The translations under genes and the position numbers were made by a program. A stretch of DNA of 64,000 bases from Streptomyces ferrugineus (GTDB taxonomy: Bacteria > Actinomycetota > Actinomycetes > Streptomycetales > Streptomycetaceae). The stretch lies in the NCBI RefSeq assembly GCF_015160855.1, contig NZ_CP063373.1:620001-684000 (forward strand), written 5' to 3'. Positions 1 through 64,000 of this stretch are shown in pieces. Under the pieces are notes generated by a model. That model saw only the letters and a list, made by a program, of their open reading frames with translations, was not told the origin of the DNA and did not search any database. Numbering within the stretch: the stretch's first letter is position 1; each line of letters starts with the position of its first letter.

Positions 1-192
1 GAGATCCGTGCGCCGCGAGGCCATCGCCTGGGCGACGCGGTCGGGCCGGTAGCCCAGTTCCTTGATCGCGGCGAGAACACGCTCGCGCGTGGCCGGGGCG
101 ACCGGCCGGGGTCCGTTGTTGATGACATAGCTGACGACGGCAGTGGAGGTCCCTGCCAGCCGCGCAACGTCATCGCGAGTCACCTTGGCCAC
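1..192 (-). CDS. LacI-family transcriptional regulator, N-terminal part (runs off the window)
   Basis: The reverse strand encodes a protein starting at a GTG ([16 protein letters not shown]...). The first ~60 residues are the LacI-type helix-turn-helix: [19 protein letters not shown] is the two-helix DNA-reading unit, and [18 protein letters not shown] is the typical third helix with its hinge lead-in. The sugar-binding sensor domain lies outside the window, so the ligand cannot be guessed. It is transcribed away from the neighbouring nitrogen regulator gene's 3' end. Family assignment is secure; target genes are unknown. Confidence 0.9.
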
Positions 193-318
193 GCGCGGAG
201 TCTACGCGGATGGACCCGCTCTGGGCAGGGCGTGAAGGAGCTTCCTGTGCTCCCGCTGTCGCTTCGCTGTGCGAACGCAACGGCGGTGGCGCCCCGCGCG
301 GGCGCCCGCCGTGCCTTT

Positions 319-1098
319 CTACGCCTCGGCCCGGACCTCGACGCCCTCCGGGGCGGTCACCTCGTCCGTATCCTCCGGCTTTGCCTGGTCGGACTTGGCC
401 TTCGCCTCGTCGGCGGACCGGTCCGCCTTCTCCGGCGTAACGAATCGATAACCGACGTTCCTGACGGTCCCGATGAGCGACTCGTGCTCGGGGCCGAGCT
501 TGGCGCGCAGTCGCCGTACGTGCACGTCGACCGTCCGGGTGCCGCCGAAGTAGTCGTAGCCCCAGACCTCCTGCAGCAGCTGCGCGCGCGTGAAGACGCG
601 GCCCGGGTGCTGTGCGAGGTACTTGAGGAGCTCGAACTCCTTGAAGGTGAGGTCGAGGACCCGCCCCTTGAGCTTGGCGGAGTAGGTCGCCTCGTCGACC
701 GACAGGTCGCCGTTGCGGATCTCCATGGGGGAGTCGTCGTTGACGATCTGCTGGCGGCCCATGGCGAGCCGCAGCCGCGCCTCGACCTCGGCCGGGCCCG
801 CGGTGTCCAGCAGCACGTCGTCGATGCCCCAGTCGGCGGTGACGGCGGCGAGGCCGCCCTCGGTCACGACGAGGACGAGCGGGCAACCGGGTCCGGTGGA
901 CCGGAGGAGCTGACACAGGCTGCGCACCTGGGGCAGATCGCGCCGGCCGTCGACGAGGATGACATCGGCGCCCGGGGTGTCGACGAGGGCCGGTCCCTCC
1001 GCCGGAGCCACGCGCACGTTGTGCAGCAGCAGGCCGAGAGCCGGGAGCACCTCCGTCGACGGCTGGAGGGCATTGGTCAGGAGCAGCAGCGAACTCAT
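319..1098 (-). CDS. glnR: Global nitrogen response regulator GlnR (orphan OmpR/PhoB family)
   Basis: A 259-residue cytoplasmic transcription factor that in actinomycetes controls ammonium assimilation genes such as glnA, amtB and nitrite/nitrate reduction. Residues 1-120 form a receiver-like domain; the site of the usual phospho-Asp is present (Asp50 in ILVDGRR), but the acidic pocket is incomplete, as in known GlnR, which lacks a partner kinase. Residues ~130-230 are the winged helix ([40 protein letters not shown]). The near-exact resemblance I recall to S. coelicolor GlnR supports the name. An acidic, Lys/Ala-rich tail follows. I chose the MSSLLLLTN start; an in-frame upstream extension looks non-coding. 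No histidine kinase gene is adjacent, which fits an orphan regulator. Confidence 0.96.
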
Positions 1099-1287
1099 AC
1101 GTCTGGTTCCTCCTCGGTCCCTGCGAGGACGTGGGCGGTACGTCATCTGCTCTGCGATCCCGGGGCCCCGTACACCTGCGGTCATCCGGTCACCTGGAGT
1201 TTCCCGCTTCGTATACAACGCTTCCGAAAGCACAAAAGGACCCGGGGGCTACGCTGCCCGAGTCCTCTGTCCAGCAGAATAGCCGAC

Positions 1288-2175
1288 ATGGGCGCTGGTA
1301 CGGCAGGTCATGTGGCACGATCGACGGTTCGTCCGAACTCTGAGACGACCAGACGTACACCTTTGCGGACGATTCTGGCCACCGACGACGGAGTGACGAT
1401 CGATTCCGTATACGACCCGGGTGCGGTCGTATACGACGCCTCCCGTCCATCCGCCGGTGACCTGGCGTTCGTCGTCGCCCACGGCTTCACCGGCGATGTG
1501 GACAAGCCGCATGTGCGGCGCGTGGTGGACGCCCTCACCCGGCACGGCGCCGTCGTCACCTTCTCCTTCCGCGGGCACGGGGCGTCGGGCGGACGGTCGA
1601 CGGTCGGGCACCGCGAGGTGCTCGACCTGGCGGCCGCGGTGCGCTGGGCCCGCGAACTCGGGCACGCGCGCGTGGTGACGGTCGGCTTCTCCATGGGCGG
1701 CTCGGTGGTGCTGCGGCACGCGGCGGTCTACGGCGCGCAGGGCGTGGGCGGCGAGGAGGTCGGCCGCAGCGGGCGCGACGGGGCGCACACGGACGCCGTG
1801 GTGTCGGTCAGCGCTCCCGCGCGCTGGTACTACCGGGGCACGCCCCGTATGCGCCGGCTGCACTGGCTGGTGACCCGGCCCGAGGGGCGCCTGGTCGGCC
1901 GCTACGGATTCCGTACCCGGATCCAGCACGGCGGCTGGGACCCGGTGCCGATGTCCCCCGCCGAGGCGGTTCCGCACATCGCCCCGACCCCGCTGCTGAT
2001 CGTGCACGGCGAGCTGGACGGCTACTTCCCCCTCGATCACCCCCGCATGCTGGCCGCCGCGGCCGGTGACCACGGCGAACTCTGGCTGGAGCCCGGCATG
2101 GGACACGCCGAGCACGCGGCCGCCGACGAGCTGCTGGCCAGGATCGGGGGCTGGGCGGCCGGCCGGGCGGGCTAG
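1288..2175 (+). CDS. Alpha/beta hydrolase
   Basis: A ~295-residue serine hydrolase of the alpha/beta fold. The sequence shows the oxyanion-region HGF after strand 3 (FVVAHGFTGD), the nucleophile elbow GFSMGGS, a late acidic segment (IVHGELDGYFP) and a catalytic His in GMGHAEH, so the triad is complete. There is no signal peptide, so it should be cytoplasmic; the substrate is unknown. It diverges from glnR, and the small sulfur-carrier gene follows 67 bases after its stop. The ATG used lies just after the glnR promoter region; a GTG eight codons downstream is an alternative start. Confidence 0.85.
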   Translation: MGAGTAGHVARSTVRPNSETTRRTPLRTILATDDGVTIDSVYDPGAVVYDASRPSAGDLAFVVAHGFTGDVDKPHVRRVVDALTRHGAVVTFSFRGHGASGGRSTVGHREVLDLAAAVRWARELGHARVVTVGFSMGGSVVLRHAAVYGAQGVGGEEVGRSGRDGAHTDAVVSVSAPARWYYRGTPRMRRLHWLVTRPEGRLVGRYGFRTRIQHGGWDPVPMSPAEAVPHIAPTPLLIVHGELDGYFPLDHPRMLAAAAGDHGELWLEPGMGHAEHAAADELLARIGGWAAGRAG

Positions 2176-2242
2176 CCTGGTCGATGCTCACCGCCGCCCG
2201 GTGTCTCCTGGCGGTGATCACGTCAACCGATTGAGGAACCAG

Positions 2243-2497
2243 ATGGCAAAGGTCACGGTGCGCTACTGGGCCGCCGCGAAGGCCGCCGCCGGGGTCGCCG
2301 AGGAGCCGTACGACGCGGCCACGCTCGCCGAGGCGCTCGACGCGGTGCGTGCGCGACACCCCGGGGAACTGACGCGCGTACTGCGGCGATGCTCGTTCCT
2401 CGTCGACGGTGACCCCGTGGGCACCCGCGGACATGAGACGGTACGGCTGGCCGACGGCGGCACGGTCGAGGTGCTCCCGCCGTTCGCAGGAGGGTGA
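2243..2497 (+). CDS. MoaD/ThiS-family sulfur-carrier protein
   Basis: An 84-residue beta-grasp protein ending in ...LPPFAGG. The C-terminal Gly-Gly is the hallmark of ThiS/MoaD/CysO-type carriers, which are adenylated and thiocarboxylated there to donate sulfur. The family motif (TLAEALDAV helix, LVDG turn, DGGTVEVLPPFAGG) fits MoaD better than ThiS. It could serve molybdopterin or another sulfur-transfer pathway; the rhodanese about 3 kb downstream is a possible sulfur donor, but that is inference. Its stop is separated by one base from the next start, so it is probably co-transcribed with the following membrane-protein gene. Confidence 0.85.
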   Translation: MAKVTVRYWAAAKAAAGVAEEPYDAATLAEALDAVRARHPGELTRVLRRCSFLVDGDPVGTRGHETVRLADGGTVEVLPPFAGG

Positions 2498-2498
2498 G

Positions 2499-3683
2499 AT
2501 GACCAACCAGCCGTATGGGCACGAAGGGTACGAGGGGTACGACCCCTACCGGCGGCAGGCGCCGCAGGGATGGCCCGCGCAGCAGCAGGCGTACGACGAT
2601 CCGCAGGCCGCGCAGCAGTACACGCAGCAGTGGCAGGGGCAGACCTGGGAGACACAGGTGCAGCCGCCGGCCCCGGCGGAGGAGACGGCGTATCTGCCGC
2701 CGCAGGGGGCGTATGCCGCCGGCTACCAGGGGGCGTCTTATCAGGAGACGTCGGGATACCAGGGCGGGGACTCATCGCCCGGCTATCAGGCGGGCAACTG
2801 GAACGGCCAGGCCCAGCAGCATTCGCATCCGCAGGCCCAGCCCTCTCACGCGCAGGCGCCCGAGTCGGACACGGAGGACCAGTCGGGTGACGGGCCCTCC
2901 TACGGTCCCGCGACCGTCGCCGGGAACTCCCGGATCACGGACGCCCAGCGGGCGCGGCTGGAAGGCCGCTCCCCGATCATCGAGCCGGGGATGCAGCCGG
3001 CCGGGCTCACGGCGCTGCTCGGGCTGCTGCTCGCGGTGGCGGCGGCGATCGGGTCGTACGCGCTGCTCGTACCGCTGGTGGCCCTGCAGGCGGTGACGGC
3101 GGCGGGCTGGTTCCGGCTGAACGGCATGTGGCCGGCCCGGCAGGGCATCGCGCTGGCGTTCGCCGGGGCGGTGACGGCGGACGTGGCGCTGCTCGTGGCC
3201 GACCGTGCGCCGGCGGCGATCCTCGGCACGCTGGGGGTGTGGGTGCTGCTGGCGCTGGTGCTTCAGCTGCGCTCGCATGCCGATCCGGACGAGCGGATGT
3301 ACGGCCTGATGGCGAGCGTCGCCTCGGCGGCGCTGGCGATCGTCGCGGCGGGGTATCTCGCGGCGGAGGCGGATGCGGTGACCGTGGGGGCGGTCGCGGT
3401 CGCCGTCGCGGTCGTGGTGCGGGCGCTGCCGTTGCCGACGGTGGCGTCCGTGGTGGCGGCGTCGCTCGCGGGTGTGGGCGCCGGGGCCGTGGTCGGGGCG
3501 ATCACCGGGGTCGGCTCGGGTGGGGCCCTGCTCGGTGCGGGTGCGGCGGTGTGTGCGCTGATCGGGCACCGGGTGGCGAGCTATGACTACCCGTCGAGGT
3601 TCGTCCACTTCACGGCGGGCGTGGCACTGCCGCTGGCTGCCGCGGCGCCGGTGATCTATGTGCTGGGGCGGGCGCTGGTCTGA
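2499..3683 (+). CDS. Proline/glutamine-rich multi-pass membrane protein of unknown function
   Basis: A 394-residue protein in two parts. Residues 1 to ~165 are hydrophilic and low-complexity, rich in Gln, Tyr, Gly and Pro (repeated YQ, QAQ, GYQ motifs), probably a disordered cytoplasmic tail. From ~residue 180 onward there are seven or eight hydrophobic segments (for example LLGLLLAVAAAIGSYALLVPLV) with very Ala/Val/Gly-rich sequence. It directly follows the sulfur-carrier gene with one intervening base, so translation is likely coupled. I do not recognise a catalytic motif. Streptomyces genomes commonly carry such proteins at this locus; its function is not established. Confidence 0.75.
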   Translation: MTNQPYGHEGYEGYDPYRRQAPQGWPAQQQAYDDPQAAQQYTQQWQGQTWETQVQPPAPAEETAYLPPQGAYAAGYQGASYQETSGYQGGDSSPGYQAGNWNGQAQQHSHPQAQPSHAQAPESDTEDQSGDGPSYGPATVAGNSRITDAQRARLEGRSPIIEPGMQPAGLTALLGLLLAVAAAIGSYALLVPLVALQAVTAAGWFRLNGMWPARQGIALAFAGAVTADVALLVADRAPAAILGTLGVWVLLALVLQLRSHADPDERMYGLMASVASAALAIVAAGYLAAEADAVTVGAVAVAVAVVVRALPLPTVASVVAASLAGVGAGAVVGAITGVGSGGALLGAGAAVCALIGHRVASYDYPSRFVHFTAGVALPLAAAAPVIYVLGRALV

Positions 3684-3745
3684 CCTGCCCATCGGTTGAA
3701 TGCCCCAGGAGAGGAAATTCCATCCCGGGAGATGGAAAGGTTCTG

Positions 3746-4134
3746 ATGCCGGAGAAATCGTCTCCGCTGTGGTGGCTGTTCGCCGCGATAAGCGTGGCTC
3801 TCTACCTTCTCGCGATATTTCCGGGAATGGTGAACCGAAGGCAGAAGATCTGGGTTTCGTGCGGCCCGGTGGCGGGTTTCCTGGCGCTCATGGCCTTCAG
3901 TGCCAACTACGGATGGTCACCGACCGAACTCTCCCCGCCTACTGCGGACTCATGCTGGCCTTCGCAGCCGGTGTCGTGGGGCACACGAAGGCGATGCGGA
4001 CGTTCATGATCTGGCGGGAGGAGAACCCCGGCAAGCCCGATGACGAGGGGCCCGGGGTCCCCTGGATACTGCAGATGGCGTTCACGCTGCCGGTTTTCCT
4101 CGGCGGCGCGATCTGGTACGTGAACAATTCCTGA
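3746..4134 (+). pseudogene. Small membrane protein gene with an apparent one-base frameshift
   Basis: Two reading frames together make one sensible ~129-residue membrane protein. The first frame begins MPEKSSPLWWLF and gives two hydrophobic segments up to FSANYGWSPTEL; the second frame continues with YCGLMLAFAAGVVGHTKAMRT and a last segment ending AIWYVNNS. The switch needs one extra base, most simply within the run TCCCCGCC near 3930-3940. Upstream parts of the second frame and the tail of the first frame (Arg/Ser/Thr-rich) look like non-coding shadow sequence. This may be a real mutation or a homopolymer sequencing error; a programmed frameshift is less likely. Function unknown. Confidence 0.6.
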
Positions 4135-4303
4135 GCAGGGTCGGGGACTGGCGCGGTGGCGAAGGCGGGTGCCTCGCCTGTCACAGGTGATCGACAATCT
4201 CCCGGCCCGCCCTCGCCCCGGGGTTACCCTCGCGCTGGACGGCCACTCGGTCGTCAGTGACCGTCGTCGTTGATGACCACTCAGGTGGGGGGAACACCAC
4301 AAC

Positions 4304-5041
4304 ATGCGCGCCCTGCGGATACTGCTCATAATCGTCGTGATCCTGGGGGGCCTCTTCGTGCTGGCCGACCGGCTCGCCGTCGGGTTCGCCGAGGACGAGG
4401 TCGCCGGGAAGTTGCAGGCGAGTGAGAACCTCGCCGGCGCCCCGGACGTGTCCATCAAGGGCTTCCCGTTCCTCACCCAGGTCGCGAGCGGCTCGCTGGA
4501 CGACGTCGAGGTCGGTATCAAGGACTACGAGGCCGCCACCGGCACCGACGGCAAGACGATCCGGATCGACGACCTCACCGCGAACATGAAGGGCGTCGAG
4601 TTCTCCGGCGACTACAGCTCCGCCACCGCGGCCACCGCCACCGGCACCGCGTCCATCACCTACGCCGAGCTGCTGAAGACCGCCAAGTCCGAGCCCACCC
4701 AGGTCGCCCCCGGCGTCACCGCCGGCGTTGTCGGCCTCTCCGACGGCGGCAACGGCAAGATCAGGGTCGCCGTCGAGGCCACCGTCCTCGGCACCAAGCT
4801 GCCCGAGCCGGTCTACGTCCTCAGCTCCGTCACCGCCAAGGGCGACACCGTGCGGGTGCACGCCGACGACCTGCCCGACTTCGGCGGCGTCGACATCGCC
4901 GAGAACCGCGCCCGCGCGATCACCGACTTCGAGCAGAAGATCGACGGCCTTCCCGGCGGCATCCAGCTCGACCAGGTCCAGGCGGCGAAGGACGGCGTCG
5001 AGATCACGGTGAGGGGTTCGAACGTCCGCCTCGCCGGGTAG
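4304..5041 (+). CDS. LmeA-like phospholipid-binding protein (DUF2993)
   Basis: A 245-residue protein with an N-terminal membrane anchor or uncleaved signal (LRILLIIVVILGGLFVLADR) followed by an extracytoplasmic domain. KGFPFLTQVASGSLDDVEV is the family signature (I..FPFLTQ...G....V), shared with mycobacterial LmeA, a periplasmic phospholipid-binding protein involved in lipomannan mannose elongation. Streptomyces lack lipoarabinomannan of the mycobacterial kind, so here the role is only known as lipid binding at the cell envelope. A GGGG-containing ribosome site precedes the ATG. It stands alone between a membrane-protein gene and the cysA leader region. Confidence 0.85.
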   Translation: MRALRILLIIVVILGGLFVLADRLAVGFAEDEVAGKLQASENLAGAPDVSIKGFPFLTQVASGSLDDVEVGIKDYEAATGTDGKTIRIDDLTANMKGVEFSGDYSSATAATATGTASITYAELLKTAKSEPTQVAPGVTAGVVGLSDGGNGKIRVAVEATVLGTKLPEPVYVLSSVTAKGDTVRVHADDLPDFGGVDIAENRARAITDFEQKIDGLPGGIQLDQVQAAKDGVEITVRGSNVRLAG

Positions 5042-5239
5042 TACGGAGACCGAACGGACCGCTGTGTCCGACTGGCGAGACAGCGCCGTCCGCACCGTAG
5101 ATGTGCCCGCGGCCACACCGACCCGCAGGCCGCTTCACTACGCCCTCCCGAGTGATTCATTCCCGCATCCCGGACGATCCTGTCTCGGTATGTGACACAC
5201 CGGTGACACGCCCGCCCGTCCGTCCCTACGATCGACGCC

Positions 5240-5320
5240 ATGAAGCGACAGGCGGATCTCACGAAGCGGCGGGCAGTAGACCTCTGCCGCGTTGCCGCCA
5301 TGCTCTGTCGCCCCTTCTGA
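5240..5320 (+). CDS. 26-residue leader peptide upstream of the sulfurtransferase
   Basis: A short ORF reads M-K-R-Q-A-D-L-T-K-R-R-A-V-D-L-C-R-V-A-A-M-L-C-R-P-F and stops. The RRAVDLCRVAAMLCRPF ending is a recurring leader-peptide pattern I associate with Streptomyces sulfur-metabolism genes. Two Cys codons lie near the end, and the stop codon is immediately followed by a perfect 7-bp hairpin, consistent with translation-dependent attenuation that senses cysteine supply. It lies 127 bases ahead of the sulfurtransferase start on the same strand. The peptide itself probably has no separate function. Confidence 0.8.
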   Translation: MKRQADLTKRRAVDLCRVAAMLCRPF

Positions 5321-5364
5321 GCGGAAGCTCCGACTTCCGCGTTTCCCCTCGCCCTGACCAGGGC
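5321..5364 (+). promoter_or_regulatory. Hairpins after the leader peptide, likely attenuator
   Basis: GCGGAAG-CTCCGA-CTTCCGC forms a perfect 7-bp stem starting at the base after the leader stop codon. A second small stem, GCCCT-GACC-AGGGC, follows ten bases later. A ribosome stalled on the Cys codons would cover or free the first stem, a layout expected of an attenuator. No U-tract is present, so the output could be translational or Rho-dependent. Confidence 0.55.
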
Positions 5365-5447
5365 ACAGGTGCGCCGTCTCGGCATGAGCGCGCGCACCCC
5401 CTCGCACTCGCACGCCCCGCCGCAACTGCCCCGGAGGAGAGAAGAGC

Positions 5448-6287
5448 ATGAGCCGCAGCGACGTCCTCGTCGACGCCGACTGGGTCCAGGAGAACCTGGA
5501 CAACCCCAACATCGCGATCGTGGAGGTGGACGAAGACACGTCCGCCTACGAGAAGAACCACATCAAGAACGCGATCCGCATCGACTGGACCAAGGACCTG
5601 CAGGACCCGGTCCGCCGCGACTTCATCGACCAGGAGGGCTTCGAGAAGCTCCTGTCGGCGAAGGGCATCGCCAACGACACCCTGGTGATCCTCTACGGCG
5701 GCAACAACAACTGGTTCGCCTCCTACGCCTACTGGTACTTCAAGCTCTACGGCCACGAGAACGTCAAGCTCCTCGACGGCGGCCGCAAGAAGTGGGAGCT
5801 GGACGCGCGCGAGCTGGTCGAGGAGGTCCCGGAGCGGGCCACCACCGACTACAAGGCCAAGCCGCAGGACACCTCCATCCGTGCCTTCCGTGACGACGTC
5901 GTCGCCGCGATCGGCTCGCAGAACCTGGTCGACGTGCGCTCGCCCGACGAGTTCAGCGGCAAGCTGCTCGCCCCGGCCCACCTGCCGCAGGAGCAGTCGC
6001 AGCGTCCGGGCCACGTCCCGTCCGCCCGCAACATCCCGTGGTCCAAGAACGCCAACGACGACGGCACCTTCAAGTCGGACGAGGAGCTCAAGGAGCTCTA
6101 CGCCGAGGAGCAGGTCGACCTGGCGAAGGACACCATCGCCTACTGCCGTATCGGTGAGCGCTCCGCGCTGACCTGGTTCGTGCTGCACGAGCTGCTCGGT
6201 GTGGAGAACGTCAAGAACTACGACGGCTCCTGGACCGAGTACGGCTCCCTCGTCGGCGTCCCGATCGAGCTCGGCGCCAACAAGTAA
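5448..6287 (+). CDS. cysA: Thiosulfate sulfurtransferase (two-domain rhodanese, CysA type)
   Basis: A 279-residue cytoplasmic sulfurtransferase that moves sulfane sulfur from thiosulfate (or another donor) to an acceptor through a Cys persulfide. Two rhodanese domains are visible: residues ~5-125 (inactive, no Cys at the loop) and ~145-270 with the active loop A-Y-C233-R-I-G-E-R-S, plus the CH2A-like VDVRSPDEF motif. The length matches actinobacterial CysA2/SseC-operon rhodaneses. GGAGGAGA just upstream is a strong ribosome site. It forms an operon with the DUF1416 gene 64 bases downstream and is preceded by a Cys-codon leader, so expression is probably tied to cysteine status. Confidence 0.95.
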   Translation: MSRSDVLVDADWVQENLDNPNIAIVEVDEDTSAYEKNHIKNAIRIDWTKDLQDPVRRDFIDQEGFEKLLSAKGIANDTLVILYGGNNNWFASYAYWYFKLYGHENVKLLDGGRKKWELDARELVEEVPERATTDYKAKPQDTSIRAFRDDVVAAIGSQNLVDVRSPDEFSGKLLAPAHLPQEQSQRPGHVPSARNIPWSKNANDDGTFKSDEELKELYAEEQVDLAKDTIAYCRIGERSALTWFVLHELLGVENVKNYDGSWTEYGSLVGVPIELGANK

Positions 6288-6351
6288 CCCATCCCTCGCA
6301 GGCAAACCCGACCGGCCTTCCTTCCGGTCAGACCCCAATCTGGAGAAAGAC

Positions 6352-6639
6352 ATGTGTGGAGCGAAGGCCGGCGGCCCCGACGCCTCGACGATCAAGCCCG
6401 GTGAGACCACCATCCAGGGTCAGGTGACCCGCGACGGCGAGCCGGTGACGGGCTACGTCCGTCTGCTGGACTCGACCGGCGAGTTCACCGCGGAGGTCCC
6501 CACCTCCGCCACGGGCCAGTTCCGCTTCTACGCGGCCGAGGGCACCTGGACCGTGCGCGCCCTGGTCCCCGGCGCCACCGCCGACCGTACGGTCGTCGCC
6601 CAGAAGGGCGGCCTGGCGGAGGTCGCGATCGCCGTCTGA
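6352..6639 (+). CDS. DUF1416 (SseC-like) protein
   Basis: A 95-residue protein beginning MCGAKAGGPD. It belongs to the family (mycobacterial SseC) nearly always encoded directly behind the CysA rhodanese in actinobacteria. The body TIQGQVTRDGEPVTGYVRL...GQFRFYAAEGTWTVRAL looks like a small beta-sandwich of the carboxypeptidase-regulatory type. The conserved N-terminal Cys (residue 2) could accept sulfur, but the biochemical role is not established. It is the last gene of the unit, with a strong terminator 15 bases after its stop. Confidence 0.92.
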   Translation: MCGAKAGGPDASTIKPGETTIQGQVTRDGEPVTGYVRLLDSTGEFTAEVPTSATGQFRFYAAEGTWTVRALVPGATADRTVVAQKGGLAEVAIAV

Positions 6640-6654
6640 CGGCCGCGAGCGCCT

Positions 6655-6699
6655 GAAGGGCCGCACCCCACGGGTTGGACTCCCGGGGTGCGGCCCTTC
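6655..6699 (+). terminator. Strong terminator of the cysA operon
   Basis: A perfect 15-bp inverted repeat (arms 6655-6669 and 6685-6699, GAAGGGCCGCACCCC and its complement) with a 15-base loop follows the DUF1416 stop. There is little U-tract, as is usual in Streptomyces terminators. Confidence 0.85.
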
Positions 6700-6725
6700 G
6701 GCATGTACGGGCCTACTCTGGACGT

Positions 6726-6992
6726 ATGTACGCACGGCGGCGTCACATCTACTTCGCCATGATGGGGACGTGCCTCACGCTCTTCGTCCTGGCCTGGGGC
6801 GTCGTACGGCTCTGGTCGGTCCCGGCGGCCGTGGCCATGTGCCTGGTCGCCATGGTCATCCCGCCGCTCGCCGCGATGGTCGCCAACCGGCGGGGGCCGG
6901 AGGACCGCTGGTGGGACGACCCCTCCGGCGACCCGCAGTCCGACGAGTGGTGGGACGAGCTGGACGGCAAGAAGCGCCCGCGGTCTCAGTAG
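6726..6992 (+). CDS. Small two-segment membrane protein (DUF3099 type)
   Basis: An 88-residue protein with a basic start (MYARRRHIYF), two hydrophobic segments (residues ~10-30 and ~33-50) and an acidic, Trp-rich C-terminal tail (RWWDDPSGDPQSDEWWDELDG). This is the layout of the actinobacterial DUF3099 family; its function is unknown. It starts soon after the cysA-operon terminator and its end overlaps the converging DsrE-family gene by seven bases. Confidence 0.8.
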   Translation: MYARRRHIYFAMMGTCLTLFVLAWGVVRLWSVPAAVAMCLVAMVIPPLAAMVANRRGPEDRWWDDPSGDPQSDEWWDELDGKKRPRSQ

Positions 6993-7348
6993 ACGAGCGC
7001 CTGCGTCTCGTCCCCGAGGGCCTCCTGCACGAAGACCTGCGCCCCCGCGATGCGGACGCCCTCGATGACGTCCTTCTCCGTGATGTCCCGGCGGGCCGCG
7101 CACTGGGTGCACAGCGTGAGGCGGCCGGCGGCGAGGACCGAGTCGATCAGGTCGGGCAGCGGCGCCGCGTGCGGCAGCTCGAACTCCGCGGCCCGGCCCG
7201 GCAGCGCGAACCAGGAGGACTCCCCGGTCAGCCACACGGAGACCTCGACACCGCTGGCCACGGCCACCGCCGCGACCGTGAACGCCTGTGAGCAGCGCTC
7301 GGGGGCATCGGCCCCCGCCGTCACCTTGATCACCAGCTTCTTCGCCAT
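6986..7348 (-). CDS. DsrE/DsrF-like sulfur-relay family protein
   Basis: A 120-residue cytoplasmic protein with the DsrE fold: MAKKLVIKVTAGADAPERC at strand 1, a central AAVAVASGVEVSVWLTGE segment, and ...GRLTLCTQCAARRDI, where a CxxC pair sits at the position of the family's reactive cysteine. DsrE-like proteins carry or transfer sulfur. Its position converging on the cysA operon suggests sulfur metabolism, but the partner is not visible. The start has few alternatives because the next upstream gene is divergent. Confidence 0.8.
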   Translation of the reverse strand: MAKKLVIKVTAGADAPERCSQAFTVAAVAVASGVEVSVWLTGESSWFALPGRAAEFELPHAAPLPDLIDSVLAAGRLTLCTQCAARRDITEKDVIEGVRIAGAQVFVQEALGDETQALVY

Positions 7349-7451
7349 GGCCGAATCGTAATCAACTCCCTTACAACTTCGGTCATCACCCGTGGGTCTC
7401 CTGTGCGCGACGCATACGGAATGCGTTCGTCACGTTCTGTGGGGGGACGTC

Positions 7452-8216
7452 TTGGAAGTACCCGAAGTTCCGGAAGAAGCGAGAGAGGCAGGAGAGGCGG
7501 GGCAGGCAGGACGTCGCCGACGCGGGCGTACGACGCTGCTGATCGCCGTGGCCGCCGTGCTCGGGGTCGTCGCCGGGACCTGTGCCGGCTATCTCGTACA
7601 GGCCGACCGCGAGCCCACGAAGCTGCCCCCGCTCTCGCAGCCGACGCTGACGCAGGCCAAGGGCGAGGCGCCCGAGCCGCTGTCGGCCGCCCAGGACCGC
7701 CGGGTGCGGACCGAGGGCGATCTGCGCAAGCTGCTGCTGAAGAAGCCGGCCGGGGCGAAGAACGCCGAATGGCTGGAGGGCCTGGACGGCTGGATGGACA
7801 TGGCCGCATACGCCGACACGTACGAGGAGCCGGAAGGCGCTTTCGGCGAGCTCGCGGACAACGAGTTCCGCCGCGCGGCCGTCACCGGCTGGGCCGTCGG
7901 CAACTCCTACTCCGTGGAGATCCGGCTGATCCAGTACCGGCAGGAGGAGACCGTCGTCGCCGCCGACGCGGTCGCGGCCGAGCAGTACTGGCTGGAGTCC
8001 GAGGACAGCCGGAGCTGGCCGATACCGGGTACGGGGGACGGGTTGGCCTACGTCCACAAGGAGCCCACCACCGAACCCGGCTACCTGCCGCTCTACAGCG
8101 CGGAGGCGCATGCCTCGCGGGGTGACATCGCCATGCAGATCTGGCTCTACGGCACCAAGCCGTTCAAGAAGAAGACCGTCATGGACCTGGCCGAGCGGCA
8201 GATGGAGCGGCTGTGA
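7452..8216 (+). CDS. Single-pass membrane protein, first of three paralogues
   Basis: A ~254-residue protein with an acidic/basic N-terminus, one transmembrane helix (TLLIAVAAVLGVVAGTCAGYLV, residues ~30-52) and an external domain. Hallmarks are DLRKLLLKKPAGA, LDGWMDM and RAAVTGWAVG, shared in degenerate form with the third gene of the trio. I chose the TTG at 7452, which is preceded by GGGGGGACG; the frame is open further upstream but without a better start. The stop overlaps the next start (GTGA), so the three genes form one translationally coupled operon. Function unknown. Confidence 0.7.
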   Translation: MEVPEVPEEAREAGEAGQAGRRRRGRTTLLIAVAAVLGVVAGTCAGYLVQADREPTKLPPLSQPTLTQAKGEAPEPLSAAQDRRVRTEGDLRKLLLKKPAGAKNAEWLEGLDGWMDMAAYADTYEEPEGAFGELADNEFRRAAVTGWAVGNSYSVEIRLIQYRQEETVVAADAVAAEQYWLESEDSRSWPIPGTGDGLAYVHKEPTTEPGYLPLYSAEAHASRGDIAMQIWLYGTKPFKKKTVMDLAERQMERL

Positions 8217-8974
8217 GCGACAACGACAAGCCCCTCCGCAAGGGCCGTATCGCCGCCGTGGCCGGGTCCGTGCTGCTGGTGGCGGCCCTCGTCGCGGGTG
8301 TCGGGTACACCGTCGTGACCGTGCGGGACGCCGACCGGGACGCCGGTGCCCCGGTGTGGAAGCTCCCGGCCGCCGGCAAGGCCGGTGACACCAAGGCGGC
8401 GCACGCCTCCGGGCTGGCCGGGATGCTGGTGCCGTACGACACCGACGGCTGGGTCCGCGGGCCGGACCTCGGCGAGTTCGGCTCGGACGTGTCGCTCAGC
8501 GGCGCCCAGGCCGCCGCGCTGCGGCGGGAGTCGCTGAGTGATCTGCCCCGGTCGCAGCGGCGGAAGCTGGAGAAGCAGTTCGACAAGCTGCGGGTGAAGG
8601 GCATGGCCATGCGCAGCTACCTCAGCGCGGCCGGCACCGGTGGGAACGACGAGGCCGTCACCCTGTCCATCGTGCTGAGCCAGATGGGGAGCGAGGCGGC
8701 CGTCCGGAACATGGCGACGGTCCAGAGCGAGTTCCTCGAGGCCCTGGACATCTTCCGCAAGGGCCCCGAGATCAAGGGCCACGACAACGCCAAGTGCTTC
8801 CTGCCGCCCAAGGACGCCGACACCGAGCTCGACACCATGTTCTGCTCCGCGTACGTCGGAGACGTCCTGGTCACCGCCACCGCGGACGGCGAGAAGCCAC
8901 TCGACACCAAGGAGGTCGCGGTGCTGCTGCGCACCCAGCTCGACCGCATCGCCGAGCCGGGGGAAGCGGTATGA
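8213..8974 (+). CDS. Single-pass membrane protein, second of three paralogues
   Basis: A 253-residue protein starting at GTG, with a transmembrane helix at residues ~12-37 (IAAVAGSVLLVAALVAGVGY) and an external domain. GLAGMLVPYDTDGWVRGPDLG aligns with the LLxP...DGW block of its neighbours, and a later acidic region includes CFLPPKDADTE and MFCSAYVG, where two Cys residues could pair. It is coupled by a 4-base overlap upstream (GTGA) and downstream (ATGA). No enzyme motif is visible; it may be part of an envelope complex formed by the three paralogues. Confidence 0.78.
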   Translation: MSDNDKPLRKGRIAAVAGSVLLVAALVAGVGYTVVTVRDADRDAGAPVWKLPAAGKAGDTKAAHASGLAGMLVPYDTDGWVRGPDLGEFGSDVSLSGAQAAALRRESLSDLPRSQRRKLEKQFDKLRVKGMAMRSYLSAAGTGGNDEAVTLSIVLSQMGSEAAVRNMATVQSEFLEALDIFRKGPEIKGHDNAKCFLPPKDADTELDTMFCSAYVGDVLVTATADGEKPLDTKEVAVLLRTQLDRIAEPGEAV

Positions 8975-9855
8975 CCGACATGACCGGCGGGGACGACAGG
9001 ACCGGCATGACCGAGCAGCCGCCGCCCCTGATTCCCCCCATGCCCGAGGCGCCGCCCCTCATACCGCCGGCCCCGGCCGGGCCCCCGGCGCCGAAGGACC
9101 GCCGCGTCCTGCGCGCCGTGCTGCGCTGGACCGCGGCCGTCGTCGTCTTCGCGGTGGTCGGGGCGGGCACGGCGTACGGGATCACGCGGCTGGAGCGGAC
9201 GGACGTACCGGGACTGGCGACCGAGTCGGACGGGCGCTGGGAGTACCCGACGCTGACGAAGCCGCCGCTGCCCTCCGGCAGCCCGGGGCCGCTCGACGGG
9301 ACCAACACCGCCGGCACCCACCACGCCGACCTGCGCGCCCTGCTGCTGCCCGCGCCCAGGGGCGCCGAGGAGGACAGGGCGCTGCGCGGAAAGGACGGCT
9401 GGCTGGCGACCGGGGACTTCCTCGCGGAGTACCCGGACAAGGAGGAGCGCGCGGAGCTGCGGCAGCGGCTCGTCGACAGCGGGCTGCGCCATGTCGCCGC
9501 CCGCGGCTGGACCACCCAGGACGGCACCCACACCCGCGTCTACCTGCTGCACTTCGGCACCGCGGCGGTCGTGGACGACATGGTCGGCGCCCTCGCCTCG
9601 TACAACGCCCCGAACCACACCGTGCGCGGCGCCGAGGCCTTCACCCTCGACGAGGACTTCGCCGAGGCGCCCCAGCCGGACGGCACCACGCGGCTGGCCT
9701 ACGTCGAGGCCGCGCCGTCCGGTGCCGAGCAGGTGCGGCAGGCGTATGTGTCCGCCGGTGACGTCCTCGCGGTGATCGTCCAGTCCAGGAAGGGCACCGC
9801 GCACGCCGTCCCCTTCCGGCAGACGGTGATGCTGCAGACCCAGCTGCTCGGCTGA
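8971..9855 (+). CDS. Single-pass membrane protein, third of three paralogues
   Basis: A 294-residue protein with a proline-rich cytoplasmic N-terminus (PPPLIPPMPEAPPLIPP), a transmembrane helix around residues 50-72 (WTAAVVVFAVVGAGTAYG) and an external domain. DLRALLLPAPRGAEE, KDGWLATGDF and VAARGWTTQDG match the first gene of the trio. It starts inside the stop of the second gene (ATGA). The pattern of cytoplasmic proline-rich tail plus external domain suggests a scaffold or sensor, but this is inference only. Confidence 0.78.
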   Translation: MTDMTGGDDRTGMTEQPPPLIPPMPEAPPLIPPAPAGPPAPKDRRVLRAVLRWTAAVVVFAVVGAGTAYGITRLERTDVPGLATESDGRWEYPTLTKPPLPSGSPGPLDGTNTAGTHHADLRALLLPAPRGAEEDRALRGKDGWLATGDFLAEYPDKEERAELRQRLVDSGLRHVAARGWTTQDGTHTRVYLLHFGTAAVVDDMVGALASYNAPNHTVRGAEAFTLDEDFAEAPQPDGTTRLAYVEAAPSGAEQVRQAYVSAGDVLAVIVQSRKGTAHAVPFRQTVMLQTQLLG

Positions 9856-9946
9856 CCTCGCCGGGAGGGCCGGTCCCCGGCCGCGTAAGCTGGGGCCCGG
9901 CCCTGTGTACGTACCGCACAACCTCCGCTCAATCGAGGAGCACCCC

Positions 9947-10045
9947 GTGGAGATCTTCTTCGAAGCCCTGCTCGTCCTGGTCTGCGTCGGCGTCCTCGCC
10001 TTCGCCGGGCTGACCGTGAAGAAGCTGTACCAGGGCCAGCGCTGA
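9947..10045 (+). CDS. 32-residue membrane miniprotein
   Basis: A very short gene, GTG start, with GAGGAG seven bases upstream. The product MEIFFEALLVLVCVGVLAFAG... is a single transmembrane helix followed by a basic tail (LTVKKLYQGQR). The strong ribosome site and clean coding pattern argue that it is translated. It lies between the paralogous membrane-protein operon and the nitrobindin-like gene and may be co-transcribed with the latter. Function unknown. Confidence 0.65.
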   Translation: MEIFFEALLVLVCVGVLAFAGLTVKKLYQGQR

Positions 10046-10073
10046 CCGACCACTTCCAGGAAAACCTCTCCTC

Positions 10074-10649
10074 ATGATCGAGATCCCGTCCGACCTCCAC
10101 AAGGACCTCGTCCCGCTCGCCTTCCTGCTCGGCAACTGGGCGGGCGCGGGTGTGCACGACTTCCCCGGCTCCGAGAAGTGCAACTTCGGACAGGAGGTCG
10201 CCTTCACCCATGACGGCCGGGACTTCCTGGAGTACCAGTCCCACACCTGGGTGCTGGACAACGACGGGAACAAGGTCCGTCCCCTGGAGTCCGAGCACGG
10301 CTTCTGGCGCATCGACGCCGACCGCAAGGTCGAGGTGACCATGGTCCGCCACGACGGTGTCGTCGAGGTCTGGTACGGCGAGATGGCCGCCAAGAAGCCG
10401 CAGATCGACCTGGTCACGGACGCGGTGGCCCGCACGGCGGCCTCCGGCCCGTACACCGGCGGCAAGCGGCTGTACGGCTACGTCAAGAGCGACCTGATGT
10501 GGGTCGGCGAGAAGCAGACGCCGGACGTCGAGCTGCGGCCCTACATGTCGGCGCATCTGAAGAAGGTCGTCACCCCGGAGGAGGTCGAGCGCTGGGCCAA
10601 GGCCCTCCCGGACGACCTGCCGGACGACGGCATCGCCTTCTTCAAGTAG
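10074..10649 (+). CDS. Nitrobindin-like heme/FABP-fold protein
   Basis: A 191-residue cytoplasmic beta-barrel protein of the nitrobindin family (formerly DUF1794). The motif G-N-W-A-G-A-G near residue 22 and the C-terminal LRPYMSAHLKKV region, where the heme-ligand His of the family lies, are visible. Nitrobindins bind ferric heme and react with peroxynitrite/NO; direct data for the Streptomyces protein are lacking. It is followed 31 bases later by the Fur-family regulator gene on the same strand. Confidence 0.85.
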   Translation: MIEIPSDLHKDLVPLAFLLGNWAGAGVHDFPGSEKCNFGQEVAFTHDGRDFLEYQSHTWVLDNDGNKVRPLESEHGFWRIDADRKVEVTMVRHDGVVEVWYGEMAAKKPQIDLVTDAVARTAASGPYTGGKRLYGYVKSDLMWVGEKQTPDVELRPYMSAHLKKVVTPEEVERWAKALPDDLPDDGIAFFK

Positions 10650-10680
10650 GCAGCCGTTCGAGTAGCTCTAGACTTCAGGT

Positions 10681-11133
10681 GTGGTGAGCACCGACTGGAA
10701 GAGCGACCTCAGGCAGCGCGGCTACCGGCTGACGCCGCAGCGGCAACTCGTGCTCGAAGCCGTGGACACCCTGGAGCACGCGACCCCCGACGACATCCTC
10801 GTGGAAGTGCGGAAGACGGCGTCGGGGGTCAACATTTCCACCGTGTACCGGACCCTGGAGCTCCTGGAGGAGCTCGGGCTGGTCAGCCACGCCCACCTCG
10901 GGCACGGCGCGCCGACGTACCACCTGGCGGACCGCCATCACCACATCCACCTGGTCTGCCGGGACTGCACCAACGTCATCGAGGCGGATGTGTCGGTGGC
11001 CGCCGAGTTCACCGCCAAGCTCCGGCGCGAGTTCGGCTTCGACACGGACATGAAGCACTTCGCGATCTTCGGCCGCTGCGGGGACTGCGCGCTGAAGGGT
11101 GCGAACGGCAAGAGTTCAACTACCGAGTCGTAG
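10681..11133 (+). CDS. nur: Nickel-responsive Fur-family repressor Nur
   Basis: A 150-residue metal-dependent repressor. Residues 1-80 form the Fur winged helix (RGYRLTPQRQLVLEAV, STVYRTLELLEELGLV). The dimer domain contains HHHIHLVCRDC and GRCGDC, giving the His-rich metal sites and paired Cys residues. Its near-identity, from memory, to S. coelicolor Nur supports the name; Nur represses nickel uptake and the Fe superoxide dismutase gene sodF while allowing sodN in the presence of nickel. Two consecutive GTG codons can serve as start; I used the first. Confidence 0.9.
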   Translation: MVSTDWKSDLRQRGYRLTPQRQLVLEAVDTLEHATPDDILVEVRKTASGVNISTVYRTLELLEELGLVSHAHLGHGAPTYHLADRHHHIHLVCRDCTNVIEADVSVAAEFTAKLRREFGFDTDMKHFAIFGRCGDCALKGANGKSSTTES

Positions 11134-11143
11134 GCTTGTGCCC

Positions 11144-12109
11144 ATGAAGAGCCCCCTGCTGACCCTGCCCGGCGCCGTGCCCGCCGAGGGCGTGGACGAA
11201 GGCGTCGCCGCCCACTACGGCGATCTGTTCCGCGAGCAGCGCGCCCTCGCCGACGGCACCGGTTTCGTCGACCTGTCGCACCGCGGAGTCATCACCGTCT
11301 CCGGGGACGACCGGCTGAGCTGGCTGCATCTGCTGCTCACCCAGCACGTCAGCGAGCTGCCCACGGGCGAAGCCACCGAGGCGCTGATCCTCTCCGCCCA
11401 CGGCCACATCGAGCACGCGCTGTATCTGGTCGACGACGGTACGACGGTCTGGGCCCATGCCGAGCCCGGCACCCAGGAGGCGCTGCTCGCCTACCTGGAG
11501 TCGATGAAGTTCTTCTACCGGGTCGAAGTCGCCGACCGGACGGCCGAGTTCGCGGTGGTGCACCTGCCCGCGGGGTCGATCGCGGAGGTGCCGGAGGGCG
11601 TCGTCGTACGGGAGACGCCGTACGGCCGTGACCTGTTCCTCCCCCGCCCCGACCTGGAGTCGTACGCCGAGAAGGCCGGCCCGCCGGCCGGAATCCTCGC
11701 CCACGAGGCCCTGCGCGTCGAGCACCACCGCCCCCGCCTCGGCTTCGAGACCGACCACCGCACCATTCCGCACGAGCTGGGCTGGATCGGCACCGCGGTG
11801 CATCTGCAGAAGGGCTGCTATCGCGGCCAGGAGACGGTCGCCCGGGTCCAGAACCTCGGCAAGCCCCCGCGCCGTCTGGTCTTTCTGCACCTGGACGGCA
11901 GCGAGGTCCATCTGCCGCCCCACGGCACCGGGATCCACCTCGCGGACGAGGGCCCCGACGGCCGCAAGATCGGCTTCATCACGACGTCCGTACGCCACCA
12001 CGAGCTGGGCCCGGTCGCGCTCGCGCTGGTGAAGCGGAACGTGGCCGTGGACGCGAGGCTCCTGGCCGGAGAGACGGCGGCGGCGCAGGAAGTGGTCGTC
12101 GAGCCGTAG
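11144..12109 (+). CDS. ygfZ: Folate-binding YgfZ/GcvT-like protein
   Basis: A 321-residue protein with the GcvT fold. The YgfZ signature K-G-C-Y-x-G-Q-E is present (LQKGCYRGQETVAR, with the functional Cys), together with the GLGWIGT-like ELGWIGTAVH lead-in. YgfZ uses tetrahydrofolate and assists assembly or repair of iron-sulfur cluster enzymes such as MiaB. There is no glycine-cleavage operon around it, which favours YgfZ over GcvT. The ATG lies ten bases after the nur stop, suggesting co-transcription with the metalloregulator. Confidence 0.92.
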   Translation: MKSPLLTLPGAVPAEGVDEGVAAHYGDLFREQRALADGTGFVDLSHRGVITVSGDDRLSWLHLLLTQHVSELPTGEATEALILSAHGHIEHALYLVDDGTTVWAHAEPGTQEALLAYLESMKFFYRVEVADRTAEFAVVHLPAGSIAEVPEGVVVRETPYGRDLFLPRPDLESYAEKAGPPAGILAHEALRVEHHRPRLGFETDHRTIPHELGWIGTAVHLQKGCYRGQETVARVQNLGKPPRRLVFLHLDGSEVHLPPHGTGIHLADEGPDGRKIGFITTSVRHHELGPVALALVKRNVAVDARLLAGETAAAQEVVVEP

Positions 12110-12116
12110 CCGTGCG

Positions 12117-12542
12117 CTAGATCTCCAGCAGCACCGTGAACGGGCCGTCGTTCGTGAGCGAGACCCGCATCTTGGCTCCGAACCGGCCCGTCGCCACGGT
12201 CGCGCCCAGGCCGCGCAGTTGGGCGACCACTTCCTCGACGAGCGGCTCGGCGACATCGCCGGGGGCGGCGGCGTTCCAGGTGGGCCTGCGGCCCTTGCGC
12301 GCATCGCCGTAGAGGGTGAACTGGCTGATGACGAGGAGCGGGGCGGCGATGTCGCTGCACGACTTCTCGTCGTCCAGCATGCGGATCGACCAGAGTTTGC
12401 GGGCGAGTTGGGCGGCCTTCTCCTTGGTGTCCTCATGGGTCACTCCGACGAGGACGCACAGCCCTTCGCCGCTGATCTCCCCGACGGTCTCACCGTCCAC
12501 GACGACACTCGCGCCGTCCACTCTCTGCACCACAGCTCGCAT
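12117..12542 (-). CDS. dtd: D-aminoacyl-tRNA deacylase
   Basis: A 141-residue cytoplasmic enzyme that hydrolyses D-amino acids wrongly attached to tRNA (also glycyl-tRNA-Ala). Family motifs are clear: MRAVVQRV at the start, SQFTLYGD (the S-Q-x-x-L catalytic block) and the cross-subunit [10 protein letters not shown] end with the Gly-cis-Pro-like signature region. Length is normal. It converges on ygfZ with seven bases between stops. Confidence 0.95.
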
Positions 12543-12711
12543 GCCGCCATCATGCCGGGTGGGGGCGAGTACTCGGTAAGGGGCTTCCAAGGGGCTTCAT
12601 TTTGGAGCCCTAAGCACCCATCTGGGGCTGTTCACGGGCACTCGGTCACATAGCGGCCCTTTGGGATGGCACGATGCTCCCACACGCCGGTCGAGGGGAC
12701 GGTAGAGGCAC

Positions 12712-13335
12712 ATGAGCACACCGAGTACCGGGCAGCCGCCTGGGGCTGTCGTGCTGACCCAAGCGGGCCAGCCGACCGCCCTCAGGCCGCCCACACAGCG
12801 CACCGCCGACGATCCGGGTCCGGGCCCGCACGCACGGCTGCCGGTGGAACCGCCCGAGCGGGACCTGACCGTGCTCAGCCTGCCGGAACTGCGCACCCTG
12901 CGGCGGGACGCCCAGCGCGACGAGGCGGACCTGAGTTATGTACGGCGACTGCTGCAGGGCCGGATCGACATCCTGCGGGCGGAACTCGCGCGCCGCTCTC
13001 CCGCGGGCGCGGCGTCGGTCGTGGACCGCCTCCCGGAGATCCTCACCGACGCCCCGGCCCGCCACCGCTCCTCGGCCCGTCATGTGACGCTGGGCACCCC
13101 GCAGAGCGAGGAGTACCGGCGGCTGGCGTCGGAGATGCTGGCCGAGGTGGAACTGTCGGACCTGGCCGCCCGTACGGACGCCGAGCTGAACACCGCGATG
13201 GGACGACTCGTGCGCTACGAGCACGAGGTGTCGGGCCGCCGCCAGACGCTGCAACGCACGACCGACGAGTGCAGCGCGGAGATCGCCCGCCGCTACCGAG
13301 ACGGCGAGGCCCAGGTGGACGACCTGCTGACGTAG
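12712..13335 (+). CDS. rsiG: RsiG, c-di-GMP-dependent anti-sigma factor of WhiG
   Basis: A 207-residue protein. After a disordered ~50-residue start come two coiled-coil helices, each carrying the motif E-x3-S-x2-R-x3-Q-x3-D exactly: E71-S75-R78-Q82-D86 and E170-S174-R177-Q181-D185. This repeat is the documented c-di-GMP-binding signature of Streptomyces RsiG, which, loaded with a c-di-GMP dimer, holds the sporulation sigma factor WhiG inactive. The match is strong enough to name the gene. It is monocistronic here, and WhiG is not in the window. A long repeat-filled spacer follows the stop. Confidence 0.93.
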   Translation: MSTPSTGQPPGAVVLTQAGQPTALRPPTQRTADDPGPGPHARLPVEPPERDLTVLSLPELRTLRRDAQRDEADLSYVRRLLQGRIDILRAELARRSPAGAASVVDRLPEILTDAPARHRSSARHVTLGTPQSEEYRRLASEMLAEVELSDLAARTDAELNTAMGRLVRYEHEVSGRRQTLQRTTDECSAEIARRYRDGEAQVDDLLT

Positions 13336-13368
13336 CAGTACGCCTCGACGCCGGTCGGCGCCCTCCGA

Positions 13369-13640
13369 CCCGTCCGGCGCCCGAGGACATGCCCTCACCG
13401 TCCGCAGCCCCCACCCACCCGCTGAGGGCGCCTCCTTTCGGCGCCGGTCGCCGCCTTCCAGCCCGTCCGGCGCCCGAGGACATGCCCTCACCGTCCCGAG
13501 CCCCCACCCACCCGCTGGGCGTCACCTTTCAACGCCGGCCCGCACCTCTCAGCCCGTCCGGCGTTTGAGGACAAGGCCCCTTCAGGGCCGGAGCGGGTCT
13601 GGGGCGGCAGCCCCAGCGGGGGTCGAGGGGCAGCGCCCCT
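13369..13640. repeat. Three tandem copies of a ~92-base intergenic repeat
   Basis: The unit CCGTCCGGCGCCCGAGGACATG recurs with starts near 13371, 13464 and 13555, a spacing of about 92 bases. Units 1 and 2 share most of their length (ending ...CCCACCCACCCGCTG); unit 3 diverges into GTCCGGCGTTTGAGGACAAGG followed by a hairpin-like GGTCTGGGGCGGCAGCCCCAG. This last form resembles a dispersed intergenic element common in Streptomyces. The 384-base gap between rsiG and the acetyltransferase gene otherwise holds nothing I recognise as a gene. Confidence 0.75.
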
Positions 13641-13719
13641 GGGGATGGGACGGGTAGGGGCGGCGGGGGCGAGGAAAAACTCGGCGACACCCCCGCGGCC
13701 GCCCACCTACCGTGGCCCC

Positions 13720-14979
13720 ATGACCCGCCCCGAACCCCACATCGACGTCCGCCCCATCACCGTGGCCGACATCCCCGACTGGATCCGGGCCCTGAACACC
13801 GGCTTCCTGCGCACCCCCGACGTCACCGAGACGGAAATCGCGGACCGGGCGTCGTACCTGGAACCCACCCGCACCCTCGGCGCCTACGACGCCGGCCGCT
13901 GCGTGGCCACCTTCCGCTCCTTCGCCCAGCAGCTCACCGCGGTCGGCGGCACCCCCGTCCAGGCCGACGCCATCTCCAACGTCACCGTCAGCCCCACCCA
14001 CCGCCGCCGAGGCCTCCTCACCCGGATGATGGCCCACGACCTCGCCGCGGCGAAGGAGAGGGGCGACGTCGTGGCGACCCTGATCGCCGCCGAGTACCCG
14101 ATCTACGGCCGCTACGGCTTCGGCCCGGCCACCTGGACCGCCCAGTGGACCGTCGACGTCCACCGCACCGGCCTCGACCCGAGATGGTCCGGCCCCGACG
14201 ACGGCGGCCGTATCGACCTCGTGGACGGCGCGGACGTCCGCAAGCTCGGCCCGGAGCTGCACGAGCGGGTGCGCCGCGCCCAGCCGGGTGCCGTCGACCG
14301 GGACGAGAGGTGGTGGCAGACCAACACCGGAGCGCTGCGCCCGGACAGGTCCCCGTGGACGGAGCCGTTCTTCGCCGTGTACCGCTCGGCGGCCGGCGAG
14401 GTCGAGGGCATGGTGTCGTACAAGGCGGACGACCACTGGGGCGACGGCAAGCAGCCGCTCAACACGGCCACCGTCAACTGGCTGAGCGCCACGACCCCGG
14501 CCGCCGAACGCGCCCTGTGGCGCTACCTGTGCTCGATCGACTGGATCGCCACGGTGAAGAGCGACTGGCGGGCCCCCGACGACCTGCTGCCCTTCGTCCT
14601 CCCCGACCCCCGGGCCGCCATGATCACATCGCTGGCCGACTGGCTGTGGGTGCGGGTCCTGGACGTCGTACGGGCTCTGGAGGCGCGTACCTACGGCGGG
14701 GAGGGCGTTCTGGTGCTGGAGGTCGTGGACCGGTCGGGCCTCAGCGGCGGGCGGTACCGGCTGGAGGCGGCCGCGGACGGGGCGTCCTGCACGCCGACCA
14801 CGGCCACCGCCGACCTCACCCTCGACGTCGCCGAACTGGGCACGCTGTGGCTCGGCGACGAGTCCGCCGTACGGCTCGCGGCGCTGGGGCGGGTGCGGGA
14901 AGAACGAGCGGGCGCCGCCCGGGTGGCCGACGCCCTGCTGCGTACGTCCAGGCGACCTTGGTGCCCGGACATCTTCTGA
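13720..14979 (+). CDS. Eis-like GNAT N-acetyltransferase
   Basis: A 419-residue cytoplasmic acetyltransferase of the Eis family (two GNAT domains plus a sterol-carrier-like C-terminal domain). The acetyl-CoA loop is [17 protein letters not shown] near residues 88-104; [14 protein letters not shown] is the Eis-family motif after it; the protein ends in PDIF, where the terminal carboxylate acts as catalytic base in Eis. Eis enzymes acetylate amines including aminoglycosides, but the natural substrate here is unknown. It has its own ATG after the repeat array. Confidence 0.9.
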
Positions 14980-15105
14980 CACTCCTCTCTGCCGACGACA
15001 GGTCTGCTCATCCGTAGCGAGCTGTGCGGTTGTTGTTCAGTTGTGGCTGTGCGAGTCGCTGACACTGTTCGGTTGTCGCTGTTCAGTTGTGACTGTGCCG
15101 ACCGA

Positions 15106-15140
15106 CCGGGCTCCCGGCTCCCCTCCGGAAGGGAGCCCGG
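15106..15140 (-). terminator. Terminator of the small membrane-protein gene
   Basis: A perfect 10-bp inverted repeat, CCGGGCTCCC and GGGAGCCCGG, with a 15-base loop. It lies seven bases beyond the stop of the minus-strand gene. Confidence 0.7.
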
Positions 15141-15146
15141 ACGGTG

Positions 15147-15326
15147 CTAGTGGGCGAGCAGCATGACGAGGATCACCGCGCCGATGCCGCCGATCATGGT
15201 GTTCTTGGCCTTGATGCCGATGGTCAGGGCGAGGAAGGCGATGATGCCCATCGGCCCGTACTTCCACTGGATGAGTTGTTCGAATCCAATGACGAGCGCG
15301 GCGACGGCGAGGTAGACGAGCGGCAT
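15147..15326 (-). CDS. 59-residue two-helix membrane protein (copy 1 of 3)
   Basis: A small gene with an AAGGAG ribosome site. The product begins MPLVYLAVAALVIGFEQ and has two transmembrane helices separated by LIQWKYGPMGIIAF...IGIKAKN. The pattern EQ-x2-QWKYG...TIGIKAK is shared with the copy at 16454-16642, and a more divergent relative lies at 18414-18596. Each copy is transcribed away from a GntR regulator gene. No function is known; the conserved charged loop suggests interaction with a partner protein or metabolite export. Confidence 0.8.
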   Translation of the reverse strand: MPLVYLAVAALVIGFEQLIQWKYGPMGIIAFLALTIGIKAKNTMIGGIGAVILVMLLAH

Positions 15327-15403
15327 GCTGGTCTCCTTCGGTGACGATGGTCGACAGAACCGACCCTTGTGGCCAACCCTCCTGAAGTTTGACCATGTTG
15401 CTT

Positions 15404-15420
15404 AAGTTGGCGACCAACTT
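15404..15420. promoter_or_regulatory. AAGTTGG-CGA-CCAACTT palindrome, candidate GntR operator
   Basis: A perfect 7-bp inverted repeat with a 3-base centre lies between the divergent membrane-protein and GntR genes. The same half-site (CCAACT/AAGTTG) recurs upstream of the next GntR gene, so this is a good candidate for the shared operator. Confidence 0.55.
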
Positions 15421-15494
15421 CACTGTACTTATGACCGCCTGGAAGCGTCTTATAACCACCATCCCTGGAACTGCCCAAAGATGGCGGGAAGTTG

Positions 15495-15507
15495 TAATGT
15501 TTGGTCG
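15495..15507 (+). promoter_or_regulatory. -10 element TAATGT for a leaderless GntR mRNA
   Basis: TAATGT ends six bases before the GTG at 15507. The string GTTTGGTCGTG that follows is identical upstream of the second GntR gene. This spacing predicts transcription starting at the start codon itself. Confidence 0.55.
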
Positions 15508-16412
15508 TGGAGCCGAAACACGCCTCCGCCAATGGGCGGAAGAGTTCACAGCGGCCACAGAAGTCACATCGGGAGGTGGCCGACGAGCTGCGCGCCCGGA
15601 TCACCTCGGGCGAGTTGCGGCCTGGCCAGCGCATGCCCACCCAGGCCAGGCTGGCGGACGAGTTCGGCGTCGAGCGCGGAGCCGTACGGCAGGCGCTGCG
15701 CATCCTGCAGTCCGAGCACCTGCTCACCAATGTGTCCAAGGGTGCCCCGGCGACCGTCGCCCCCGACCTCGGCAAGGCGCTGACCGGCCCCGGAGCCCCG
15801 CCGGCGCCCACCATGGTGGCCCTCGGCCCGCGTATCGCGTCCGCCTTCGCGGCCCCGCACGTCGAGATCGACGCCCTGTGCCTCACCTCGGTCTCCCTCA
15901 CCCTGGCCATCGGCGAGCCGCTCCGTCAGATCCACGCCGGGCAGCTGAAACCGGCCAAGGTCGACGTCCGGGTGCTGCTGCCCAGCCGTGACATCCCGCT
16001 CGCCTTTCCGACGCCGGTGGCGGGTTCGGCCGACGACGACCCCGTCCACCAGCGCTGGCTGGCGATGCGCAACGCCCAGGGGCAGGTGCTCCGGCACAAC
16101 CTGCTGGCGCTGCGCTCCACGCACGGCATCGATGTGCAGGTCACCTTCCGCGCGCTGCCGTTCACGCCGCCGGTGAAGCTGTACCTGCTCAACAGCACGG
16201 AGGCGCTGTTCGCCTACTACACGCTCAGCCGCCGTGAGGTGGAGATCGGGCAGCGGCAGCTGGAGATGTACGACGCCCCGGGCATCCAGTCCATGCTGTT
16301 CGCCTTCGAGCAGGGGGCCGGGCTGCGGGACATGACGTTCGTGGAGCAGTCCCATGTGTGGTTCAACGCACTGTGGGAGACGATCAGTTCGGAGCTGCTG
16401 CTCTCGAGCTGA
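15507..16412 (+). CDS. DevA-type GntR-family regulator (paralogue, possibly devE)
   Basis: A 301-residue DNA-binding protein. The GntR winged helix covers residues ~25-90 (ADELRARITSGELRPGQRMPTQARLADEFGVERGAVRQALRIL). The C-terminal domain is of the DevA type: it includes LLPSRDIPLAFP, DDDPVHQRWLAMRNAQGQVLRHNL and RALPFTPPVKLYLLN and is not the FadR or HutC effector fold. About 60% of residues match the next GntR protein, judged by eye. In S. coelicolor a GntR protein of this family, DevA, is needed for aerial growth, and a linked paralogue exists. I chose the GTG just after the conserved -10; the mRNA looks leaderless. Confidence 0.88.
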   Translation: MEPKHASANGRKSSQRPQKSHREVADELRARITSGELRPGQRMPTQARLADEFGVERGAVRQALRILQSEHLLTNVSKGAPATVAPDLGKALTGPGAPPAPTMVALGPRIASAFAAPHVEIDALCLTSVSLTLAIGEPLRQIHAGQLKPAKVDVRVLLPSRDIPLAFPTPVAGSADDDPVHQRWLAMRNAQGQVLRHNLLALRSTHGIDVQVTFRALPFTPPVKLYLLNSTEALFAYYTLSRREVEIGQRQLEMYDAPGIQSMLFAFEQGAGLRDMTFVEQSHVWFNALWETISSELLLSS

Positions 16413-16453
16413 TCATCCCCCACAGCGTTTGATCAGGGTGTTTGCCGCTTGGA

Positions 16454-16642
16454 TCATAGGGCGGGCCCCGAGACGAGGATCGCGAGGACGACGGCCCCGA
16501 TGGAACTCACGGCCGGGCTCTTGGCCTTGATGCCTATGGTGAGCAGCAGCAGGCCGATGATGCCGGTGGCGCCGTACTTCCACTGGAGGGTCTGTTCGAC
16601 GCCGACGACGAAGACGGCGGAGAGGAGTGCGAGGACGGGCAT
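16454..16642 (-). CDS. 62-residue two-helix membrane protein (copy 2 of 3)
   Basis: Begins MPVLALLSAVFVVGVEQTLQ with an AAGGAGG ribosome site. It has two transmembrane helices and the shared core EQ-x2-QWKYG-x-x-GIIGLLLLTIGIKAK. It is clearly a paralogue of the protein at 15147-15326 and, like it, sits head-to-head with a GntR regulator gene, so the pair was duplicated as a unit. Function unknown. Confidence 0.85.
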   Translation of the reverse strand: MPVLALLSAVFVVGVEQTLQWKYGATGIIGLLLLTIGIKAKSPAVSSIGAVVLAILVSGPAL

Positions 16643-16688
16643 CGGTGTTTCCTCCTTCGGGCTTCTGGGGATGGAAGGATTACTTCCG

Positions 16689-16726
16689 CCAACTCAACCA
16701 ACTTGACGCCAACTCTGACTAAGTTG
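16689..16726. promoter_or_regulatory. Cluster of CCAACT/AAGTTG half-sites upstream of devA
   Basis: CCAACT occurs at 16689, 16698 and 16709 and AAGTTG at 16721, four half-sites in 38 bases. The half-site matches the palindrome ahead of the first GntR gene. DevA of S. coelicolor is reported to bind its own promoter region, so this is a plausible binding site. Confidence 0.5.
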
Positions 16727-16789
16727 TCCCCACTTGGCCCCCACCTTGAAACAAGGCGCCAACAACTCCCGCTAGATGGATGTGAGTTG

Positions 16790-16802
16790 TAGCGTTTGGT
16801 CG
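16790..16802 (+). promoter_or_regulatory. -10 element TAGCGT for leaderless devA mRNA
   Basis: TAGCGT ends six bases before the GTG at 16802 and is followed by TTTGGTCGTG, exactly as in the first GntR gene. The layout predicts a leaderless transcript. Confidence 0.5.
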
Positions 16803-17674
16803 TGACTCAGGAGAACGTGGCAGTGAACGGCAGCAGGAGACTCTCGCCCCAGGAGATCGCCGACGTCCTGCGGGAACGCATCCGTGTCGGAGACCTCAAG
16901 GCGGGCGACCGTCTGCCCACCCAGGCCGAGCTGGCCGAGGAGTTCGGCGTCGAGCGAGGCACCGTCCGCCAGGCCCTGCGCGCGCTCCAGGAGGACGGCC
17001 TGCTCACCAACGTGAGCAAGGGAAGCCCGCCGCGCATCGCCCTGCCCACCCCCACGCGGGGCGCCCCGCAGCCGACCATGGTCAGCCTGACCCCCCGGCT
17101 GACGGAGGCCTTCTCGGCATCGCGCGTGCGCGTGGACGTCGTATGCCACACCTCCGAGACCCTGATGCTGGCCCTCGGCGGGCCGCTGCGCCTGATCCAC
17201 GACGGCTCCATCCACCCCGAGTCGATCGACGTCCGCATCCTGCTGCCGTCGCGGGACATCCATCTCGCCTTCCCGGTGCTGGTCGAGGGGCGCGGCGACG
17301 ACGACCCCGTGCACCAGCGCTGGCTGGAGATGCGCAACGCCCAGGCCCAGGTGCTGCGCCACAACCTCCAGGCCCTGCAGTCGACACACGGGGTCGACGT
17401 GCGGGTCACCTTCCGCGCGCTGCCGTTCACCCCGCCGGTGAAGCTCTACCTGCTCAACGGCGACGAGGCGCTGATCGGCTACTACGTCCTGACCGAACGC
17501 CAGGAGGAGTACGAGAGCCGGACCCTGGACATGTACGACGCCCTGGGCTCCCAGTCCCTGCTGTTCTCCTTCGTGCGACAGGCCGGACAGCGCGACGCCG
17601 CGTTCGTGGAGGAATCCCAGAAGTGGTTCGACGCCCTCTGGGAAACCATCACCACTGACCTGACACTCTCCTAG
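16802..17674 (+). CDS. devA: GntR-family developmental regulator DevA
   Basis: A 290-residue transcription factor. The GntR winged helix spans residues ~15-80 (IADVLRERIRVGDLKAGDRLPTQAELAEEFGVERGTVRQ), followed by the DevA-type effector domain (LLPSRDIHLAFPVL, DDDPVHQRWLEMRNAQAQVLRHNL, FTPPVKLYLLNGDEAL). The stop shares one base with the start of a HAD hydrolase gene (TAGTG), reproducing the devA-devB operon of S. coelicolor, where loss of DevA impairs aerial hyphae and spore septation and DevA represses itself. The effector is unknown. Name assigned by sequence memory and operon structure. Confidence 0.88.
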   Translation: MTQENVAVNGSRRLSPQEIADVLRERIRVGDLKAGDRLPTQAELAEEFGVERGTVRQALRALQEDGLLTNVSKGSPPRIALPTPTRGAPQPTMVSLTPRLTEAFSASRVRVDVVCHTSETLMLALGGPLRLIHDGSIHPESIDVRILLPSRDIHLAFPVLVEGRGDDDPVHQRWLEMRNAQAQVLRHNLQALQSTHGVDVRVTFRALPFTPPVKLYLLNGDEALIGYYVLTERQEEYESRTLDMYDALGSQSLLFSFVRQAGQRDAAFVEESQKWFDALWETITTDLTLS

Positions 17675-18423
17675 TGACTTCTGATACGACGCAGACTGAA
17701 CCCGTGACCTCCGAGACCGAGAACGAGACGGAACAGCTCCGGGACCTGATCACGCGCGCTCGCGTCGTGCTCTGGGACTTCGACGGACCGATCTGCCGGC
17801 TGTTCGCCGGGCACAAGGCCGAGCGGGTGGCGATCGATCTGGTGGACTGGCTGGAGGGGCGGGGGCTGCACGGGCTGCTGACGGAGGAGGAGCGCGAGTC
17901 CCTCGACCCGCACGTCGTCCTGCGCGCCGTGGACCGCCGGCACCCCGGCAGCGACCTGGTCGCGGAACTGGAGGAGCGGCTCACCCAGGAGGAACTGCGG
18001 GCGACCTCCTCCGCGATGCCCACCGCGTACGCCGATCCGCTGATCCGCACCTGGTCGGCGGTCGGATCCCGGTTGGCCATAGCCACCAACAACTCCCCCC
18101 GCGTGGTCCGCGCCTATCTGAACAGCCGCGGTCTGCTCTCCTGCTTCAGCCCGCACATCTACGGCCGCACCCAGGACCTGCACCGGCTGAAGCCGGACCC
18201 GCACTGTCTGAACCGGGCCCTGAACGCCATGGGCGCGGCCCCCACCTCGGCCCTGATGATCGGCGACACCCCCTCGGACCTCGTCGCCGCGAACAGCGCC
18301 GGAGTCCCGTTCCTGGGCTACGCGCGTAACGACCGCAAGGCGAAGCTGCTGCGGGAGGCCGGGGCCACCGCGGTCGTGGACTCGCTGGGGTCGGTGCTGC
18401 GAGGGGTGCGGGCTCAGGCCTGA
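17674..18423 (+). CDS. devB: HAD-superfamily hydrolase DevB
   Basis: A 249-residue phosphatase-like protein. HAD motifs in order: motif I WDFDGPICRLF (Asp nucleophile and DxD), motif II ATNNSP, motif III Lys in RLKPDP, motif IV IGDTPSDLVAANSAGV. The cap domain sits between motifs I and II. In S. coelicolor the equivalent gene is co-transcribed with devA and is needed for aerial mycelium on some media; the substrate is unknown. The start GTG overlaps the devA stop. Its 3' end overlaps the next, convergent small membrane gene by ten bases. Confidence 0.87.
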   Translation: MTSDTTQTEPVTSETENETEQLRDLITRARVVLWDFDGPICRLFAGHKAERVAIDLVDWLEGRGLHGLLTEEERESLDPHVVLRAVDRRHPGSDLVAELEERLTQEELRATSSAMPTAYADPLIRTWSAVGSRLAIATNNSPRVVRAYLNSRGLLSCFSPHIYGRTQDLHRLKPDPHCLNRALNAMGAAPTSALMIGDTPSDLVAANSAGVPFLGYARNDRKAKLLREAGATAVVDSLGSVLRGVRAQA

Positions 18424-18596
18424 CTCATCAGGAACACGAACAGCACGACCGCCCCCACCGCGAGCTGGTTGTGCCGGGCCCGGATGCCGATGAAGACGGC
18501 TGTCAGGACGACCAGTCCAATCACCCCCAACCTCGCTTGCGCCACCAGGCTCAGCGTCAACTCGGTTAATGCGCACAGCGCCTGGAACAGCACCAT
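18414..18596 (-). CDS. 60-residue two-helix membrane protein (divergent copy 3)
   Basis: Begins MVLFQALCALTELTLSL and ends VVLFVFLMSQA. Two hydrophobic segments flank a basic loop (FIGIRARHNQ) that corresponds to TIGIKAKN in copies 1 and 2; the QWKYG motif is lost. Its position, divergent from a third GntR gene, is the same as for the other copies, so I regard it as a decayed or specialised paralogue. Low sequence identity leaves some doubt. Confidence 0.6.
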   Translation of the reverse strand: MVLFQALCALTELTLSLVAQARLGVIGLVVLTAVFIGIRARHNQLAVGAVVLFVFLMSQA

Positions 18597-18758
18597 GTCC
18601 CCCACCCGCACCCTTCGAATCATCGAGGCGCCCAACTGGCCGTCCAATTGGGCTGGTTGGCCTGCAATTGGTTTTCCCTGGCGGCTAGATCCCTTAACTG
18701 GACCGGCGGTTGGACCGGTCGGTTGACTGAAATCGGTGTGCAGGCGGAGGAGAAGCGG

Positions 18759-18771
18759 TACGGTCGGCGGG
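18759..18771 (+). promoter_or_regulatory. -10 element TACGGT for the third GntR gene
   Basis: TACGGT ends six bases before the GTG at 18771, the same spacing as at the two paralogous genes. The upstream 140 bases are rich in TTGG/CCAA strings (CCAACTGG, CCAATTGGG, GGTTGG), possible operator half-sites. Confidence 0.45.
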
Positions 18772-19649
18772 TGGGTGGACAGCGGGCCGCCGAGGGGGGC
18801 GGCAAGGAGTTCGAGCGAGTGCTGGACGCACTCCTCCTCCGTATGTCCGACGGCACCTACGCCCTGGGCTCCCTGCTGCCGCCGCAGCGCGAGCTGGCCC
18901 AGGACCTGGGGGTCTCCCGGGACACCGTCCAGCGGGTGCTGAGGGAGCTCTCCGAGCGCGGGCTCGTCGAGTCCCGGCAGGGCAGCGGATCCCGGGTCAT
19001 CGGGTCGCCGCCGCCCCAGGCCCAGCAGCCGCAGCCGGCCGGCCGCTCGGCGCATCCGGGCCGTACGACACTGCGGCCGCACATGGCCAGGGCGTTCGAG
19101 CGGCCCGAGGTCGCCCTGGACGTCTTCACCTTCACCTCCGAGTCCCTGGCCGCGCACTTCTGGATCCAGGCCGAGCGGATCCGCTCCGGGGAGATCACCC
19201 CGCAGCGGATCGCCCTGCGCATGCTGCTGCCCTCGGAGGACCTGCCGTTGCCCTATCCGCGGGCCACCGGCGACCCGGACGATCCCCGCCCGCAGGAGCG
19301 GCTGCGCGGCATAGCCCGGCGCCACCTGCAGTCCCTGCGGCTCGTCCTGGAGGAGCTGAGGGCCGAGCAGCTCGTGGCAGACGTCGACGTCGACATCCGG
19401 TGGGTGCCGCTCACACCGACCTTCAAGCTCTACCTGTTCAACCGCACGGAAGCCCTGCACGGCATGTACAAGGTGGTCGAACGCCCCATCGTGCTGGACG
19501 AGGAGACGATCCCCGCCCTCGACGTCGTCGGGCTCGGCGCCGTCCTGGAGCGCCATGTGAAGGACGACGACCCCAACTCGCCGGGCTCCGTCTTCGTGAC
19601 CGAGCGCCAGGAGTGGTTCGACTCCGTCTGGAGGCACCTGACCGAGTGA
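18771..19649 (+). CDS. DevA-type GntR-family regulator (third paralogue)
   Basis: A 292-residue protein with a GntR winged helix at residues ~12-80 (LLRMSDGTYALGSLLPPQRELAQDLGVSRDTVQRVLREL) and a DevA-type effector domain (FTFTSESLAAHFWIQ, RMLLPSEDLPLPYP, VPLTPTFKLYLFNRTEAL). It is more diverged from the two upstream GntR proteins than they are from each other. The start is the GTG after the conserved -10; the frame is open further upstream. It converges on a second HAD gene, so the regulator-hydrolase pairing of devA-devB is repeated with altered orientation. Confidence 0.85.
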   Translation: MGGQRAAEGGGKEFERVLDALLLRMSDGTYALGSLLPPQRELAQDLGVSRDTVQRVLRELSERGLVESRQGSGSRVIGSPPPQAQQPQPAGRSAHPGRTTLRPHMARAFERPEVALDVFTFTSESLAAHFWIQAERIRSGEITPQRIALRMLLPSEDLPLPYPRATGDPDDPRPQERLRGIARRHLQSLRLVLEELRAEQLVADVDVDIRWVPLTPTFKLYLFNRTEALHGMYKVVERPIVLDEETIPALDVVGLGAVLERHVKDDDPNSPGSVFVTERQEWFDSVWRHLTE

Positions 19650-19661
19650 CCGGAGCGGGGC

Positions 19662-20417
19662 TCAGTGCGTCAGGGGCGGCGACAGCGCCCGCATCAGCGG
19701 CTCGAACGAGCTGACCACGCTCCGCGCGCCGCGGTGCCTCATCCGTGCCGCCGTCCCCTCGTGCCGGGTGAGGCCGAGGAACGGCACCTTCGCGCTCTCG
19801 GCCGCCGCGAGGTCGGTGAGCTGGTCGCCGATCAACAGGGTCCGGGACGGGTGCGGGCCGCCGAGCTCGGCCAGGGCGCGGTCGACGACGTCGGGATGCG
19901 GCTTCATCAGACGCGGGTCGTGCGGGTCCCGGCCCAGCACGGCCGTGAAGTGCCCGAGCAGGTTCCGTCGTTCGAGGTACTCGCGCACCGGTCCCTCGGC
20001 GTTGTTGGTCACGATCAGCAAGGTCTTGCCGAGCTGGGCCAGCTCGCCCACCAGCTCGCTCGCCCCGGGCGTGGGGGCCGCCTCGAGCACCGCCGCGTAC
20101 TCGTGCCGGGTGACGATGCGGTCCGCCCAGTCCAGCCGCGTCCCACGGCGGCCGCCCGGGCGCCGTACCGCCATGTCGGCCAGGTGGCGCAGCACCCCGT
20201 GGGAGTCGGCGCAGGCCTCCACACGGGGGTCGAGCCGCCCCCACTCGTGCCGGGCGCGCTCCTTGACCTCGTCGGCGATGTACGCGGTGCAGGCACCGCC
20301 GAACAGGTCGCACACGGGGCCGTCGAAGTCGAGCAGTACGGCGTCGGCCCGCTCGAGGAGGCGGCGCGGCGTGTCCCGGTCGCCGCGGCCGCCGTACTGG
20401 GTGCATGTCGTCGTCAC
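19662..20417 (-). CDS. HAD-superfamily hydrolase, DevB-like
   Basis: A 251-residue HAD protein with motif I LLDFDGPVCDLFGG, motif II VTNNAEGPV, motif III LMKPHPD and motif IV IGDQLTDLAAAESA, aligning along its length with DevB. Its substrate is likely a phosphorylated small molecule. I chose the GTG giving MTTTCTQYGGRG; an upstream extension is open but looks non-coding. It faces the third GntR gene (12 bases between stops) and diverges from the kinase-like genes. Confidence 0.85.
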   Translation of the reverse strand: MTTTCTQYGGRGDRDTPRRLLERADAVLLDFDGPVCDLFGGACTAYIADEVKERARHEWGRLDPRVEACADSHGVLRHLADMAVRRPGGRRGTRLDWADRIVTRHEYAAVLEAAPTPGASELVGELAQLGKTLLIVTNNAEGPVREYLERRNLLGHFTAVLGRDPHDPRLMKPHPDVVDRALAELGGPHPSRTLLIGDQLTDLAAAESAKVPFLGLTRHEGTAARMRHRGARSVVSSFEPLMRALSPPLTH

Positions 20418-20627
20418 CGGGACAGTGTGGGGCGGCACGGTCGGACGCCGGGCGCCCCGGGCCGTGGTGTCGGACGCGCCACCGCCCGTTCGGGTGAACA
20501 TGACGCGCACCCGCCTCAGGGGTTCGGTGCGAACGGCCGCATCACTTCTGGCACGATGCGCTCTCACAGGGGGATGCCGTGCAACACGTCCCCGCCACTG
20601 GCGCGGGACCGGTCGAGAGAGCGGGCG

Positions 20628-21743
20628 ATGTCAGCAGAAGGGGTGTCCCCGACACGGGAACGAGCCGTTCGGATGAGCGGCGGTGACGCGAGCGCGGTCG
20701 AAGGGCCGCTCGAGGGCTATCACCACGAGACCTATGTGATCCCCCTGCCCGACGCGGCGGGCGAGGAGGACGACGAGGACGCCGCTCCCGTCCGGGCCAA
20801 GTGCCGTGCGCCGCGCGGCGGCCTGCTGTGGTTCGACCGGCGTTGCTTCGTCTCGGAGGAGCAGCTGCTGGCGGCGCTCCAGGGCCGGATCACCGGTATC
20901 CCGGACCTGATCGAGGTCGGCGAGATCCGGTTGCAGCGGTTCATCGAGGGCCGCACGCTGGGCTCGCGGTACGCCGCCGGGCGGACGGTCCCCGAGCCCG
21001 TGGTCGACCAGATCCTGGACCTGTTCCGGCAGTTGATCGGTGTCTCCCCCCGGTCGCTGGCGGCCGAACGGCGCTGTGTGCCCGAGGACCGCGCCGAGGA
21101 CGGGGACTGCGCGGGGTTTCTGGAGGGGCTGGTCCGGTTCGTCGAGGAGCGCGTCTACCAGGACAACCTCGCCTCCTTCGAGGAGCTCTTCGCGGCGCTG
21201 GGCGTGGACGAGGACTCCTTCCGCGCCCTGCGCAAGCACGTCGTCGTCCCGGGACTGGCGGAACGACCCTTCAGCCTGCTGCACGCCGATCTGCACCGCG
21301 AGAACTTCGTCCTCGACCCGGCCGGCCGCCTGTGGACCATCGACTGGGAGCTGGCCATGCTGGGGGACCCGCTCTACGACCTCGCCACGCATCTGTACCT
21401 GATGCGCTATCCGGACCATCAGCAGGAACGGTTGATCGAACGGTGGTGCGCAGTGGCCGAGGAGGTCCGGCCCGGCAGCACCGAGGGCCGGCGGGAGGAC
21501 CTGCCGAGGCTGCTGGACTTCAAACGGGCCCAGAGCGTGTTCACCGACGTCATCCGGGCGACCGAGATCCTGGACACCGGCAGATCGTTCAACTGGCGGC
21601 GCTGGCCCACCGAGGCCATGCGGGTGCAGCGGGTGCTGACCCGGGCGGCCGTACCGCTGGGGCTCGACGAGGTGCCGAACCTGCGGACCGTGGCCGCCGC
21701 GCTGCTCGACTGGTACCGGCTGCGGGGGCGGCGCACCTCATAG
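20628..21743 (+). CDS. Aminoglycoside/choline-phosphotransferase-fold kinase
   Basis: A ~371-residue APH-family kinase. The catalytic loop H-A-D-L-H-R-E-N (LLHADLHRENFVLD) and the metal-binding DWE (TIDWELAMLGDPLYDLATH) are intact; the N-lobe contains GYHHETYVIPL. Such kinases phosphorylate small hydroxylated molecules. Its nearness to HAD phosphatase genes suggests a phosphorylation/dephosphorylation pair acting on one metabolite, which is inference. I used the ATG preceded by GAGAGA; two further ATGs upstream (20556, 20574) are possible. Confidence 0.8.
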   Translation: MSAEGVSPTRERAVRMSGGDASAVEGPLEGYHHETYVIPLPDAAGEEDDEDAAPVRAKCRAPRGGLLWFDRRCFVSEEQLLAALQGRITGIPDLIEVGEIRLQRFIEGRTLGSRYAAGRTVPEPVVDQILDLFRQLIGVSPRSLAAERRCVPEDRAEDGDCAGFLEGLVRFVEERVYQDNLASFEELFAALGVDEDSFRALRKHVVVPGLAERPFSLLHADLHRENFVLDPAGRLWTIDWELAMLGDPLYDLATHLYLMRYPDHQQERLIERWCAVAEEVRPGSTEGRREDLPRLLDFKRAQSVFTDVIRATEILDTGRSFNWRRWPTEAMRVQRVLTRAAVPLGLDEVPNLRTVAAALLDWYRLRGRRTS

Positions 21744-21844
21744 GGTCGACAGAACGACTTCCGGCCGCGCGACGCTCCCAGTTGCTCTACAGTCTCGACT
21801 ACCTGTTCTTCCTCCCCCAGGAACGCGCGGCACAGGAAAGCCAT

Positions 21845-24016
21845 TTGAACGCAGCACTCGCACGTCCGCCCACCGTGTACGCGGAGTTCGTCCGGTACGC
21901 CGAGGAAAACGGGCGGCAGCTCCAAGGGCATCACCACACCAACTACTGCGTGCCGCTGACCCCCGAGATGGCGTCACTGCTGCGGCAACCGGTGAACGAT
22001 TCCGTACTGGTGCGCATACCCCGCCCCGACACCCTGCGTGTGGTGTTCAAGACCTGGGCGGACGAGGCGGCGGTGCTCGACGCCATCAGGGGAACGGTGG
22101 AGCACGCTCCGGTCTGCCTGGCCCACGACTGGATGACCTCGGCCGTCCACACCTATGTGCAGGGCGTCCCGCTGTCGAAGACCTGCCGTGACGTCGCGAA
22201 GGTCGACCGCTCGCTGGTCGCGGCGATGGCCGAGGGGCTCGCCCGGCTGACCCGGGTCGACCGCGACGCGGTTCCGCCGCTGCCGCACGGGTGGCCGAGC
22301 CCCCCGGAGAGCCGGGAGTTCCTGCGCACGGTCGTGGAGCTGACGGAGCGGGACGTCAGAAAGCCCAACTGGGACCGCTACCAAGGGATGTTCGAGCGAC
22401 TCGGAGTGCGGTCCGGCGCCCTGATGAGACTGGCCGGCCGGGTGCCCCCGATGGCCAGGCGGCCGTTCAGCCTCCTCCACGGCGACCTGCACCGCGACAA
22501 CGTCATCGTGACCCGCGACGGCGATCCGCCGCTGGTCTTCGTCGACTGGGAGCTCGCCTCGTACGGCGACCCGCTGTACGACCTCGCCGTCCATCTCGTG
22601 CGCACGGGGCACACCCCGGCCCAGCGGAACGCGGCGATCGCCGCCTGGGCCAAGGCCGTTCGGCAGTGGAGCCCCGAGGCGGCGAACGGGCTGGACGACG
22701 ACCTGAGGCACTACATCGCGTTCGAGAGAGCGCTGTCCGTCTTCCCGGACGTGATGCGCGTCCTGCACACCCTGGAGCTGCGCCTGCCGAGCGAGCGGCG
22801 GCTGAGGGACGCCACGGTCCGGGTGCACGGCGCGCTGACCGTCGCCGCCGGACTGCTCGACATCGACCCGGTGCCGCCGCTGGGCGATGTCTGGTGGCTG
22901 CTGAAGCGGTGGACGGAGTTCGTCCACGGCGCCCCGGTCGACCGGGTCCGCCGGGTGCCCGTGCAGTGGCACCCGGACCGGGCGCATCCGGGCCGCCAGG
23001 ACTTTCCCGACCCGTGCGTGGACAGGGCGCTGGCCGACGAGTGCCGGGCCCCCGAGGGCCGGCGGATGCGGGGCACGCGCCATCTCAACACGGTGGTCGT
23101 GTCGCGGGTCGACGGGGCGGACGTCCCGGTGGTGGTGCGCCGCCGCGTGGCGGGACCGGAGCGGCGGAACGATTCGCGGACGCTCGACGAGCACACGGTC
23201 CTGCGGGCCCTGGAGGAGGAGGGCGTGCAGGTCCGGGCGCCGCGGGTGCTGGCGCTGGGGGAGGGCGGCCGGCGGCCCGGCGCCTTCGCCGTGGAGACGT
23301 ATCTGGGCCCGCGTGACGGGTCCGCGCCCGAGCATCCCGCGGACGGCCTGCGGCCGCACGAGGCCGAGAGCGTCGTCGACCAGCTCTACGAGCTCACCAG
23401 GGTGGACTACCTGGCCCTCGACCCGACGGCGTCCTCCGACGGTTTCTACCAGCAGCGCGTGGACGAACTCGGCGACCTGGTCCGGCGGCTGCCCGACGAG
23501 GTGCGCGCACTGGCCGAGGGACTCGGCCTGCCCGGCCATCGGCAGCTGCACGCCATCCTATCGCGGCACACGGTCGAGCGGCGCACGCCGACCCTGCTGC
23601 ACGGCGATCTGAACCCGTGGAAGCTGGTGCGCACCCTCGACGAGCGGTTCGGCATCGGCCTCATCGGCTGGGACCGGGCCCGGGTGGGCGACCCGCTGTA
23701 CGACCTGGTGCGGCACACCTGCCTGGCCCGGACCGACGACCGTCGCAAGCACTTCATGAAGCGCCACTGGGAACGCACACTTCCCCGCCACTACACCCGG
23801 GGCTGGCTGTCCGACTGGAGCAAGTACGAGCGCCTGGAGATCGTCCGCGCCGCCTACGAGGACCTCGACCACCTGGTCTCGGGCAGCCACCTGAACGTGC
23901 CCCGCGTCCGCACGGCCGTGGAGTCCTACGCCTGGACGCTGCAGGCCGCCCTGGCCGAACTCAACCTCGAACCGCGCCGCGACAATCCCTACCTCCTGCG
24001 CGCCCTGCCGCAGTAG
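21845..24016 (+). CDS. Tandem kinase-fold protein: active APH domain plus degenerate second domain
   Basis: A 723-residue protein with two phosphotransferase-fold domains. Domain 1 (residues ~20-350) has a full catalytic set: H212-G-D214-L-H-R-D-N219 and VDWELASYGDPLYDL. Domain 2 (~370-715) has H586-G-D588-L-N-P-W-K593, so the metal-binding Asn is Lys, and GWDRARVGDPLYDL, where the DWE Asp is Gly. The second domain is therefore probably a pseudokinase. Domain 1 resembles the single-domain kinase just upstream (GHHHTNYCVPL vs GYHHETYVIPL). The TTG start has AGGAAAG four bases upstream. Confidence 0.78.
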   Translation: MNAALARPPTVYAEFVRYAEENGRQLQGHHHTNYCVPLTPEMASLLRQPVNDSVLVRIPRPDTLRVVFKTWADEAAVLDAIRGTVEHAPVCLAHDWMTSAVHTYVQGVPLSKTCRDVAKVDRSLVAAMAEGLARLTRVDRDAVPPLPHGWPSPPESREFLRTVVELTERDVRKPNWDRYQGMFERLGVRSGALMRLAGRVPPMARRPFSLLHGDLHRDNVIVTRDGDPPLVFVDWELASYGDPLYDLAVHLVRTGHTPAQRNAAIAAWAKAVRQWSPEAANGLDDDLRHYIAFERALSVFPDVMRVLHTLELRLPSERRLRDATVRVHGALTVAAGLLDIDPVPPLGDVWWLLKRWTEFVHGAPVDRVRRVPVQWHPDRAHPGRQDFPDPCVDRALADECRAPEGRRMRGTRHLNTVVVSRVDGADVPVVVRRRVAGPERRNDSRTLDEHTVLRALEEEGVQVRAPRVLALGEGGRRPGAFAVETYLGPRDGSAPEHPADGLRPHEAESVVDQLYELTRVDYLALDPTASSDGFYQQRVDELGDLVRRLPDEVRALAEGLGLPGHRQLHAILSRHTVERRTPTLLHGDLNPWKLVRTLDERFGIGLIGWDRARVGDPLYDLVRHTCLARTDDRRKHFMKRHWERTLPRHYTRGWLSDWSKYERLEIVRAAYEDLDHLVSGSHLNVPRVRTAVESYAWTLQAALAELNLEPRRDNPYLLRALPQ

Positions 24017-24056
24017 CCGCCGGGGGCGGCGGCCGGCCGCGCGTAGGCTCGCGGGC

Positions 24057-24698
24057 ATGAGTGACGACGGTGACGCCGAGATCGGTCTGCGCGAGCGCAA
24101 GAAGCGCCGTATGTACGAGACCGTGTCCGAGACCGCCATCCGGCTCTTCGTGGAGAAGGGCTTCGACGCCGTCTCCGTCGCCGAGGTCGCCGCCGCCGCC
24201 GAGATCTCCAAGCCGACGCTGTTCCGGTACTTCCCGGCGAAGGAGGACCTGGTGCTGTACCGGATCGCCGATCACGAGGGGGAGGCGGCGCGGGTGGTGC
24301 GGGAGGGACCCTCGCCCCTCGAGGCGCTGCGGCGGAACTTTCTGGACGGCATCGAGCGGCTCGATCCCATCACCGGGCTCAATGACCATCCCGCGGTGCT
24401 CGCCTACCACTCGCTGGTGTACGGGACCCCGGCCCTGGTCGCCCGTATGCACGCCTACCTGGAGCGTTCGGAGGCCGCGCTCGCCGAGGCGCTGGGCGGG
24501 GACCTGGACGCGCGGCTGGCGGCGGGGCAGATCGTGGCCGTACAGCGGATCCTGGCGCAGGAGAACTGGCGGCGGATCTCGGCGGGCGAGCCGGTGGCCG
24601 AGGTCAAGGCGGACGCGGTGGTGGCGGCCGAGCGGGCGTTCGGGCTGCTGGAGGCGGGGCTGCCGCCGTTGACGGCTGTGCCCAGCCCCACCATGTGA
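24057..24698 (+). CDS. TetR-family transcriptional regulator
   Basis: A 213-residue repressor-type protein. The N-terminal helix-turn-helix is clear at residues ~15-65 (RMYETVSETAIRLFVEKGFDAVSVAEVAAAAEISKPTLFRYFPAKEDLV). The C-terminal ligand domain has no recognisable effector signature. It lies directly upstream of the helR-like gene, and its stop codon forms part of a long palindrome covering that gene's -35 region, so it may control the downstream gene. Ligand unknown. Confidence 0.88.
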   Translation: MSDDGDAEIGLRERKKRRMYETVSETAIRLFVEKGFDAVSVAEVAAAAEISKPTLFRYFPAKEDLVLYRIADHEGEAARVVREGPSPLEALRRNFLDGIERLDPITGLNDHPAVLAYHSLVYGTPALVARMHAYLERSEAALAEALGGDLDARLAAGQIVAVQRILAQENWRRISAGEPVAEVKADAVVAAERAFGLLEAGLPPLTAVPSPTM

Positions 24699-24727
24699 GA
24701 TCGGGTAAAAAATTTAACCCGGTCTCA
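24696..24727. promoter_or_regulatory. 32-base imperfect palindrome, candidate operator or terminator
   Basis: TGAGATCGGGTAAAA faces TTTAACCCGGTCTCA around a short centre. It starts at the TetR stop codon and its right arm contains TTTAAC, which sits 18 bases ahead of a TACGCT -10 element. It could be the TetR operator, a terminator for the TetR gene, or both. Confidence 0.55.
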
Positions 24728-24736
24728 TTCTTTCGG

Positions 24737-24750
24737 TACGCTTGCTGGAA
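24737..24750 (+). promoter_or_regulatory. -10 element of the helR-like gene
   Basis: TACGCT ends seven bases before the ATG at 24750, and TTTAAC lies 18 bases upstream as a -35 candidate. The transcript should be leaderless or nearly so. Confidence 0.45.
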
Positions 24751-26774
24751 TGACGCCGACCGACCCTGCCCTCCACCACACCCTCCGCCAGGAACGAACC
24801 CACCACGACCGCTGCCGCACCGCCCTCGCCGGCATGCTCGAAGGCGCCGACGAACAGGTCGTCATCGGCGAGAACGCCTCCGCCTCCGGAGCCGACGCCG
24901 AGGTCCTGGGCTACCGGCTGCGCAGCCAGGCCAAGGCGCTGCGCGAGCTGCCCGAGGGCCCGCTGTTCTTCGGGCGGCTGGACTTCACCGACGCAGATCA
25001 CCAGGCGCTGCACATCGGACGGCTGCGGATCAGCGAGCATCCCGCCGAGCCGCCCCTCGTCGTCGACTGGCGTGCCCCCGTCTCCCGCGCCTTCTACCAG
25101 GCCTCGGCCCGGGACCCGCAGGGCGTCGCCGTACGACGCCGCTTCGGCTGGGCGCCGGGCAGCCGCGGCGCCGCCACCGACCTCACCGGCCTGGAGGACG
25201 AGCACCTCGACCGCGGCGAGTCCCGCGCGAGCGACATCGTCGCCCGGGAGATCGAACGCCCCCGCGTCGGGCCCATGCGCGACATCGCCGCCACCATCCA
25301 GCCCGAGCAGGACGATCTCGTACGGGGCGACCTCGCCGTCTCCCTGTGCGTACAGGGCGCCCCCGGCACCGGCAAGACCGCCGTCGGCCTGCACCGCGCC
25401 GCGTATCTGCTCTACACCCACCCGCAGCGCATCCGGCGCGGCGGACTGCTGATCCTCGGACCCAACCGCACCTTCCTGTCGTACATCTCCGAGGTGCTGC
25501 CCGCGCTCGGCGAGACCGGCGTGCGCCAGTCCACGCTGCGGGACGAGATCGCCCGGCATCCGGTCGGGGGGACGGACGAGGAGCGGACGGCCGTCGTGAA
25601 GCACGACGCCCGGATGGCCCAGGTGCTGCGGCGGGCCCTGTACGCGAGGGTGGGTGGGGGCGAGGGGATCGGTCCGCTCGCCGTGCCCGAGGGGTCGTAC
25701 CGGTGGCGGGTTCCGGAGGGGGAGCTGCTGCGGATCGTGGCGGGGGTGCGGGCCGAGGAGCCGCCGTACGCCGTGGGGCGGGAGCGGGTGCGGACGCGGA
25801 TCGTGCGGCGGATCCTGGAGCAGGCGGAGCGGCGGGGCGGGCCGCCGGGCGCCGCGTGGGTGCGGAAGATGTCGCGGGCGCGGGCGGTCGGGGAGTACGT
25901 CGAGGCTGTGTGGCCGAAGGTCCGGCCCGAGGAAGTCGTAGGCCGACTGCTCATGGATCCGGACGGGTTGGCCGCCGCCGCCGACGGGGTGCTGGACGCC
26001 GACGAGCAGCAGGCGCTGCTGTGGGCGAAGCCGCCGCGGTCCTGGAAGTCGGCCCGCTGGTCGGCCGCCGACCTCGTGCTGCTCGACGAGGTCGCCGGGC
26101 TCATCGAGCATCCGCAGGGGTACGGCCATGTCGTCGTCGACGAGGCGCAGGACCTGTCCCCGATGGAGTGCCGGGCGATCGCCCGCCGGGCCGCCTTCGG
26201 GTCGGTGACCGTGCTGGGGGACCTGGCCCAGGGGACGACGCCGTGGGCGGCGCGCTCGTGGCGGACGGTGCTGGCCCATCTGGGCAAGCCGGACGCGGCG
26301 GTCGTACCGCTGACGGCGGGGTTCCGGGTGCCGGGCGCGGTGCTGGAGCTGGCCAACCGGCTGCTGGAGCGGGTGGACGTGGAGGTGCCGGCGGCCCGTT
26401 CGCTGCGCGGGGACGGGGAGCTGCGGTTCCGGGCGGCGGACGGCGATCTGCCGGGCGCGGTGGTGGGCGCCGTACGGGATGCGCTGGGCCGGGAGGGATC
26501 GGTCGGGGTCGTCGCCGCCGACGCGGACGTGGCCCGGGTGCGTCAGGCGCTGGCGGCGGCCGGGATCGAGGCCGGGGGCGCGCAGGAGCTGGGGGCACGG
26601 GTGGCCGTCGTGCCGGCGGGTGTGGTCAAGGGGCTGGAGTACGACCATGTCGTCGCTGTGGAGCCGGCGGCGATCGTGGCGGGGGAGGAGCGGGGGCTGC
26701 GGCGGCTGTACGTGGTGGTGACGCGGGCGGTGGCGGGGCTGGAGGTGGTACACGGAAGGCCACTGCCGTGGTGA
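24750..26774 (+). CDS. HelD/HelR-type RNA polymerase-associated ATPase
   Basis: A 674-residue UvrD-like ATPase. Walker A is GAPGTGKT (residues 203-210) and Walker B VVVDEAQDLSP; later motifs include LTAGFRVPGAVLELANRLL, GLEYDHVVAVEP and LYVVVTRA, with a non-helicase N-terminal arm. These are features of HelD, which dislodges stalled RNA polymerase from nucleic acid. The Streptomyces protein HelR, of this class, protects RNA polymerase from rifamycins; whether this copy is HelR or a general HelD cannot be settled by reading. I see no rifamycin-associated element that I can recognise, only the palindrome above. Confidence 0.85.
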   Translation: MTPTDPALHHTLRQERTHHDRCRTALAGMLEGADEQVVIGENASASGADAEVLGYRLRSQAKALRELPEGPLFFGRLDFTDADHQALHIGRLRISEHPAEPPLVVDWRAPVSRAFYQASARDPQGVAVRRRFGWAPGSRGAATDLTGLEDEHLDRGESRASDIVAREIERPRVGPMRDIAATIQPEQDDLVRGDLAVSLCVQGAPGTGKTAVGLHRAAYLLYTHPQRIRRGGLLILGPNRTFLSYISEVLPALGETGVRQSTLRDEIARHPVGGTDEERTAVVKHDARMAQVLRRALYARVGGGEGIGPLAVPEGSYRWRVPEGELLRIVAGVRAEEPPYAVGRERVRTRIVRRILEQAERRGGPPGAAWVRKMSRARAVGEYVEAVWPKVRPEEVVGRLLMDPDGLAAAADGVLDADEQQALLWAKPPRSWKSARWSAADLVLLDEVAGLIEHPQGYGHVVVDEAQDLSPMECRAIARRAAFGSVTVLGDLAQGTTPWAARSWRTVLAHLGKPDAAVVPLTAGFRVPGAVLELANRLLERVDVEVPAARSLRGDGELRFRAADGDLPGAVVGAVRDALGREGSVGVVAADADVARVRQALAAAGIEAGGAQELGARVAVVPAGVVKGLEYDHVVAVEPAAIVAGEERGLRRLYVVVTRAVAGLEVVHGRPLPW

Positions 26775-26966
26775 GCTGTTCCGGACCGTCCGCGCCGGCG
26801 TTCATCTCCTGGCGTATCAGGGCCAGTTCGCGGAAGGAGCCGGGTGTCTTCCGGGACCTCACTCGGAGGCCGGGCGACACCCAACTCGCTCACGGCACAA
26901 GGCCGATCCGGCAGTCGTGGGCGGACGGTAGCGCAGCCCGCCCGCCGAGGGTGATCCTGTCTTTCG

Positions 26967-27485
26967 ATGCTCCTTTTCCTCGACGTCGACGGAACCCTGG
27001 TCCCCTTCGGGGCGGAACGGCCGTACCCGCGGTACGAGCCGCCCCGCACCCTGCCCGAGCCGGACGCCCACCCCCTGCTCACCCGGGTCGACCCCGCCCT
27101 CGGCACCCGCCTGGAGCGGCTCACCGCACTCGGCGTCGAGCTCGTATGGGCCACGACCTGGATGGACGACGCGAACACCGCCCTCGCGCCCTGGCTCGGC
27201 CTGCCCCCGCTGCCCGTCGTGGACTGGCCGGAGGAGGACGCGGACCCCTCGCTCGGGCCCCGCGCCCCGCACTGGAAGACCCGGCCGCTGGTGGCCTGGG
27301 CGGCGGGGCGGCCCTTCGCCTGGGTCGACGACGAGATCACCGACGTCGACCGCGCCTGGGTGGCCGCCCACCACCCCGCGCCCGCCCTGCTCCACCGTGT
27401 CGACCACCGCTACGGACTCACCGACCGCGACTTCGCCGTACTGGAGGAATGGCTCACCGCCGGGAACGGCCCAGCAACTCGGTGA
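26967..27485 (+). CDS. Small HAD-like protein
   Basis: A 172-residue protein starting MLLFLDVDGTLVPFG, which is HAD motif I (DxDGT). WATTWMDDAN gives the motif II Thr, and WVDDEITDVDRAW the acidic motif IV. No cap domain is present, so it belongs to the short capless HAD group whose members may act on nucleotide or protein phosphates. The 192 bases upstream hold no recognisable gene. Its 3' end overlaps the convergent imine-reductase-like gene by 32 bases. Confidence 0.82.
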   Translation: MLLFLDVDGTLVPFGAERPYPRYEPPRTLPEPDAHPLLTRVDPALGTRLERLTALGVELVWATTWMDDANTALAPWLGLPPLPVVDWPEEDADPSLGPRAPHWKTRPLVAWAAGRPFAWVDDEITDVDRAWVAAHHPAPALLHRVDHRYGLTDRDFAVLEEWLTAGNGPATR

Positions 27486-28347
27486 CCCGCATGAAGCCGT
27501 CCGTCCCGTGGCCGAGCCCGACGACCCGGCGGGCCTGGCCCTCGGCGGCGCGCAGCACGGCCGCCTCGATGCCGTGGGACTCGGAGGCCTCGACGATGTG
27601 GGCCATGGAGGAGACGGCGGAGGTGACGGGGTTGAGTTCGCCGGAGTAGGTGCCGTCGTCGACATCGCCCGCGAACTCCTCGAAGAGCGGCGGCAGGATC
27701 GCGCCGATGCCCTGTGCGAAGGGGGCCAGTTCCCGGGCGGTGATGCCCTCGGCCCGCGCCACGGCCAGGGCGTGCGCGTAGCCGGCCATCGCCGTCCAGA
27801 AGATGTCCAGCAGGGCGATGTCGTAGGCGGCGGCCCGGCCGATGTCCTCGCCGAGGTGGGTGTGGGTGCCGCCGAGCGCGTCCAGGACGGGCCGCTGCTC
27901 GCGGTACAGGTCCTCGGGGCCGCTGTGCAGGAACACCGCGTCGGACGTCCCGATGGTGGTGGTCGGGGTCATGATCGCGCCGTCCAGGTAGCGGATCCCG
28001 TGCGCGGCGGCCCAGTCGGCCGCGTCCCGGGCGCGGGCCGGGGTGTCGGCGGTCAGGTTGACGACCGTACGGCCCTTGAGCGCGTCGGTGACGGCGTCCT
28101 GCCGCAGGACGGCGTCGGCGGCGTCGTAGTTCACCACGCAGACGACGGTCAGCGGACCGGCGGCGACGGCCTCCGCCGCGGACGCGGCCGCTGTGGCGCC
28201 GCGGTCGAGGAGTTCCCCGTCCCGCCCCGGCGTGCGGTTCCACACGGTGACCCGGAGGCCCGCGTCCAGGAACGCACCGGCCAGGGCCCGGCCCATCGGC
28301 CCCAGACCGAGGACGGTGACGGCGGGCTCGTCGGCGTATGTGGACAT
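27454..28347 (-). CDS. NAD(P)-dependent imine reductase / 3-hydroxyacid dehydrogenase-like enzyme
   Basis: A 297-residue Rossmann-fold oxidoreductase. The dinucleotide loop is GLGPMGRALAGAFLDAG (residues ~14-30), followed by VWNRTPGR, where the Arg suggests NADPH. The all-helical C-terminal domain (AAYDIALLDIFWTAMAGYAHALAVA) matches imine reductases, with the catalytic Lys of hydroxyacid dehydrogenases missing. It is divergent from an HxlR regulator gene; such pairs usually mean that the regulator controls the enzyme. Physiological substrate unknown. Confidence 0.87.
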   Translation of the reverse strand: MSTYADEPAVTVLGLGPMGRALAGAFLDAGLRVTVWNRTPGRDGELLDRGATAAASAAEAVAAGPLTVVCVVNYDAADAVLRQDAVTDALKGRTVVNLTADTPARARDAADWAAAHGIRYLDGAIMTPTTTIGTSDAVFLHSGPEDLYREQRPVLDALGGTHTHLGEDIGRAAAYDIALLDIFWTAMAGYAHALAVARAEGITARELAPFAQGIGAILPPLFEEFAGDVDDGTYSGELNPVTSAVSSMAHIVEASESHGIEAAVLRAAEGQARRVVGLGHGTDGFMRVTELLGRSRR

Positions 28348-28428
28348 GACTCAACTCCCTGTAGGGTGACGATAATTGCTGACAAAAGGGGTGGGTTTGA
28401 TGAGGGACGGACATGGCGAGGGATGGGC

Positions 28429-28776
28429 ATGACGAGTCGGCGCCATGACCCGAACGTCTGCGGGGTGACCGCCGCGATCTCGGTGATCGACGGCAAGTGG
28501 AAGACGTCGCTGCTGTGGCTGCTGGAGTCCGGCCCGCACCGCCCGGCGGAACTGCGCCGCCGGCTGCCGGGCCTCAGTGAGAAGGTGCTGACCCAGGCGC
28601 TGCGCGAGATGGAGACGGACGGCCTGGTGCACCGCGAGGTGTACGACGTGGTGCCGCCGAAGACCGTCTACTCCCTGACCGGCTTCGGCCGCGACCTGGC
28701 CGAGGCTCTCGGCCCGCTCTCCGACTGGGGCCACCGCCGCCTGGAGCGGCTGACCGGGGCCCGGTCGGCCTCCTGA
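28429..28776 (+). CDS. HxlR-family transcriptional regulator
   Basis: A 115-residue winged-helix protein with the family signature: Cys near the start (DPNVCGVTAAISVIDGKWKTSLLWLL), RPAELRRRLPGLSEKVLTQALREMETDGLVHREVY and PPKTVYSLTGFG. The single conserved Cys may sense electrophiles or oxidants, as in some HxlR proteins. The ATG with GAGGG six bases upstream is the best start. It diverges from the imine-reductase-like gene; the 81-base gap probably holds both promoters. Confidence 0.9.
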   Translation: MTSRRHDPNVCGVTAAISVIDGKWKTSLLWLLESGPHRPAELRRRLPGLSEKVLTQALREMETDGLVHREVYDVVPPKTVYSLTGFGRDLAEALGPLSDWGHRRLERLTGARSAS

Positions 28777-28903
28777 CCCGTACCCCACCTCCGTCCGCCG
28801 CCTCGTCGATCACCCACATCAAGGGTCGGACGGCGGGGCGGTGCTGCCAAGTACCCACAAATAAGTGGGTGTCGGCGCCGCCCTGGCCGGGGCCTGGGTG
28901 GCG

Positions 28904-29047
28904 CTAGAGGACGCGGAGGTTGGCGAGCGGGATGTTCCACTCGTTCCGCTCGATGTTTCCATGGCCGTCCCGAGCCGCGGCCGGTACCGCGACCAGCATC
29001 AGCCCGGCGACGACAGCGGCCAGAACGGCGGCGACACGACGCTTCAC
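28904..29047 (-). CDS. Small secreted protein (47-residue precursor)
   Basis: A GTG start preceded by GAGGAGG. The product starts MKRRVAAVLAAVVAGLMLVA with a normal signal peptide, predicted cleavage at VPAAA, leaving a mature peptide of about 22 residues (ending IPLANLRVL). No Cys and no chaplin motif are present. The strong ribosome site and signal peptide argue it is real; function unknown. Confidence 0.65.
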   Translation of the reverse strand: MKRRVAAVLAAVVAGLMLVAVPAAARDGHGNIERNEWNIPLANLRVL

Positions 29048-29157
29048 GGTTCCTCCTCGACGACGCCCGTACCGACCACCCTGCGCCGGGCACCCGGCCC
29101 CGCCCGCCCGGACACGCCGCTCGGCCCGCGGGTTCAGCCGCTCGGTGGCGGCCCGGC

Positions 29158-30018
29158 TCAGCAGAAGTCGTACGCCACCCAGTCGGCGAGTCCGCGATAG
29201 CCGAGGCGCTGGTAGAGGGCGTTGCTCGTGGGGTTGGCCACGTCCGCGAACAGCACGACGTCCTTGGCGCCCGCGGCCAGCGCGGCCCGGCTCACCTCCG
29301 CCGTCACGGCGCCCGCGTAGCCGTGACCGCGCAGATGGGCCGGGGTGTAGACGACGTCCACCTGGATCTGGCCGCCGATCAGCGGGTTCATGCCGGCGAC
29401 GGAGACCGGGGTGCCGTCCGGGGTCTCCCAGAGCGTGTAGCGCTTGTCGGCGTAGCGCGTGCCGGCCCAGGAGCCGGCGTCGATGGAGACGTCCTCCCCG
29501 ACGGCCTTGGCGAACTCGCCGCACCAGAACATCACCTGGTCGAGGTCCTGCTCGCCCAGCAGCCGGGCCCGGCCCGCCGGCAGCGGCCGCGGTGGGGTGA
29601 GCGTGCCGAGGCGGTAGAGGCGGACTCGGGTGCCGCGGAGTTTCGGCGTCGCGCCGGTGCTCCGCTGCCAGGCGTCGGCGAAGGCGGTGGCGGTGCCGAG
29701 GTCCCCGCTGGCGGAGGGCAGGGGATGCCCGAGGGCGGCCAGCCGGGCGGCGAGGGTGTCGGCCTGCTCGGGGGTGAGCGGGGAGAGACCCAGACCGCCG
29801 GGTGGGAGGTGGTAGAAGCTGCCGTGGACCTCGCCGGCCCGCTCCAGCACGCCGAATACGGGAGCCTCGGCGCCGAACGCGGTCGCCCCACGGGTGCGCA
29901 CTCTCTCGGCCCACGTGAGCTGCATGACGTGGGTGCCGGGCCGGGAGCGCAGGAAGTCTCCGGCGCGGGCGAGAAAGTCGTCGACGTCTTCGGTGAGGTA
30001 CCAGTCGTCCAAGGCCAT
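29158..30018 (-). CDS. GNAT-family N-acetyltransferase
   Basis: A 286-residue protein with a GNAT domain in its C-terminal half: VDVVYTPAHLRGHGYAGAVTAEVSRAALAAGA is the acetyl-CoA-binding loop and helix, and NPTSNALYQRLGYRGLADW the final strand region. The N-terminal half looks like a decayed GNAT-like domain. The substrate is unknown. It is followed, on the same strand, by a small secreted protein gene and preceded by the TmrB-like gene 74 bases upstream. Confidence 0.85.
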   Translation of the reverse strand: MALDDWYLTEDVDDFLARAGDFLRSRPGTHVMQLTWAERVRTRGATAFGAEAPVFGVLERAGEVHGSFYHLPPGGLGLSPLTPEQADTLAARLAALGHPLPSASGDLGTATAFADAWQRSTGATPKLRGTRVRLYRLGTLTPPRPLPAGRARLLGEQDLDQVMFWCGEFAKAVGEDVSIDAGSWAGTRYADKRYTLWETPDGTPVSVAGMNPLIGGQIQVDVVYTPAHLRGHGYAGAVTAEVSRAALAAGAKDVVLFADVANPTSNALYQRLGYRGLADWVAYDFC

Positions 30019-30092
30019 GCCTCACCCTTCCCCGGCAGGACCGCGCGCTCACATCAACTGGGCGGCCGGGGGGTGCTCCAGCGCGGCGTACG

Positions 30093-30617
30093 TCAGCTCT
30101 TGACGGCCTCTGCGATCTGCCGGGCGGCCTCGGCGGGCGTGAGGTGCGTGGTGTCGATGACCTCGGCCTCGTCGTGCAGCCATGTGCGGGCCGCCTCGGC
30201 GTAGGGCTCCAGGTACTTGAGGCGGAAGGAGGAGTTCGGGCCGACAACGGTGTCTTCCGCGATGCGCCCGCGCAGGGTGTCCTGGTCGGCGTGGAGGACG
30301 AAGTGCCGTACCGGGATGGCATGGTGGGCGAGGCCCGCGCTGATCTCGCGCCAGTACTGCTCGACCAGGACGGTCATGGGCACCACCAGAGTGCCGCCGG
30401 TGTAGTCGAGTACGCGCCGGGCCGTCTCGACCACGAGCGGCCGCCATGGAGGCCAGTGCTGGAAGTTGTCCGTCCCGGGCAGCCCCGGCTTGATGTCCAT
30501 GAGTGTCTCGCCGACCTTCTCGGCGTCGAATACCCGTGAATCCGGGAGGAGCCGCTGCACGAGCGGACTGGTCGTCGTCTTGCCCGCGCCGTGGGTGCCG
30601 TTGAGCCATACGATCAC
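30093..30617 (-). CDS. TmrB-like P-loop ATP-binding protein
   Basis: A 174-residue P-loop protein: VIVWLNGTHGAGKTTT at the start is Walker A; VFDAEKVGE, FQHWPPWRPLVVETARRVL and LVVPMTVLVEQYWREI follow in the same order as in Bacillus TmrB, the ATP-binding tunicamycin-resistance protein. Small kinases of the AAA_33 or zeta type are an alternative. The GTG start puts the P-loop near the N-terminus as in TmrB. An open frame extends upstream but lacks a credible start or motif. Confidence 0.75.
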   Translation of the reverse strand: MIVWLNGTHGAGKTTTSPLVQRLLPDSRVFDAEKVGETLMDIKPGLPGTDNFQHWPPWRPLVVETARRVLDYTGGTLVVPMTVLVEQYWREISAGLAHHAIPVRHFVLHADQDTLRGRIAEDTVVGPNSSFRLKYLEPYAEAARTWLHDEAEVIDTTHLTPAEAARQIAEAVKS

Positions 30618-30979
30618 GGAACCCGAGGCTAGCGCTGTGCGGGCCGTGGGAACGGGCACGGCGGAAATCCGATACGGCGGCTGCGGCGTTTCCCGGACGG
30701 TGTCAGCCGGGCCGAGCAGGGCGTCGCCGTCGGCCGTGCCGCCGTGGCGGAAGGCCGTCGAGGACGCGGCGGGCTCTCGCCGGGCAGGCGGGCCGTGTCC
30801 TGCGCCGTTCCGGGCCAGCACCTCAACCGGTGCGCCGGTCGCGTGACGTCGCGCGGCCAACTGCTGCGCACAGGCGCGGGCGAAGGTTCGCTCGCTCTGC
30901 TCGTACCGGCCATGGATCGCCGCGGATCGCCACGGCCCGTCACCTGGCCCGGCGGCTGCCAGGTGGGTCGTCCAGCGGG
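30618..30979. other. Gap without a recognisable gene next to the IS element
   Basis: About 360 bases with codon-like GC pattern on the minus strand in frame with the TmrB-like gene (for example RYEQSERTFARACAQQLAARR), but no start, domain or ribosome site that I can support. It may be the remnant of a gene broken before or by the IS insertion. Confidence 0.3.
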
Positions 30980-30985
30980 ACTAGG

Positions 30986-32066
30986 TGTACCCGGTCATGA
31001 CTTTGGTGACAGTCGGCTGATTGGTGGCTGGCCGCCGAGCGCGGTGTGTCGGCGGCCAGTGTTGTAGAACTGCAGCCAGGGTGCGAGTGCGTCGGCGCGT
31101 TCGGTGTTGCTGGCAAAGACCTGGTGGTAGGCCCATTCGGCCTGCAGGGTGCGGTTGAAGCGTTCGACCTTGCCGTTGGTCCATGGGCAGTGGGGCCGGG
31201 TGAACTTCTGCTGTGCGCCCAGGGTTTGGCAGGCGTCGCGGAAGGAGCCGGAGGTGCGGTAGTTGCGGGCGTTGTCGGTCATCACGCGCTCGATGCGGGC
31301 GATGCCGTGGCCGGCGAAGAACGCGGCCGCGCGGGTGAGGAACGCGGCGCAGGTGACGCCTTTCTCGTCGGCCAGGATTTCGGCGTAGGCCAGGCGGGAG
31401 TGGTCGTCCACGGCGGCGTGCACGTAGTCGTAGCCGATGCCGCGGCCGCGGACGTCCTCGCTGCGGCCGTGGGCGCGCCAGCCGCCGCCGTCGGGGATTT
31501 TGCCGAGCTTCTTCACGTCCACGTGGACCAGGCCGCCTGGCTGGTTGTACTCGTAGCGTGCGGCGCTTTTGCGCACCGCCCGGATGACCTGCCCGGTGAG
31601 CGGGTCGCAGGCTGCCAGGGGCGGCATGTGGTGGCGGCGCAGGATCCGGGTCACGGTCCGGGCCGGAACCCCGGTGGCCTCGCTGATCTGCTCGGGTCCC
31701 CGGCGCAGGCGTCGGCGGGCCTGAAGAACACGCTCCTCGACCTCGGCCGGCGTGCGTGTGGGGCAGGTGCGGGGGCGGCTGGAGCGATCGTGCAGCCCCG
31801 GCCAGCCCTCGACCCGATAGCGATTGACCCAGCGGTGAGCACACTGCCGGGAGACTCCCAGTTCCTTGGCGACGTGCGCGACCGGGCGCCGGTCGAAGAC
31901 AACGCGACGCACCAGCAGGCATCTGCCGTGAAAGGTCAGCCGGGCATTAGCGTGGGCCACCAGGACCTCCGAGGTGAGTGAAGACGGCAATCTCCACTAC
32001 GCCCGGAGGTCCCTCCATGATCAACAACCGGTAGCGGGCGTGTCACCAACCTCCCGGCCGAGTACA
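30986..32066 (-). mobile_element. Complete IS481-family insertion sequence, 1081 bp
   Basis: The element has 26-base terminal inverted repeats at 30986-31011 and 32041-32066, both starting TGTAC and with 20 of 26 positions identical. It is flanked by the exact 6-base direct repeat ACTAGG (30980-30985 and 32067-32072), matching the NCTAGN target preference known for IS481. The single transposase gene is intact, so it looks like a recent, possibly active insertion. Confidence 0.9.
30995..31990 (-). CDS. IS481-family transposase
   Basis: A 331-residue DDE transposase. Residues ~10-110 are helix-turn-helix domains (VAKELGVSRQCAHRWVNRYRVEG; ISEATGVPARTVTRILRR). The catalytic core has the three acidic residues in HVDVKKLGKI, VMTDNARNYRT and WTNGKVERFNRTLQ. 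It is full length with no frameshift. It starts 50 bases inside the right terminal repeat and ends just before the inner end of the left one, as expected for a compact IS. Confidence 0.95.
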   Translation of the reverse strand: MPSSLTSEVLVAHANARLTFHGRCLLVRRVVFDRRPVAHVAKELGVSRQCAHRWVNRYRVEGWPGLHDRSSRPRTCPTRTPAEVEERVLQARRRLRRGPEQISEATGVPARTVTRILRRHHMPPLAACDPLTGQVIRAVRKSAARYEYNQPGGLVHVDVKKLGKIPDGGGWRAHGRSEDVRGRGIGYDYVHAAVDDHSRLAYAEILADEKGVTCAAFLTRAAAFFAGHGIARIERVMTDNARNYRTSGSFRDACQTLGAQQKFTRPHCPWTNGKVERFNRTLQAEWAYHQVFASNTERADALAPWLQFYNTGRRHTALGGQPPISRLSPKS

Positions 32067-32250
32067 ACTAGGGCAGCGGGTGTCCGCGCCAGGTCCACGA
32101 CAGGGGCACGGGCGTGACCACCACGTCCACGCGCGGCTCGTGCACCTCGGTGAGCGGCGCCGTCCCGGCATCCTCGGGCACCCCGAGGATGGCGACGCGT
32201 CCGGCCCCGCGAGCTCGCGGCAACCCCACGACCGCGACGAGCGTCTCCAG
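32067..32250 (-). pseudogene. Possible remnant of a LacI-type sensor domain
   Basis: On the minus strand the sequence RVAILGVPEDAGTAPLTEVHEPRVD resembles the end of LacI-family ligand domains (VAVVGFDD...PPLTTVRQP). No DNA-binding domain or good start is present, and the frame ends at the TAG within the IS target site. The reading is tentative; it could also be a short unrelated gene. Confidence 0.25.
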
Positions 32251-32296
32251 CGGCACCTCGCAGATCCCCTCCGGTCGCGCCGGCCCACCCGTGCCG

Positions 32297-32905
32297 TCAG
32301 CCGTGCGTGCGGAAGATCCGGTCGAGGTGGTGGTCCAGGACCGCGGCGGCGTACTCCGGGCTGCGCTGGCCGACGAGGATGCTGGTGCCCAGGCCCGCGG
32401 ACATGGCAAGCAGGCTGACTGCTTCCAACCGCGTGTCCAGACCGGGGTCGAGCAGACCCGCCTCTCGCGCCTGCTGGAGGAGTCCGGCCACGGCGTCCTC
32501 GGCGGCGTCCGGGTTCTTGATGAAGGGCTGGGCGGCGAGGGCCGGGTCGTTGACGGAGAGGACCGCGTACGAGGTGTAGAGGTGGTGGAAGGTGCGGCTC
32601 TCCTCGTCGGTCGGCAGGGCCGCCATCAGCACTGCCTCCACCGTCGCGCGCGGGCCCGGGCTGTCCCCGGCGGCGCGGACGCGGGCGGAGACCCGTTCCC
32701 TGAATCTCTCCGTCAGCTGCTCCAAGCCGAAGAGCAGCAACTTCTCTTTCGTCTCGAAGTAGTACTGCACGAGCCGCAGTGACACACCCGCCTCCGCGGC
32801 CACGTCGCGCATCCCCACGGCGTGCAGGCCGCGCCGCCCGGCGACGCGGACGAGCGCCTCGGCGATCTGGGTGCGCCGTTCCGCGTGATCCACGCGCTTG
32901 GGCAT
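32297..32905 (-). CDS. TetR-family transcriptional regulator
   Basis: A 202-residue repressor. The helix-turn-helix lies at residues ~10-58 (RRTQIAEALVRVAGRRGLHAVGMRDVAAEAGVSLRLVQYYFETKEKLL). The C-terminal domain (TFHHLYTSYAVLSVNDPALAAQPFI) is of the TetR_C_6/BetI-like type. The ATG with AAAGGACC upstream was chosen. It diverges from an alpha/beta hydrolase gene; two near-identical 16-base palindromes in the gap are its likely operators. Confidence 0.9.
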   Translation of the reverse strand: MPKRVDHAERRTQIAEALVRVAGRRGLHAVGMRDVAAEAGVSLRLVQYYFETKEKLLLFGLEQLTERFRERVSARVRAAGDSPGPRATVEAVLMAALPTDEESRTFHHLYTSYAVLSVNDPALAAQPFIKNPDAAEDAVAGLLQQAREAGLLDPGLDTRLEAVSLLAMSAGLGTSILVGQRSPEYAAAVLDHHLDRIFRTHG

Positions 32906-32945
32906 CGTCCGGTCCTTTGCTCCTAGGGCTCCTGGAAGCTTTTGA

Positions 32946-32995
32946 TGATACAGCCGTACCAGGTCTCGCGAGCTTTTCATGGTACGTTCGTATCA
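32946..32995. promoter_or_regulatory. Twin TGRTAC-N4-GTAYCA operators
   Basis: TGATACAGCCGTACCA (32946-32961) and TGGTACGTTCGTATCA (32980-32995) are each imperfect palindromes of the form TGRTAC-N4-GTAYCA and are near mirror images of one another, 34 bases centre to centre. They lie between the divergent TetR and hydrolase starts, so one regulator can govern both promoters. Confidence 0.75.
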
Positions 32996-33019
32996 CGAAA
33001 CCGAGCCCCGGAGGTGGCC

Positions 33020-33931
33020 GTGCCCGAGACCACTGCGCGTACCCAGGCCGATGTCGGCCGCTATGTGAGCGACGCCTGGCGTGAGCGTTACTTCGCGGCC
33101 TGCGACGCGGTCTACGCGCTGGGCGCACCGGCCCTCGCGGAACAGGACGTGGAGACCTCTTTCGGCACCACCCACGTGTACCGCTACGGCCCCGCCGAGC
33201 CGGCGGCCCAGTCCCGCACCCCGGTCGTACTGGTCCATGGGGCGGGCTCCTGCTCCGCCATCTGGTACCCGAACACCCCCGACCTCAGCGCCGAGCGCCC
33301 TGTCTACGCCCTCGACACCCCCGGGGACCCCGGACGCAGCGTCCAGCGCGCCCCGCTTCACCGGCCCGAGCACGCCGCGCAGTGGCTTGAGGAGACACTC
33401 GCCGGGCTCGGCCTCGACCGCGTCCACCTTGTCGGCACGTCCTACGGCGGCTGGCTCGCGCTGAACCAGGCGCACCGCAGGCCGGACCGCCTCGCCTCGG
33501 TCACCCTGCTCGACCCCGGTGGCCTGGAGAAGGTGGGGCCGCGCTTCTTCGTCTGGCTGTTCGTCAGCCTCTTCGCGACCTTCGCGCCCAAGGCGCTGCG
33601 TCCGCGCCTCGCGGCCTGGCTGGAGCAGCCGGTCCTCGTCATGCCGGAGCTGCGCACCATGATCAGGACGGCTGTGCGTGCCTTCCGCATCCGCCGCCCG
33701 TCTCCGCTGCCCCTGTCCGAAGACGAACTCTCCACCATCCGCACCCCGCTCTACCTGGTACTCGGCAAGCGCAGCCTCTTGCTGCACCCGCACCGGCAAG
33801 TGGAGCGCGTGCCCCGCCTGATACCGGGCGCCCGCGCCGAGATCGTCTCCGGCACCGGCCACGGCCCACAGATCGACCACGCGAAGGAGACCAACCGCCG
33901 GATGCTGGACTTCATGGCCTCCGTCGACTGA
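33020..33931 (+). CDS. Alpha/beta hydrolase under TetR control
   Basis: A 303-residue alpha/beta hydrolase. LVHGAGSCSAIWYPN is the oxyanion region, GTSYGGWLA the nucleophile elbow, VLGKRSLLLHP the acidic segment and GTGHGPQID the catalytic His. The GTG at 33020 has GGAGG five bases upstream. No signal peptide. Divergence from the TetR gene with shared operators suggests induction by the regulator's ligand, possibly an ester or lactone the enzyme hydrolyses; this is inference. Confidence 0.87.
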   Translation: MPETTARTQADVGRYVSDAWRERYFAACDAVYALGAPALAEQDVETSFGTTHVYRYGPAEPAAQSRTPVVLVHGAGSCSAIWYPNTPDLSAERPVYALDTPGDPGRSVQRAPLHRPEHAAQWLEETLAGLGLDRVHLVGTSYGGWLALNQAHRRPDRLASVTLLDPGGLEKVGPRFFVWLFVSLFATFAPKALRPRLAAWLEQPVLVMPELRTMIRTAVRAFRIRRPSPLPLSEDELSTIRTPLYLVLGKRSLLLHPHRQVERVPRLIPGARAEIVSGTGHGPQIDHAKETNRRMLDFMASVD

Positions 33932-34141
33932 GGGACGACGGGCGACGCCCCTTCCCGGAAGTTCCCGGCGGCGTTCGGAGCCGTTCTGCTCGGATCGCGC
34001 CTCGGCGATGGTGATGGCTTTGCGGGAGCAGGGGTCCAGGCGATGCGCTCGGCCGCTTGGGAGGCGCCCGTGCTCAGCCGGGTGCCGAACGACCCGTGGC
34101 TCAGTGCTTGAGTCGGCCCCGCTCGGCGGTGGCCGGCTCTC

Positions 34142-34990
34142 TCACCCGTGTGCCGATAGGACGTCGCGGAGAGTGAGGGGGAGGCGGCCGGTCAGCTGGG
34201 TGTAGTCGTTGCGCACTCGATCCCAGCGCTGCTCGCGCACCGAGGCGAACATGGACGAAAAGGCGTAGAGCCACCAGGGATCCAGGCCGGTCGCCGCCGT
34301 CTCGGCACAGTACGTGTCAGCCGGGATGTCCACGTAGGCGACAGGCGTCTCCCACGCCTCCGCCGTGATCGAGGCGATGCCTGCCAGGTCCACCGACTCG
34401 GGTCCCGTGATGTCATGGTGACGACCGGTCGGCTCACCCAGCGCGAGTGCGGCGAGGGCGCGCGCCACGTCGTCGCGCGCCACCAGGGAGACCCGGCCAT
34501 CCGCTGCCGGAAGCCTCAGCAGCCCGGTCGCACGCGCCTCGGTGAGCCAGCTCCGGAAGAACTCCATGTACAGCGAAGCCCTGGCGAACGAGCATGGCAC
34601 GCCGGAGGCCAGAAGCAGATCCTCGGTGAGCCGGTTGACCACCGCGTAGCAGAACGGGGACGCCGGGTCGGCGTCGACGCTGCTCAGCGCCGCGACATGA
34701 CCGACGCGCTCAGCCGCCGCAGCGGCGACGACGTTGCGGTGGTGCAGCAGCACCCGGGCATCGGGCCCGTCACTGGAGATGAAGACCAGCACGTCCACGC
34801 CCTTCAGCGCCGCACGCAGAGCGGGCAGATCGGCGTAGTCGGCAACGGCGACCTCCACCTGCGGCGGCAACGCGTCCGCAGGCGGCTTCCGCCTGGTCAT
34901 CGCTACCACGTCCACGTCGGCCCGGCCCGCGAGCAACCGCACCACCCGCCCGCCCAGGCTGCCAGCCGCCCCCGTCACCGCGATGCGCAT
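34142..34990 (-). CDS. NmrA-like NAD(P)-binding protein
   Basis: A 282-residue atypical short-chain dehydrogenase. The nucleotide loop is VTGAAGSLGGRVVRLL with AMTRRKPP after strand 2. The active-site Tyr/Lys pair of classical SDRs is not evident, which fits NmrA/QOR2-like proteins (redox sensors or quinone reductases). The start MRIAVTG is the usual one; a longer form starting at GTG is possible. Its upstream region ends at the left end of the Tn7-like element, which begins about 70 bases before the start codon. Confidence 0.85.
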   Translation of the reverse strand: MRIAVTGAAGSLGGRVVRLLAGRADVDVVAMTRRKPPADALPPQVEVAVADYADLPALRAALKGVDVLVFISSDGPDARVLLHHRNVVAAAAAERVGHVAALSSVDADPASPFCYAVVNRLTEDLLLASGVPCSFARASLYMEFFRSWLTEARATGLLRLPAADGRVSLVARDDVARALAALALGEPTGRHHDITGPESVDLAGIASITAEAWETPVAYVDIPADTYCAETAATGLDPWWLYAFSSMFASVREQRWDRVRNDYTQLTGRLPLTLRDVLSAHG

Positions 34991-35060
34991 CGTCGCCCCC
35001 GTCGCCTTGTCGTCAGTCACACAACCGTAGGCAGTCAGGCGCGGCAGCGGCACGGCCCAG

Positions 35061-35160
35061 TGTCCCGTCTCGCTGAAGTTGAGGCAGGGCAGCGCTCTGA
35101 CCTGGGGTGCTTCAGGCTGAGCGAGACGTTGGATATTCGTCGGTCTCGCTCAAACTGAGG
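35061..35160. repeat. Left transposon end with three transposase-type repeats
   Basis: Repeat copies at 35066-35087 (CGTCTCGCTGAAGTTGAGGCAG read as terminal), 35117-35128 (CTGAGCGAGACG) and 35142-35160 (GGTCTCGCTCAAACTGAGG). The gap from here to the methyltransferase stop holds no gene I can recognise. Confidence 0.65.
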
Positions 35161-35318
35161 GATTCCGTCACGAGCCCCTGGGCTTGTGAGCAGGAGGAAA
35201 CCTTGCTGGCCCTGCAAAGGTTCCTCGCTCTCGTCGGATGTGCGGACCATCTGAGCCCAAGACGCTGGCTTGCTCATCAGGTGTTGACGTGTTCAGGGGA
35301 CACGGACTGCTGGCTGAG

Positions 35319-35963
35319 CTAGGGCTGACTGTGTGCGAAGAGGACCGCCCCTGGAACGCTCTCGTCGAGGTCGAGGAGCATGTGGGCCTCGACCGTGAAG
35401 CCAGCATCGCGAAGCCAGGTTGTCACTTGATCAGGTTGGCGGCGGTGGACGTAAACGTTCATCGGGTGACCGCCGTAGCCCTGCGTCTTCAGCCTCGACT
35501 CGTCACCGACGTGGAAGCCGACCAGCAGTTGTCCACCAGGGCGTAGCACCCGGTGGAAGTGGCTGAAGACCGTGGGCACGGCATCGTCGGGGACGTGTAT
35601 CAACGACCAGAAGGCGAGCAGGCCGGCGAGCGAAGCGTCTGCGAGGTGGAGATCCGTCATCGAGCCGACTTCGAACCGCAGGCTGGGGTGGTCGCGCCGA
35701 GCGAGGTCGATCATCGCGGGTGAAAGATCGATGCCGAACGCGTCCACGCCCAGCTCGTGCAGGTGAGCGGTGACGTGTCCAGGTCCGCAGCCCACGTCCG
35801 CCACCGGCCCGCCGCTGGTGGCGTGCACCAACTCGGCGAACAATGCCAGAGCTGCTCGAAGGTAGGGCTCCCCGGCCAGAGCCTCGCGCAGCTGGTCGGC
35901 ATAGCTGACCGCGACCGTGTCGTAGGACGCGCGGGTGTCTGCTAACCACTGGTCCGTGTTCAT
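35319..35963 (-). CDS. Class I SAM-dependent methyltransferase, transposon cargo
   Basis: A 214-residue methyltransferase. The SAM loop is VADVGCGPGHVTAHL (motif I, residues ~53-67), FGIDLSPAMI follows strand 2, and FWSLIHVPDDAV and LRPGGQLLVGFHV are later motifs. The substrate is not predictable. It is the only non-transposition gene inside the element, placed near the left end. Third-position GC looks a little lower than in flanking core genes, consistent with transfer. It could serve resistance or be an anti-restriction gene, but nothing in the sequence decides this. Confidence 0.85.
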   Translation of the reverse strand: MNTDQWLADTRASYDTVAVSYADQLREALAGEPYLRAALALFAELVHATSGGPVADVGCGPGHVTAHLHELGVDAFGIDLSPAMIDLARRDHPSLRFEVGSMTDLHLADASLAGLLAFWSLIHVPDDAVPTVFSHFHRVLRPGGQLLVGFHVGDESRLKTQGYGGHPMNVYVHRRQPDQVTTWLRDAGFTVEAHMLLDLDESVPGAVLFAHSQP

Positions 35964-36110
35964 GCCTCGACACAGTAGCCCCAGTGATCAGGATGTCGTG
36001 CAGAGTCGGTGTGACGGATGATCACCGCTGACGAACCCGAACAAGTCCGTGAGGTCCTTTCGTCCCTGACGCCGGACAGGTAGCGCCTCGACCTTCGACC
36101 GCGTGGTGTT

Positions 36111-37112
36111 TCACCGTGCATGAGAGGGGGTGTGTCGCAGAAGTCTGCGCATGATGAGTGGAGGCCACCACTCTGGCGTGCCGGGTGCAGCCGACGCCAC
36201 CCGCATCAGTTGACGTTCCTGTTCGTCCATCCGTTCATTGATCCTTTCCGCGACCCGTGTGATTTCGCTTGTGAACCATGGGATGGCGGTCGTTCTCAGC
36301 CGTCGTTCGGGAGGCAACCGCCGCTCGAACTCTCGGTGAAAGAGCTGAACATCGCGGGGGCTGCCGAGAGCTCGGTGGCGCCAGACCGGAGACGCGTAGA
36401 TCCCCAGGACTTCGACGAGGTCTGGCAGGAGAGCGGCCTCGCGCATTGCGTAACTTCGGCGAGCAAGGGGCTTGTTGGGAGCGATGAGGTCGAGAAGGCG
36501 TTCGGTCCTGTTGACGGCATATCCGTGCTTGGCCAGCTCGCGCCAGAAGTCGACGCATTCCTGGTAGGCAGCGAGAACCCTTCGGGGTGTCCGCCGTCGA
36601 AAGAGCCGATGGAGTCTCCGCTGCGCATGGACGATCTCAGGGGCCCGGTTGAGGCTGAACTGTCCGTCGATGGGACCGGCGAAGTTGGCCATGTAGTGCC
36701 CGTGGTGGGTGCCCGTCCATCGGCGGTGTTTGACACAGAGGTGATGGTGTCCACTGATGACCCAGATTTCGACTTTCCAGTCGTCCTGTCCGGTGCGGGC
36801 CGCAACGCAGGGATGGCAGGCCCAGCTGCGGGCGAGACCTTCGTACTGCTCGTGGGGCCAGGGGCCTGGAGTGGCCAGCTCGGGCAATTTCCGCATCAGC
36901 AGAAGAGGGGCCTGCCCGCTGCGCGTGGCTAGGAGTTTCACGTTGTCTTGGGGCGATTCCGCTGTGTAGAAGCGGCGGAGTATGCGTTCGGGCGGCAGCC
37001 TGTTGAGCAGGGCGAGCCGTGCAATGTAGGATCGCAGGGTCTCGTTCGGGAAGGGGGTGGTGGTCAGGGGGAGCGGCCAGGCTGGTCCGTAGAGGTCCGC
37101 GGAGGGGGTCAT
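36111..37112 (-). CDS. TniQ/TnsD-type target-selection protein
   Basis: A 333-residue protein with the TniQ start pattern (WPLPLTTTPFPNETLRSYIARLALLN) and the following zinc-finger-like residues C-x2-C (WACHPCVA) and C-x2-H (HLCVKHRRW). TniQ proteins recruit the transposase to a chosen DNA site. There is no CRISPR effector near it. The start ATGA overlaps the stop of the TnsC-like gene, so it is the last gene in the transposition operon. The Arg/His-rich C-terminal half may bind DNA, possibly a specific target. Confidence 0.85.
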   Translation of the reverse strand: MTPSADLYGPAWPLPLTTTPFPNETLRSYIARLALLNRLPPERILRRFYTAESPQDNVKLLATRSGQAPLLLMRKLPELATPGPWPHEQYEGLARSWACHPCVAARTGQDDWKVEIWVISGHHHLCVKHRRWTGTHHGHYMANFAGPIDGQFSLNRAPEIVHAQRRLHRLFRRRTPRRVLAAYQECVDFWRELAKHGYAVNRTERLLDLIAPNKPLARRSYAMREAALLPDLVEVLGIYASPVWRHRALGSPRDVQLFHREFERRLPPERRLRTTAIPWFTSEITRVAERINERMDEQERQLMRVASAAPGTPEWWPPLIMRRLLRHTPSHAR

Positions 37113-38137
37113 GCCGATGTCCGGTAGGCGCTCTCGCTGGCGTGGTCGACGTGAATGGTGTGCAGCTGGCGGCGGGTGATCCGCTCGCTGCCGTCGAGGA
37201 TTGCCGAGATGGCGGCGGCCCGGATCAGGTGAGAGAGGCTGCCGATCATGCCGCCGGTGCGTTGGTGGAGGTAGGCGTGCAGCTTGGCCAGGGTTCCTGG
37301 AGTGTGGTGATGCAGGCGGAGGGTGTCCTCCATGGTCGCCACCAGCCCTTCCCACTCCGCTCCGGGCGGGAAGGGGCCGGTGTGCAGGAGTGTGCAGCGG
37401 CCAGCGATCTGGCCGCCCCGGATTCCGGTGAACAGCCCGGAATGCTCGACGTCGATGCCCGCATAGACGAATGTGGCGGGCAGGTGCTCGGTGAAGTACT
37501 TCAGATGGTCGGACAACTCCTCACCCGCGATGGTGGCGAGGTTCATCAGGTGGATCTCATCGACCAAGACGAGATCGGTGCGGGCCTCCGTAAGCACTTG
37601 GCAGACGGAGCTGGTGATGTCGGCGGTGTTGTGCCTGGGGGAAATGGTCGGCAGCTTGAGGAACCGGGCGAACTCCAGCGCGAGCTTGCGGGCCGAACCC
37701 TTGGGCGGGGCTGTCACATAGACCACCGGGATGCGCCGGCTGTCTCCGTAACGCTGCCGGATGCGAAGCTCGTGTAGGCGGCCGAGTTGCCGCAGTGCGG
37801 TGGTCTTCCCGGTGGTGCGCTCCCCGGAGATGATCAGGCCGCGGCGGGCGCCGTGCTCGCGCCGGTTCAGCAAGGTCAAAAGGCGCCCTTGGTGGGCGAC
37901 CTCTTTGACAGTGGAGGTGCGCACGACCTGGAGTTCGGAGTGGTAATCAATGCGGGCCTCGTCGTAGTCGGCGCGCGCTTCGTCGTCCATGGACTCCCAC
38001 TGCTTGGGCGGGGCGAGATCGAAGGTCGCGAGGTCCTTCTCGACGAAGCGGCGCCAGCCGCTCAGGGAGGTGGGCGGTTCGATCCGCTCGTCGTCGCCCG
38101 CCGGTGGTTCGCGTTCGTCGGGGGTGTTCACCGCCAT
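37109..38137 (-). CDS. TnsC/TniB-type AAA+ ATPase
   Basis: A 342-residue ATPase that links target recognition to the transposase. Walker A is GERTTGKT (residues 105-112), Walker B LVLVDEIHLMN; the rest follows TniB/TnsC (HLKYFTEHLPATFVYAGID, GMIGSLSHLIRAAAISAI). An N-terminal ~70-residue extension probably contacts the transposase. Its start overlaps the TnsB-like gene's stop by ten bases and its stop overlaps tniQ by four. Confidence 0.92.
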   Translation of the reverse strand: MAVNTPDEREPPAGDDERIEPPTSLSGWRRFVEKDLATFDLAPPKQWESMDDEARADYDEARIDYHSELQVVRTSTVKEVAHQGRLLTLLNRREHGARRGLIISGERTTGKTTALRQLGRLHELRIRQRYGDSRRIPVVYVTAPPKGSARKLALEFARFLKLPTISPRHNTADITSSVCQVLTEARTDLVLVDEIHLMNLATIAGEELSDHLKYFTEHLPATFVYAGIDVEHSGLFTGIRGGQIAGRCTLLHTGPFPPGAEWEGLVATMEDTLRLHHHTPGTLAKLHAYLHQRTGGMIGSLSHLIRAAAISAILDGSERITRRQLHTIHVDHASESAYRTSA

Positions 38138-40251
38138 CGTTTTGCCTCCTCACGGGCGTCGAAGATGCCCAGTGGCACCACCTTGGCCACCTCCTCGTTC
38201 TCCTCGGCGGCTTCGGGATCCGGGTCCGGTTCGGGCTGGGGTGCCTGGTTGGCCGCCGGCAGTTCGGGACGGGGCCAAGTGGTGGTGCTCGTGGCACGGG
38301 TGCGGGCGGCGACCTTGCGGTCGCGCCGGTTGACCGCCCGGCGCCTGCCCTTGCTCTGGCCTGCGGACCGCTCGGCTCCGCCTTCGGGACCGTCGGCCGC
38401 GCGGTCCAACAGCTTGACGGCGGCCTGTGCGACTTCCTCCTCGTGCGGTCGGCGTCGTTCGCGTTCGGTCAGTACTTGGTGGGCTCGGTCGAAGACCAAC
38501 TCGCCCATCGGGACCGGAGAAGTGCGCAGGTGGCGCCAGGTCGTGGTGATCCACCCTTGGCCGCGGTGGTTGCGTACCCAGACGCAGGAGATGTCGTAGG
38601 GGTCGTAGTGGACTTCCCATCTCTTGCCGTCCGGCCCTGCCCCCGAGGGCTGTCTCCGGTAGGGTCTGAGTTCGCGGGCGTCGTAGGTTCGGTTGTTGAT
38701 CCGCACCCCGCCGGCGCCGATGACCCGCCACTCGCGCGGCATGAGCTTGATGTACTCCTCTGGGCTGAGTGCGACTGGGACGTATCCGGCCGCCGACACC
38801 AGCGCGGCGTACTTCTCGTTCGGAGTCAGCGGACGGTCCGGCATCAGCGGGTCGCGCAGTCCGTCATGGGGCCTGGTCTGCCAGATGGCGACGACCCATT
38901 CCTGCAAGAGTTCCTGGAGTTCGTGGATGGACCAGGCTGCCTGCGCGGCCGGGTCTTTGCCGCGCGTCTCCGCGCTGCGGCCGGTGTAGCCGGCCACGTA
39001 CTGGGCGAACATCGTCGCCACCGAGCCCAGCGTTCGCTCGACGTGCGGTTTGTCAGTCGGGGTGTCCGGGTGCGCGGGCTGGAACGAAATCCCCAGGTGG
39101 CGGCAGGCGTTGCGGAAGTTGTCCGAGATGTATGCCTTGCCGCGGTCGCTGACCACTGTCTCCGGGACGATCACTGGTTTCGCGGCGGCCTGGGCCAGCC
39201 GCTCGTCCAGCGGCAGCAGTGAGGTGTAGGGCAGCACCGAGCGTGACATGCGCAAAGCGTCCGACCAGCCCGGCCGCATCGGCTCCGGCGTCATCGCGCG
39301 CGCCAGCAGGAGCGCGGCGTCCACCGCCTTCGTCGACGGCCGCAGCACCACCGCCGTCAGTGTCCTGGTGGCCACGTCCACCAGCCCAGTCAGCTCGCAG
39401 CGGTCCACCTTGCCGTCGTCGTGGATCACCATGATGTCCAGCGGCGTGGAGTCGATCTCCATGACCTCGCCCGGCCGGGCCGCTGTCAGCTGTCCGAACA
39501 TCCGCTTCGGCTGCTTGCCCAGCGAGCGGCGAGTGCGTGCCGACCCCAGCAGATGCCGTCCCGTCGAAACCGCCTCCAGTAGCCGGTAGAACGCGGCCCG
39601 CGACGGCATCATCACCGCTCCGGCGCCGTGCTCGGCCGCCAGGAGCCGTTCGACCTTGCGCCGCAGCACCTGCGCGGACACCGTCGCCTCATCGGTCCGG
39701 CTGTTCACGACCTGCTCGATCGCGGCCACCACCCGCGGATCGGCCCGGCTCGTGCCGGTGGAGGGCTTGACCAGCCGCCGGTCCACCAGCCCCGCCACCC
39801 CCTCGCGCTCGAAACGGGTCCGCAACCGCTGAAGGGTGCTCAAAGACACCTCCTCACCGGCCTCGCGCAGCTCGGCGAGCTTGGCCAGCTCCCGCTGGCG
39901 CACCGAGTGCACCTCCGGGTCGTACTCGCGCCTCACGGTCGTGCCAGGAGTCGCGTCCGGGCGGCCCGTCATCAGCTCGGTCAGGTGCCGCTGCCACCAA
40001 AGGGCCCGCTCCGCCACCTCCTCGGGCAGCCCGTCCAGCACTCCCTCCTCGGGCAGCGGCGGCCGGGCCGGGCCGGTGCTGAGCACTGCGAAGCCCTCCG
40101 AAGCCAGCAGATGCCCGAGCAGCACGACGCTCGCCGCATGGGCGTCATCGACCAGGCGAACCGATGTGCCGTGCAGGGCGGCGACGGTGTGCTCACGCCC
40201 GTCGTAGTGGACCCGGTCACCCAGCGACAGCAGCCGCGGACGCGTCGACAT
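38128..40251 (-). CDS. TnsB/Mu-type DDE transposase
   Basis: A 707-residue transposase. An N-terminal SH3-like and helix-turn-helix region (LSTLQRLRTRFEREGVAGLVDRR) precedes the catalytic core with D267 (EIDSTPLD), D369 (VVSDRGKAY) and E405 (KPHVERTLG). The C-terminal ~120 residues are Arg/Glu/Pro-rich and likely unstructured, where TnsC contact is made in relatives. Length and motif order match TnsB of Tn7-like elements. Its start overlaps the TnsA-like gene by 35 bases. Confidence 0.94.
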   Translation of the reverse strand: MSTRPRLLSLGDRVHYDGREHTVAALHGTSVRLVDDAHAASVVLLGHLLASEGFAVLSTGPARPPLPEEGVLDGLPEEVAERALWWQRHLTELMTGRPDATPGTTVRREYDPEVHSVRQRELAKLAELREAGEEVSLSTLQRLRTRFEREGVAGLVDRRLVKPSTGTSRADPRVVAAIEQVVNSRTDEATVSAQVLRRKVERLLAAEHGAGAVMMPSRAAFYRLLEAVSTGRHLLGSARTRRSLGKQPKRMFGQLTAARPGEVMEIDSTPLDIMVIHDDGKVDRCELTGLVDVATRTLTAVVLRPSTKAVDAALLLARAMTPEPMRPGWSDALRMSRSVLPYTSLLPLDERLAQAAAKPVIVPETVVSDRGKAYISDNFRNACRHLGISFQPAHPDTPTDKPHVERTLGSVATMFAQYVAGYTGRSAETRGKDPAAQAAWSIHELQELLQEWVVAIWQTRPHDGLRDPLMPDRPLTPNEKYAALVSAAGYVPVALSPEEYIKLMPREWRVIGAGGVRINNRTYDARELRPYRRQPSGAGPDGKRWEVHYDPYDISCVWVRNHRGQGWITTTWRHLRTSPVPMGELVFDRAHQVLTERERRRPHEEEVAQAAVKLLDRAADGPEGGAERSAGQSKGRRRAVNRRDRKVAARTRATSTTTWPRPELPAANQAPQPEPDPDPEAAEENEEVAKVVPLGIFDAREEAKRWR

Positions 40252-40993
40252 CCCAGCCCACCCCCTTCACCGCCGCAGGCACCAGCCGCACCAGCGACGC
40301 GGCTGACAAGCGCTCCGTCCGCAGTTCCGTCGTCAACTCGTGGTGCCAGAGCAGGTGGTAGAGCACCGGCAGCACCGCGAGCGGATCACCGACCGCCCGA
40401 GCACCCGCCAGCAACCCCAGTGGCTCGCTGAACACCGCCCGCAGAGCGTCGGCCACTGGTTCCCGCCGCACTCTGGGATGCCGGTAGCCCGACAGCCACC
40501 GCAGGTTCGCCACCGACACCGGATCGAGCACTCCGAGCCGTTCATAGCCCCAGCCGACCCGGGGGCAGGCCGCAGCCGTCGCTGCGAACTTCGCCGCGTC
40601 CTCGGGCTCGATGCGCTCGTCCGGACGCACATCCAGCACCACGGCCGTGCCGTCCCGTCTGCGCACGAAGTAGTCCGGCGTGTGCCTGATCCGCCGACCC
40701 CGGCCGCCGTACCGCCACGACAGCCGGAACGGCTGTGAGGCCACCGCCACCACGTCCGGCTCGGCATCCAGCCGCATCAGGTGCCCGAGTTCCGCCCGGG
40801 ACTCGTAACCCACCAGCTCGGAGCAGGTTGCAGCCCAGTACCAGCCGGGGAAGTTCCGCTGCCCGCGGTACGACGGGAACGCACGCACCTGCCCGGCCGC
40901 CTCGAAAAGGGTCGGCCACATCACCTCAAGCGGCCCGCCATGCACCTCACCTCGGGCGTCGGTGTACTCCAGCCAGAATTCCTCCGCCTCCAC
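40217..40993 (-). CDS. TnsA-like endonuclease subunit of the transposase
   Basis: A 258-residue protein. The restriction-endonuclease-like active site can be read as E68 (ESRAELGHL), D107 (IRHTPDYFV) and D121-V-R123 (VVLDVRPDE), where typical TnsA has Q/E-x-K. TnsA cuts the 5' strand so that the element moves by cut-and-paste. The Lys-to-Arg change is seen in some actinobacterial relatives to my recollection, so activity is likely but unproven. GTG start; first gene of the operon. Confidence 0.82.
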   Translation of the reverse strand: MEAEEFWLEYTDARGEVHGGPLEVMWPTLFEAAGQVRAFPSYRGQRNFPGWYWAATCSELVGYESRAELGHLMRLDAEPDVVAVASQPFRLSWRYGGRGRRIRHTPDYFVRRRDGTAVVLDVRPDERIEPEDAAKFAATAAACPRVGWGYERLGVLDPVSVANLRWLSGYRHPRVRREPVADALRAVFSEPLGLLAGARAVGDPLAVLPVLYHLLWHHELTTELRTERLSAASLVRLVPAAVKGVGWDVDASAAAVAG

Positions 40994-41055
40994 CCGCCAC
41001 CCTCACTCGGCGCTGACCAGGTGGAACGACCGTAGGGGGCGCAAGAAGCCAGAAC

Positions 41056-41160
41056 CTCAGATTGATCGAGACGTCACACCAGATGCCCGAGATTGAGCGA
41101 GACGTGCGGGCGGATGCCTCACGATGACCGGGACTGCCTCAACTTCGCAGAGACAGGTCA
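41056..41160. repeat. Right transposon end with transposase-type repeats
   Basis: CTCAGATTGATCGAGACG (41056-41073) and CCGAGATTGAGCGAGACG (41087-41104) are near-identical direct repeats; the terminal inverted repeat follows at 41134-41160. The arrangement of several internal binding sites per end is typical for TnsB-type transposases. Confidence 0.65.
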
Positions 41161-41199
41161 CTCAGGCTCAACACGATGTCGACGTGTCGTGGCGCACTT

Positions 41200-41219
41200 T
41201 TGCAAGCAGGCGCTTGCAA
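41200..41219. promoter_or_regulatory. Perfect palindrome TTGCAAGC-AGGC-GCTTGCAA
   Basis: Eight-base arms with a four-base centre, ending 31 bases before the ATG of the XRE regulator gene, around its likely promoter. It is a strong candidate for autoregulation. The core TTGCAA repeats resemble Nur boxes, but the spacing is 8 instead of the 5 I recall for Nur. Confidence 0.6.
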
Positions 41220-41249
41220 TAGTTAGCGGAGATGCGGCAAGCTGGAGGC

Positions 41250-41915
41250 ATGGCATCGCTCAACGTCGGCAATCTCGGTGACTATCTGCGCGAGCAGCGG
41301 CGCAACGCGCAGCTGTCGTTGCGGCAGCTCGCCGATGCCGCCGGGGTGTCCAATCCGTATCTGAGCCAGATCGAGCGCGGGCTGCGCAAGCCGAGCGCGG
41401 AGGTGTTGCAGCAGGTCGCCAAGGCCCTGCGGATCTCCGCCGAGACGCTGTACGTCCGGGCCGGCATCCTCGACGCCGAGCGGGACCGTGACGAGGTGGA
41501 GACGCGCGCCGTCATCCTCGCCGATCCCACACTGAACGAGCGGCAGAAGCAGGTACTGCTCCAGATCTACGAGTCCTTCCGCAAGGAGAACGGGTTCGGG
41601 ATATCCCCCGAGGCGGAGGAGGCGGTGGCCGAGTCGGTCAAGGCCGTCGGGCTGGACCTGGACTCGCCGTCCCCGCCGAGCGACACCGAGGGCGCCGACA
41701 CGGCCGTACGCCGCAGCCGTACGCCCCGCGAGAGCGGCACGGATGCCGCGGAAGCCACGGCCGACGGCGGCCGTAAGTCTCCCGCACGCCGTACTCGCAC
41801 CACCCGCACCACCCGCAACACCGGAAAGACCCGCACCACCCGCACCACCCGTACGTCCGACGGCAGCGACGCCGACCCGGAGAACCCGACCGACCCCCAG
41901 CAGTCGGACGGCTGA
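41250..41915 (+). CDS. XRE-family helix-turn-helix regulator
   Basis: A 221-residue DNA-binding protein. The XRE domain is at residues ~5-65 (LGDYLREQRRNAQLSLRQLADAAGVSNPYLSQIERGLRKPSAEVLQQVAKAL); residues ~65-130 are conserved in Streptomyces orthologues (ILADPTLNERQKQVLLQIYESF). The tail is a low-complexity RTRTTRTTR stretch, probably a nonspecific DNA-binding arm. The ATG has GGAGG one base away, and a second ATG six codons upstream is possible. It begins about 90 bases from the transposon's right end and so kept its own promoter. Confidence 0.9.
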   Translation: MASLNVGNLGDYLREQRRNAQLSLRQLADAAGVSNPYLSQIERGLRKPSAEVLQQVAKALRISAETLYVRAGILDAERDRDEVETRAVILADPTLNERQKQVLLQIYESFRKENGFGISPEAEEAVAESVKAVGLDLDSPSPPSDTEGADTAVRRSRTPRESGTDAAEATADGGRKSPARRTRTTRTTRNTGKTRTTRTTRTSDGSDADPENPTDPQQSDG

Positions 41916-42056
41916 CCACGCACCGCCCGAGCCGCCGCACGCACGACGCGCACCGGCGTCGGCACGCGGCAGGCAGCAGTCGTCAGAAGTCAGCAGTCCG
42001 GCAGGCCGCGGGGACCCAAAACCCTCACTGAAAAGCAACCCGGGAGGACCACCACC

Positions 42057-42752
42057 ATGGCCATCGCCGACGACCTGCGTAAGACCCTCAGCGACCCGAC
42101 CCCGCTCTACTTCGCCGCCGGCACCGCCGACCTCGCCTTCCAGCAGGCCAAGAAGGTGCCCGGCCTGGTGGAGCAGCTGCGCGCCGAGGCGCCGGCCCGG
42201 TTCGAGGCCGTTCGCAACACCGACCCGAAGGCGGTCCAGGAGAAGGCCACCCACCGCGCCAAGGAGGCGGGTGCCAAGGCCAAGGAGGCGCAGGAGACCT
42301 TCCAGACCAAGGTCAACGAGTTCGTCAGCAACCTGGACGCCGACGTCAAGAAGTTCGGCAGCAACCTCGACGCGGACGTCAAGAAGTTCGGCAGCAACCT
42401 CGACGCCGATCTGAAGAAGTTCGGCGAGAGCGCCCAGGACTTCGCCCTGCGCACCCTCGGCGTCGCCGCCGAGTACGCCGTGAAGGCCCGTGAGACCTAC
42501 GAGAAGGTCGCCGAGCACGGCGAGCAGGCCGTGAAGACCTGGCGCGGCGAGGCGGCCGAGGAGATCGAGGAGCTCGCGGTAGCCGTCGAGCCGAAGGCCG
42601 AGCCGGTCGAGGCCAAGGAGGACAAGGCCGAGACCAAGGCGGCCGAGCCCAAGCCCGCCGAGGCCAGGCCCGCCCCGGCGAAGAAGGTCACCGCCAAGAA
42701 GGCCCCGGCGCGCAAGACCACCGCCAAGAAGACGACCCCGCCCGCCAAGTAA
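42057..42752 (+). CDS. HbhA-like helical protein with Lys/Ala/Pro tail
   Basis: A 231-residue protein similar to the heparin-binding haemagglutinin family. It has long amphipathic helices (residues ~1-160), three exact-style repeats of S-N-L-D-A-D-V-K-K-F-G, and a Lys/Ala/Pro-rich tail (KKVTAKKAPARKTTAKK) like the HbhA heparin-binding end. No signal peptide is present. In mycobacteria HbhA binds host glycans and lipid bodies; in Streptomyces the role is unknown. GGGAGGACC precedes the ATG. Confidence 0.8.
   Translation: MAIADDLRKTLSDPTPLYFAAGTADLAFQQAKKVPGLVEQLRAEAPARFEAVRNTDPKAVQEKATHRAKEAGAKAKEAQETFQTKVNEFVSNLDADVKKFGSNLDADVKKFGSNLDADLKKFGESAQDFALRTLGVAAEYAVKARETYEKVAEHGEQAVKTWRGEAAEEIEELAVAVEPKAEPVEAKEDKAETKAAEPKPAEARPAPAKKVTAKKAPARKTTAKKTTPPAK
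42327..42425 (+). repeat. Three 33-base in-frame tandem repeats
   Basis: Copies at 42327-42359, 42360-42392 and 42393-42425 encode SNLDADVKKFG, SNLDADVKKFG and SNLDADLKKFG, each an 11-residue turn of an amphipathic helix. Copy number could vary among strains by slippage. Confidence 0.9.
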
Positions 42753-42781
42753 CACGGACGGGTGAAAAGGGACCGTACGGC

Positions 42782-42814
42782 ACGGGCCGGGCACTCGGGG
42801 AGTGCTCGGCCCGT
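42782..42814 (+). terminator. Terminator after the HbhA-like gene
   Basis: A 14-bp stem, ACGGGCCGGGCACT against AGTGCTCGGCCCGT with one G-T mismatch and a five-base loop, begins 30 bases after the stop and is followed by TGTT. Confidence 0.75.
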
Positions 42815-42875
42815 TGTTCGGGTAGCGGTCCTGCGGTTGCGGGTACGGTGACCGCGTGGATACGAGCCGAACCGG

Positions 42876-43226
42876 GTGGTGGACGTTGTGCTGATGCAGG
42901 GCTTCGCGGGGTTCATGTGGCTGCTGAGCATGGCCCTGATCCTTTTCAGCGGCTTCGCGCTGATTGACGCGGCCATCCGCCGCGAGGACGCTTACCGAGC
43001 GGCCGACAAGAAGACGAAGCCGTTCTGGCTGATCATCCTCGGTCTCGCCTTCGTGGTGAACCTGATCTTCAACATCCTGTCGTTCCTGCCGATCATCGGC
43101 CTCATCGCGACGATCGTGTACATGGTCGACGTCCGGCCCGCGATCAAGGGCCTCCCGGGCGGCGGTCGCAGCAGAAGGGGCTCAAGCAGCGACGGCCCGT
43201 ACGGCCCGTGGAACGGGGGACGGTAA
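42876..43226 (+). CDS. Small membrane protein, DUF2516 family
   Basis: A 116-residue protein with two or three transmembrane segments (FAGFMWLLSMALILFSGFALIDA; PFWLIILGLAFVVNLIFN; FLPIIGLIATIVYMVDVRPAI) and a Gly/Ser/Arg-rich cytoplasmic tail. This matches the actinobacterial DUF2516 family, whose function is unknown. Several starts are possible: GTG at 42876, 42879 or 42888 and ATG at 42894; I report the longest. It follows the HbhA-like gene after a terminator. Confidence 0.8.
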   Translation: MVDVVLMQGFAGFMWLLSMALILFSGFALIDAAIRREDAYRAADKKTKPFWLIILGLAFVVNLIFNILSFLPIIGLIATIVYMVDVRPAIKGLPGGGRSRRGSSSDGPYGPWNGGR

Positions 43227-43267
43227 CGCCCTGGGGGGCGACGACGTAACCCCCAGCGGGGAGCCGT

Positions 43268-44569
43268 TCAGACCCCCCGGTCCAGCAACAGCACAGCCAC
43301 GTCATCCGTCAGCTCACCGCCATTGAGGTCCCGAACCTCATTGACGGCGGACCGCAGCAGCGCCTCCCCGCGCAACCCCTCGGAGAGCTGGCGGCGGACC
43401 ATCTCCACCATGCCGTCCTGCCCGAGCCGCTCCCGTCCCTCGCCGATACGCCCCTCGATCAAGCCGTCGGTGTAGAGCATCAGACTCCACTCCGCCCCCA
43501 GCTTCACCTCCATGCGCGGCCACCGTGCCCCGGGCAGCAGACCGAGCGCGGGCCCGTTGTTGTCGTACGGCAGCAGCTGCGCCGGCCGCCCGGGCCGGGC
43601 CAGCAGCGGTGACGGATGCCCCGCCAGGCACAGCCCCGCGCGGCGGCCGTCCGGTGCGATGTCCACCGTGCACAGGGTCGCGAAGATCTCGTCGTCGGCG
43701 CGCTCGTGCTCAAGGACCTTCTGCAGCGTCCCCAGCAGCGCGTCCCCGCACAGCCCGGCCAGGGTCAGCGCCCGCCAGGCGATCCGCAGCTCCACACCGA
43801 GGGCGGCCTCGTCCGGCCCATGCCCGCAGACGTCGCCGATCATGGCGTGCACGGTGCCGTCGGGGGTCCGCACGACGTCGTAGAAGTCCCCGCCCAGCAG
43901 GGCACGCGAACGCCCCGGCCGATACCGCGCGGCGAACCGCAGCGACGAGCCCTCCAGCAGCGGCGTCGGCAGCAGCCCGCGTTCCAGGCGCCGGTTCTCC
44001 TGCGCCCGCATCCGGCCCTCGGCAAGCCGCCGCTCGGCGGTGTCGGAACGTTTCCTCTCCACGGCGTACCGGATCGCCCGGCTCAGCAGCCGCCCGTCCA
44101 GCTCGTCCCGGAAGAGATAGTCCTGAGCGCCCACGCGTACCGCCTCGGCGCCGCGCTCGGCGTCGCCGGAGGCGGTGAGGGCGAGGACGGCGTGCCGCGG
44201 CGCCAGCTCCAGGACGTGCCGGAGCACGGCCAGCTCGTCCTCGTCGGTGTCCCGGCCGGACGCCGACAGGGCGAGGTCCAGCAGGATGCAGTGGACGTCG
44301 TCGGTGAGCAGCCGCTCGGCCTCGGTGAGGTTGCGGGCGGTGCGCACCCGGATGGGCTTGCCGGCCGAGTCGAGCAGCTCGGGCACGAGCGCCGAGCCGG
44401 CGGGATCGTCCTCGATCAGCAGCAGGGTCAGGTTGGCAGGGGTGGTGTTCTCGACCGTTTCTTCCTTACGCGGGGCCACCTCCGGGGAGGTGCCGCCTGG
44501 GGACGCGGCCGGCGCCTGACCTGTCTCCACGGCCGGGATCGCTCTCTGCCGCGGTACGGGTACGGGCAT
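43268..44569 (-). CDS. Response-regulator PP2C-type phosphatase (RsbU/SpoIIE-like)
   Basis: A ~433-residue fused protein. A receiver domain (LLLIEDDPAGSALV, ILLDLALSASG with the phospho-Asp, LTASGDAE) spans residues ~45-170, a short coiled linker follows, and a PP2C-type Ser/Thr phosphatase fills the rest (GGDFYDVV, GDVCGHGPDEA, LYTDGLIE, LTDDVAVLLL). Such proteins dephosphorylate anti-sigma-factor antagonists to activate stress or developmental sigma factors. No kinase or sigma gene is adjacent. The MPVPVPRQ start is chosen; an ATG 24 codons upstream is possible. Confidence 0.87.
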   Translation of the reverse strand: MPVPVPRQRAIPAVETGQAPAASPGGTSPEVAPRKEETVENTTPANLTLLLIEDDPAGSALVPELLDSAGKPIRVRTARNLTEAERLLTDDVHCILLDLALSASGRDTDEDELAVLRHVLELAPRHAVLALTASGDAERGAEAVRVGAQDYLFRDELDGRLLSRAIRYAVERKRSDTAERRLAEGRMRAQENRRLERGLLPTPLLEGSSLRFAARYRPGRSRALLGGDFYDVVRTPDGTVHAMIGDVCGHGPDEAALGVELRIAWRALTLAGLCGDALLGTLQKVLEHERADDEIFATLCTVDIAPDGRRAGLCLAGHPSPLLARPGRPAQLLPYDNNGPALGLLPGARWPRMEVKLGAEWSLMLYTDGLIEGRIGEGRERLGQDGMVEMVRRQLSEGLRGEALLRSAVNEVRDLNGGELTDDVAVLLLDRGV

Positions 44570-44853
44570 CGTCTTGAGTTCCTTCCCTCCCCCCGAGGGC
44601 ATGGTGGGAACGAGGGGCCTCGATCCACCGACGGGGACCATAGCGGTTGTCGGCGCCGCAACGGAATGGCGTGGAGCACGCCATATGGTCGCTGGCCACT
44701 GTCATATGCCGCGTTCCCTACCGCAGTTGGACAGGCCGACGGAGCGTGGGGGATGACGAACGTCACGTCGGTGCGGAGTTTGAGAGGGAGATGACGTGGG
44801 GCGGGTCACGTGGCGCGAGTCACGTGACGCCCGTCCCAATCCGCCCTGAATCC

Positions 44854-45927
44854 TCATGCATCGGGCCGAACCACCCCGAGGATCCGCATCGACCCGGCCC
44901 CCGCCACCGTCACCGTCCGCCCCGGACGCGGGGCGTGGATGATGGCGCCGTCGCCGACGTACAGGGCGACATGGCTGGCATCGTCGTTGTAGATGATGAG
45001 GTCGCCGGGCCGCATGTCCTCGATGTCGATGCGCCGCAGCTGCTTCCACTGCTCCTGAGAGGTCCGCGGAATCCCCTGCCCCGCGCTCGCCCAGGCCTGC
45101 GACGTCAGCCCCGAACAGTCGTATGTCCTGGGCCCCTCGGCGCCCCATTCATACTGTTTGCCCAGCTGCTTGGTGGCGTACTCGACGGCCTTGCGTCCCG
45201 ACTCGGACGCCTCGCCCTTGACGTCGTCGAGGATGCCGGAGTCCAGCCAGTCGCTCTGCGCCTTGTGGGCGGCCTCCTCCTCCAGCTTGGCGAGGCGCTC
45301 CCGCTCCTCCTTCTCCAGCTGGGATTCGAGCTGTTCGGCCGCCTTGATCCGCTTCTCGATCCTCTTCTGGGCGGTGGCCTTGGCCTTGCGTCCGGCCTCC
45401 AGCTTCTGCCACTGGGCGGAGGCGTCCTTGGCGTACTGCTCCAAGTCCTGCTGGGTGCGGGTCATTTCCCCCAGCAGCCCCTTGGCCGCCCGCTCACCCT
45501 GCAGCACCCGCCGCGCACCGTCGAGGAACGTCTGCGGATCGTCGCTGAGCATCAGCCTGGCCTCGTCGGGCAGTCCCCCCGAGCGGTACTGAGCGGCGGC
45601 CGCGGCTCCGGCGCGCTTCTTCAACTCGGCGAGCTTCTCCTGGCCTTCGACGATCCTCTTCGCCAGCGACACGATCTCGGCGGACTGCTTCTCGGCCGCC
45701 TCCTCGGCGGCGTTGTACTCGTCGGTGGCGACGGCCGCGTCGTGATAGAGCTCGTCGAGCTTCTCCCGGACGACCTCGAGGTCCTTGTTGGAGACAGCGG
45801 CCGATGAAGAGGGCGTCGGGGACGGTGAGGGAGCGGCGAACGCCACACCAGGAGCCGCCCCCAGTACGGTGACCGCGCAAACGACGGTCACGGCCGCGGC
45901 GATCAGACCGCGCTTGCCCGTACCCAT
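44854..45927 (-). CDS. Secreted NlpC/P60 peptidoglycan hydrolase
   Basis: A 357-residue exported endopeptidase. A signal peptide (LIAAAVTVVCAVTVLGAAPGVAFA) is followed by a Ser/Pro linker, a long coiled coil (residues ~45-240, with EKLDEL, KRIEKRIKAAEQLESQLEKEERERLAKLEEEA) and the C-terminal NlpC/P60 domain with C271 (YDCSGLTSQ), H319 (SHVALYVG) and H331 (IIHAPRPG). This is the RipA-like layout, in which the coiled coil can block the active site. It cuts the peptide stems of peptidoglycan during growth or sporulation. Confidence 0.92.
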   Translation of the reverse strand: MGTGKRGLIAAAVTVVCAVTVLGAAPGVAFAAPSPSPTPSSSAAVSNKDLEVVREKLDELYHDAAVATDEYNAAEEAAEKQSAEIVSLAKRIVEGQEKLAELKKRAGAAAAAQYRSGGLPDEARLMLSDDPQTFLDGARRVLQGERAAKGLLGEMTRTQQDLEQYAKDASAQWQKLEAGRKAKATAQKRIEKRIKAAEQLESQLEKEERERLAKLEEEAAHKAQSDWLDSGILDDVKGEASESGRKAVEYATKQLGKQYEWGAEGPRTYDCSGLTSQAWASAGQGIPRTSQEQWKQLRRIDIEDMRPGDLIIYNDDASHVALYVGDGAIIHAPRPGRTVTVAGAGSMRILGVVRPDA

Positions 45928-46141
45928 ACCCGTGCCCCCAAACTGATGTCCCGTCAGTAACTTATGAGCGTCCGGGGGATCGTGCCATGACGGCGCGCAA
46001 AGTGACAGAGGTCTGCTTCCCCCCGTTCCCTCCCCGTCATGACGATCTCCCCGGCTTTGTGACGAACAACTCGCCGAGATCGTTCCGCGATCCACGCCCG
46101 CCCGGCCATACGAGGGCAAATCACCGGCGGCGAGAAGAGCC

Positions 46142-46936
46142 CTACCCCCGAGGCGCCAACGCCCCCCACCGCACGGTCACTTCCCCCTGCCGCCACCGCC
46201 CCGGCCCATCCGTCACCGGCCAGTGCTCCGCCAGATCCCGCACGGCCCGCATCCACCGCTGACGCGCGCCGTACGAGGCGTAGGGCGCGGCGGCGGCCCA
46301 GGCGCGGTCGAAGTCGCGCAGAAACGCATACACAGGCTCACCGGGCACATTGCGATGAATCAGCGCCTTCGGCAGCCGCTCCGCAAGATCCGACGGCCGC
46401 TCCAGCGACCCCAGCCGCGTGGCAAAGGTCACCGTGCGAGGCCCGTCCGTCCCCAGCGCGACCCACACATGCCGACGCCCGATCTCGTCGCAGGTCCCCT
46501 CGACCAGCAGCCCACCCGGCGCCAGCCGCGCACACAGCCGCTCCCAGACCCCGGCGACCTCCCCCTCCTCGTACTGGCGCAACACGTTCGCCGCACGCAC
46601 GAGCACCGGCCGCTGCGCGATCGGCATCTCGAACCCCCCGTGCCGAAAGACAAGCCCCTCCCGCTCGTACGGCAGCGCGGCGGCAACCCGGGCCGGCTCG
46701 ATCTCCAGCCCCACCACCCGCACCCCGGGCGCGACGGCCCGCAACCGCCCGAGCAGTTCCACGGCGGTCCAGGGAGCGGCGCCGTACCCCAGATCGACGG
46801 CGACCGGATCCCCGGCCCGCCGCAACGCGGCCCCATGCGTATGGGCGATCCACCGATCCATCCGCCGCAGCCGATTGGGATTGGTGGTCCCGCGCGTAAC
46901 GGTGCCCACAGGGCGGGCGAAGGCACGGGCGGTCAT
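46142..46936 (-). CDS. SAM-dependent methyltransferase-like protein
   Basis: A 264-residue protein with a class I methyltransferase fold: VAVDLGYGAAPWTAVEL (motif I), VVGLEIEPARVA (strand 2), VLVRAANVLRQY and LAPGGLLVEGTCDEIG. The DLGYGAAPWT loop is unusual compared with the standard DxGxGxG but keeps the Gly residues. The substrate is unknown. It diverges from mshA; a TACCCT -10 with seven bases to the ATG suggests a leaderless transcript. Confidence 0.85.
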   Translation of the reverse strand: MTARAFARPVGTVTRGTTNPNRLRRMDRWIAHTHGAALRRAGDPVAVDLGYGAAPWTAVELLGRLRAVAPGVRVVGLEIEPARVAAALPYEREGLVFRHGGFEMPIAQRPVLVRAANVLRQYEEGEVAGVWERLCARLAPGGLLVEGTCDEIGRRHVWVALGTDGPRTVTFATRLGSLERPSDLAERLPKALIHRNVPGEPVYAFLRDFDRAWAAAAPYASYGARQRWMRAVRDLAEHWPVTDGPGRWRQGEVTVRWGALAPRG

Positions 46937-47077
46937 GCGTACGAGGGTATGCGCCCACCCGTCCGCGACCGGAGCCGCCGCCGTGCGGTGTCGACGTGCC
47001 ACCCGCACCCCCAACGCACCCGACCTCCGAACAGTTGAGCGACCCTCGGTAATGCCTAGGCAAAAACCGCCCCGCCA

Positions 47078-47104
47078 GGAATGGGAACCCCGCCCTCCGG
47101 CGTT
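47078..47104 (+). promoter_or_regulatory. SigR-type promoter GGAAT-N19-GTT for mshA
   Basis: GGAAT at 47078-47082 and GTT at 47102-47104 match the consensus for the thiol-oxidative-stress sigma factor SigR (GGAAT-N18/19-GTT). It is about 65 bases ahead of the mshA start, and mshA is a known SigR target in S. coelicolor. Confidence 0.75.
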
Positions 47105-47167
47105 GCACCGCCTTGGAGGGCGCTCAACCCTCCACCCGGCATGCCCGAAGCCAAGGAGGACCGCTAC

Positions 47168-48505
47168 GTGAGCCAGTACGTCAGCAGGCTCGGGCGCCGC
47201 TCCCAGGCCACCCCCCACCGCCTCCGCCTGCACCGCCGCCCCCGCCGCGTGGCGATGCTCTCGGTCCACACCTCCCCTCTGCACCAGCCCGGCACCGGCG
47301 ACGCCGGCGGCATGAACGTCTACATCGTCGAACTCGCGCAGCGCCTCGCCGCGATCAACATCGAGGTCGAGATCTTCACCCGCACGACCGCCGCCGACCT
47401 CCCGCCCACCGTGGAACTGGCCCCAGGCGTCCTGGTCCGGCACATCGACGCGGGCCCGTACGAGGGCCTCAACAAGGAAGACCTCCCCGCCCAGCTCTGC
47501 GCCTTCACCCACGGCGTGATGCAGGCCTGGGCCGGCCACCGCCCCGGCCACTACGACCTGGTCCACTCCCACTACTGGCTCTCCGGCCACGTCGGCTGGC
47601 TCGCGGCCCAGCGCTGGGGCGCCCCCCTGGTGCACGCCATGCACACCATGGCCAAGGTCAAGAACGCCAACCTCGCCGACGGCGACACCCCGGAACCCGC
47701 GGCAAGGGTCATCGGCGAGACGCAGATCGTCGCGGCGGCGGACCGCCTCATCGCCAACACGGCGGAGGAAGCGGACGAACTGGTGCGCCACTACGCCGCC
47801 GACCCGGCCCATGTCGCGGTCGTCCACCCCGGCGTGAACCTCACCCGCTTCTCGCCCGCGGACGGCAGGGCCGCCGCCCGGGCCCGCCTCGGCCTCCCCC
47901 AGGACGCGCTGATCCCCCTGTTCGCCGGCCGCATCCAGCCCCTCAAGGCCCCGGACGTCCTCCTGCGCGCCGTGGCCGTCCTCCTCGACGAGCACCCCGA
48001 GCTCCGCTCCCGCACCCTCGTCCCGATCGTCGGCGGCCCCAGCGGCAGCGGCCTCGCCAAGCCGGAGGGCCTGCAGAAGCTCGCCGCCCGCCTGGGCATC
48101 GCGGATGTCGTACGGTTCCGCCCGCCCGTCGGCCAGGAGCAGCTCGCGGACTGGTTCCGGGCGGCGTCGGTGCTGGTCATGCCGTCATACAGCGAGTCCT
48201 TCGGCCTGGTGGCCATAGAGGCACAGGCGACCGGCACCCCCGTGCTGGCCGCCGCGGTGGGCGGTCTGCCCGTCGCGGTCCGGGACGGGCAGACCGGCTT
48301 CCTGGTCGAGGGCCACCACCCGGCCGAGTACGCGCGCGTGCTGCACGCGTTCGCCGCCGACCCGCACCTGTCCCCGCGCATGGGCGAGGCCGCCGCACGC
48401 CACGCCCAGTCCTTCGGCTGGGACACCGCGGCCGCCGCCACGGCGGACGTGTACACGGCGGCGGCCCAGACCCATCGCCGTCGCGTACGCTCCCACCATG
48501 GCTGA
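47168..48505 (+). CDS. mshA: D-inositol-3-phosphate glycosyltransferase MshA (mycothiol biosynthesis)
   Basis: A 445-residue GT4-family enzyme that transfers N-acetylglucosamine from UDP-GlcNAc to 1L-myo-inositol-1-phosphate, the first step of mycothiol synthesis. Seen motifs: [14 protein letters not shown] (nucleotide/inositol site), HSHYWLSG, and the GT4 E-x7-E in [22 protein letters not shown] eight bases ahead of the GTG fixes the start. A SigR promoter lies upstream, coupling mycothiol production to disulfide stress. Its end overlaps the YbjN gene by eight bases. Confidence 0.96.
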
Positions 48506-48998
48506 CGCACACAAGGCGGCGCAGGCCGTCGAGGGAGCCCTGAAGGACGCCGACCTGGAGTGGGAGAGCCCCGCCCCCGGCAACTACGTCGTCAAGCTCC
48601 CCGGCACCCGCAAGCTGTCGACGACGGTGTCCCTGCTCGTCGGCCGCCACTCCCTCTCCCTCAACGCGTTCGTCATCCGTCACCCCGACGAGAACGAATC
48701 CGGCGTCCACCGCTGGCTCCTGGAGCGCAACCTCAAGCTGTACGGCGTGAGCTACGCCGTCGACCGGCTCGGCGACATCTACGTCACCGCCAAGCTCCCC
48801 CTCGCCTCCATCACCCCCGACGAGATCGACCGTCTCCTCGGCCAGGTCCTGGAGGCGGCGGACGGCGCCTTCAACACCCTCCTGGAGCTCGGCTTCGCGT
48901 CGGCGATCCGCAAGGAGTACGCGTGGCGCGTGGCACGCGGCGAGTCCACCCGCAACCTGGACGCGTTCACGCACCTGACCGAGCGCGCCTCCGGGTGA
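48498..48998 (+). CDS. YbjN-domain protein
   Basis: A 166-residue cytoplasmic protein with the YbjN/CesT-like fold: [64 protein letters not shown]. It overlaps mshA by eight bases and is therefore translated with it. The family relates to type III secretion chaperones, but in actinobacteria its function is unknown; the constant link to mshA suggests a role around thiol stress, which is inference. Confidence 0.9.
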
Positions 48999-49138
48999 CG
49001 TAAAGGTCCGCACCAACTCACCCCGCGCGACCCCTTCCGCACTCCCGAGGGGCCGTGGCATGCTCACGCCCATCGCACTTCTGAACGTCGTTCACATCCA
49101 TGAAAGCCATCGAGAGCCGCATGGAAGGACGTACGGAC

Positions 49139-50809
49139 ATGGGCAACGCACATCTCACCAGACGGGCCCTGCTCGGCGGAGCCACCGCCGCGGCGCTCGG
49201 CGCGGCCACCGCAACGGCCACCGGCACGGCACGCGCGGCCGCCGCCGAAGTCCCGCCGCTCTGGCACGAGTTCACCCGCGCCCCCTTCACCCACCCCCAG
49301 ATCCCGTTCGTGGGCCGGGCCGGCTGCCGCGGCGGAGCGCGCCGCTTCCCCCGCCGCCGCGTCGTCGCCGACGTACGCGACTTCGGCGCCGTCCCGGACG
49401 CCACGACCGACTCCGCCCCCGCGATCAACCGTGCCATCGCCGCCGCCGGAAGGGCCGGCGGTGGCACGGTCACCATCCCGCCCGGCACGTTCCGCATCGA
49501 CGGCCTGATCCGCATCGGCCACTCGAACGTGGTCCTCCGCGGCGCCGGCAGCACCCGCACGAAGCTCTACGCGACGAAGAACCTCACCGAGCTCATCGGC
49601 GTCTACGGGTCCCGCTACGGCGGCGACAAGTCGTCCTGGTCCTGGGCGGGCGGCCTGATCTGGCTGGCCCCCGAGGCCCGCTGGACCTCCCTCGTCACCG
49701 CGATCAGGGCGAAGGCCTGGCCCTTCGAGGGCTGGACCGGCAACAAGCGCGACGAGTGGCGCACGCTCACGACGCTCGCCGCCCCCGCCCGCCGCGGCGC
49801 CTGGACGGTGACGGTCACGGACCCCTCGGCACTGCGCCCCGGCACCCTGGTCCTGCTCCGCCTCGCCGACGACACCGGCCACACCCTCCTGGAGCACATG
49901 TGCGGCGGCGGCCCCGGCCCCGAGGCCTACACCTGGGACGACAAGACGAAACTGACGTCGTACGTCCCCTACGAATGGCCGGTCCGCATCACCCGGGTCC
50001 ACGGCCACCGGGTCACCCTGGAACGCCCGCTCCCCCTCGACATCCGCCCGCAATGGGACCCGCGACTGACCACCCACGTACCCGAACTGACCGGATCGGG
50101 CGTCGAAGGCCTGACCCTGGAGGCGGCGGAGACCCCGCAACAGCCCCACCTCCTCGACAAGGGCCACAACGGCGTCGTCCTCCAGTGCGCCTACGACTGC
50201 TGGGCGCACGACGTGACCGTCCGCCACGTCGACAACGGCTTCGGCCTGGTCGCGGCCTCCGCCTGCACGCTCCGCCACACGCGCGTGGCGGGCCGCGGCA
50301 GCCACCACCCGTACTTCTGCCGCGAGGGCTCGCACGACAACCTGATCGAGGACTTCACCGTCGAGGCCCGCACCACCCCCGCCCCCTCCGGCACCCAGCT
50401 GCACGGCATCAACGTCGAGGGCCTGTCCTCCCACAACGTCTGGTCCCGCGGCGACATGCGCATGGGCACCTTCGACAGCCACCGCGGCCTGCCCTTCGCC
50501 AACGTCCGCACCGACATCACCGTGCACAACAACGGCCGCCACGGCGGCGACGCGAGCGCCGGCCCGCTCTTCGGCGCCCGCTTCACCCACTGGAACGTCC
50601 GGGTCACCAACGGCCGCGCCGGCATGATCCGCCTCGACGGCCTCGCGCCGTACTCCGCCACCGTCGGCATCAACGAGGTCAGGGAGTTCGACCAGATCGA
50701 CGTACCCGACTTCGCCGGCGACCTCCACTCCCGGCTGGAGCTGTACGGCACCACGGACGCGGTACGCCCGCGCAATCTGTACGACGCTCAGCGCGCGCTG
50801 GCGCGATAG
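49139..50809 (+). CDS. Tat-exported pectate-lyase-fold (right-handed beta-helix) protein
   Basis: A ~556-residue secreted protein. The twin-arginine signal HLTRRALLGGATAAAL with an Ala-rich h-region is clear. From residue ~75 (VVADVRDFGAVPDATTDSAPAINRAIAAAGRAGGGTVTIPPGTF) it shows the Pectate_lyase_3 domain start found in GH28-related proteins, followed by beta-helix repeats. No GH28 catalytic Asp triad is obvious, so the specificity is open. I chose the ATG giving the shortest Tat n-region; ATGs at 49121 and 49100 are alternatives. It converges on the AraC gene, with 22 bases of overlap. Confidence 0.82.
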   Translation: MGNAHLTRRALLGGATAAALGAATATATGTARAAAAEVPPLWHEFTRAPFTHPQIPFVGRAGCRGGARRFPRRRVVADVRDFGAVPDATTDSAPAINRAIAAAGRAGGGTVTIPPGTFRIDGLIRIGHSNVVLRGAGSTRTKLYATKNLTELIGVYGSRYGGDKSSWSWAGGLIWLAPEARWTSLVTAIRAKAWPFEGWTGNKRDEWRTLTTLAAPARRGAWTVTVTDPSALRPGTLVLLRLADDTGHTLLEHMCGGGPGPEAYTWDDKTKLTSYVPYEWPVRITRVHGHRVTLERPLPLDIRPQWDPRLTTHVPELTGSGVEGLTLEAAETPQQPHLLDKGHNGVVLQCAYDCWAHDVTVRHVDNGFGLVAASACTLRHTRVAGRGSHHPYFCREGSHDNLIEDFTVEARTTPAPSGTQLHGINVEGLSSHNVWSRGDMRMGTFDSHRGLPFANVRTDITVHNNGRHGGDASAGPLFGARFTHWNVRVTNGRAGMIRLDGLAPYSATVGINEVREFDQIDVPDFAGDLHSRLELYGTTDAVRPRNLYDAQRALAR

Positions 50810-51594
50810 CGCCCCGGCGGCACGCCGACCAGCTTCCGGAAGTGCCGGGTGAGATGGGACTGGTCGTAGAAGCCGGTCGCGACGGCCACCTCGGCGGGCG
50901 AGCGGCCCTCGAGGAGCAGCCGGCGGGCGCGGTCGACACGGCGGGACATCAGGTACTGGTGCGGGGCGATGCCGTACGCGGTGCTGAACGACCGTACGAG
51001 ATGGGCGGGATGGGCCTGGAGGAGCCCGGCGGCCTCGTCGAGGGCGATGCCCGGCACGACCCGCTCGTCGAGCAGTTCGCGCAGCCGGCGGGCGAGGGCC
51101 GGGTCGTCGCGCGGTACGTCGGTGACCGTCCTCGGCCGCAGGTGCGCACGCAGCCGGTCGCCGATGAGGGTGAGCCTGCTGTCGGCCTCCAGCTCGTCGC
51201 CGGGCCGGGCGAGGGCGGTGTGCAACTGGCCGACGCGCAGCCGGAGCACGGGATCGCGGAGGTCGGGGGAGTCCACGGCCGGACCGATGAGATCGTCGCC
51301 CAGCCGGGTGCCGTCCAGATACAGCACGCGTTTGCGGAAGCCGTGCGGGGTGGCGGGGGAGCCGTTGTGCGGCACGTGCGGCGGCAGCAGCGACACGGTG
51401 TCGTGCGGGGTGCCGTGCTCGTGCCGGTCGAGGTCGTAGCGCACGGCGCCGTCGTCCACGATGAGCAGCGTCCAGGCCTCGTGGACGTGCATCGGGTACG
51501 CGTACTCGGTGAAGTGGGCGTGGAACACCTCGGTGACGCCCGGGACGGAGGGGCGCCACGCGGAGACTTCCTCGCTGTTCCGGGCGGCGGCCAT
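50788..51594 (-). CDS. AraC-family transcriptional regulator
   Basis: A 268-residue regulator. The N-terminal cupin-like sensor includes the metal- or ligand-site residues AYPMHVHEAWTLLIVDDG and LLPPHVPHNG. The C-terminal tandem helix-turn-helix is complete (IALDEAAGLLQAHPAHLVRSFSTAYGIAPHQYLMSRRVDRARRLL, SPAEVAVATGFYDQSHLTRHFRKLVGVPPGRYR). It diverges from the DUF2000 gene by 49 bases and could regulate it, as AraC/DUF2000 pairs are frequent. Confidence 0.9.
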   Translation of the reverse strand: MAAARNSEEVSAWRPSVPGVTEVFHAHFTEYAYPMHVHEAWTLLIVDDGAVRYDLDRHEHGTPHDTVSLLPPHVPHNGSPATPHGFRKRVLYLDGTRLGDDLIGPAVDSPDLRDPVLRLRVGQLHTALARPGDELEADSRLTLIGDRLRAHLRPRTVTDVPRDDPALARRLRELLDERVVPGIALDEAAGLLQAHPAHLVRSFSTAYGIAPHQYLMSRRVDRARRLLLEGRSPAEVAVATGFYDQSHLTRHFRKLVGVPPGRYRASAR

Positions 51595-51643
51595 GCAAAG
51601 AACGTACAAGACGGAGTCCTGCGGCGGCCGCCAGTCTCGACCC

Positions 51644-52072
51644 ATGAGTGATGACGCACCTGTTCGTTTCGACACCAAGATCGCCGTCCTGCTGCGCGCG
51701 GACCTGGAGCCCTGGCAGCGCCTGAACGTGACCGCGTTCCTGGTCAGCGGCCTGGGCACCCAGCTCCCCGAGGTGATCGGGGAGCCTTACGAGGATGCGG
51801 ACGGGGTGGGCTATCTGCCGATGTTCCGCCAGCCGGTGCTGGTCTTCGAGGCCACGAAGGAGACCCTGACGACGGCCCACGCGCGCGTGCTGTCCCGTTC
51901 CCTCCCGCGCGCGGTGTTCACCTCCGACCTCTTCGCCACGGGCAACGACCGCGACAACCGGGCGGCGGTGCGGGCGGTGCCGACGGGGGAGCTGGATCTG
52001 GTGGGGCTGGCGGTGTACGGGCCGAGGAACGCGGTGGACAAGGTGGTGAAGGGGGCGCGGATGCACCCGTGA
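51644..52072 (+). CDS. DUF2000-family protein
   Basis: A 142-residue cytoplasmic protein with the DUF2000 pattern: KIAVLLRADLEPWQRLNVTAFLVSGLG, YLPMFRQPVLVFEA, LVGLAVYGPRNAVDKVVKG. The fold resembles peptidyl-tRNA hydrolase II-like proteins; activity is unknown. It is divergent from the AraC gene and convergent with the MFS gene. Confidence 0.88.
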   Translation: MSDDAPVRFDTKIAVLLRADLEPWQRLNVTAFLVSGLGTQLPEVIGEPYEDADGVGYLPMFRQPVLVFEATKETLTTAHARVLSRSLPRAVFTSDLFATGNDRDNRAAVRAVPTGELDLVGLAVYGPRNAVDKVVKGARMHP

Positions 52073-52088
52073 GCGGCGCCGTGGCCGC

Positions 52089-53348
52089 TCAGGCGGGGCT
52101 GGCCTCGGACTCGGCGGCGGCCGGTGTGCCGTCGGAGGTCTCCGGTTCCGCCGCGGACAGGCGGCGCATCAGGACGCCGTATCCGATCGCCGCCACCGTG
52201 CCGACGACCGCGCACAGCCCCCACAGCCACTGGGCGCCGTAGCGGTCGATGACGAGGCCGGACATCAGGGGTGCGACCAGGGCGGCCACCGACCAGGACA
52301 GGGTGTACATGCCCTGGTAGCGGCCGCGCCCGTGGGCGGGGGAGAGGCGGACGACCAGGCCGGTCTGGGTCGGGGCGTTCAGCATCTCGCCGAGGGTCCA
52401 CACGCACACCGTCAGCGCGAAGACGCCGACCGACCCGGCGAACGCGGTGAGGCCGAAGCCGTATCCGGCGAGCAACGACGACACGACGAGGATCCGGGCC
52501 GTGTCCCGGCGTTCGATGAGCCGGGTGACCGGGATCTGGAGCGCGACGATCAGGACGCCGTTGAGGGCGATGGCCAGGCCGTAGTCGGCGGGCGAGAAAC
52601 CGGCGTCCCCCATGGCGATCGGCAGCCCGACCGAGCCCTGCTGGAAGATGAGGGCGACCAGGAAGGACAGCCCGACGACGCTCATGAAGCGCCCGTCGCG
52701 CAGCACCGTCCCGAGCCCGACCTTGTCCTCGGCCACCTGGGTGTCCTGGACGGTGGGCCGCGACTCCGGCAGCTTCACGAACACCACGACCGCGCAGACG
52801 GCCGTCATCCCGGCCTCGATCAGGAACCCGGCGCGATAGCTGACCTCGGCGATGAACCCGGCGGCCATGGAGGAGACGGCGAACCCGAGGTTGATGGCCC
52901 AGTAGTTGAGCGAGAAGGCGCGCACCCGGTCCTCGGGCCGCACGATGTCGGCCATCATCGCCTGCACGGCGGGCCGGGAGGCGTTGGAGGCGGCGCCGAC
53001 GAGGAAGGCGACGCCGGCGATGGCGACGGGGTGGTGCACGAAGCCGAGCGCCGCCACGGACACGGCGGTGGCGGACTGGGCGATCAGCAGGGTGGGCCGC
53101 CGCCCGAGCCGGTCGGTCATGACACCGCCCCCGATGGACGAGACGACCCCGCCCAGCCCGTGCAGCGCGGCGACGAGACCGGCGTAGGAGGCGGAGTAGC
53201 CGCGGTCGAGGGTGAGGTACAGGGCCATGAAGGTGGCGACGAAGGCGCCGAGCCGGTTGACGAGTGTGCTGGTCCACAGCCACCAGAACTCGCGGGGCAG
53301 CCCGGAGACGGTCTCTCGGGTGGCACGTCTCAGGGCGGCGAGTGGCAT
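52089..53348 (-). CDS. Major facilitator superfamily transporter
   Basis: A 419-residue membrane protein with about 12 transmembrane helices. The MFS signature [17 protein letters not shown] lies between helices 2 and 3, and the region after it ([39 protein letters not shown]) matches drug/proton antiporters of the MdtH/YfmO type. Substrate unknown; probably drug efflux. The ATG with GAGGG five bases upstream was chosen. No regulator sits directly beside it. Confidence 0.9.
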
Positions 53349-53521
53349 GGAAACCCTCAAGAAGCTGGAGATGGAAGAAGCGGAGATGTAAGAAGCGCAG
53401 ACAGCTCCCGCACCTTACGATCCCGGCCCTCCGAAGGGCCACTCAATTAACAGATCCCGTCAACCGTCCGCCCTTCGGGCGGGGGCGCACCCGGCCAAAG
53501 CCTTGGATTACGCTCGGACGC

Positions 53522-54283
53522 ATGGCCGACGCACCGTACAAGCTGATCCTCCTCCGCCACGGCGAGAGCGAGTGGAACGCGAAGAACCTGTTCACCGGTT
53601 GGGTGGACGTCAACCTCAACGAGAAGGGCGAGAAGGAGGCGGTCCGCGGTGGCGAGCTCCTGAAGGACGCCGACCTCCTGCCCGACGTGGTCCACACGTC
53701 CCTCCAGAAGCGGGCGATCCGCACGGCGCAGCTGGCCCTCGAGGCCGCCGACCGCCACTGGATCCCGGTCCACCGCAGCTGGCGCCTGAACGAGCGCCAC
53801 TACGGCGCCCTCCAGGGCAAGGACAAGGCCCAGACCCTCGCCGAGTTCGGCGAGGAGCAGTTCATGCTGTGGCGCCGTTCCTACGACACCCCGCCGCCCC
53901 CGCTCGAGGACGGCACGGAGTTCTCCCAGTCGGACGACCCGCGCTACGCGACGATCCCGCCGGAGCTGCGCCCGCGCACGGAGTGCCTCAAGGACGTCGT
54001 CGTCCGCATGCTCCCCTACTGGTACGACGGCATCGTCCCGGACCTCCTGTCCGGCCGCACGGTCCTGATCGCCGCCCACGGCAACTCACTGCGCGCCCTG
54101 GTCAAGCACCTGGACGGCATCTCCGACGCGGACATCGCCGGCCTGAACATCCCCACGGGCATCCCGCTGTACTACGAGCTCGACGCCGACTTCAAGCCGG
54201 TGACGACGGGGGGCAAGTACCTGGACCCGGAGGCGGCTGCGGCGGCCATCGAGGCGGTCAAGAACCAGGGGAAGAAGAAGTAA
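53522..54283 (+). CDS. gpmA: 2,3-bisphosphoglycerate-dependent phosphoglycerate mutase
   Basis: A 253-residue glycolytic enzyme interconverting 3- and 2-phosphoglycerate through a phosphohistidine. L-L-R-H13-G-E-S-E-W-N contains the phosphorylated His; further motifs are [18 protein letters not shown] and [18 protein letters not shown] with the second His. Length is standard for the dPGM family. A terminator follows the stop. Confidence 0.97.
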
Positions 54284-54296
54284 GCACAGCTGATCG

Positions 54297-54331
54297 GGCC
54301 CCCTGTCCCCGGGTTTCCGCGGCAGGGGGCC
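54297..54331 (+). terminator. Terminator after gpmA
   Basis: A 9-bp stem GGCCCCCTG against CAGGGGGCC with a 17-base loop, 14 bases beyond the gpmA stop. Confidence 0.75.
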
Positions 54332-54391
54332 TTCCGGTACCCCGCCCCTGAGGGAACGGGACGCACGGGACGCTACGGACAGGAGGCCGGT

Positions 54392-55063
54392 GTGGCAGAG
54401 GTGGCGTTGGGTGAGGTGATGGCTGAGCTGGCCGCGCTCGAGGATCCGAAGGCGCGGGCGGTGAACGAGCGGCACGGTGACGATCACGGTGTGAACCTCG
54501 GCAAGCTGCGTGCGCTCGCGAAGCGGCTGAAGACGCAGCAGGAGCTCGCGCGGGAGCTCTGGAAGACGGGTGACACCGCGGCGAGACTGCTGGCGCTGCT
54601 GATCTGCCGGCCGAAGGCGTTCGACGGGGACGAACTGGACAGCATGCTGCGCGAGGCACGCGCACCCAAGGTGCACGACTGGCTCGTGAACTACGTCGTG
54701 AAGAAGAACCCGCACGCCGAGGAGCTGCGCCTGGCCTGGTCCGCCGATCCGGACCCGGTCGTCGCGAGCGCCGGCTGGGCGCTGACCACCGAACGCGTGG
54801 CGAAGAAGCCCGAGGGCCTCGACCTCCCGGCACTGCTCGACGCCATCGAGGCGCAGATGAAGGACGCCCCGGACCGCCTGCAGTGGGCGATGAACCACTG
54901 CCTGGCCCAGATCGGCATCGACCACGCCGAGCACCGCGCCCGTGCGATCGGGATCGGCGAGCGCCTGGAGGTGCTCAAGGACTATCCGACCTCCCCGGGC
55001 TGCACGTCTCCCTTCGCGCCCATCTGGATCAACGAGATGGTGAGTCGGCGGGGCGGTAGGTAG
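54392..55063 (+). CDS. DNA-alkylation-repair-like (AlkD family) HEAT-repeat protein
   Basis: A 223-residue all-helical protein. The sequence VNLGKLRALAKRLKTQQELARELWKTGDTAARLLALLICRPK and HDWLVNYVVKKN match the DNA alkylation repair enzyme family, built of HEAT-like repeats that in AlkD remove bulky alkylated bases. The catalytic Asp/Trp residues of AlkD are not easily placed, so it may be a structural relative. GTG start; single gene after the gpmA terminator. Confidence 0.8.
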   Translation: MAEVALGEVMAELAALEDPKARAVNERHGDDHGVNLGKLRALAKRLKTQQELARELWKTGDTAARLLALLICRPKAFDGDELDSMLREARAPKVHDWLVNYVVKKNPHAEELRLAWSADPDPVVASAGWALTTERVAKKPEGLDLPALLDAIEAQMKDAPDRLQWAMNHCLAQIGIDHAEHRARAIGIGERLEVLKDYPTSPGCTSPFAPIWINEMVSRRGGR

Positions 55064-55087
55064 GAGCCGGGTGGTCGGGTAAGGGAC

Positions 55088-55750
55088 TCAAGTCCCCGGA
55101 GCCAGGTCCGTCGGCCCGTACATCGCCCGCGCCGCACCCGTCGCGAGCGCCCAGTACCGGTCGCCGTACGACCAGTGCCACCACTCGGTCGGGTAGTTGA
55201 CCAGCCCCGCGGCCCGCAGCGCCGCCCCGAGCATCCGTCGGTTGTCGCGGGCCCGGGGTCCGACAGCGCGGGCGTGTGTGTAGCAGGCGCCGTCGCTCTC
55301 CTCCGGGCTGGCGTTCACCCGTGTCCCCATGTCGAGCTCCCTGCCGTCGGCGGACAGGAGCGTGAGGTCGACCGCCGCACCGGCGCTGTGCGGCGCGATC
55401 TCGGGCGGGGACACGTACCGGCTCGCGGCGTCGCGCACCTGGGCGGGGGACCAGTCAGGGTTGGCGGCGCGCAGTTCGTCGGCGTAGCTCTCGAAGTAGT
55501 GCCGCTGGAGCGAGGGCGGCCGGTACCCCTCGACGAACAGCAGGCGGACGCCGTCCGGCAGCAGTTCCTGCGCCTTCAGCAGACGGGACAGGACGCCCTC
55601 TCGCAGATGCGCGAACGCCCCGGACGCGTCGTCCTTGCGCGGGTCGACGACCACGGACTCCCGCGTCCGGACATCGACCAGCCGTTCGCCGCAGTCGGCC
55701 ACGGGTATCGCCGCGACCCTGGGATCTGACATCAGCACGATCTCGGTCAT
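55088..55750 (-). CDS. D-alanyl-D-alanine dipeptidase (VanX type, M15D)
   Basis: A 220-residue zinc peptidase that hydrolyses the D-Ala-D-Ala dipeptide. The zinc site is visible as H-S-A-G-A-A-V-D (metal His and Asp) and E-W-W-H-W (catalytic Glu and third metal His); FVEGYRPPSLQ carries the conserved Arg. No vanHA genes lie beside it, so it is more likely a cell-wall turnover or nutrition enzyme than glycopeptide resistance. The start MTEIVLMS is chosen over an upstream open extension. Confidence 0.9.
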   Translation of the reverse strand: MTEIVLMSDPRVAAIPVADCGERLVDVRTRESVVVDPRKDDASGAFAHLREGVLSRLLKAQELLPDGVRLLFVEGYRPPSLQRHYFESYADELRAANPDWSPAQVRDAASRYVSPPEIAPHSAGAAVDLTLLSADGRELDMGTRVNASPEESDGACYTHARAVGPRARDNRRMLGAALRAAGLVNYPTEWWHWSYGDRYWALATGAARAMYGPTDLAPGT

Positions 55751-55942
55751 CCGCCGATCATGACGCAAGTCCGGCCCGTCCCGGAGCGTCACCGTGCATC
55801 GCCGGCACCGCGGCGTCGGGATACGAGAGGGCGGAACGCTCCAGGCAAAGGGCCCCGGCACGTCCTCCGCGCCGAGACCCTCACCGTCGTAGCGGACCTA
55901 CGGCGTCGTACGCCGCCGCAGTGCCTTCCGCGTCCTACACCC

Positions 55943-56107
55943 TCACCCGCACTGGCAAGGGCCCCCGGACTGGCACCCGCACCCGCAGCCCGAGCCGCAG
56001 CCGCAGGCGCCGAAGAGCGGGAGGCTCTTGATGTCGGCGGGCTGTTCGGTCGGACGTTCCTGGGTGGGGTCGGGTGTCGTGCCGGGTGTGCTGGGGGATT
56101 CGGCCAT
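55943..56107 (-). CDS. 54-residue protein with Cys/Gly-rich, metallothionein-like tail
   Basis: A short gene with a strong GAGGAGGGA ribosome site. Residues 1-32 are hydrophilic and Pro/Thr/Glu-rich. The last ~20 residues hold seven cysteines in CxC and CxxxC spacings (C35, C37, C41, C43, C45, C51, C53) separated mainly by Gly. This could bind metal like a small metallothionein; a modified-peptide precursor is less likely since no modification gene is near. It sits next to phoU on the same strand. Confidence 0.7.
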   Translation of the reverse strand: MAESPSTPGTTPDPTQERPTEQPADIKSLPLFGACGCGSGCGCGCQSGGPCQCG

Positions 56108-56215
56108 GGTCCCTCCTCGGAGGCTGGTGCCTGTGCCCATTGCATGCCCGCCCCGCTGGGCGCATCAACGGCGCACGGAGGCTTGCGCACGCCCCCGAAG
56201 GAACCCCAGAGAGGT

Positions 56216-56917
56216 CTACGCCCCCTCCACCCCCGAAACCGGCTGGATCTCCGGCTGGATGTCGGCCTGAAGCTCATCCGCGTGCTCACCCGTCACCAGG
56301 TAGACGACACGCTTCGCCACCGCCACGGCGTGGTCGGCGTACCGCTCGTAGTAGCGGCCGAGCAGCGTCACGTCGACCGCCGTCTCGATGCCGTGCTTCC
56401 AGCGCTCGTCCATCAGGTGCTGGAACAGCGTGCGGTGCAGGAGGTCCATCGCGTCGTCGTCCTGCTCCAGCTGCATCGCGAGGTCGACGTCCTTGGTGAC
56501 GATCACCTCGGCCGCCTTCGCCATCAGGCGCTGCGCCAGCTGACCCATCTCCAGGATCGTGGCGTGCAGGTCCTGCGGCACCGCCCGCGAGGGGTAGCGC
56601 AGCCGCGTGAGCTTCGCCACGTGCTGGGCCAGGTCGCCCGAGCGCTCCAGGTCCGCCGACATACGGAGCGAGGTGACCACTATCCGCAGGTCCGTCGCCA
56701 CCGGCTGCTGGCGTGCCAGCAGGGCTATGGCGCGGCCCTCCAGGTCGTGCTGGAGGTCGTCGACCTTCTGGTCGCCCTCGATCACACTCTCGGCCAGCTT
56801 CAGGTCGGAATCGAGGATCGCCGTCGTGGCGCGCCCGATCGCCGACCCGACCAGCCGGGCCATCTCGACCAGACTGTCGCCGATCGAGTCCAGTTCCTCG
56901 TGGTACGCGTCCCGCAT
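56216..56917 (-). CDS. phoU: Phosphate-signalling regulator PhoU
   Basis: A 233-residue cytoplasmic protein of two three-helix bundles. MRDAYHEELDSIGDSLVEMARLVGSAI opens the first; the metal-site type motif E/D-x3-D-x3-R/E appears in MSADLERSGDLAQHVAKL and again in GRYYERYADHAVAVAKRVVYLVTG. PhoU restrains PhoR when phosphate is sufficient. It diverges from phoR-phoP, and a PHO box lies between them. GAGGGACC precedes the ATG. Confidence 0.95.
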   Translation of the reverse strand: MRDAYHEELDSIGDSLVEMARLVGSAIGRATTAILDSDLKLAESVIEGDQKVDDLQHDLEGRAIALLARQQPVATDLRIVVTSLRMSADLERSGDLAQHVAKLTRLRYPSRAVPQDLHATILEMGQLAQRLMAKAAEVIVTKDVDLAMQLEQDDDAMDLLHRTLFQHLMDERWKHGIETAVDVTLLGRYYERYADHAVAVAKRVVYLVTGEHADELQADIQPEIQPVSGVEGA

Positions 56918-56981
56918 CAGGGTCCCTCTCTTACGTCTGCCTCGGGGTTCCGGAGGCCAGGAGACTGTCGTCCGACCGGCA

Positions 56982-57012
56982 GTCTTACTGTCATCACCTC
57001 CGACAGTAAGAC
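56982..57012. promoter_or_regulatory. Inverted repeat GTCTTACTGTC / GACAGTAAGAC in the phoU upstream region
   Basis: A perfect 11-bp inverted repeat with a nine-base centre lies 65-95 bases upstream of the phoU start. It is part of a group of five ACTGTC/GACAGT motifs (56964, 56987, 57002, 57025, 57034), the last two forming the 19-base palindrome ACGACAGTCGGACTGTCGT (57023-57041). It may be an operator for a regulator other than PhoP. Confidence 0.55.
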
Positions 57013-57128
57013 CGTCTCGAAAACGACAGTCGGACTGTCGTGAAACCGCCAGTGCGATCTCTACGCTAAACCGCCTGTGCGAACCCCACGCCCCCACCAT
57101 CCGGTCTCTACGCGTCCGTTTCCGCCAC

Positions 57129-57161
57129 CCCAAATGAACCAATACTGGCTCCAAGGTGAAC
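57129..57161 (-). promoter_or_regulatory. PHO box (PhoP-binding direct repeats)
   Basis: Read on the minus strand: GTTCACCTTGG, AGCCAGTATTG and GTTCATTTGGG, three 11-base units in register. Units 1 and 3 match the Streptomyces PHO-box repeat GTTCACC-N4. It lies between phoU and phoR and fits the known PhoP autoregulation of this region. Confidence 0.8.
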
Positions 57162-57222
57162 TCTGGGCGACGAGTGTTCGAGCTCGCACTCCGACGGCTG
57201 TGGGCACCGCCCGCGACATGCC

Positions 57223-57235
57223 TAACCTGGATGCA
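57223..57235 (+). promoter_or_regulatory. -10 element TAACCT for leaderless phoRP mRNA
   Basis: TAACCT ends six bases before the phoR ATG, so transcription should begin at or next to the start codon. Confidence 0.5.
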
Positions 57236-58512
57236 TGGACGTGAACGCGGCGGTCGCCGCAGCGGCAGCGATCGCCGGGGTTCTCACCGGCGTGATCGCC
57301 ATGCTGGCGTTCCGCTGGAGCGAACGCGACCTCAGGCGGCCCACCCGGACCTCGCTGCACACCGACCCGGTCCTGCCGCCCGGTGTGGACACGGTCCTGT
57401 CGGTGCTGCGCTCCTCCGCTGTCGTCCTCGACGAGGGCGACGCCGTCGTCAAGGCCAGCTCGGCGGCCTACGCCCTCGGTCTGGTGCGCGGCGGCAAGCT
57501 CTCCGTCGAGCCCATGCTGCAGATGGCCCGGGACACCAGGCGGGACGGTGAGATACGGCAGGTCGAGCTGGACCTGCCCCGGCGCGGCACCGGCCGCGGC
57601 GAGGCCCTCGCCGTCTCCGCCCGGGTCGCCCCCCTCGGCTCCCGCCTCGTCCTCCTCCTCGTCGAGGACCTCACCGAGGCCCGGCGCATAGAGGCGGTGC
57701 GACGGGACTTCGTCGCGAACGTCAGCCATGAGCTGAAGACCCCGGTCGGCGCGCTCTCCCTCCTCTCCGAGGCCGTCATGGACGCCTCCGACGACCCCGA
57801 GGCCGTGGAGCGCTTCGCGGGCCGTATGCAGATCGAGGCGACCCGGCTCACCAGCCTGGTGCAGGAGCTCATCGACCTGTCCCGGGTGCAGAACGACGAC
57901 CCGCTGGAGGACGCCGAGCCGGTCCGCGTCGACGAACTGGTCGCCGAGGCGATGGACCGCTGCCGGCACGCCGCCGGGACCAAGCAGATCACCATGGCGG
58001 CCGGCGGCACCGAGGACCTCAGCATCTGGGGCAACCGCGGCCAGCTCGCCGCAGCGCTCGGCAATCTCGTCGAGAACGCCGTCAACTACTCGCCCGCCCG
58101 CACCCGCGTCGGCATCGCCGCCCGCCGGGTCACGGCCCCGGGCGGAGACCTCATAGAGATCGCCGTGACCGATCAGGGCATCGGCATCTCGGACAAGGAC
58201 AAGGAGCGCATCTTCGAGCGCTTCTACCGCGTCGACCCGGCCCGTTCCCGTGCCACCGGTGGCACCGGCCTCGGTCTCGCGATCGTCAAGCACGTGGCCG
58301 CCTCGCACGGCGGGGAGGTCACGGTGTGGAGCTCCGAGGGACAGGGCTCCACGTTCACCCTGCGGCTGCCGGAGGCGGGTGCGGCCCGCGACCGTGCTCA
58401 GCAGCACCCCGATCTCGACGACGAGGCCGGGCAGCCCGCACCATCCGATCCCCCCAATTCCCCCGACTCAACCGCGTACGAAACGCTTTCCGCCCCGGAG
58501 GTCCTTCCGTGA
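57235..58512 (+). CDS. phoR: Phosphate sensor histidine kinase PhoR
   Basis: A 425-residue membrane kinase. One or two transmembrane segments lie in the first 30 residues (AAVAAAAAIAGVLTGVIAMLAF), a PAS-like region follows, then the HisKA domain with H165 in NVSHELKTP and the ATP-binding domain (NLVENAVNYSP, DQGIGISDKD, GTGLGLAIVKHVA). This is the SenX3 form, with little external sequence, which senses phosphate through the transporter and PhoU. Its stop overlaps the phoP start (GTGA). Confidence 0.96.
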   Translation: MDVNAAVAAAAAIAGVLTGVIAMLAFRWSERDLRRPTRTSLHTDPVLPPGVDTVLSVLRSSAVVLDEGDAVVKASSAAYALGLVRGGKLSVEPMLQMARDTRRDGEIRQVELDLPRRGTGRGEALAVSARVAPLGSRLVLLLVEDLTEARRIEAVRRDFVANVSHELKTPVGALSLLSEAVMDASDDPEAVERFAGRMQIEATRLTSLVQELIDLSRVQNDDPLEDAEPVRVDELVAEAMDRCRHAAGTKQITMAAGGTEDLSIWGNRGQLAAALGNLVENAVNYSPARTRVGIAARRVTAPGGDLIEIAVTDQGIGISDKDKERIFERFYRVDPARSRATGGTGLGLAIVKHVAASHGGEVTVWSSEGQGSTFTLRLPEAGAARDRAQQHPDLDDEAGQPAPSDPPNSPDSTAYETLSAPEVLP

Positions 58513-59189
58513 CCCGTGTGCTCGTCGTCGAGGACGAGGAGTCCTTCTCCGACGCCCTGTCGTACATGCTCCGCAAGGAGGGCTTCGAGGTCGCGGTCGC
58601 GACCACCGGGCCCGACGGACTCGACGAGTTCGAGCGCAACGGCGCCGACCTCGTCCTCCTCGACCTGATGCTGCCCGGCCTGCCGGGCACCGAGGTCTGC
58701 CGCCAGCTGCGCGGCCGCTCCAACGTCCCGGTGATCATGGTCACCGCCAAGGACAGCGAGATCGACAAGGTGGTCGGCCTGGAAATAGGAGCCGATGACT
58801 ACGTCACCAAGCCGTTCTCCTCGCGCGAGCTGGTCGCCCGTATCCGGGCCGTCCTGCGCCGCCGCGGCGAGCCGGAGGAGGTGACCCCGGCCGCCCTGGA
58901 GGCGGGCCCGGTCCGGATGGACGTCGACCGCCACGTCGTCACCGTCTCCGGCTCCAAGGTCGACCTCCCGCTCAAGGAGTTCGACCTGCTGGAGATGCTC
59001 CTGCGCAACGCCGGCCGCGTCCTGACCCGCATGCAGCTCATCGACCGCGTCTGGGGCGCCGACTACGTCGGTGACACCAAGACCCTCGACGTCCACGTCA
59101 AGCGCCTGCGCGCCAAGATCGAGCCGGACCCGGGCGCACCGCGGTACCTGGTGACGGTGCGCGGCCTCGGCTACAAGTTCGAGCCGTAG
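58509..59189 (+). CDS. phoP: Phosphate response regulator PhoP
   Basis: A 226-residue OmpR/PhoB-family regulator. Receiver: acidic pair VEDEE, D52 in LLDLMLPG, VTAKDS and YVTKPF. DNA-binding winged helix: LKEFDLLEMLLRNAGRVLTR, KTLDVHVKRLRAKIE, RGLGYKFEP. It binds PHO boxes, activating phosphate scavenging and affecting antibiotic production and nitrogen genes, including cross-talk with GlnR, encoded at the other end of this window. GTG start coupled to phoR. Confidence 0.97.
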   Translation: MTRVLVVEDEESFSDALSYMLRKEGFEVAVATTGPDGLDEFERNGADLVLLDLMLPGLPGTEVCRQLRGRSNVPVIMVTAKDSEIDKVVGLEIGADDYVTKPFSSRELVARIRAVLRRRGEPEEVTPAALEAGPVRMDVDRHVVTVSGSKVDLPLKEFDLLEMLLRNAGRVLTRMQLIDRVWGADYVGDTKTLDVHVKRLRAKIEPDPGAPRYLVTVRGLGYKFEP

Positions 59190-59230
59190 GCCGCCGTAGG
59201 GCGACGGCCGCGGAACACGGTGGCCACGTA

Positions 59231-59267
59231 GAAGGGCGGGACCCCCATTCCGGGGGTTCCGCCCTTC
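59231..59267 (+). terminator. Terminator after phoP
   Basis: GAAGGGCGG and CCCCC pair with GGGGG and CCGCCCTTC in a two-part stem around ATTC; CTTCTTCT follows. Confidence 0.8.
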
Positions 59268-59305
59268 TTCTGCCTTCTACGGCTGTGACGCCGCGGTACG
59301 ACCGC

Positions 59306-60019
59306 TCAGTGGCCGGCCGTCGTCTGCGAGGCGCTGTCGGACGGGGTCGCCGCGCCCGCGCCCGCGCCCTCGCCGGTACCGGCCGCGGCGCCGTCGCCCG
59401 GCGTCTCGTCGGCGGAGGCGTCGCCGCCCGGGGTGGACTCCTGGCCCCCGGCCGGGGTGCCGGTGGGCGAGCCGCTCGGGGAGGCCGTGGCGCCCGGCAC
59501 CGCCGGGACCTCGCTCGGGCCCCAGCTCTCGAAGTAGTGCTCGGCCGGGACGACGAAGGCGCGCAGGCTCACGTCACCGGTCTTGCTGAAGGTGAAGGTG
59601 ATCTTCTGGGCGTTGCCGTCCTGGACCGCCTCGCGGCTGCTGGGCAGCACGGCGGCGGCGTTGTCCTTGCCGCCGATGATCAGCGAGCCGCCGGCCGGGA
59701 TGGTCAGGCTGCCGCCCTTGGCGGGCTTGAGCTCGGCGGCCTTGCCGACGCCGGCCACCTCGATCGCGTCCAGCGTCTGGGCGGTGCGGCCGGAGTTGAA
59801 CAGGGTCGCGGCGATCGCGGCCGGACCGGTCGACTCCAGGTCGGGCTGGGTGATGACGACGGCGTTCTGGATCTTGATGTCGCCGACGGTGGTGGCGGCG
59901 TGGTCCGGCTGGATCTCCAGCGTCTGGGCGTTGTTGCCGGCGGCGCACGCGGCGAGCGAGGTGATCGAGAACGCGAGGGCGACGGCGGCCAGGGCGCCGC
60001 GTCGAAGGCTGCTGCTCAC
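59306..60019 (-). CDS. Exported lipoprotein of unknown function
   Basis: A 237-residue protein with a lipoprotein signal: MSSSLRRGALAAVALAFSIT ending in the lipobox L-A-A-C25. The middle part (~residues 35-160, KIQNAVVITQPDLESTGPAAIAATLFNSGR) looks like a single beta-sandwich similar to the PCuAC/DUF461 copper-chaperone fold, but the Met/His metal residues are not evident. The tail is a long Gly/Ser/Pro/Ala-rich linker. It converges on phoP with a terminator between them. Confidence 0.85.
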   Translation of the reverse strand: MSSSLRRGALAAVALAFSITSLAACAAGNNAQTLEIQPDHAATTVGDIKIQNAVVITQPDLESTGPAAIAATLFNSGRTAQTLDAIEVAGVGKAAELKPAKGGSLTIPAGGSLIIGGKDNAAAVLPSSREAVQDGNAQKITFTFSKTGDVSLRAFVVPAEHYFESWGPSEVPAVPGATASPSGSPTGTPAGGQESTPGGDASADETPGDGAAAGTGEGAGAGAATPSDSASQTTAGH

Positions 60020-60131
60020 GGCGGCGGCAACTCCTTGACTCGAACGGGGCGGGCTGCGTAAAGCCGCCCTAAGTATCTGTCAGCGGCCTTAGGTTACCGA
60101 GCCGCTCCCGCGCCGCCGCACCCGACCCTCC

Positions 60132-60198
60132 CCAGGGCGCGTGTCGGATGTCCCGTCGTCCGCGCTGCGCGCGGAGGGACATCCGACACGCGCCCTGG
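60132..60198. repeat. 23-bp perfect inverted repeat in the lipoprotein-carD gap
   Basis: Arms at 60132-60154 and 60176-60198 (first bases CCAGGGCGCGTGTCGG) are perfect complements around a 21-base GC-rich loop. No gene end is close in the right orientation for a simple terminator: it lies 113 bases upstream of the lipoprotein start and 500 bases upstream of carD. Confidence 0.8.
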
Positions 60199-60354
60199 AC
60201 GAGCGAAGTGCCGTCGAAGTGACCCTTCCAGCACCCCTCTCTCTCTTCACCCACAAGCGACCCGTGAGGCACATTGCCCGACCGCTCGTCCGTCATTCAC
60301 ATAAGTCCGTCGCAAGCACTCGCGCAAAATTTCCGTGAAGGAATGCGCGACCCT

Positions 60355-60405
60355 CCGGAATTGATCATCCGACCATGCCGCCGACCTGGTCGTGATCAAT
60401 TCCGG
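60355..60405. repeat. Large hairpin upstream of carD
   Basis: CCGGAATTGATCA and TGATCAATTCCGG form a perfect 13-bp stem, extended after a two-base bulge by CGACCA/TGGTCG. A third hairpin, ACCGGACATA-TGTG-TATGTTCGGT, lies at 60465-60488. The 682-base gap between the lipoprotein and carD genes holds these structures but no protein gene that I can support. Confidence 0.75.
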
Positions 60406-60701
60406 GATTCGTCCGGTACCCGGCTCGGGACGCCGAACGGAGTAGCGGAAGTCGCACACTTGGAACCGGACATATGTGTATGTTCGGTCACTCGGAGGTG
60501 CCGCCGGATGTGTGTAACGTACGCGTTTCACCCCGCCCGCAGAGCCGCTCCCACCTGCGAATACCTTCTTCCGGTCGGCCCGCGCAGCACGTTCCGGTTG
60601 GAGTTGTCAAGCCCCGAGATATGCCCTGACCTGCGAAAACGCCATTCAGAACCCGCCGTTTCCGTGTTACTCTGGATAGCCACGGAAGGGGTACCTGTCA
60701 C

Positions 60702-61184
60702 ATGACGTTCAAGGTTGGCGACACCGTGGTCTATCCCCATCACGGGGCCGCGCTGATCGAGGCCATCGAAACTCGCCAGATCAAAGGCGTGGACAAGACC
60801 TACTTGGTGCTGAAGGTCGCCCAGGGTGACCTGACGGTGCGTGTGCCAGCGGACAATGCGGAGTTCGTCGGCGTGCGTGATGTGGTCGGTCAGGACGGGC
60901 TGGACCGGGTCTTCGAGGTGCTGCGCGCGCCGTACGCCGAGGAGCCCACGAACTGGTCTCGTCGTTACAAGGCAAATCTGGAGAAGCTCGCCTCCGGCGA
61001 TGTCATCAAGGTCGCGGAAGTCGTGCGTGACCTGTGGCGTCGTGAGCGCGAGCGTGGACTCTCCGCCGGTGAGAAGCGCATGCTCGCCAAGGCCCGCCAG
61101 ATTCTGGTGAGCGAGCTCGCCCTCGCGGAGAACACCAACGAGGACAAGGCCGAGGCCCTGCTCGACGAGGTTCTCGCGTCCTGA
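60702..61184 (+). CDS. carD: CarD/CdnL-family RNA polymerase-binding regulator
   Basis: A 160-residue global transcription factor. Residues 1-70 are the RNA polymerase-interacting Tudor-like domain ([46 protein letters not shown]); the rest is a basic helical domain ([45 protein letters not shown]) with the Trp that stabilises open complexes in mycobacterial CarD. It is expected to be essential or nearly so. GGAAGGGG precedes the ATG; the upstream gap is long and full of hairpins. Confidence 0.96.
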
Positions 61185-61205
61185 CGCGGTTCGTCCGCCT
61201 CAGTT

Positions 61206-61238
61206 CAGCACACAGCGCTGTGTTGTTTCGCTGTGCTG
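61206..61238 (+). terminator. Likely terminator after carD
   Basis: CAGCACACAGCG can pair with CGCTGTGCTG across an 11-base loop, followed by TTTAAA, about 20 bases after the carD stop. Confidence 0.5.
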
Positions 61239-61469
61239 TTTAAAGAGAGTGCCGCGGTGCCCGATGACGTCATTACTGTCGCCGGGCGCTGCGGCATGTT
61301 CGCTCACAGACGCCGTACGTCCTGCCTCGGGGTGGCCCCGATACTTTGCTGTGCCGGGTCCGGGCAGCTGGCTCGACCGTTGTCACGGAAGGGTTCGGTC
61401 AAAGACGTCCCACCCGGCACGCTGAGGCCATACCCACCTAGGCCGAGCACACAAACCTGACAGGAACCG

Positions 61470-62246
61470 ATGTCTGACGATTCGCGTCCTTCGCCCTCGG
61501 AAGTCCGTACCGGAACGCCCGCCGGCCACCGTACGGCCGTGGTGATCCCGGCCGCAGGAAAGGGCGTACGCCTGGGCCCGGGCGCCCCCAAGGCACTTCG
61601 CACGCTGAACGGCACGCCCATGCTGATCCACGCCGTCCGCGCGATGGCCGCCTCCCGCGCCGTCTCCCTGGTGGTCGTGGTCGCCCCACCCGACGGCGCC
61701 CCCGAGGTCAAGTCGCTGCTCGACGCCCACGCGCTGCCCGATCGCACCGACTTCCTGGTGGTCCCCGGCGGCGAGTCCCGGCAGGAGTCCGTCAGGCTCG
61801 GCCTGGAGGCGCTGCCCCCGGACTACGACATCGTCCTGGTGCACGACGCGGCCCGCCCGCTGGTGCCGGTCGACACCGTGGACGCGGTGATCGAGGCCGT
61901 ACGGGACGGGGCGCACGCCGTGGTGCCCGCGCTGCCGCTCGCCGACACGGTCAAGGAGGTCGAGCCCGCGCAGACCCCCGGGGACCCGGAGCCGGTGGTG
62001 GCCACCCCGCAGCGCGCCCGCCTGCGTGCCGTACAGACCCCGCAGGGCTTCGACCGCGCCACGCTGATCCACGCGCACGAGACGGTGACGGACGACGTCA
62101 CCGACGACGCGAGCATGGTCGAGCAGCTCGGCCTGACCGTGGTGGTCGTCCCCGGCCACGAGGAGGCCTTCAAGGTCACCCGCCCGCTGGACCTGGTCCT
62201 CGCCGAGGCGGTCCTGGCCCGACGGAGGCTGAACGATGGCTTCTGA
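61470..62246 (+). CDS. ispD: 2-C-methyl-D-erythritol 4-phosphate cytidylyltransferase
   Basis: A 258-residue enzyme of the MEP isoprenoid pathway that joins CTP and methylerythritol phosphate. The nucleotide loop [42 protein letters not shown] and [10 protein letters not shown] are the IspD motifs. The C-terminal [10 protein letters not shown] and [12 protein letters not shown] complete the fold. Its end overlaps ispF by 11 bases, so the two are co-translated. Confidence 0.96.
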
Positions 62247-62733
62247 CACGGGGATGCCGCTGCCCCAGGTCGGCATCGGCACCGACATCCACGCCTTCGA
62301 GGAAGGCCGCGAGCTGTGGTGCGCGGGCCTGAAGTGGGAGGGCGAGGGCCCGGGCCTGGCCGGACACTCCGACGCGGACGTGGTCGCCCACGCCGCCTGC
62401 AACGCCCTCTTCTCCGCCGCGGGCCTCGGCGACCTGGGCCGGCACTTCGGCACGGGGCGCCCCGAGTGGTCGGGCGCGTCGGGGGTGACCCTGCTGACGG
62501 AGGCGGCCCGGATCGTCCGTGAGGCCGGCTTCCGGATCGGCAACATCGCGGTCCAGGTCGTGGGCCCCCGCCCGAAGATCGGCAAGCGACGGGACGAGGC
62601 CCAGAAGCTCCTGTCGGAGGCGGCGGGAGCCCCGGTGTCGGTCTCGGGCGCGACGACGGACGGGTTGGGGTTCCCGGGCCGCGGCGAGGGTTTGATGGCG
62701 GTGGCGACGGCGCTGGTGGTGCGCATCGACTGA
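62236..62733 (+). CDS. ispF: 2-C-methyl-D-erythritol 2,4-cyclodiphosphate synthase
   Basis: A 165-residue trimeric zinc enzyme, the next but one step after IspD in the MEP pathway. Metal residues lie in GIGTDIHAF (Asp, His) and the [15 protein letters not shown] block; [17 protein letters not shown] is a slightly altered form of the usual FPDTDPxWKGA motif, as seen in actinobacteria. [20 protein letters not shown] contains the conserved C-terminal loop. Confidence 0.96.
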
Positions 62734-62782
62734 GCCGCACCCGACAAACAAGGCACTGCTCCACCCACACCCGTCGGCCCAC

Positions 62783-62796
62783 TACCCTAGGTGCCG
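62783..62796 (+). promoter_or_regulatory. -10 element TACCCT for cysS
   Basis: TACCCT ends seven bases before the GTG start at 62796, again suggesting a nearly leaderless transcript. Confidence 0.4.
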
Positions 62797-64000
62797 TGAC
62801 TATTCGCCTGTACGACACCAGCGCCCGGCAGATCCGTGACTTCACCCCGCTCAAGCCGGGCTGTGTCTCGATCTACCTCTGCGGTGCCACCGTGCAGGCC
62901 GCACCGCACATCGGCCACATCCGCTCCGGCCTGAACTTCGACATCATGCGCCGCTGGTTCACCCACCGCGGCCATGACGTGACGTTCATCAGGAACGTCA
63001 CGGACATCGACGACAAGATCATCGCCAAGTCCGCCGACCAGAACCGCCCCTGGTGGTCCATCGGCTACGACAACGAGCGCGCCTTCACCGACGCCTACAC
63101 CGCCCTCGGCTGCCTCCCGCCCACGTACGAGCCCCGCGCCACCGGCCATGTCACCGAGATGGTCGAGATGATGCGCGGCCTCATCGAGCGCGGACACGCC
63201 TACGAGGCGGACGGCAGCGTCTACTTCGACGTCCGCTCCTGGCCCTCCTACCTGGAGCTGTCCCGGCAGGACCTCGACGAGATGCGGCAGCCCGCCGAGG
63301 AGGGCATCACCGGCAAGCGGGACCCGCGCGACTTCGCGATGTGGAAGGCCGCCAAGCCCGGCGAGCCCGACTGGGAGACGCCGTGGGGACGCGGGCGCCC
63401 CGGCTGGCACCTGGAGTGCTCGGCGATGGCGCACAGGTACCTGGGCTCCGCCTTCGACATCCACGGCGGCGGCCTGGACCTGATCTTCCCGCACCACGAG
63501 AACGAGATCGCCCAGGCCAAGGCGTACGGCGACGACTTCGCGCAGTACTGGGTGCACAACGCCTGGGTGACCATGAGCGGCGAGAAGATGTCGAAGTCGC
63601 TCGGCAACTCCGTCCTCGTCTCCGAGATGGTCAAGCACTGGCGCCCGATCGTGCTGCGCTACTACCTGGGCACCCCGCACTACCGCTCGACCATCGAGTA
63701 CAGCGAGGAGGCCCTGCGCGAGGCCGAGTCCGCCTTCGCGCGCATCGAGGGCTTCGTGCAGCGCGTGGTGGAGAAGGCCGGCGTGGTCGAACCCGCCCCC
63801 GAGGTGCCGCTCGCCTTCGCCGAGGCGATGGACGACGACCTGGGCGTCCCGCAGGCGCTGGCCGTCGTGCACACCACCGTCCGGCAGGGCAACAGCGCCC
63901 TGGCCGCCGACGACAAGGAAGCCGCGGTGGCCCGCCTCGCCGAGGTGCGCGCCATGCTCGGCGTCCTCGGCCTGGACCCGCTCGACGCGCACTGGGCCGG
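62796..64000 (+). CDS. cysS: Cysteinyl-tRNA synthetase, N-terminal ~400 residues (runs off the window)
   Basis: A class I aminoacyl-tRNA synthetase starting [19 protein letters not shown]29 in YLCG and [10 protein letters not shown] supply zinc ligands, PHIGHIRSG is the HIGH motif, [20 protein letters not shown] is the Cys-specific zinc/His block and [10 protein letters not shown] the KMSKS loop. About 60 residues of the C-terminal anticodon domain should lie beyond the window. This is the housekeeping CysS and not MshC, since the start and motif spacing are those of the tRNA synthetase and the gene follows ispF as in other actinobacteria. Confidence 0.95.

Follow-up and report, generated by a model that had tools for sequence, protein, structure and literature searches.

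The window analysed here, a 64,000-nucleotide stretch of the Streptomyces ferrugineus genome, contains a compact Tn7-like transposon. The element is probably (at roughly 80%) brought to the promoter region of a conserved HTH regulator gene by its small TniQ-like protein, acting alone or within a complex. The transposon is of a known kind and looks intact; its attachment site appears to be new and is well supported by the comparison of related loci, and the use of two homes, one on the chromosome and one on plasmids, by elements with one short TniQ is an unusual pattern.

Anatomy of the element and of the island around it

Both tips of the element were set by aligning sister elements, the right tip being the one proximal to tnsA, and the element reads as follows:

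35061..41160, minus strand: whole Tn7-like element, 6,100 bp, with terminal inverted repeats
35061..35165, no strand: left end, with TnsB-like sites from a matrix scan at 35066-35086 (+), 35108-35128 (-) and 35142-35162 (+)
35319..35963, minus strand: cargo gene, class I SAM-dependent methyltransferase, 214 aa (PF13649, E 3e-20)
36111..37112, minus strand: TniQ-like putative target selector, 333 aa (PF06527)
37109..38137, minus strand: TnsC, AAA+ ATPase, 342 aa (PF05621 TniB, E 1.2e-16)
38128..40251, minus strand: TnsB, DDE transposase, 707 aa (PF09299, E 6.1e-10; PF00665, E 1.5e-7)
40217..40993, minus strand: TnsA-like endonuclease, 258 aa, GTG start (NF033179)
41053..41160, no strand: right end, with TnsB-like sites from a matrix scan, all (-), at 41135-41155, 41115-41135, 41084-41104 and 41053-41073

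The first-pass annotation had placed the element at 35056-41165; the element stands, and its tips at 35061 and 41160 take 5 bp off either side. Its overlapping TnsA-TnsB-TnsC-TniQ module, also claimed there, is confirmed by profile matches for the first three proteins and by the presence of a TniQ-like reading frame. TnsA scores 292.6 bits against NF033179 (cut-off 110) and TnsC 61.1 bits against PF05621 (cut-off 22.4), and TnsB passes the cut-off of PF09299 (Mu-transpos_C) and comes just below that of PF00665 (32.1 bits vs. 32.6). Judged by these profiles, the element is a compact Tn7-like transposon with a TnsA of actinobacterial type. Among its open reading frames, only these four genes and the methyltransferase gene were recognised, with no separate TnsD or TnsE; no cas-like gene is found among the five, and no regularly spaced CRISPR array was seen among 20 of the 45 direct-repeat families.

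The one cargo gene that had been claimed is indeed present. Copies 95% identical to it occur in two sister elements (L004 and L058), and since no match was found in the remaining sister elements compared, we regard the methyltransferase as cargo. When eight cargo proteins were run through PADLOC, the sole match was that of the window methyltransferase to the mad2 model, through the methyltransferase domain. Methyltransferases 44-52% identical to it recur beside other Tn7-like units (L108 11374-12042, minus strand; L058 12126-12779; L139 216-704), and the genome of the window holds a second, distant tnsA-tnsB-tnsC set (G000:C1:5206997-5209773; L002 and L003), which has 35% identity to the window element in TnsA and 38-44% in TnsB.

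The inverted repeats, first reported as 27 bases long, were found as 29-nt inverted ends with 83% complementarity, and the internal repeats reported at both ends were recovered by the matrix scan as three sites on the left and four on the right. These seven TnsB-type sites, whose arrays are defined by sequence repeat alone, score 20.7-28.6, against 17.0 for the best match elsewhere in the window; the matrix was built from six of the seven, which leaves one independent score, the 20.7 of the seventh site.

Target duplications were compared across 16 end pairs, that of the window element being one. Perfect 5-bp duplications were found in six (L005, L006, L010, L013, L015, L018), and because they differ among the sisters they point to separate insertions. 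Four of five bases match in two pairs (the window and L058), and a duplication is absent in five (L007, L009, L011, L017, L019). The remaining three have repeats of 18-25 bp in place of 5 bp: exact 24-nt direct repeats flank the element of L004 (9810-9833 and 16754-16777), exact 18-nt direct repeats that of L024 (1187-1204 and 5750-5767), and imperfect direct repeats of about 25 nt that of L012. We considered long target duplications for these three and dropped the idea, as recombination between insertions fits better; the repeats may stem from unequal recombination involving insertions whose offsets within one site differ.

At the window element itself, the flanks CCCAG and CTCAG had been read as a target duplication. 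They agree at four of five bases, but the left flank is a foreign remnant and not original target DNA, and the element is part of a larger island:

30660..41160, no strand: whole inserted island, two Tn7-like units and intervening genes, delimited by comparison with L004
30995-31990: IS481-like transposase inside the island (IS481-like domains)
34118..35051, minus strand: remnant of a second, related element (inner right-end part and an NAD(P)-binding, NmrA/SDR-like cargo gene), from its match to L006
34142-34992: NmrA/SDR-like cargo gene of the remnant (PF13460)

Positions 34118-35051 are 91.6% identical over 934 nt to L006 9034-9965, the interior of a sister element. With another element's interior as left flank, the reading of CCCAG/CTCAG as a target duplication is not confirmed. 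Further to the left, positions 30085-30659 are 90% identical to DNA just outside the left end of the L004 element, so that the chromosome resumes only near 30659. Besides the intact-looking element and the remnant of the second, the island contains an alpha/beta hydrolase gene and the IS481-like transposase. Thus the earlier picture of a Tn7-like element with one cargo gene at a conserved chromosomal site holds, and that of a clean single insertion does not. Tandem or nested units are also found in L009, L010 and L011. In these arrays and in that of the window (34118-35051), adjacent units seem unlike one another in TniQ, in TnsA or in the type of end, for which like-by-like exclusion could be the cause, although there are four cases only.

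Chromosomal and plasmid homes of the family

Beyond the right end of the element lie a palindrome and the gene of a host regulator:

41200..41219, no strand: operator-like palindrome TTGCAAGC-AGGC-GCTTGCAA, upstream of the HTH regulator
41250..41915, plus strand: host HTH (XRE-like) regulator gene (PF01381, E 4.5e-15), its upstream region being the proposed attachment site

A scan of genome contigs with TnsA only returned 22 loci, all from Streptomyces, and 17 of these also hold the HTH gene, such that the sister elements, once collected and compared as the first-pass annotation had suggested, point to a conserved site. To count without choosing loci, TnsA and the HTH gene were both searched in the same 131 genomes of the genus. 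The genus is Streptomyces, given that G020, one of these genomes, is identical in this region to the Streptomyces locus L006. The HTH gene was matched in all 131. The TnsA matches listed number 150, from 71 of the 74 matching genomes, and weaker matches exist besides; at least 16 copies (16 of the 150 listed, in 15 genomes) lie less than 6 kb upstream of the HTH gene, where about 0.1 would be expected by chance (150 x 6 kb / 8 Mb). Among the matches listed, the copies at this site lie upstream of the HTH gene at distances of 97-4,995 bp, divergent from it in 16 of 16 cases, and they comprise 5 of 5 long copies of at least 57% identity, 4 of 27 copies of 45-56% identity, 0 of 49 long copies below 45% identity, and 7 of 69 fragments.

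Upstream of the HTH gene lies a conserved motif, GCTAAC-NN-TTGCAAGC-N3-5-GCTTGCA, which is carried by relatives with and without inserts and is present with at most two mismatches in 83 of 125 loci, many of the others being without the HTH gene. The palindrome within it is presumably an operator. In the window, 40 bp separate the right tip from the end of the motif match (41201-41227); across the family, the distance between the palindrome motif and a recognisable tip is 37-61 bp in 22 of the 28 site loci examined (median 49.5). The tip of L018, placed by eye, is about 42 bp from the motif, and five of the 28 loci (L064, L107, L017, L112 and L025) have no tip at 37-61 bp. This spacing is shared by several types of TniQ and by two groups of TnsABC: in L074, L108 and L109, whose TnsB is about 47% identical to that of the window, tip-like sequences lie 49-50 bp from the motif.

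Relatives without an insert were available for one sister. In G163 (L126) the flanks of the L015 element are joined gap-free, with 398 of 416 nt identical, and G164 (L127) is without the insert as well, with a 40-base length difference; judged by alignment, both are true empty sites. The comparison with insert-free relatives that had been proposed as a check thus gave a clear result for this sister and no clean empty site for the element of the window: the nearest relative (G001, L056) agrees with the window as far as 41183, past which different genes follow, and eleven left flanks tried for further empty sites among the loci compared yielded none. The empty-site evidence is that of sister L015 and, on plasmids, of L139. 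Based on the counts and distances above, the conserved region upstream of the HTH gene as the attachment site of the family is well supported.

The family also resides on plasmids. L007 is the one, among the five loci of the TnsA scan without the HTH gene, with both ends and all four genes recognisable, and its element has parA on one side and a TrwC-type relaxase gene on the other. In NZ_CP108566 (L139) and NZ_CP120991 (L144), tnsA is likewise divergent from parA, and the distance from the right tip to the parA ATG is 59 bp in L007, 63 bp in L139 and 56 bp in L144. An insert-free plasmid, NZ_CP109253 (L149), is 97.9% identical to L139 over 3,136 bp, the match ending exactly at the base before the tip, and the homology of L144 to L150 ends about 10 bp before the tip. 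Another junction is common to L014 and plasmid L143, which have a broken TnsA 91-95% identical to that of the window; there, 35 bp separate the tip from another palindrome, and the site is upstream of a gene without a clear Pfam family. Three of 12 plasmid or plasmid-like loci (L007, L138-L148) are therefore at parA and one (L143) at this other gene; no parA of that kind was found beside tnsA in the other eight (L138, L140, L141, L142, L145, L146, L147, L148). By these junctions, the family has both chromosomal and plasmid homes. Within the 120 bp before the tip, no palindrome of at least six bases per arm was found in L007, and those of L139 and L144 lie only at 74-103 bp from the tip; the words shared by the HTH upstream region of L006 and the three parA upstream regions are only 7-8-mers.

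A second candidate attachment site in Streptomyces is the region upstream of acnA, which encodes aconitase (L118, L121, L123). TnsA genes of a related TnsABC subfamily lie 322-355 bp upstream of acnA, divergent from it, in G003, G114 and G002, and a TnsA fragment in G101 lies about 690 bp upstream in the other orientation, as counted by eye among the TnsA matches listed. Elsewhere, one genome (G110; L113-L116) carries four or more copies of TnsA at 51-55% identity, which are scattered, unlike those of the site-bound family. More distant relatives of TnsA are found near contig ends, at about 30 kb or less (G005:C1:5005, G136:C1:769, G114:C1:12232, G128:C1:20501 and 11306702, G118:C1:18846 and 7859750), some of them as matching pairs at both ends, as if located in the terminal inverted repeats of linear chromosomes.

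Selection of the target

The best candidate for the selector is TniQ, because no other gene shared by the sisters was recognised: looked over by eye, their ORF lists revealed no further shared gene beyond TnsABC and TniQ, and the cargo differs. The window protein reaches 18.7 bits against PF06527, under the cut-off of 27, and it belongs to the TniQ family by way of a homologue (P0005), which is 52% identical over 98% of the window protein and carries PF06527. Four residues, C99, C102, C126 and H129, are invariant in 21 sequences and can be read as a putative zinc ribbon. The structure model of TniQ gave weak TniQ/TnsD matches, with no Foldseek match in the PDB at E <= 0.001, and a sequence search of the PDB with the TniQ alignment returned nothing significant (best E 0.88; the TniQ 8fcu_P at 1.1); for the helical C-terminal half, the absence of a clear structural match is uninformative either way.

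The protein varies in ways that bear on how the target might be recognised. In ten loci at the HTH site, TniQ is 27-37% identical to that of the window, as against 58-87% for pieces of TnsABC. L005 has 87%, 87%, 85% and 31% identity to the window in TnsA, TnsB, TnsC and TniQ, respectively, and L008 has 80%, 82%, 85% and 52%; being nearer in TnsA and TnsB yet farther in TniQ than L008, L005 points to an exchange of tniQ. At the other extreme, the TniQs of L006, at the HTH site, and of L007, beside the plasmid parA, are 94% identical. Direct recognition of a chromosomal site by TniQ is only plausible, because TniQ identity falls to 27% at one site and because this nearly identical pair sits at two.

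In our preferred model, TnsA and TnsB would cut and join the element DNA, TnsC would link them to the target selector, and the selector (TniQ, or a complex with TniQ) would mark the HTH promoter region. Insertion would then bring the right (tnsA) end to 37-61 bp (about 50) beyond the palindrome, turned toward the HTH gene, with gene and palindrome both left intact. As the site would survive insertion, several elements could accumulate and decay there, as tandem units and remnants. That TniQ is the selector, that the element is presently active, and what target is recognised are points that we infer; the sequences themselves show the element and its ends, the conserved site, orientation and spacing, the 5-bp duplications of sisters, the empty sites and the plasmid copies.

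A different and rather unlikely possibility is that TniQ or TnsC docks on a host protein at its operator (the HTH regulator, or ParA) and not on a DNA sequence. ParA is presumably autoregulatory, and we take the HTH gene to be the counterpart of M. tuberculosis Rv0474; Rv0474-like and HbhA-like are putative names for the flanking genes. Rv0474 represses its own transcription, according to the available part of PMC10961391. A host guide would suit strongly divergent TniQs at one site and one TniQ type at two, as well as the small size of the protein (293-333 aa among the full-length copies of this group that were compared), for which no element-encoded partner was recognised; small TniQs are described as the hallmark of elements with additional selectors in the available part of Faure et al. 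(PMC10293859). L014 points the same way, as a palindrome likewise ends 35 bp from its tip, at the junction found in plasmid L143. However, L007 is without a palindrome of six or more bases per arm in the 120 bp next to its tip, those of L139 and L144 are at 74-103 bp only, and aconitase, encoded by the site gene of the related subfamily, is no obvious DNA-binding regulator. We hold it doubtful that one small TniQ steers the family to autoregulated promoters (those of the HTH gene and parA) through a repressor-operator complex in place of sequence; if it did, one selector would serve both vertical and horizontal spread, and TniQ would be free to diverge or be swapped with the target unchanged.

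It is quite improbable that the region upstream of the HTH gene is a passive hotspot that tolerates insertions, with the related elements as descendants of a few old ones. The region past the promoter does vary between the relatives compared, with varied genes, and decay to fragments is common (7 of the 16 TnsA matches listed at the site). Mere tolerance is at odds with the uniform orientation (16 of 16 among the matches listed), the spacing of 37-61 bp in 22 of 28 loci, the differing 5-bp duplications at differing positions, the existence of empty sites, and a further TnsABC group, with about 47% TnsB identity to the window, whose tips fall at the same place. Least credible of all is a single clean insertion at 35061-41160 with CCCAG/CTCAG as its duplication, which has four agreeing flank bases and well-defined tips in its favour and is contradicted by a left flank that is the interior of another element's right end and by a chromosomal flank, known from L004, that starts at about 30659.

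Relation to known Tn7-like systems

The actinobacterial Tn7-like group would gain from these results a concrete attachment site that is testable in Streptomyces, together with a second, plasmid site used with a single short TniQ. Because one TniQ type occurs at two sites and very different TniQs occur at one, recognition by a short TniQ becomes directly testable. Stable insertions in industrial actinomycetes might also be placed upstream of the HTH gene, a gene matched in every one of the 131 genomes searched.

Tn7 encodes TnsABCDE and inserts at attTn7 near glmS, with several TnsB sites, a 5-bp duplication, and its right end toward the attachment gene. The window element resembles it in having a TnsA/TnsB/TnsC core and several TnsB sites (three left, four right), and its family in the 5-bp duplication (in sisters), the right end toward the attachment gene, and a lifestyle on both chromosome and plasmid. 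Unlike Tn7, the window element is flanked by an HTH regulator gene, whose upstream region is the site, and not by glmS; it has one 333-aa TniQ-like protein, with no TnsD or TnsE recognised, and the spacing within the family varies from 37 to 61 bp. The two-pathway lifestyle of Tn7 is covered in a review (PMC11406308), the available part of which names glmS, yhiN, comM, parE, guaC, yciA, ffs, rsmJ and tRNA genes as attachment sites, neither the HTH gene nor parA being among them. In the literature searched, mostly excluding subscription papers, we found no description of an attachment site upstream of the HTH gene.

Among other relatives, Tn5053-type elements also have one TniQ and no second selector known, as far as the available part of the same review goes; unlike them, the window element has TnsA, and its family targets a chromosomal upstream region and a plasmid parA region and not resolution sites. 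Tn6022/TnsF elements, as presented in the part of Faure et al. (2023, PMC10293859) at hand, share a short TniQ (369 aa there, 333 aa here); unlike them, the window element has no candidate tnsF (498 aa there) and is not in comM. According to Benler et al. (PMC8649781, available in part), experiments had by 2021 characterised no member of the second Tn7-like clade, in which Actinobacteria dominate. The family described here resembles that clade in its actinobacterial hosts; where the available part of that study gives no attachment site for the clade, the region upstream of the HTH gene is the well-supported site here.
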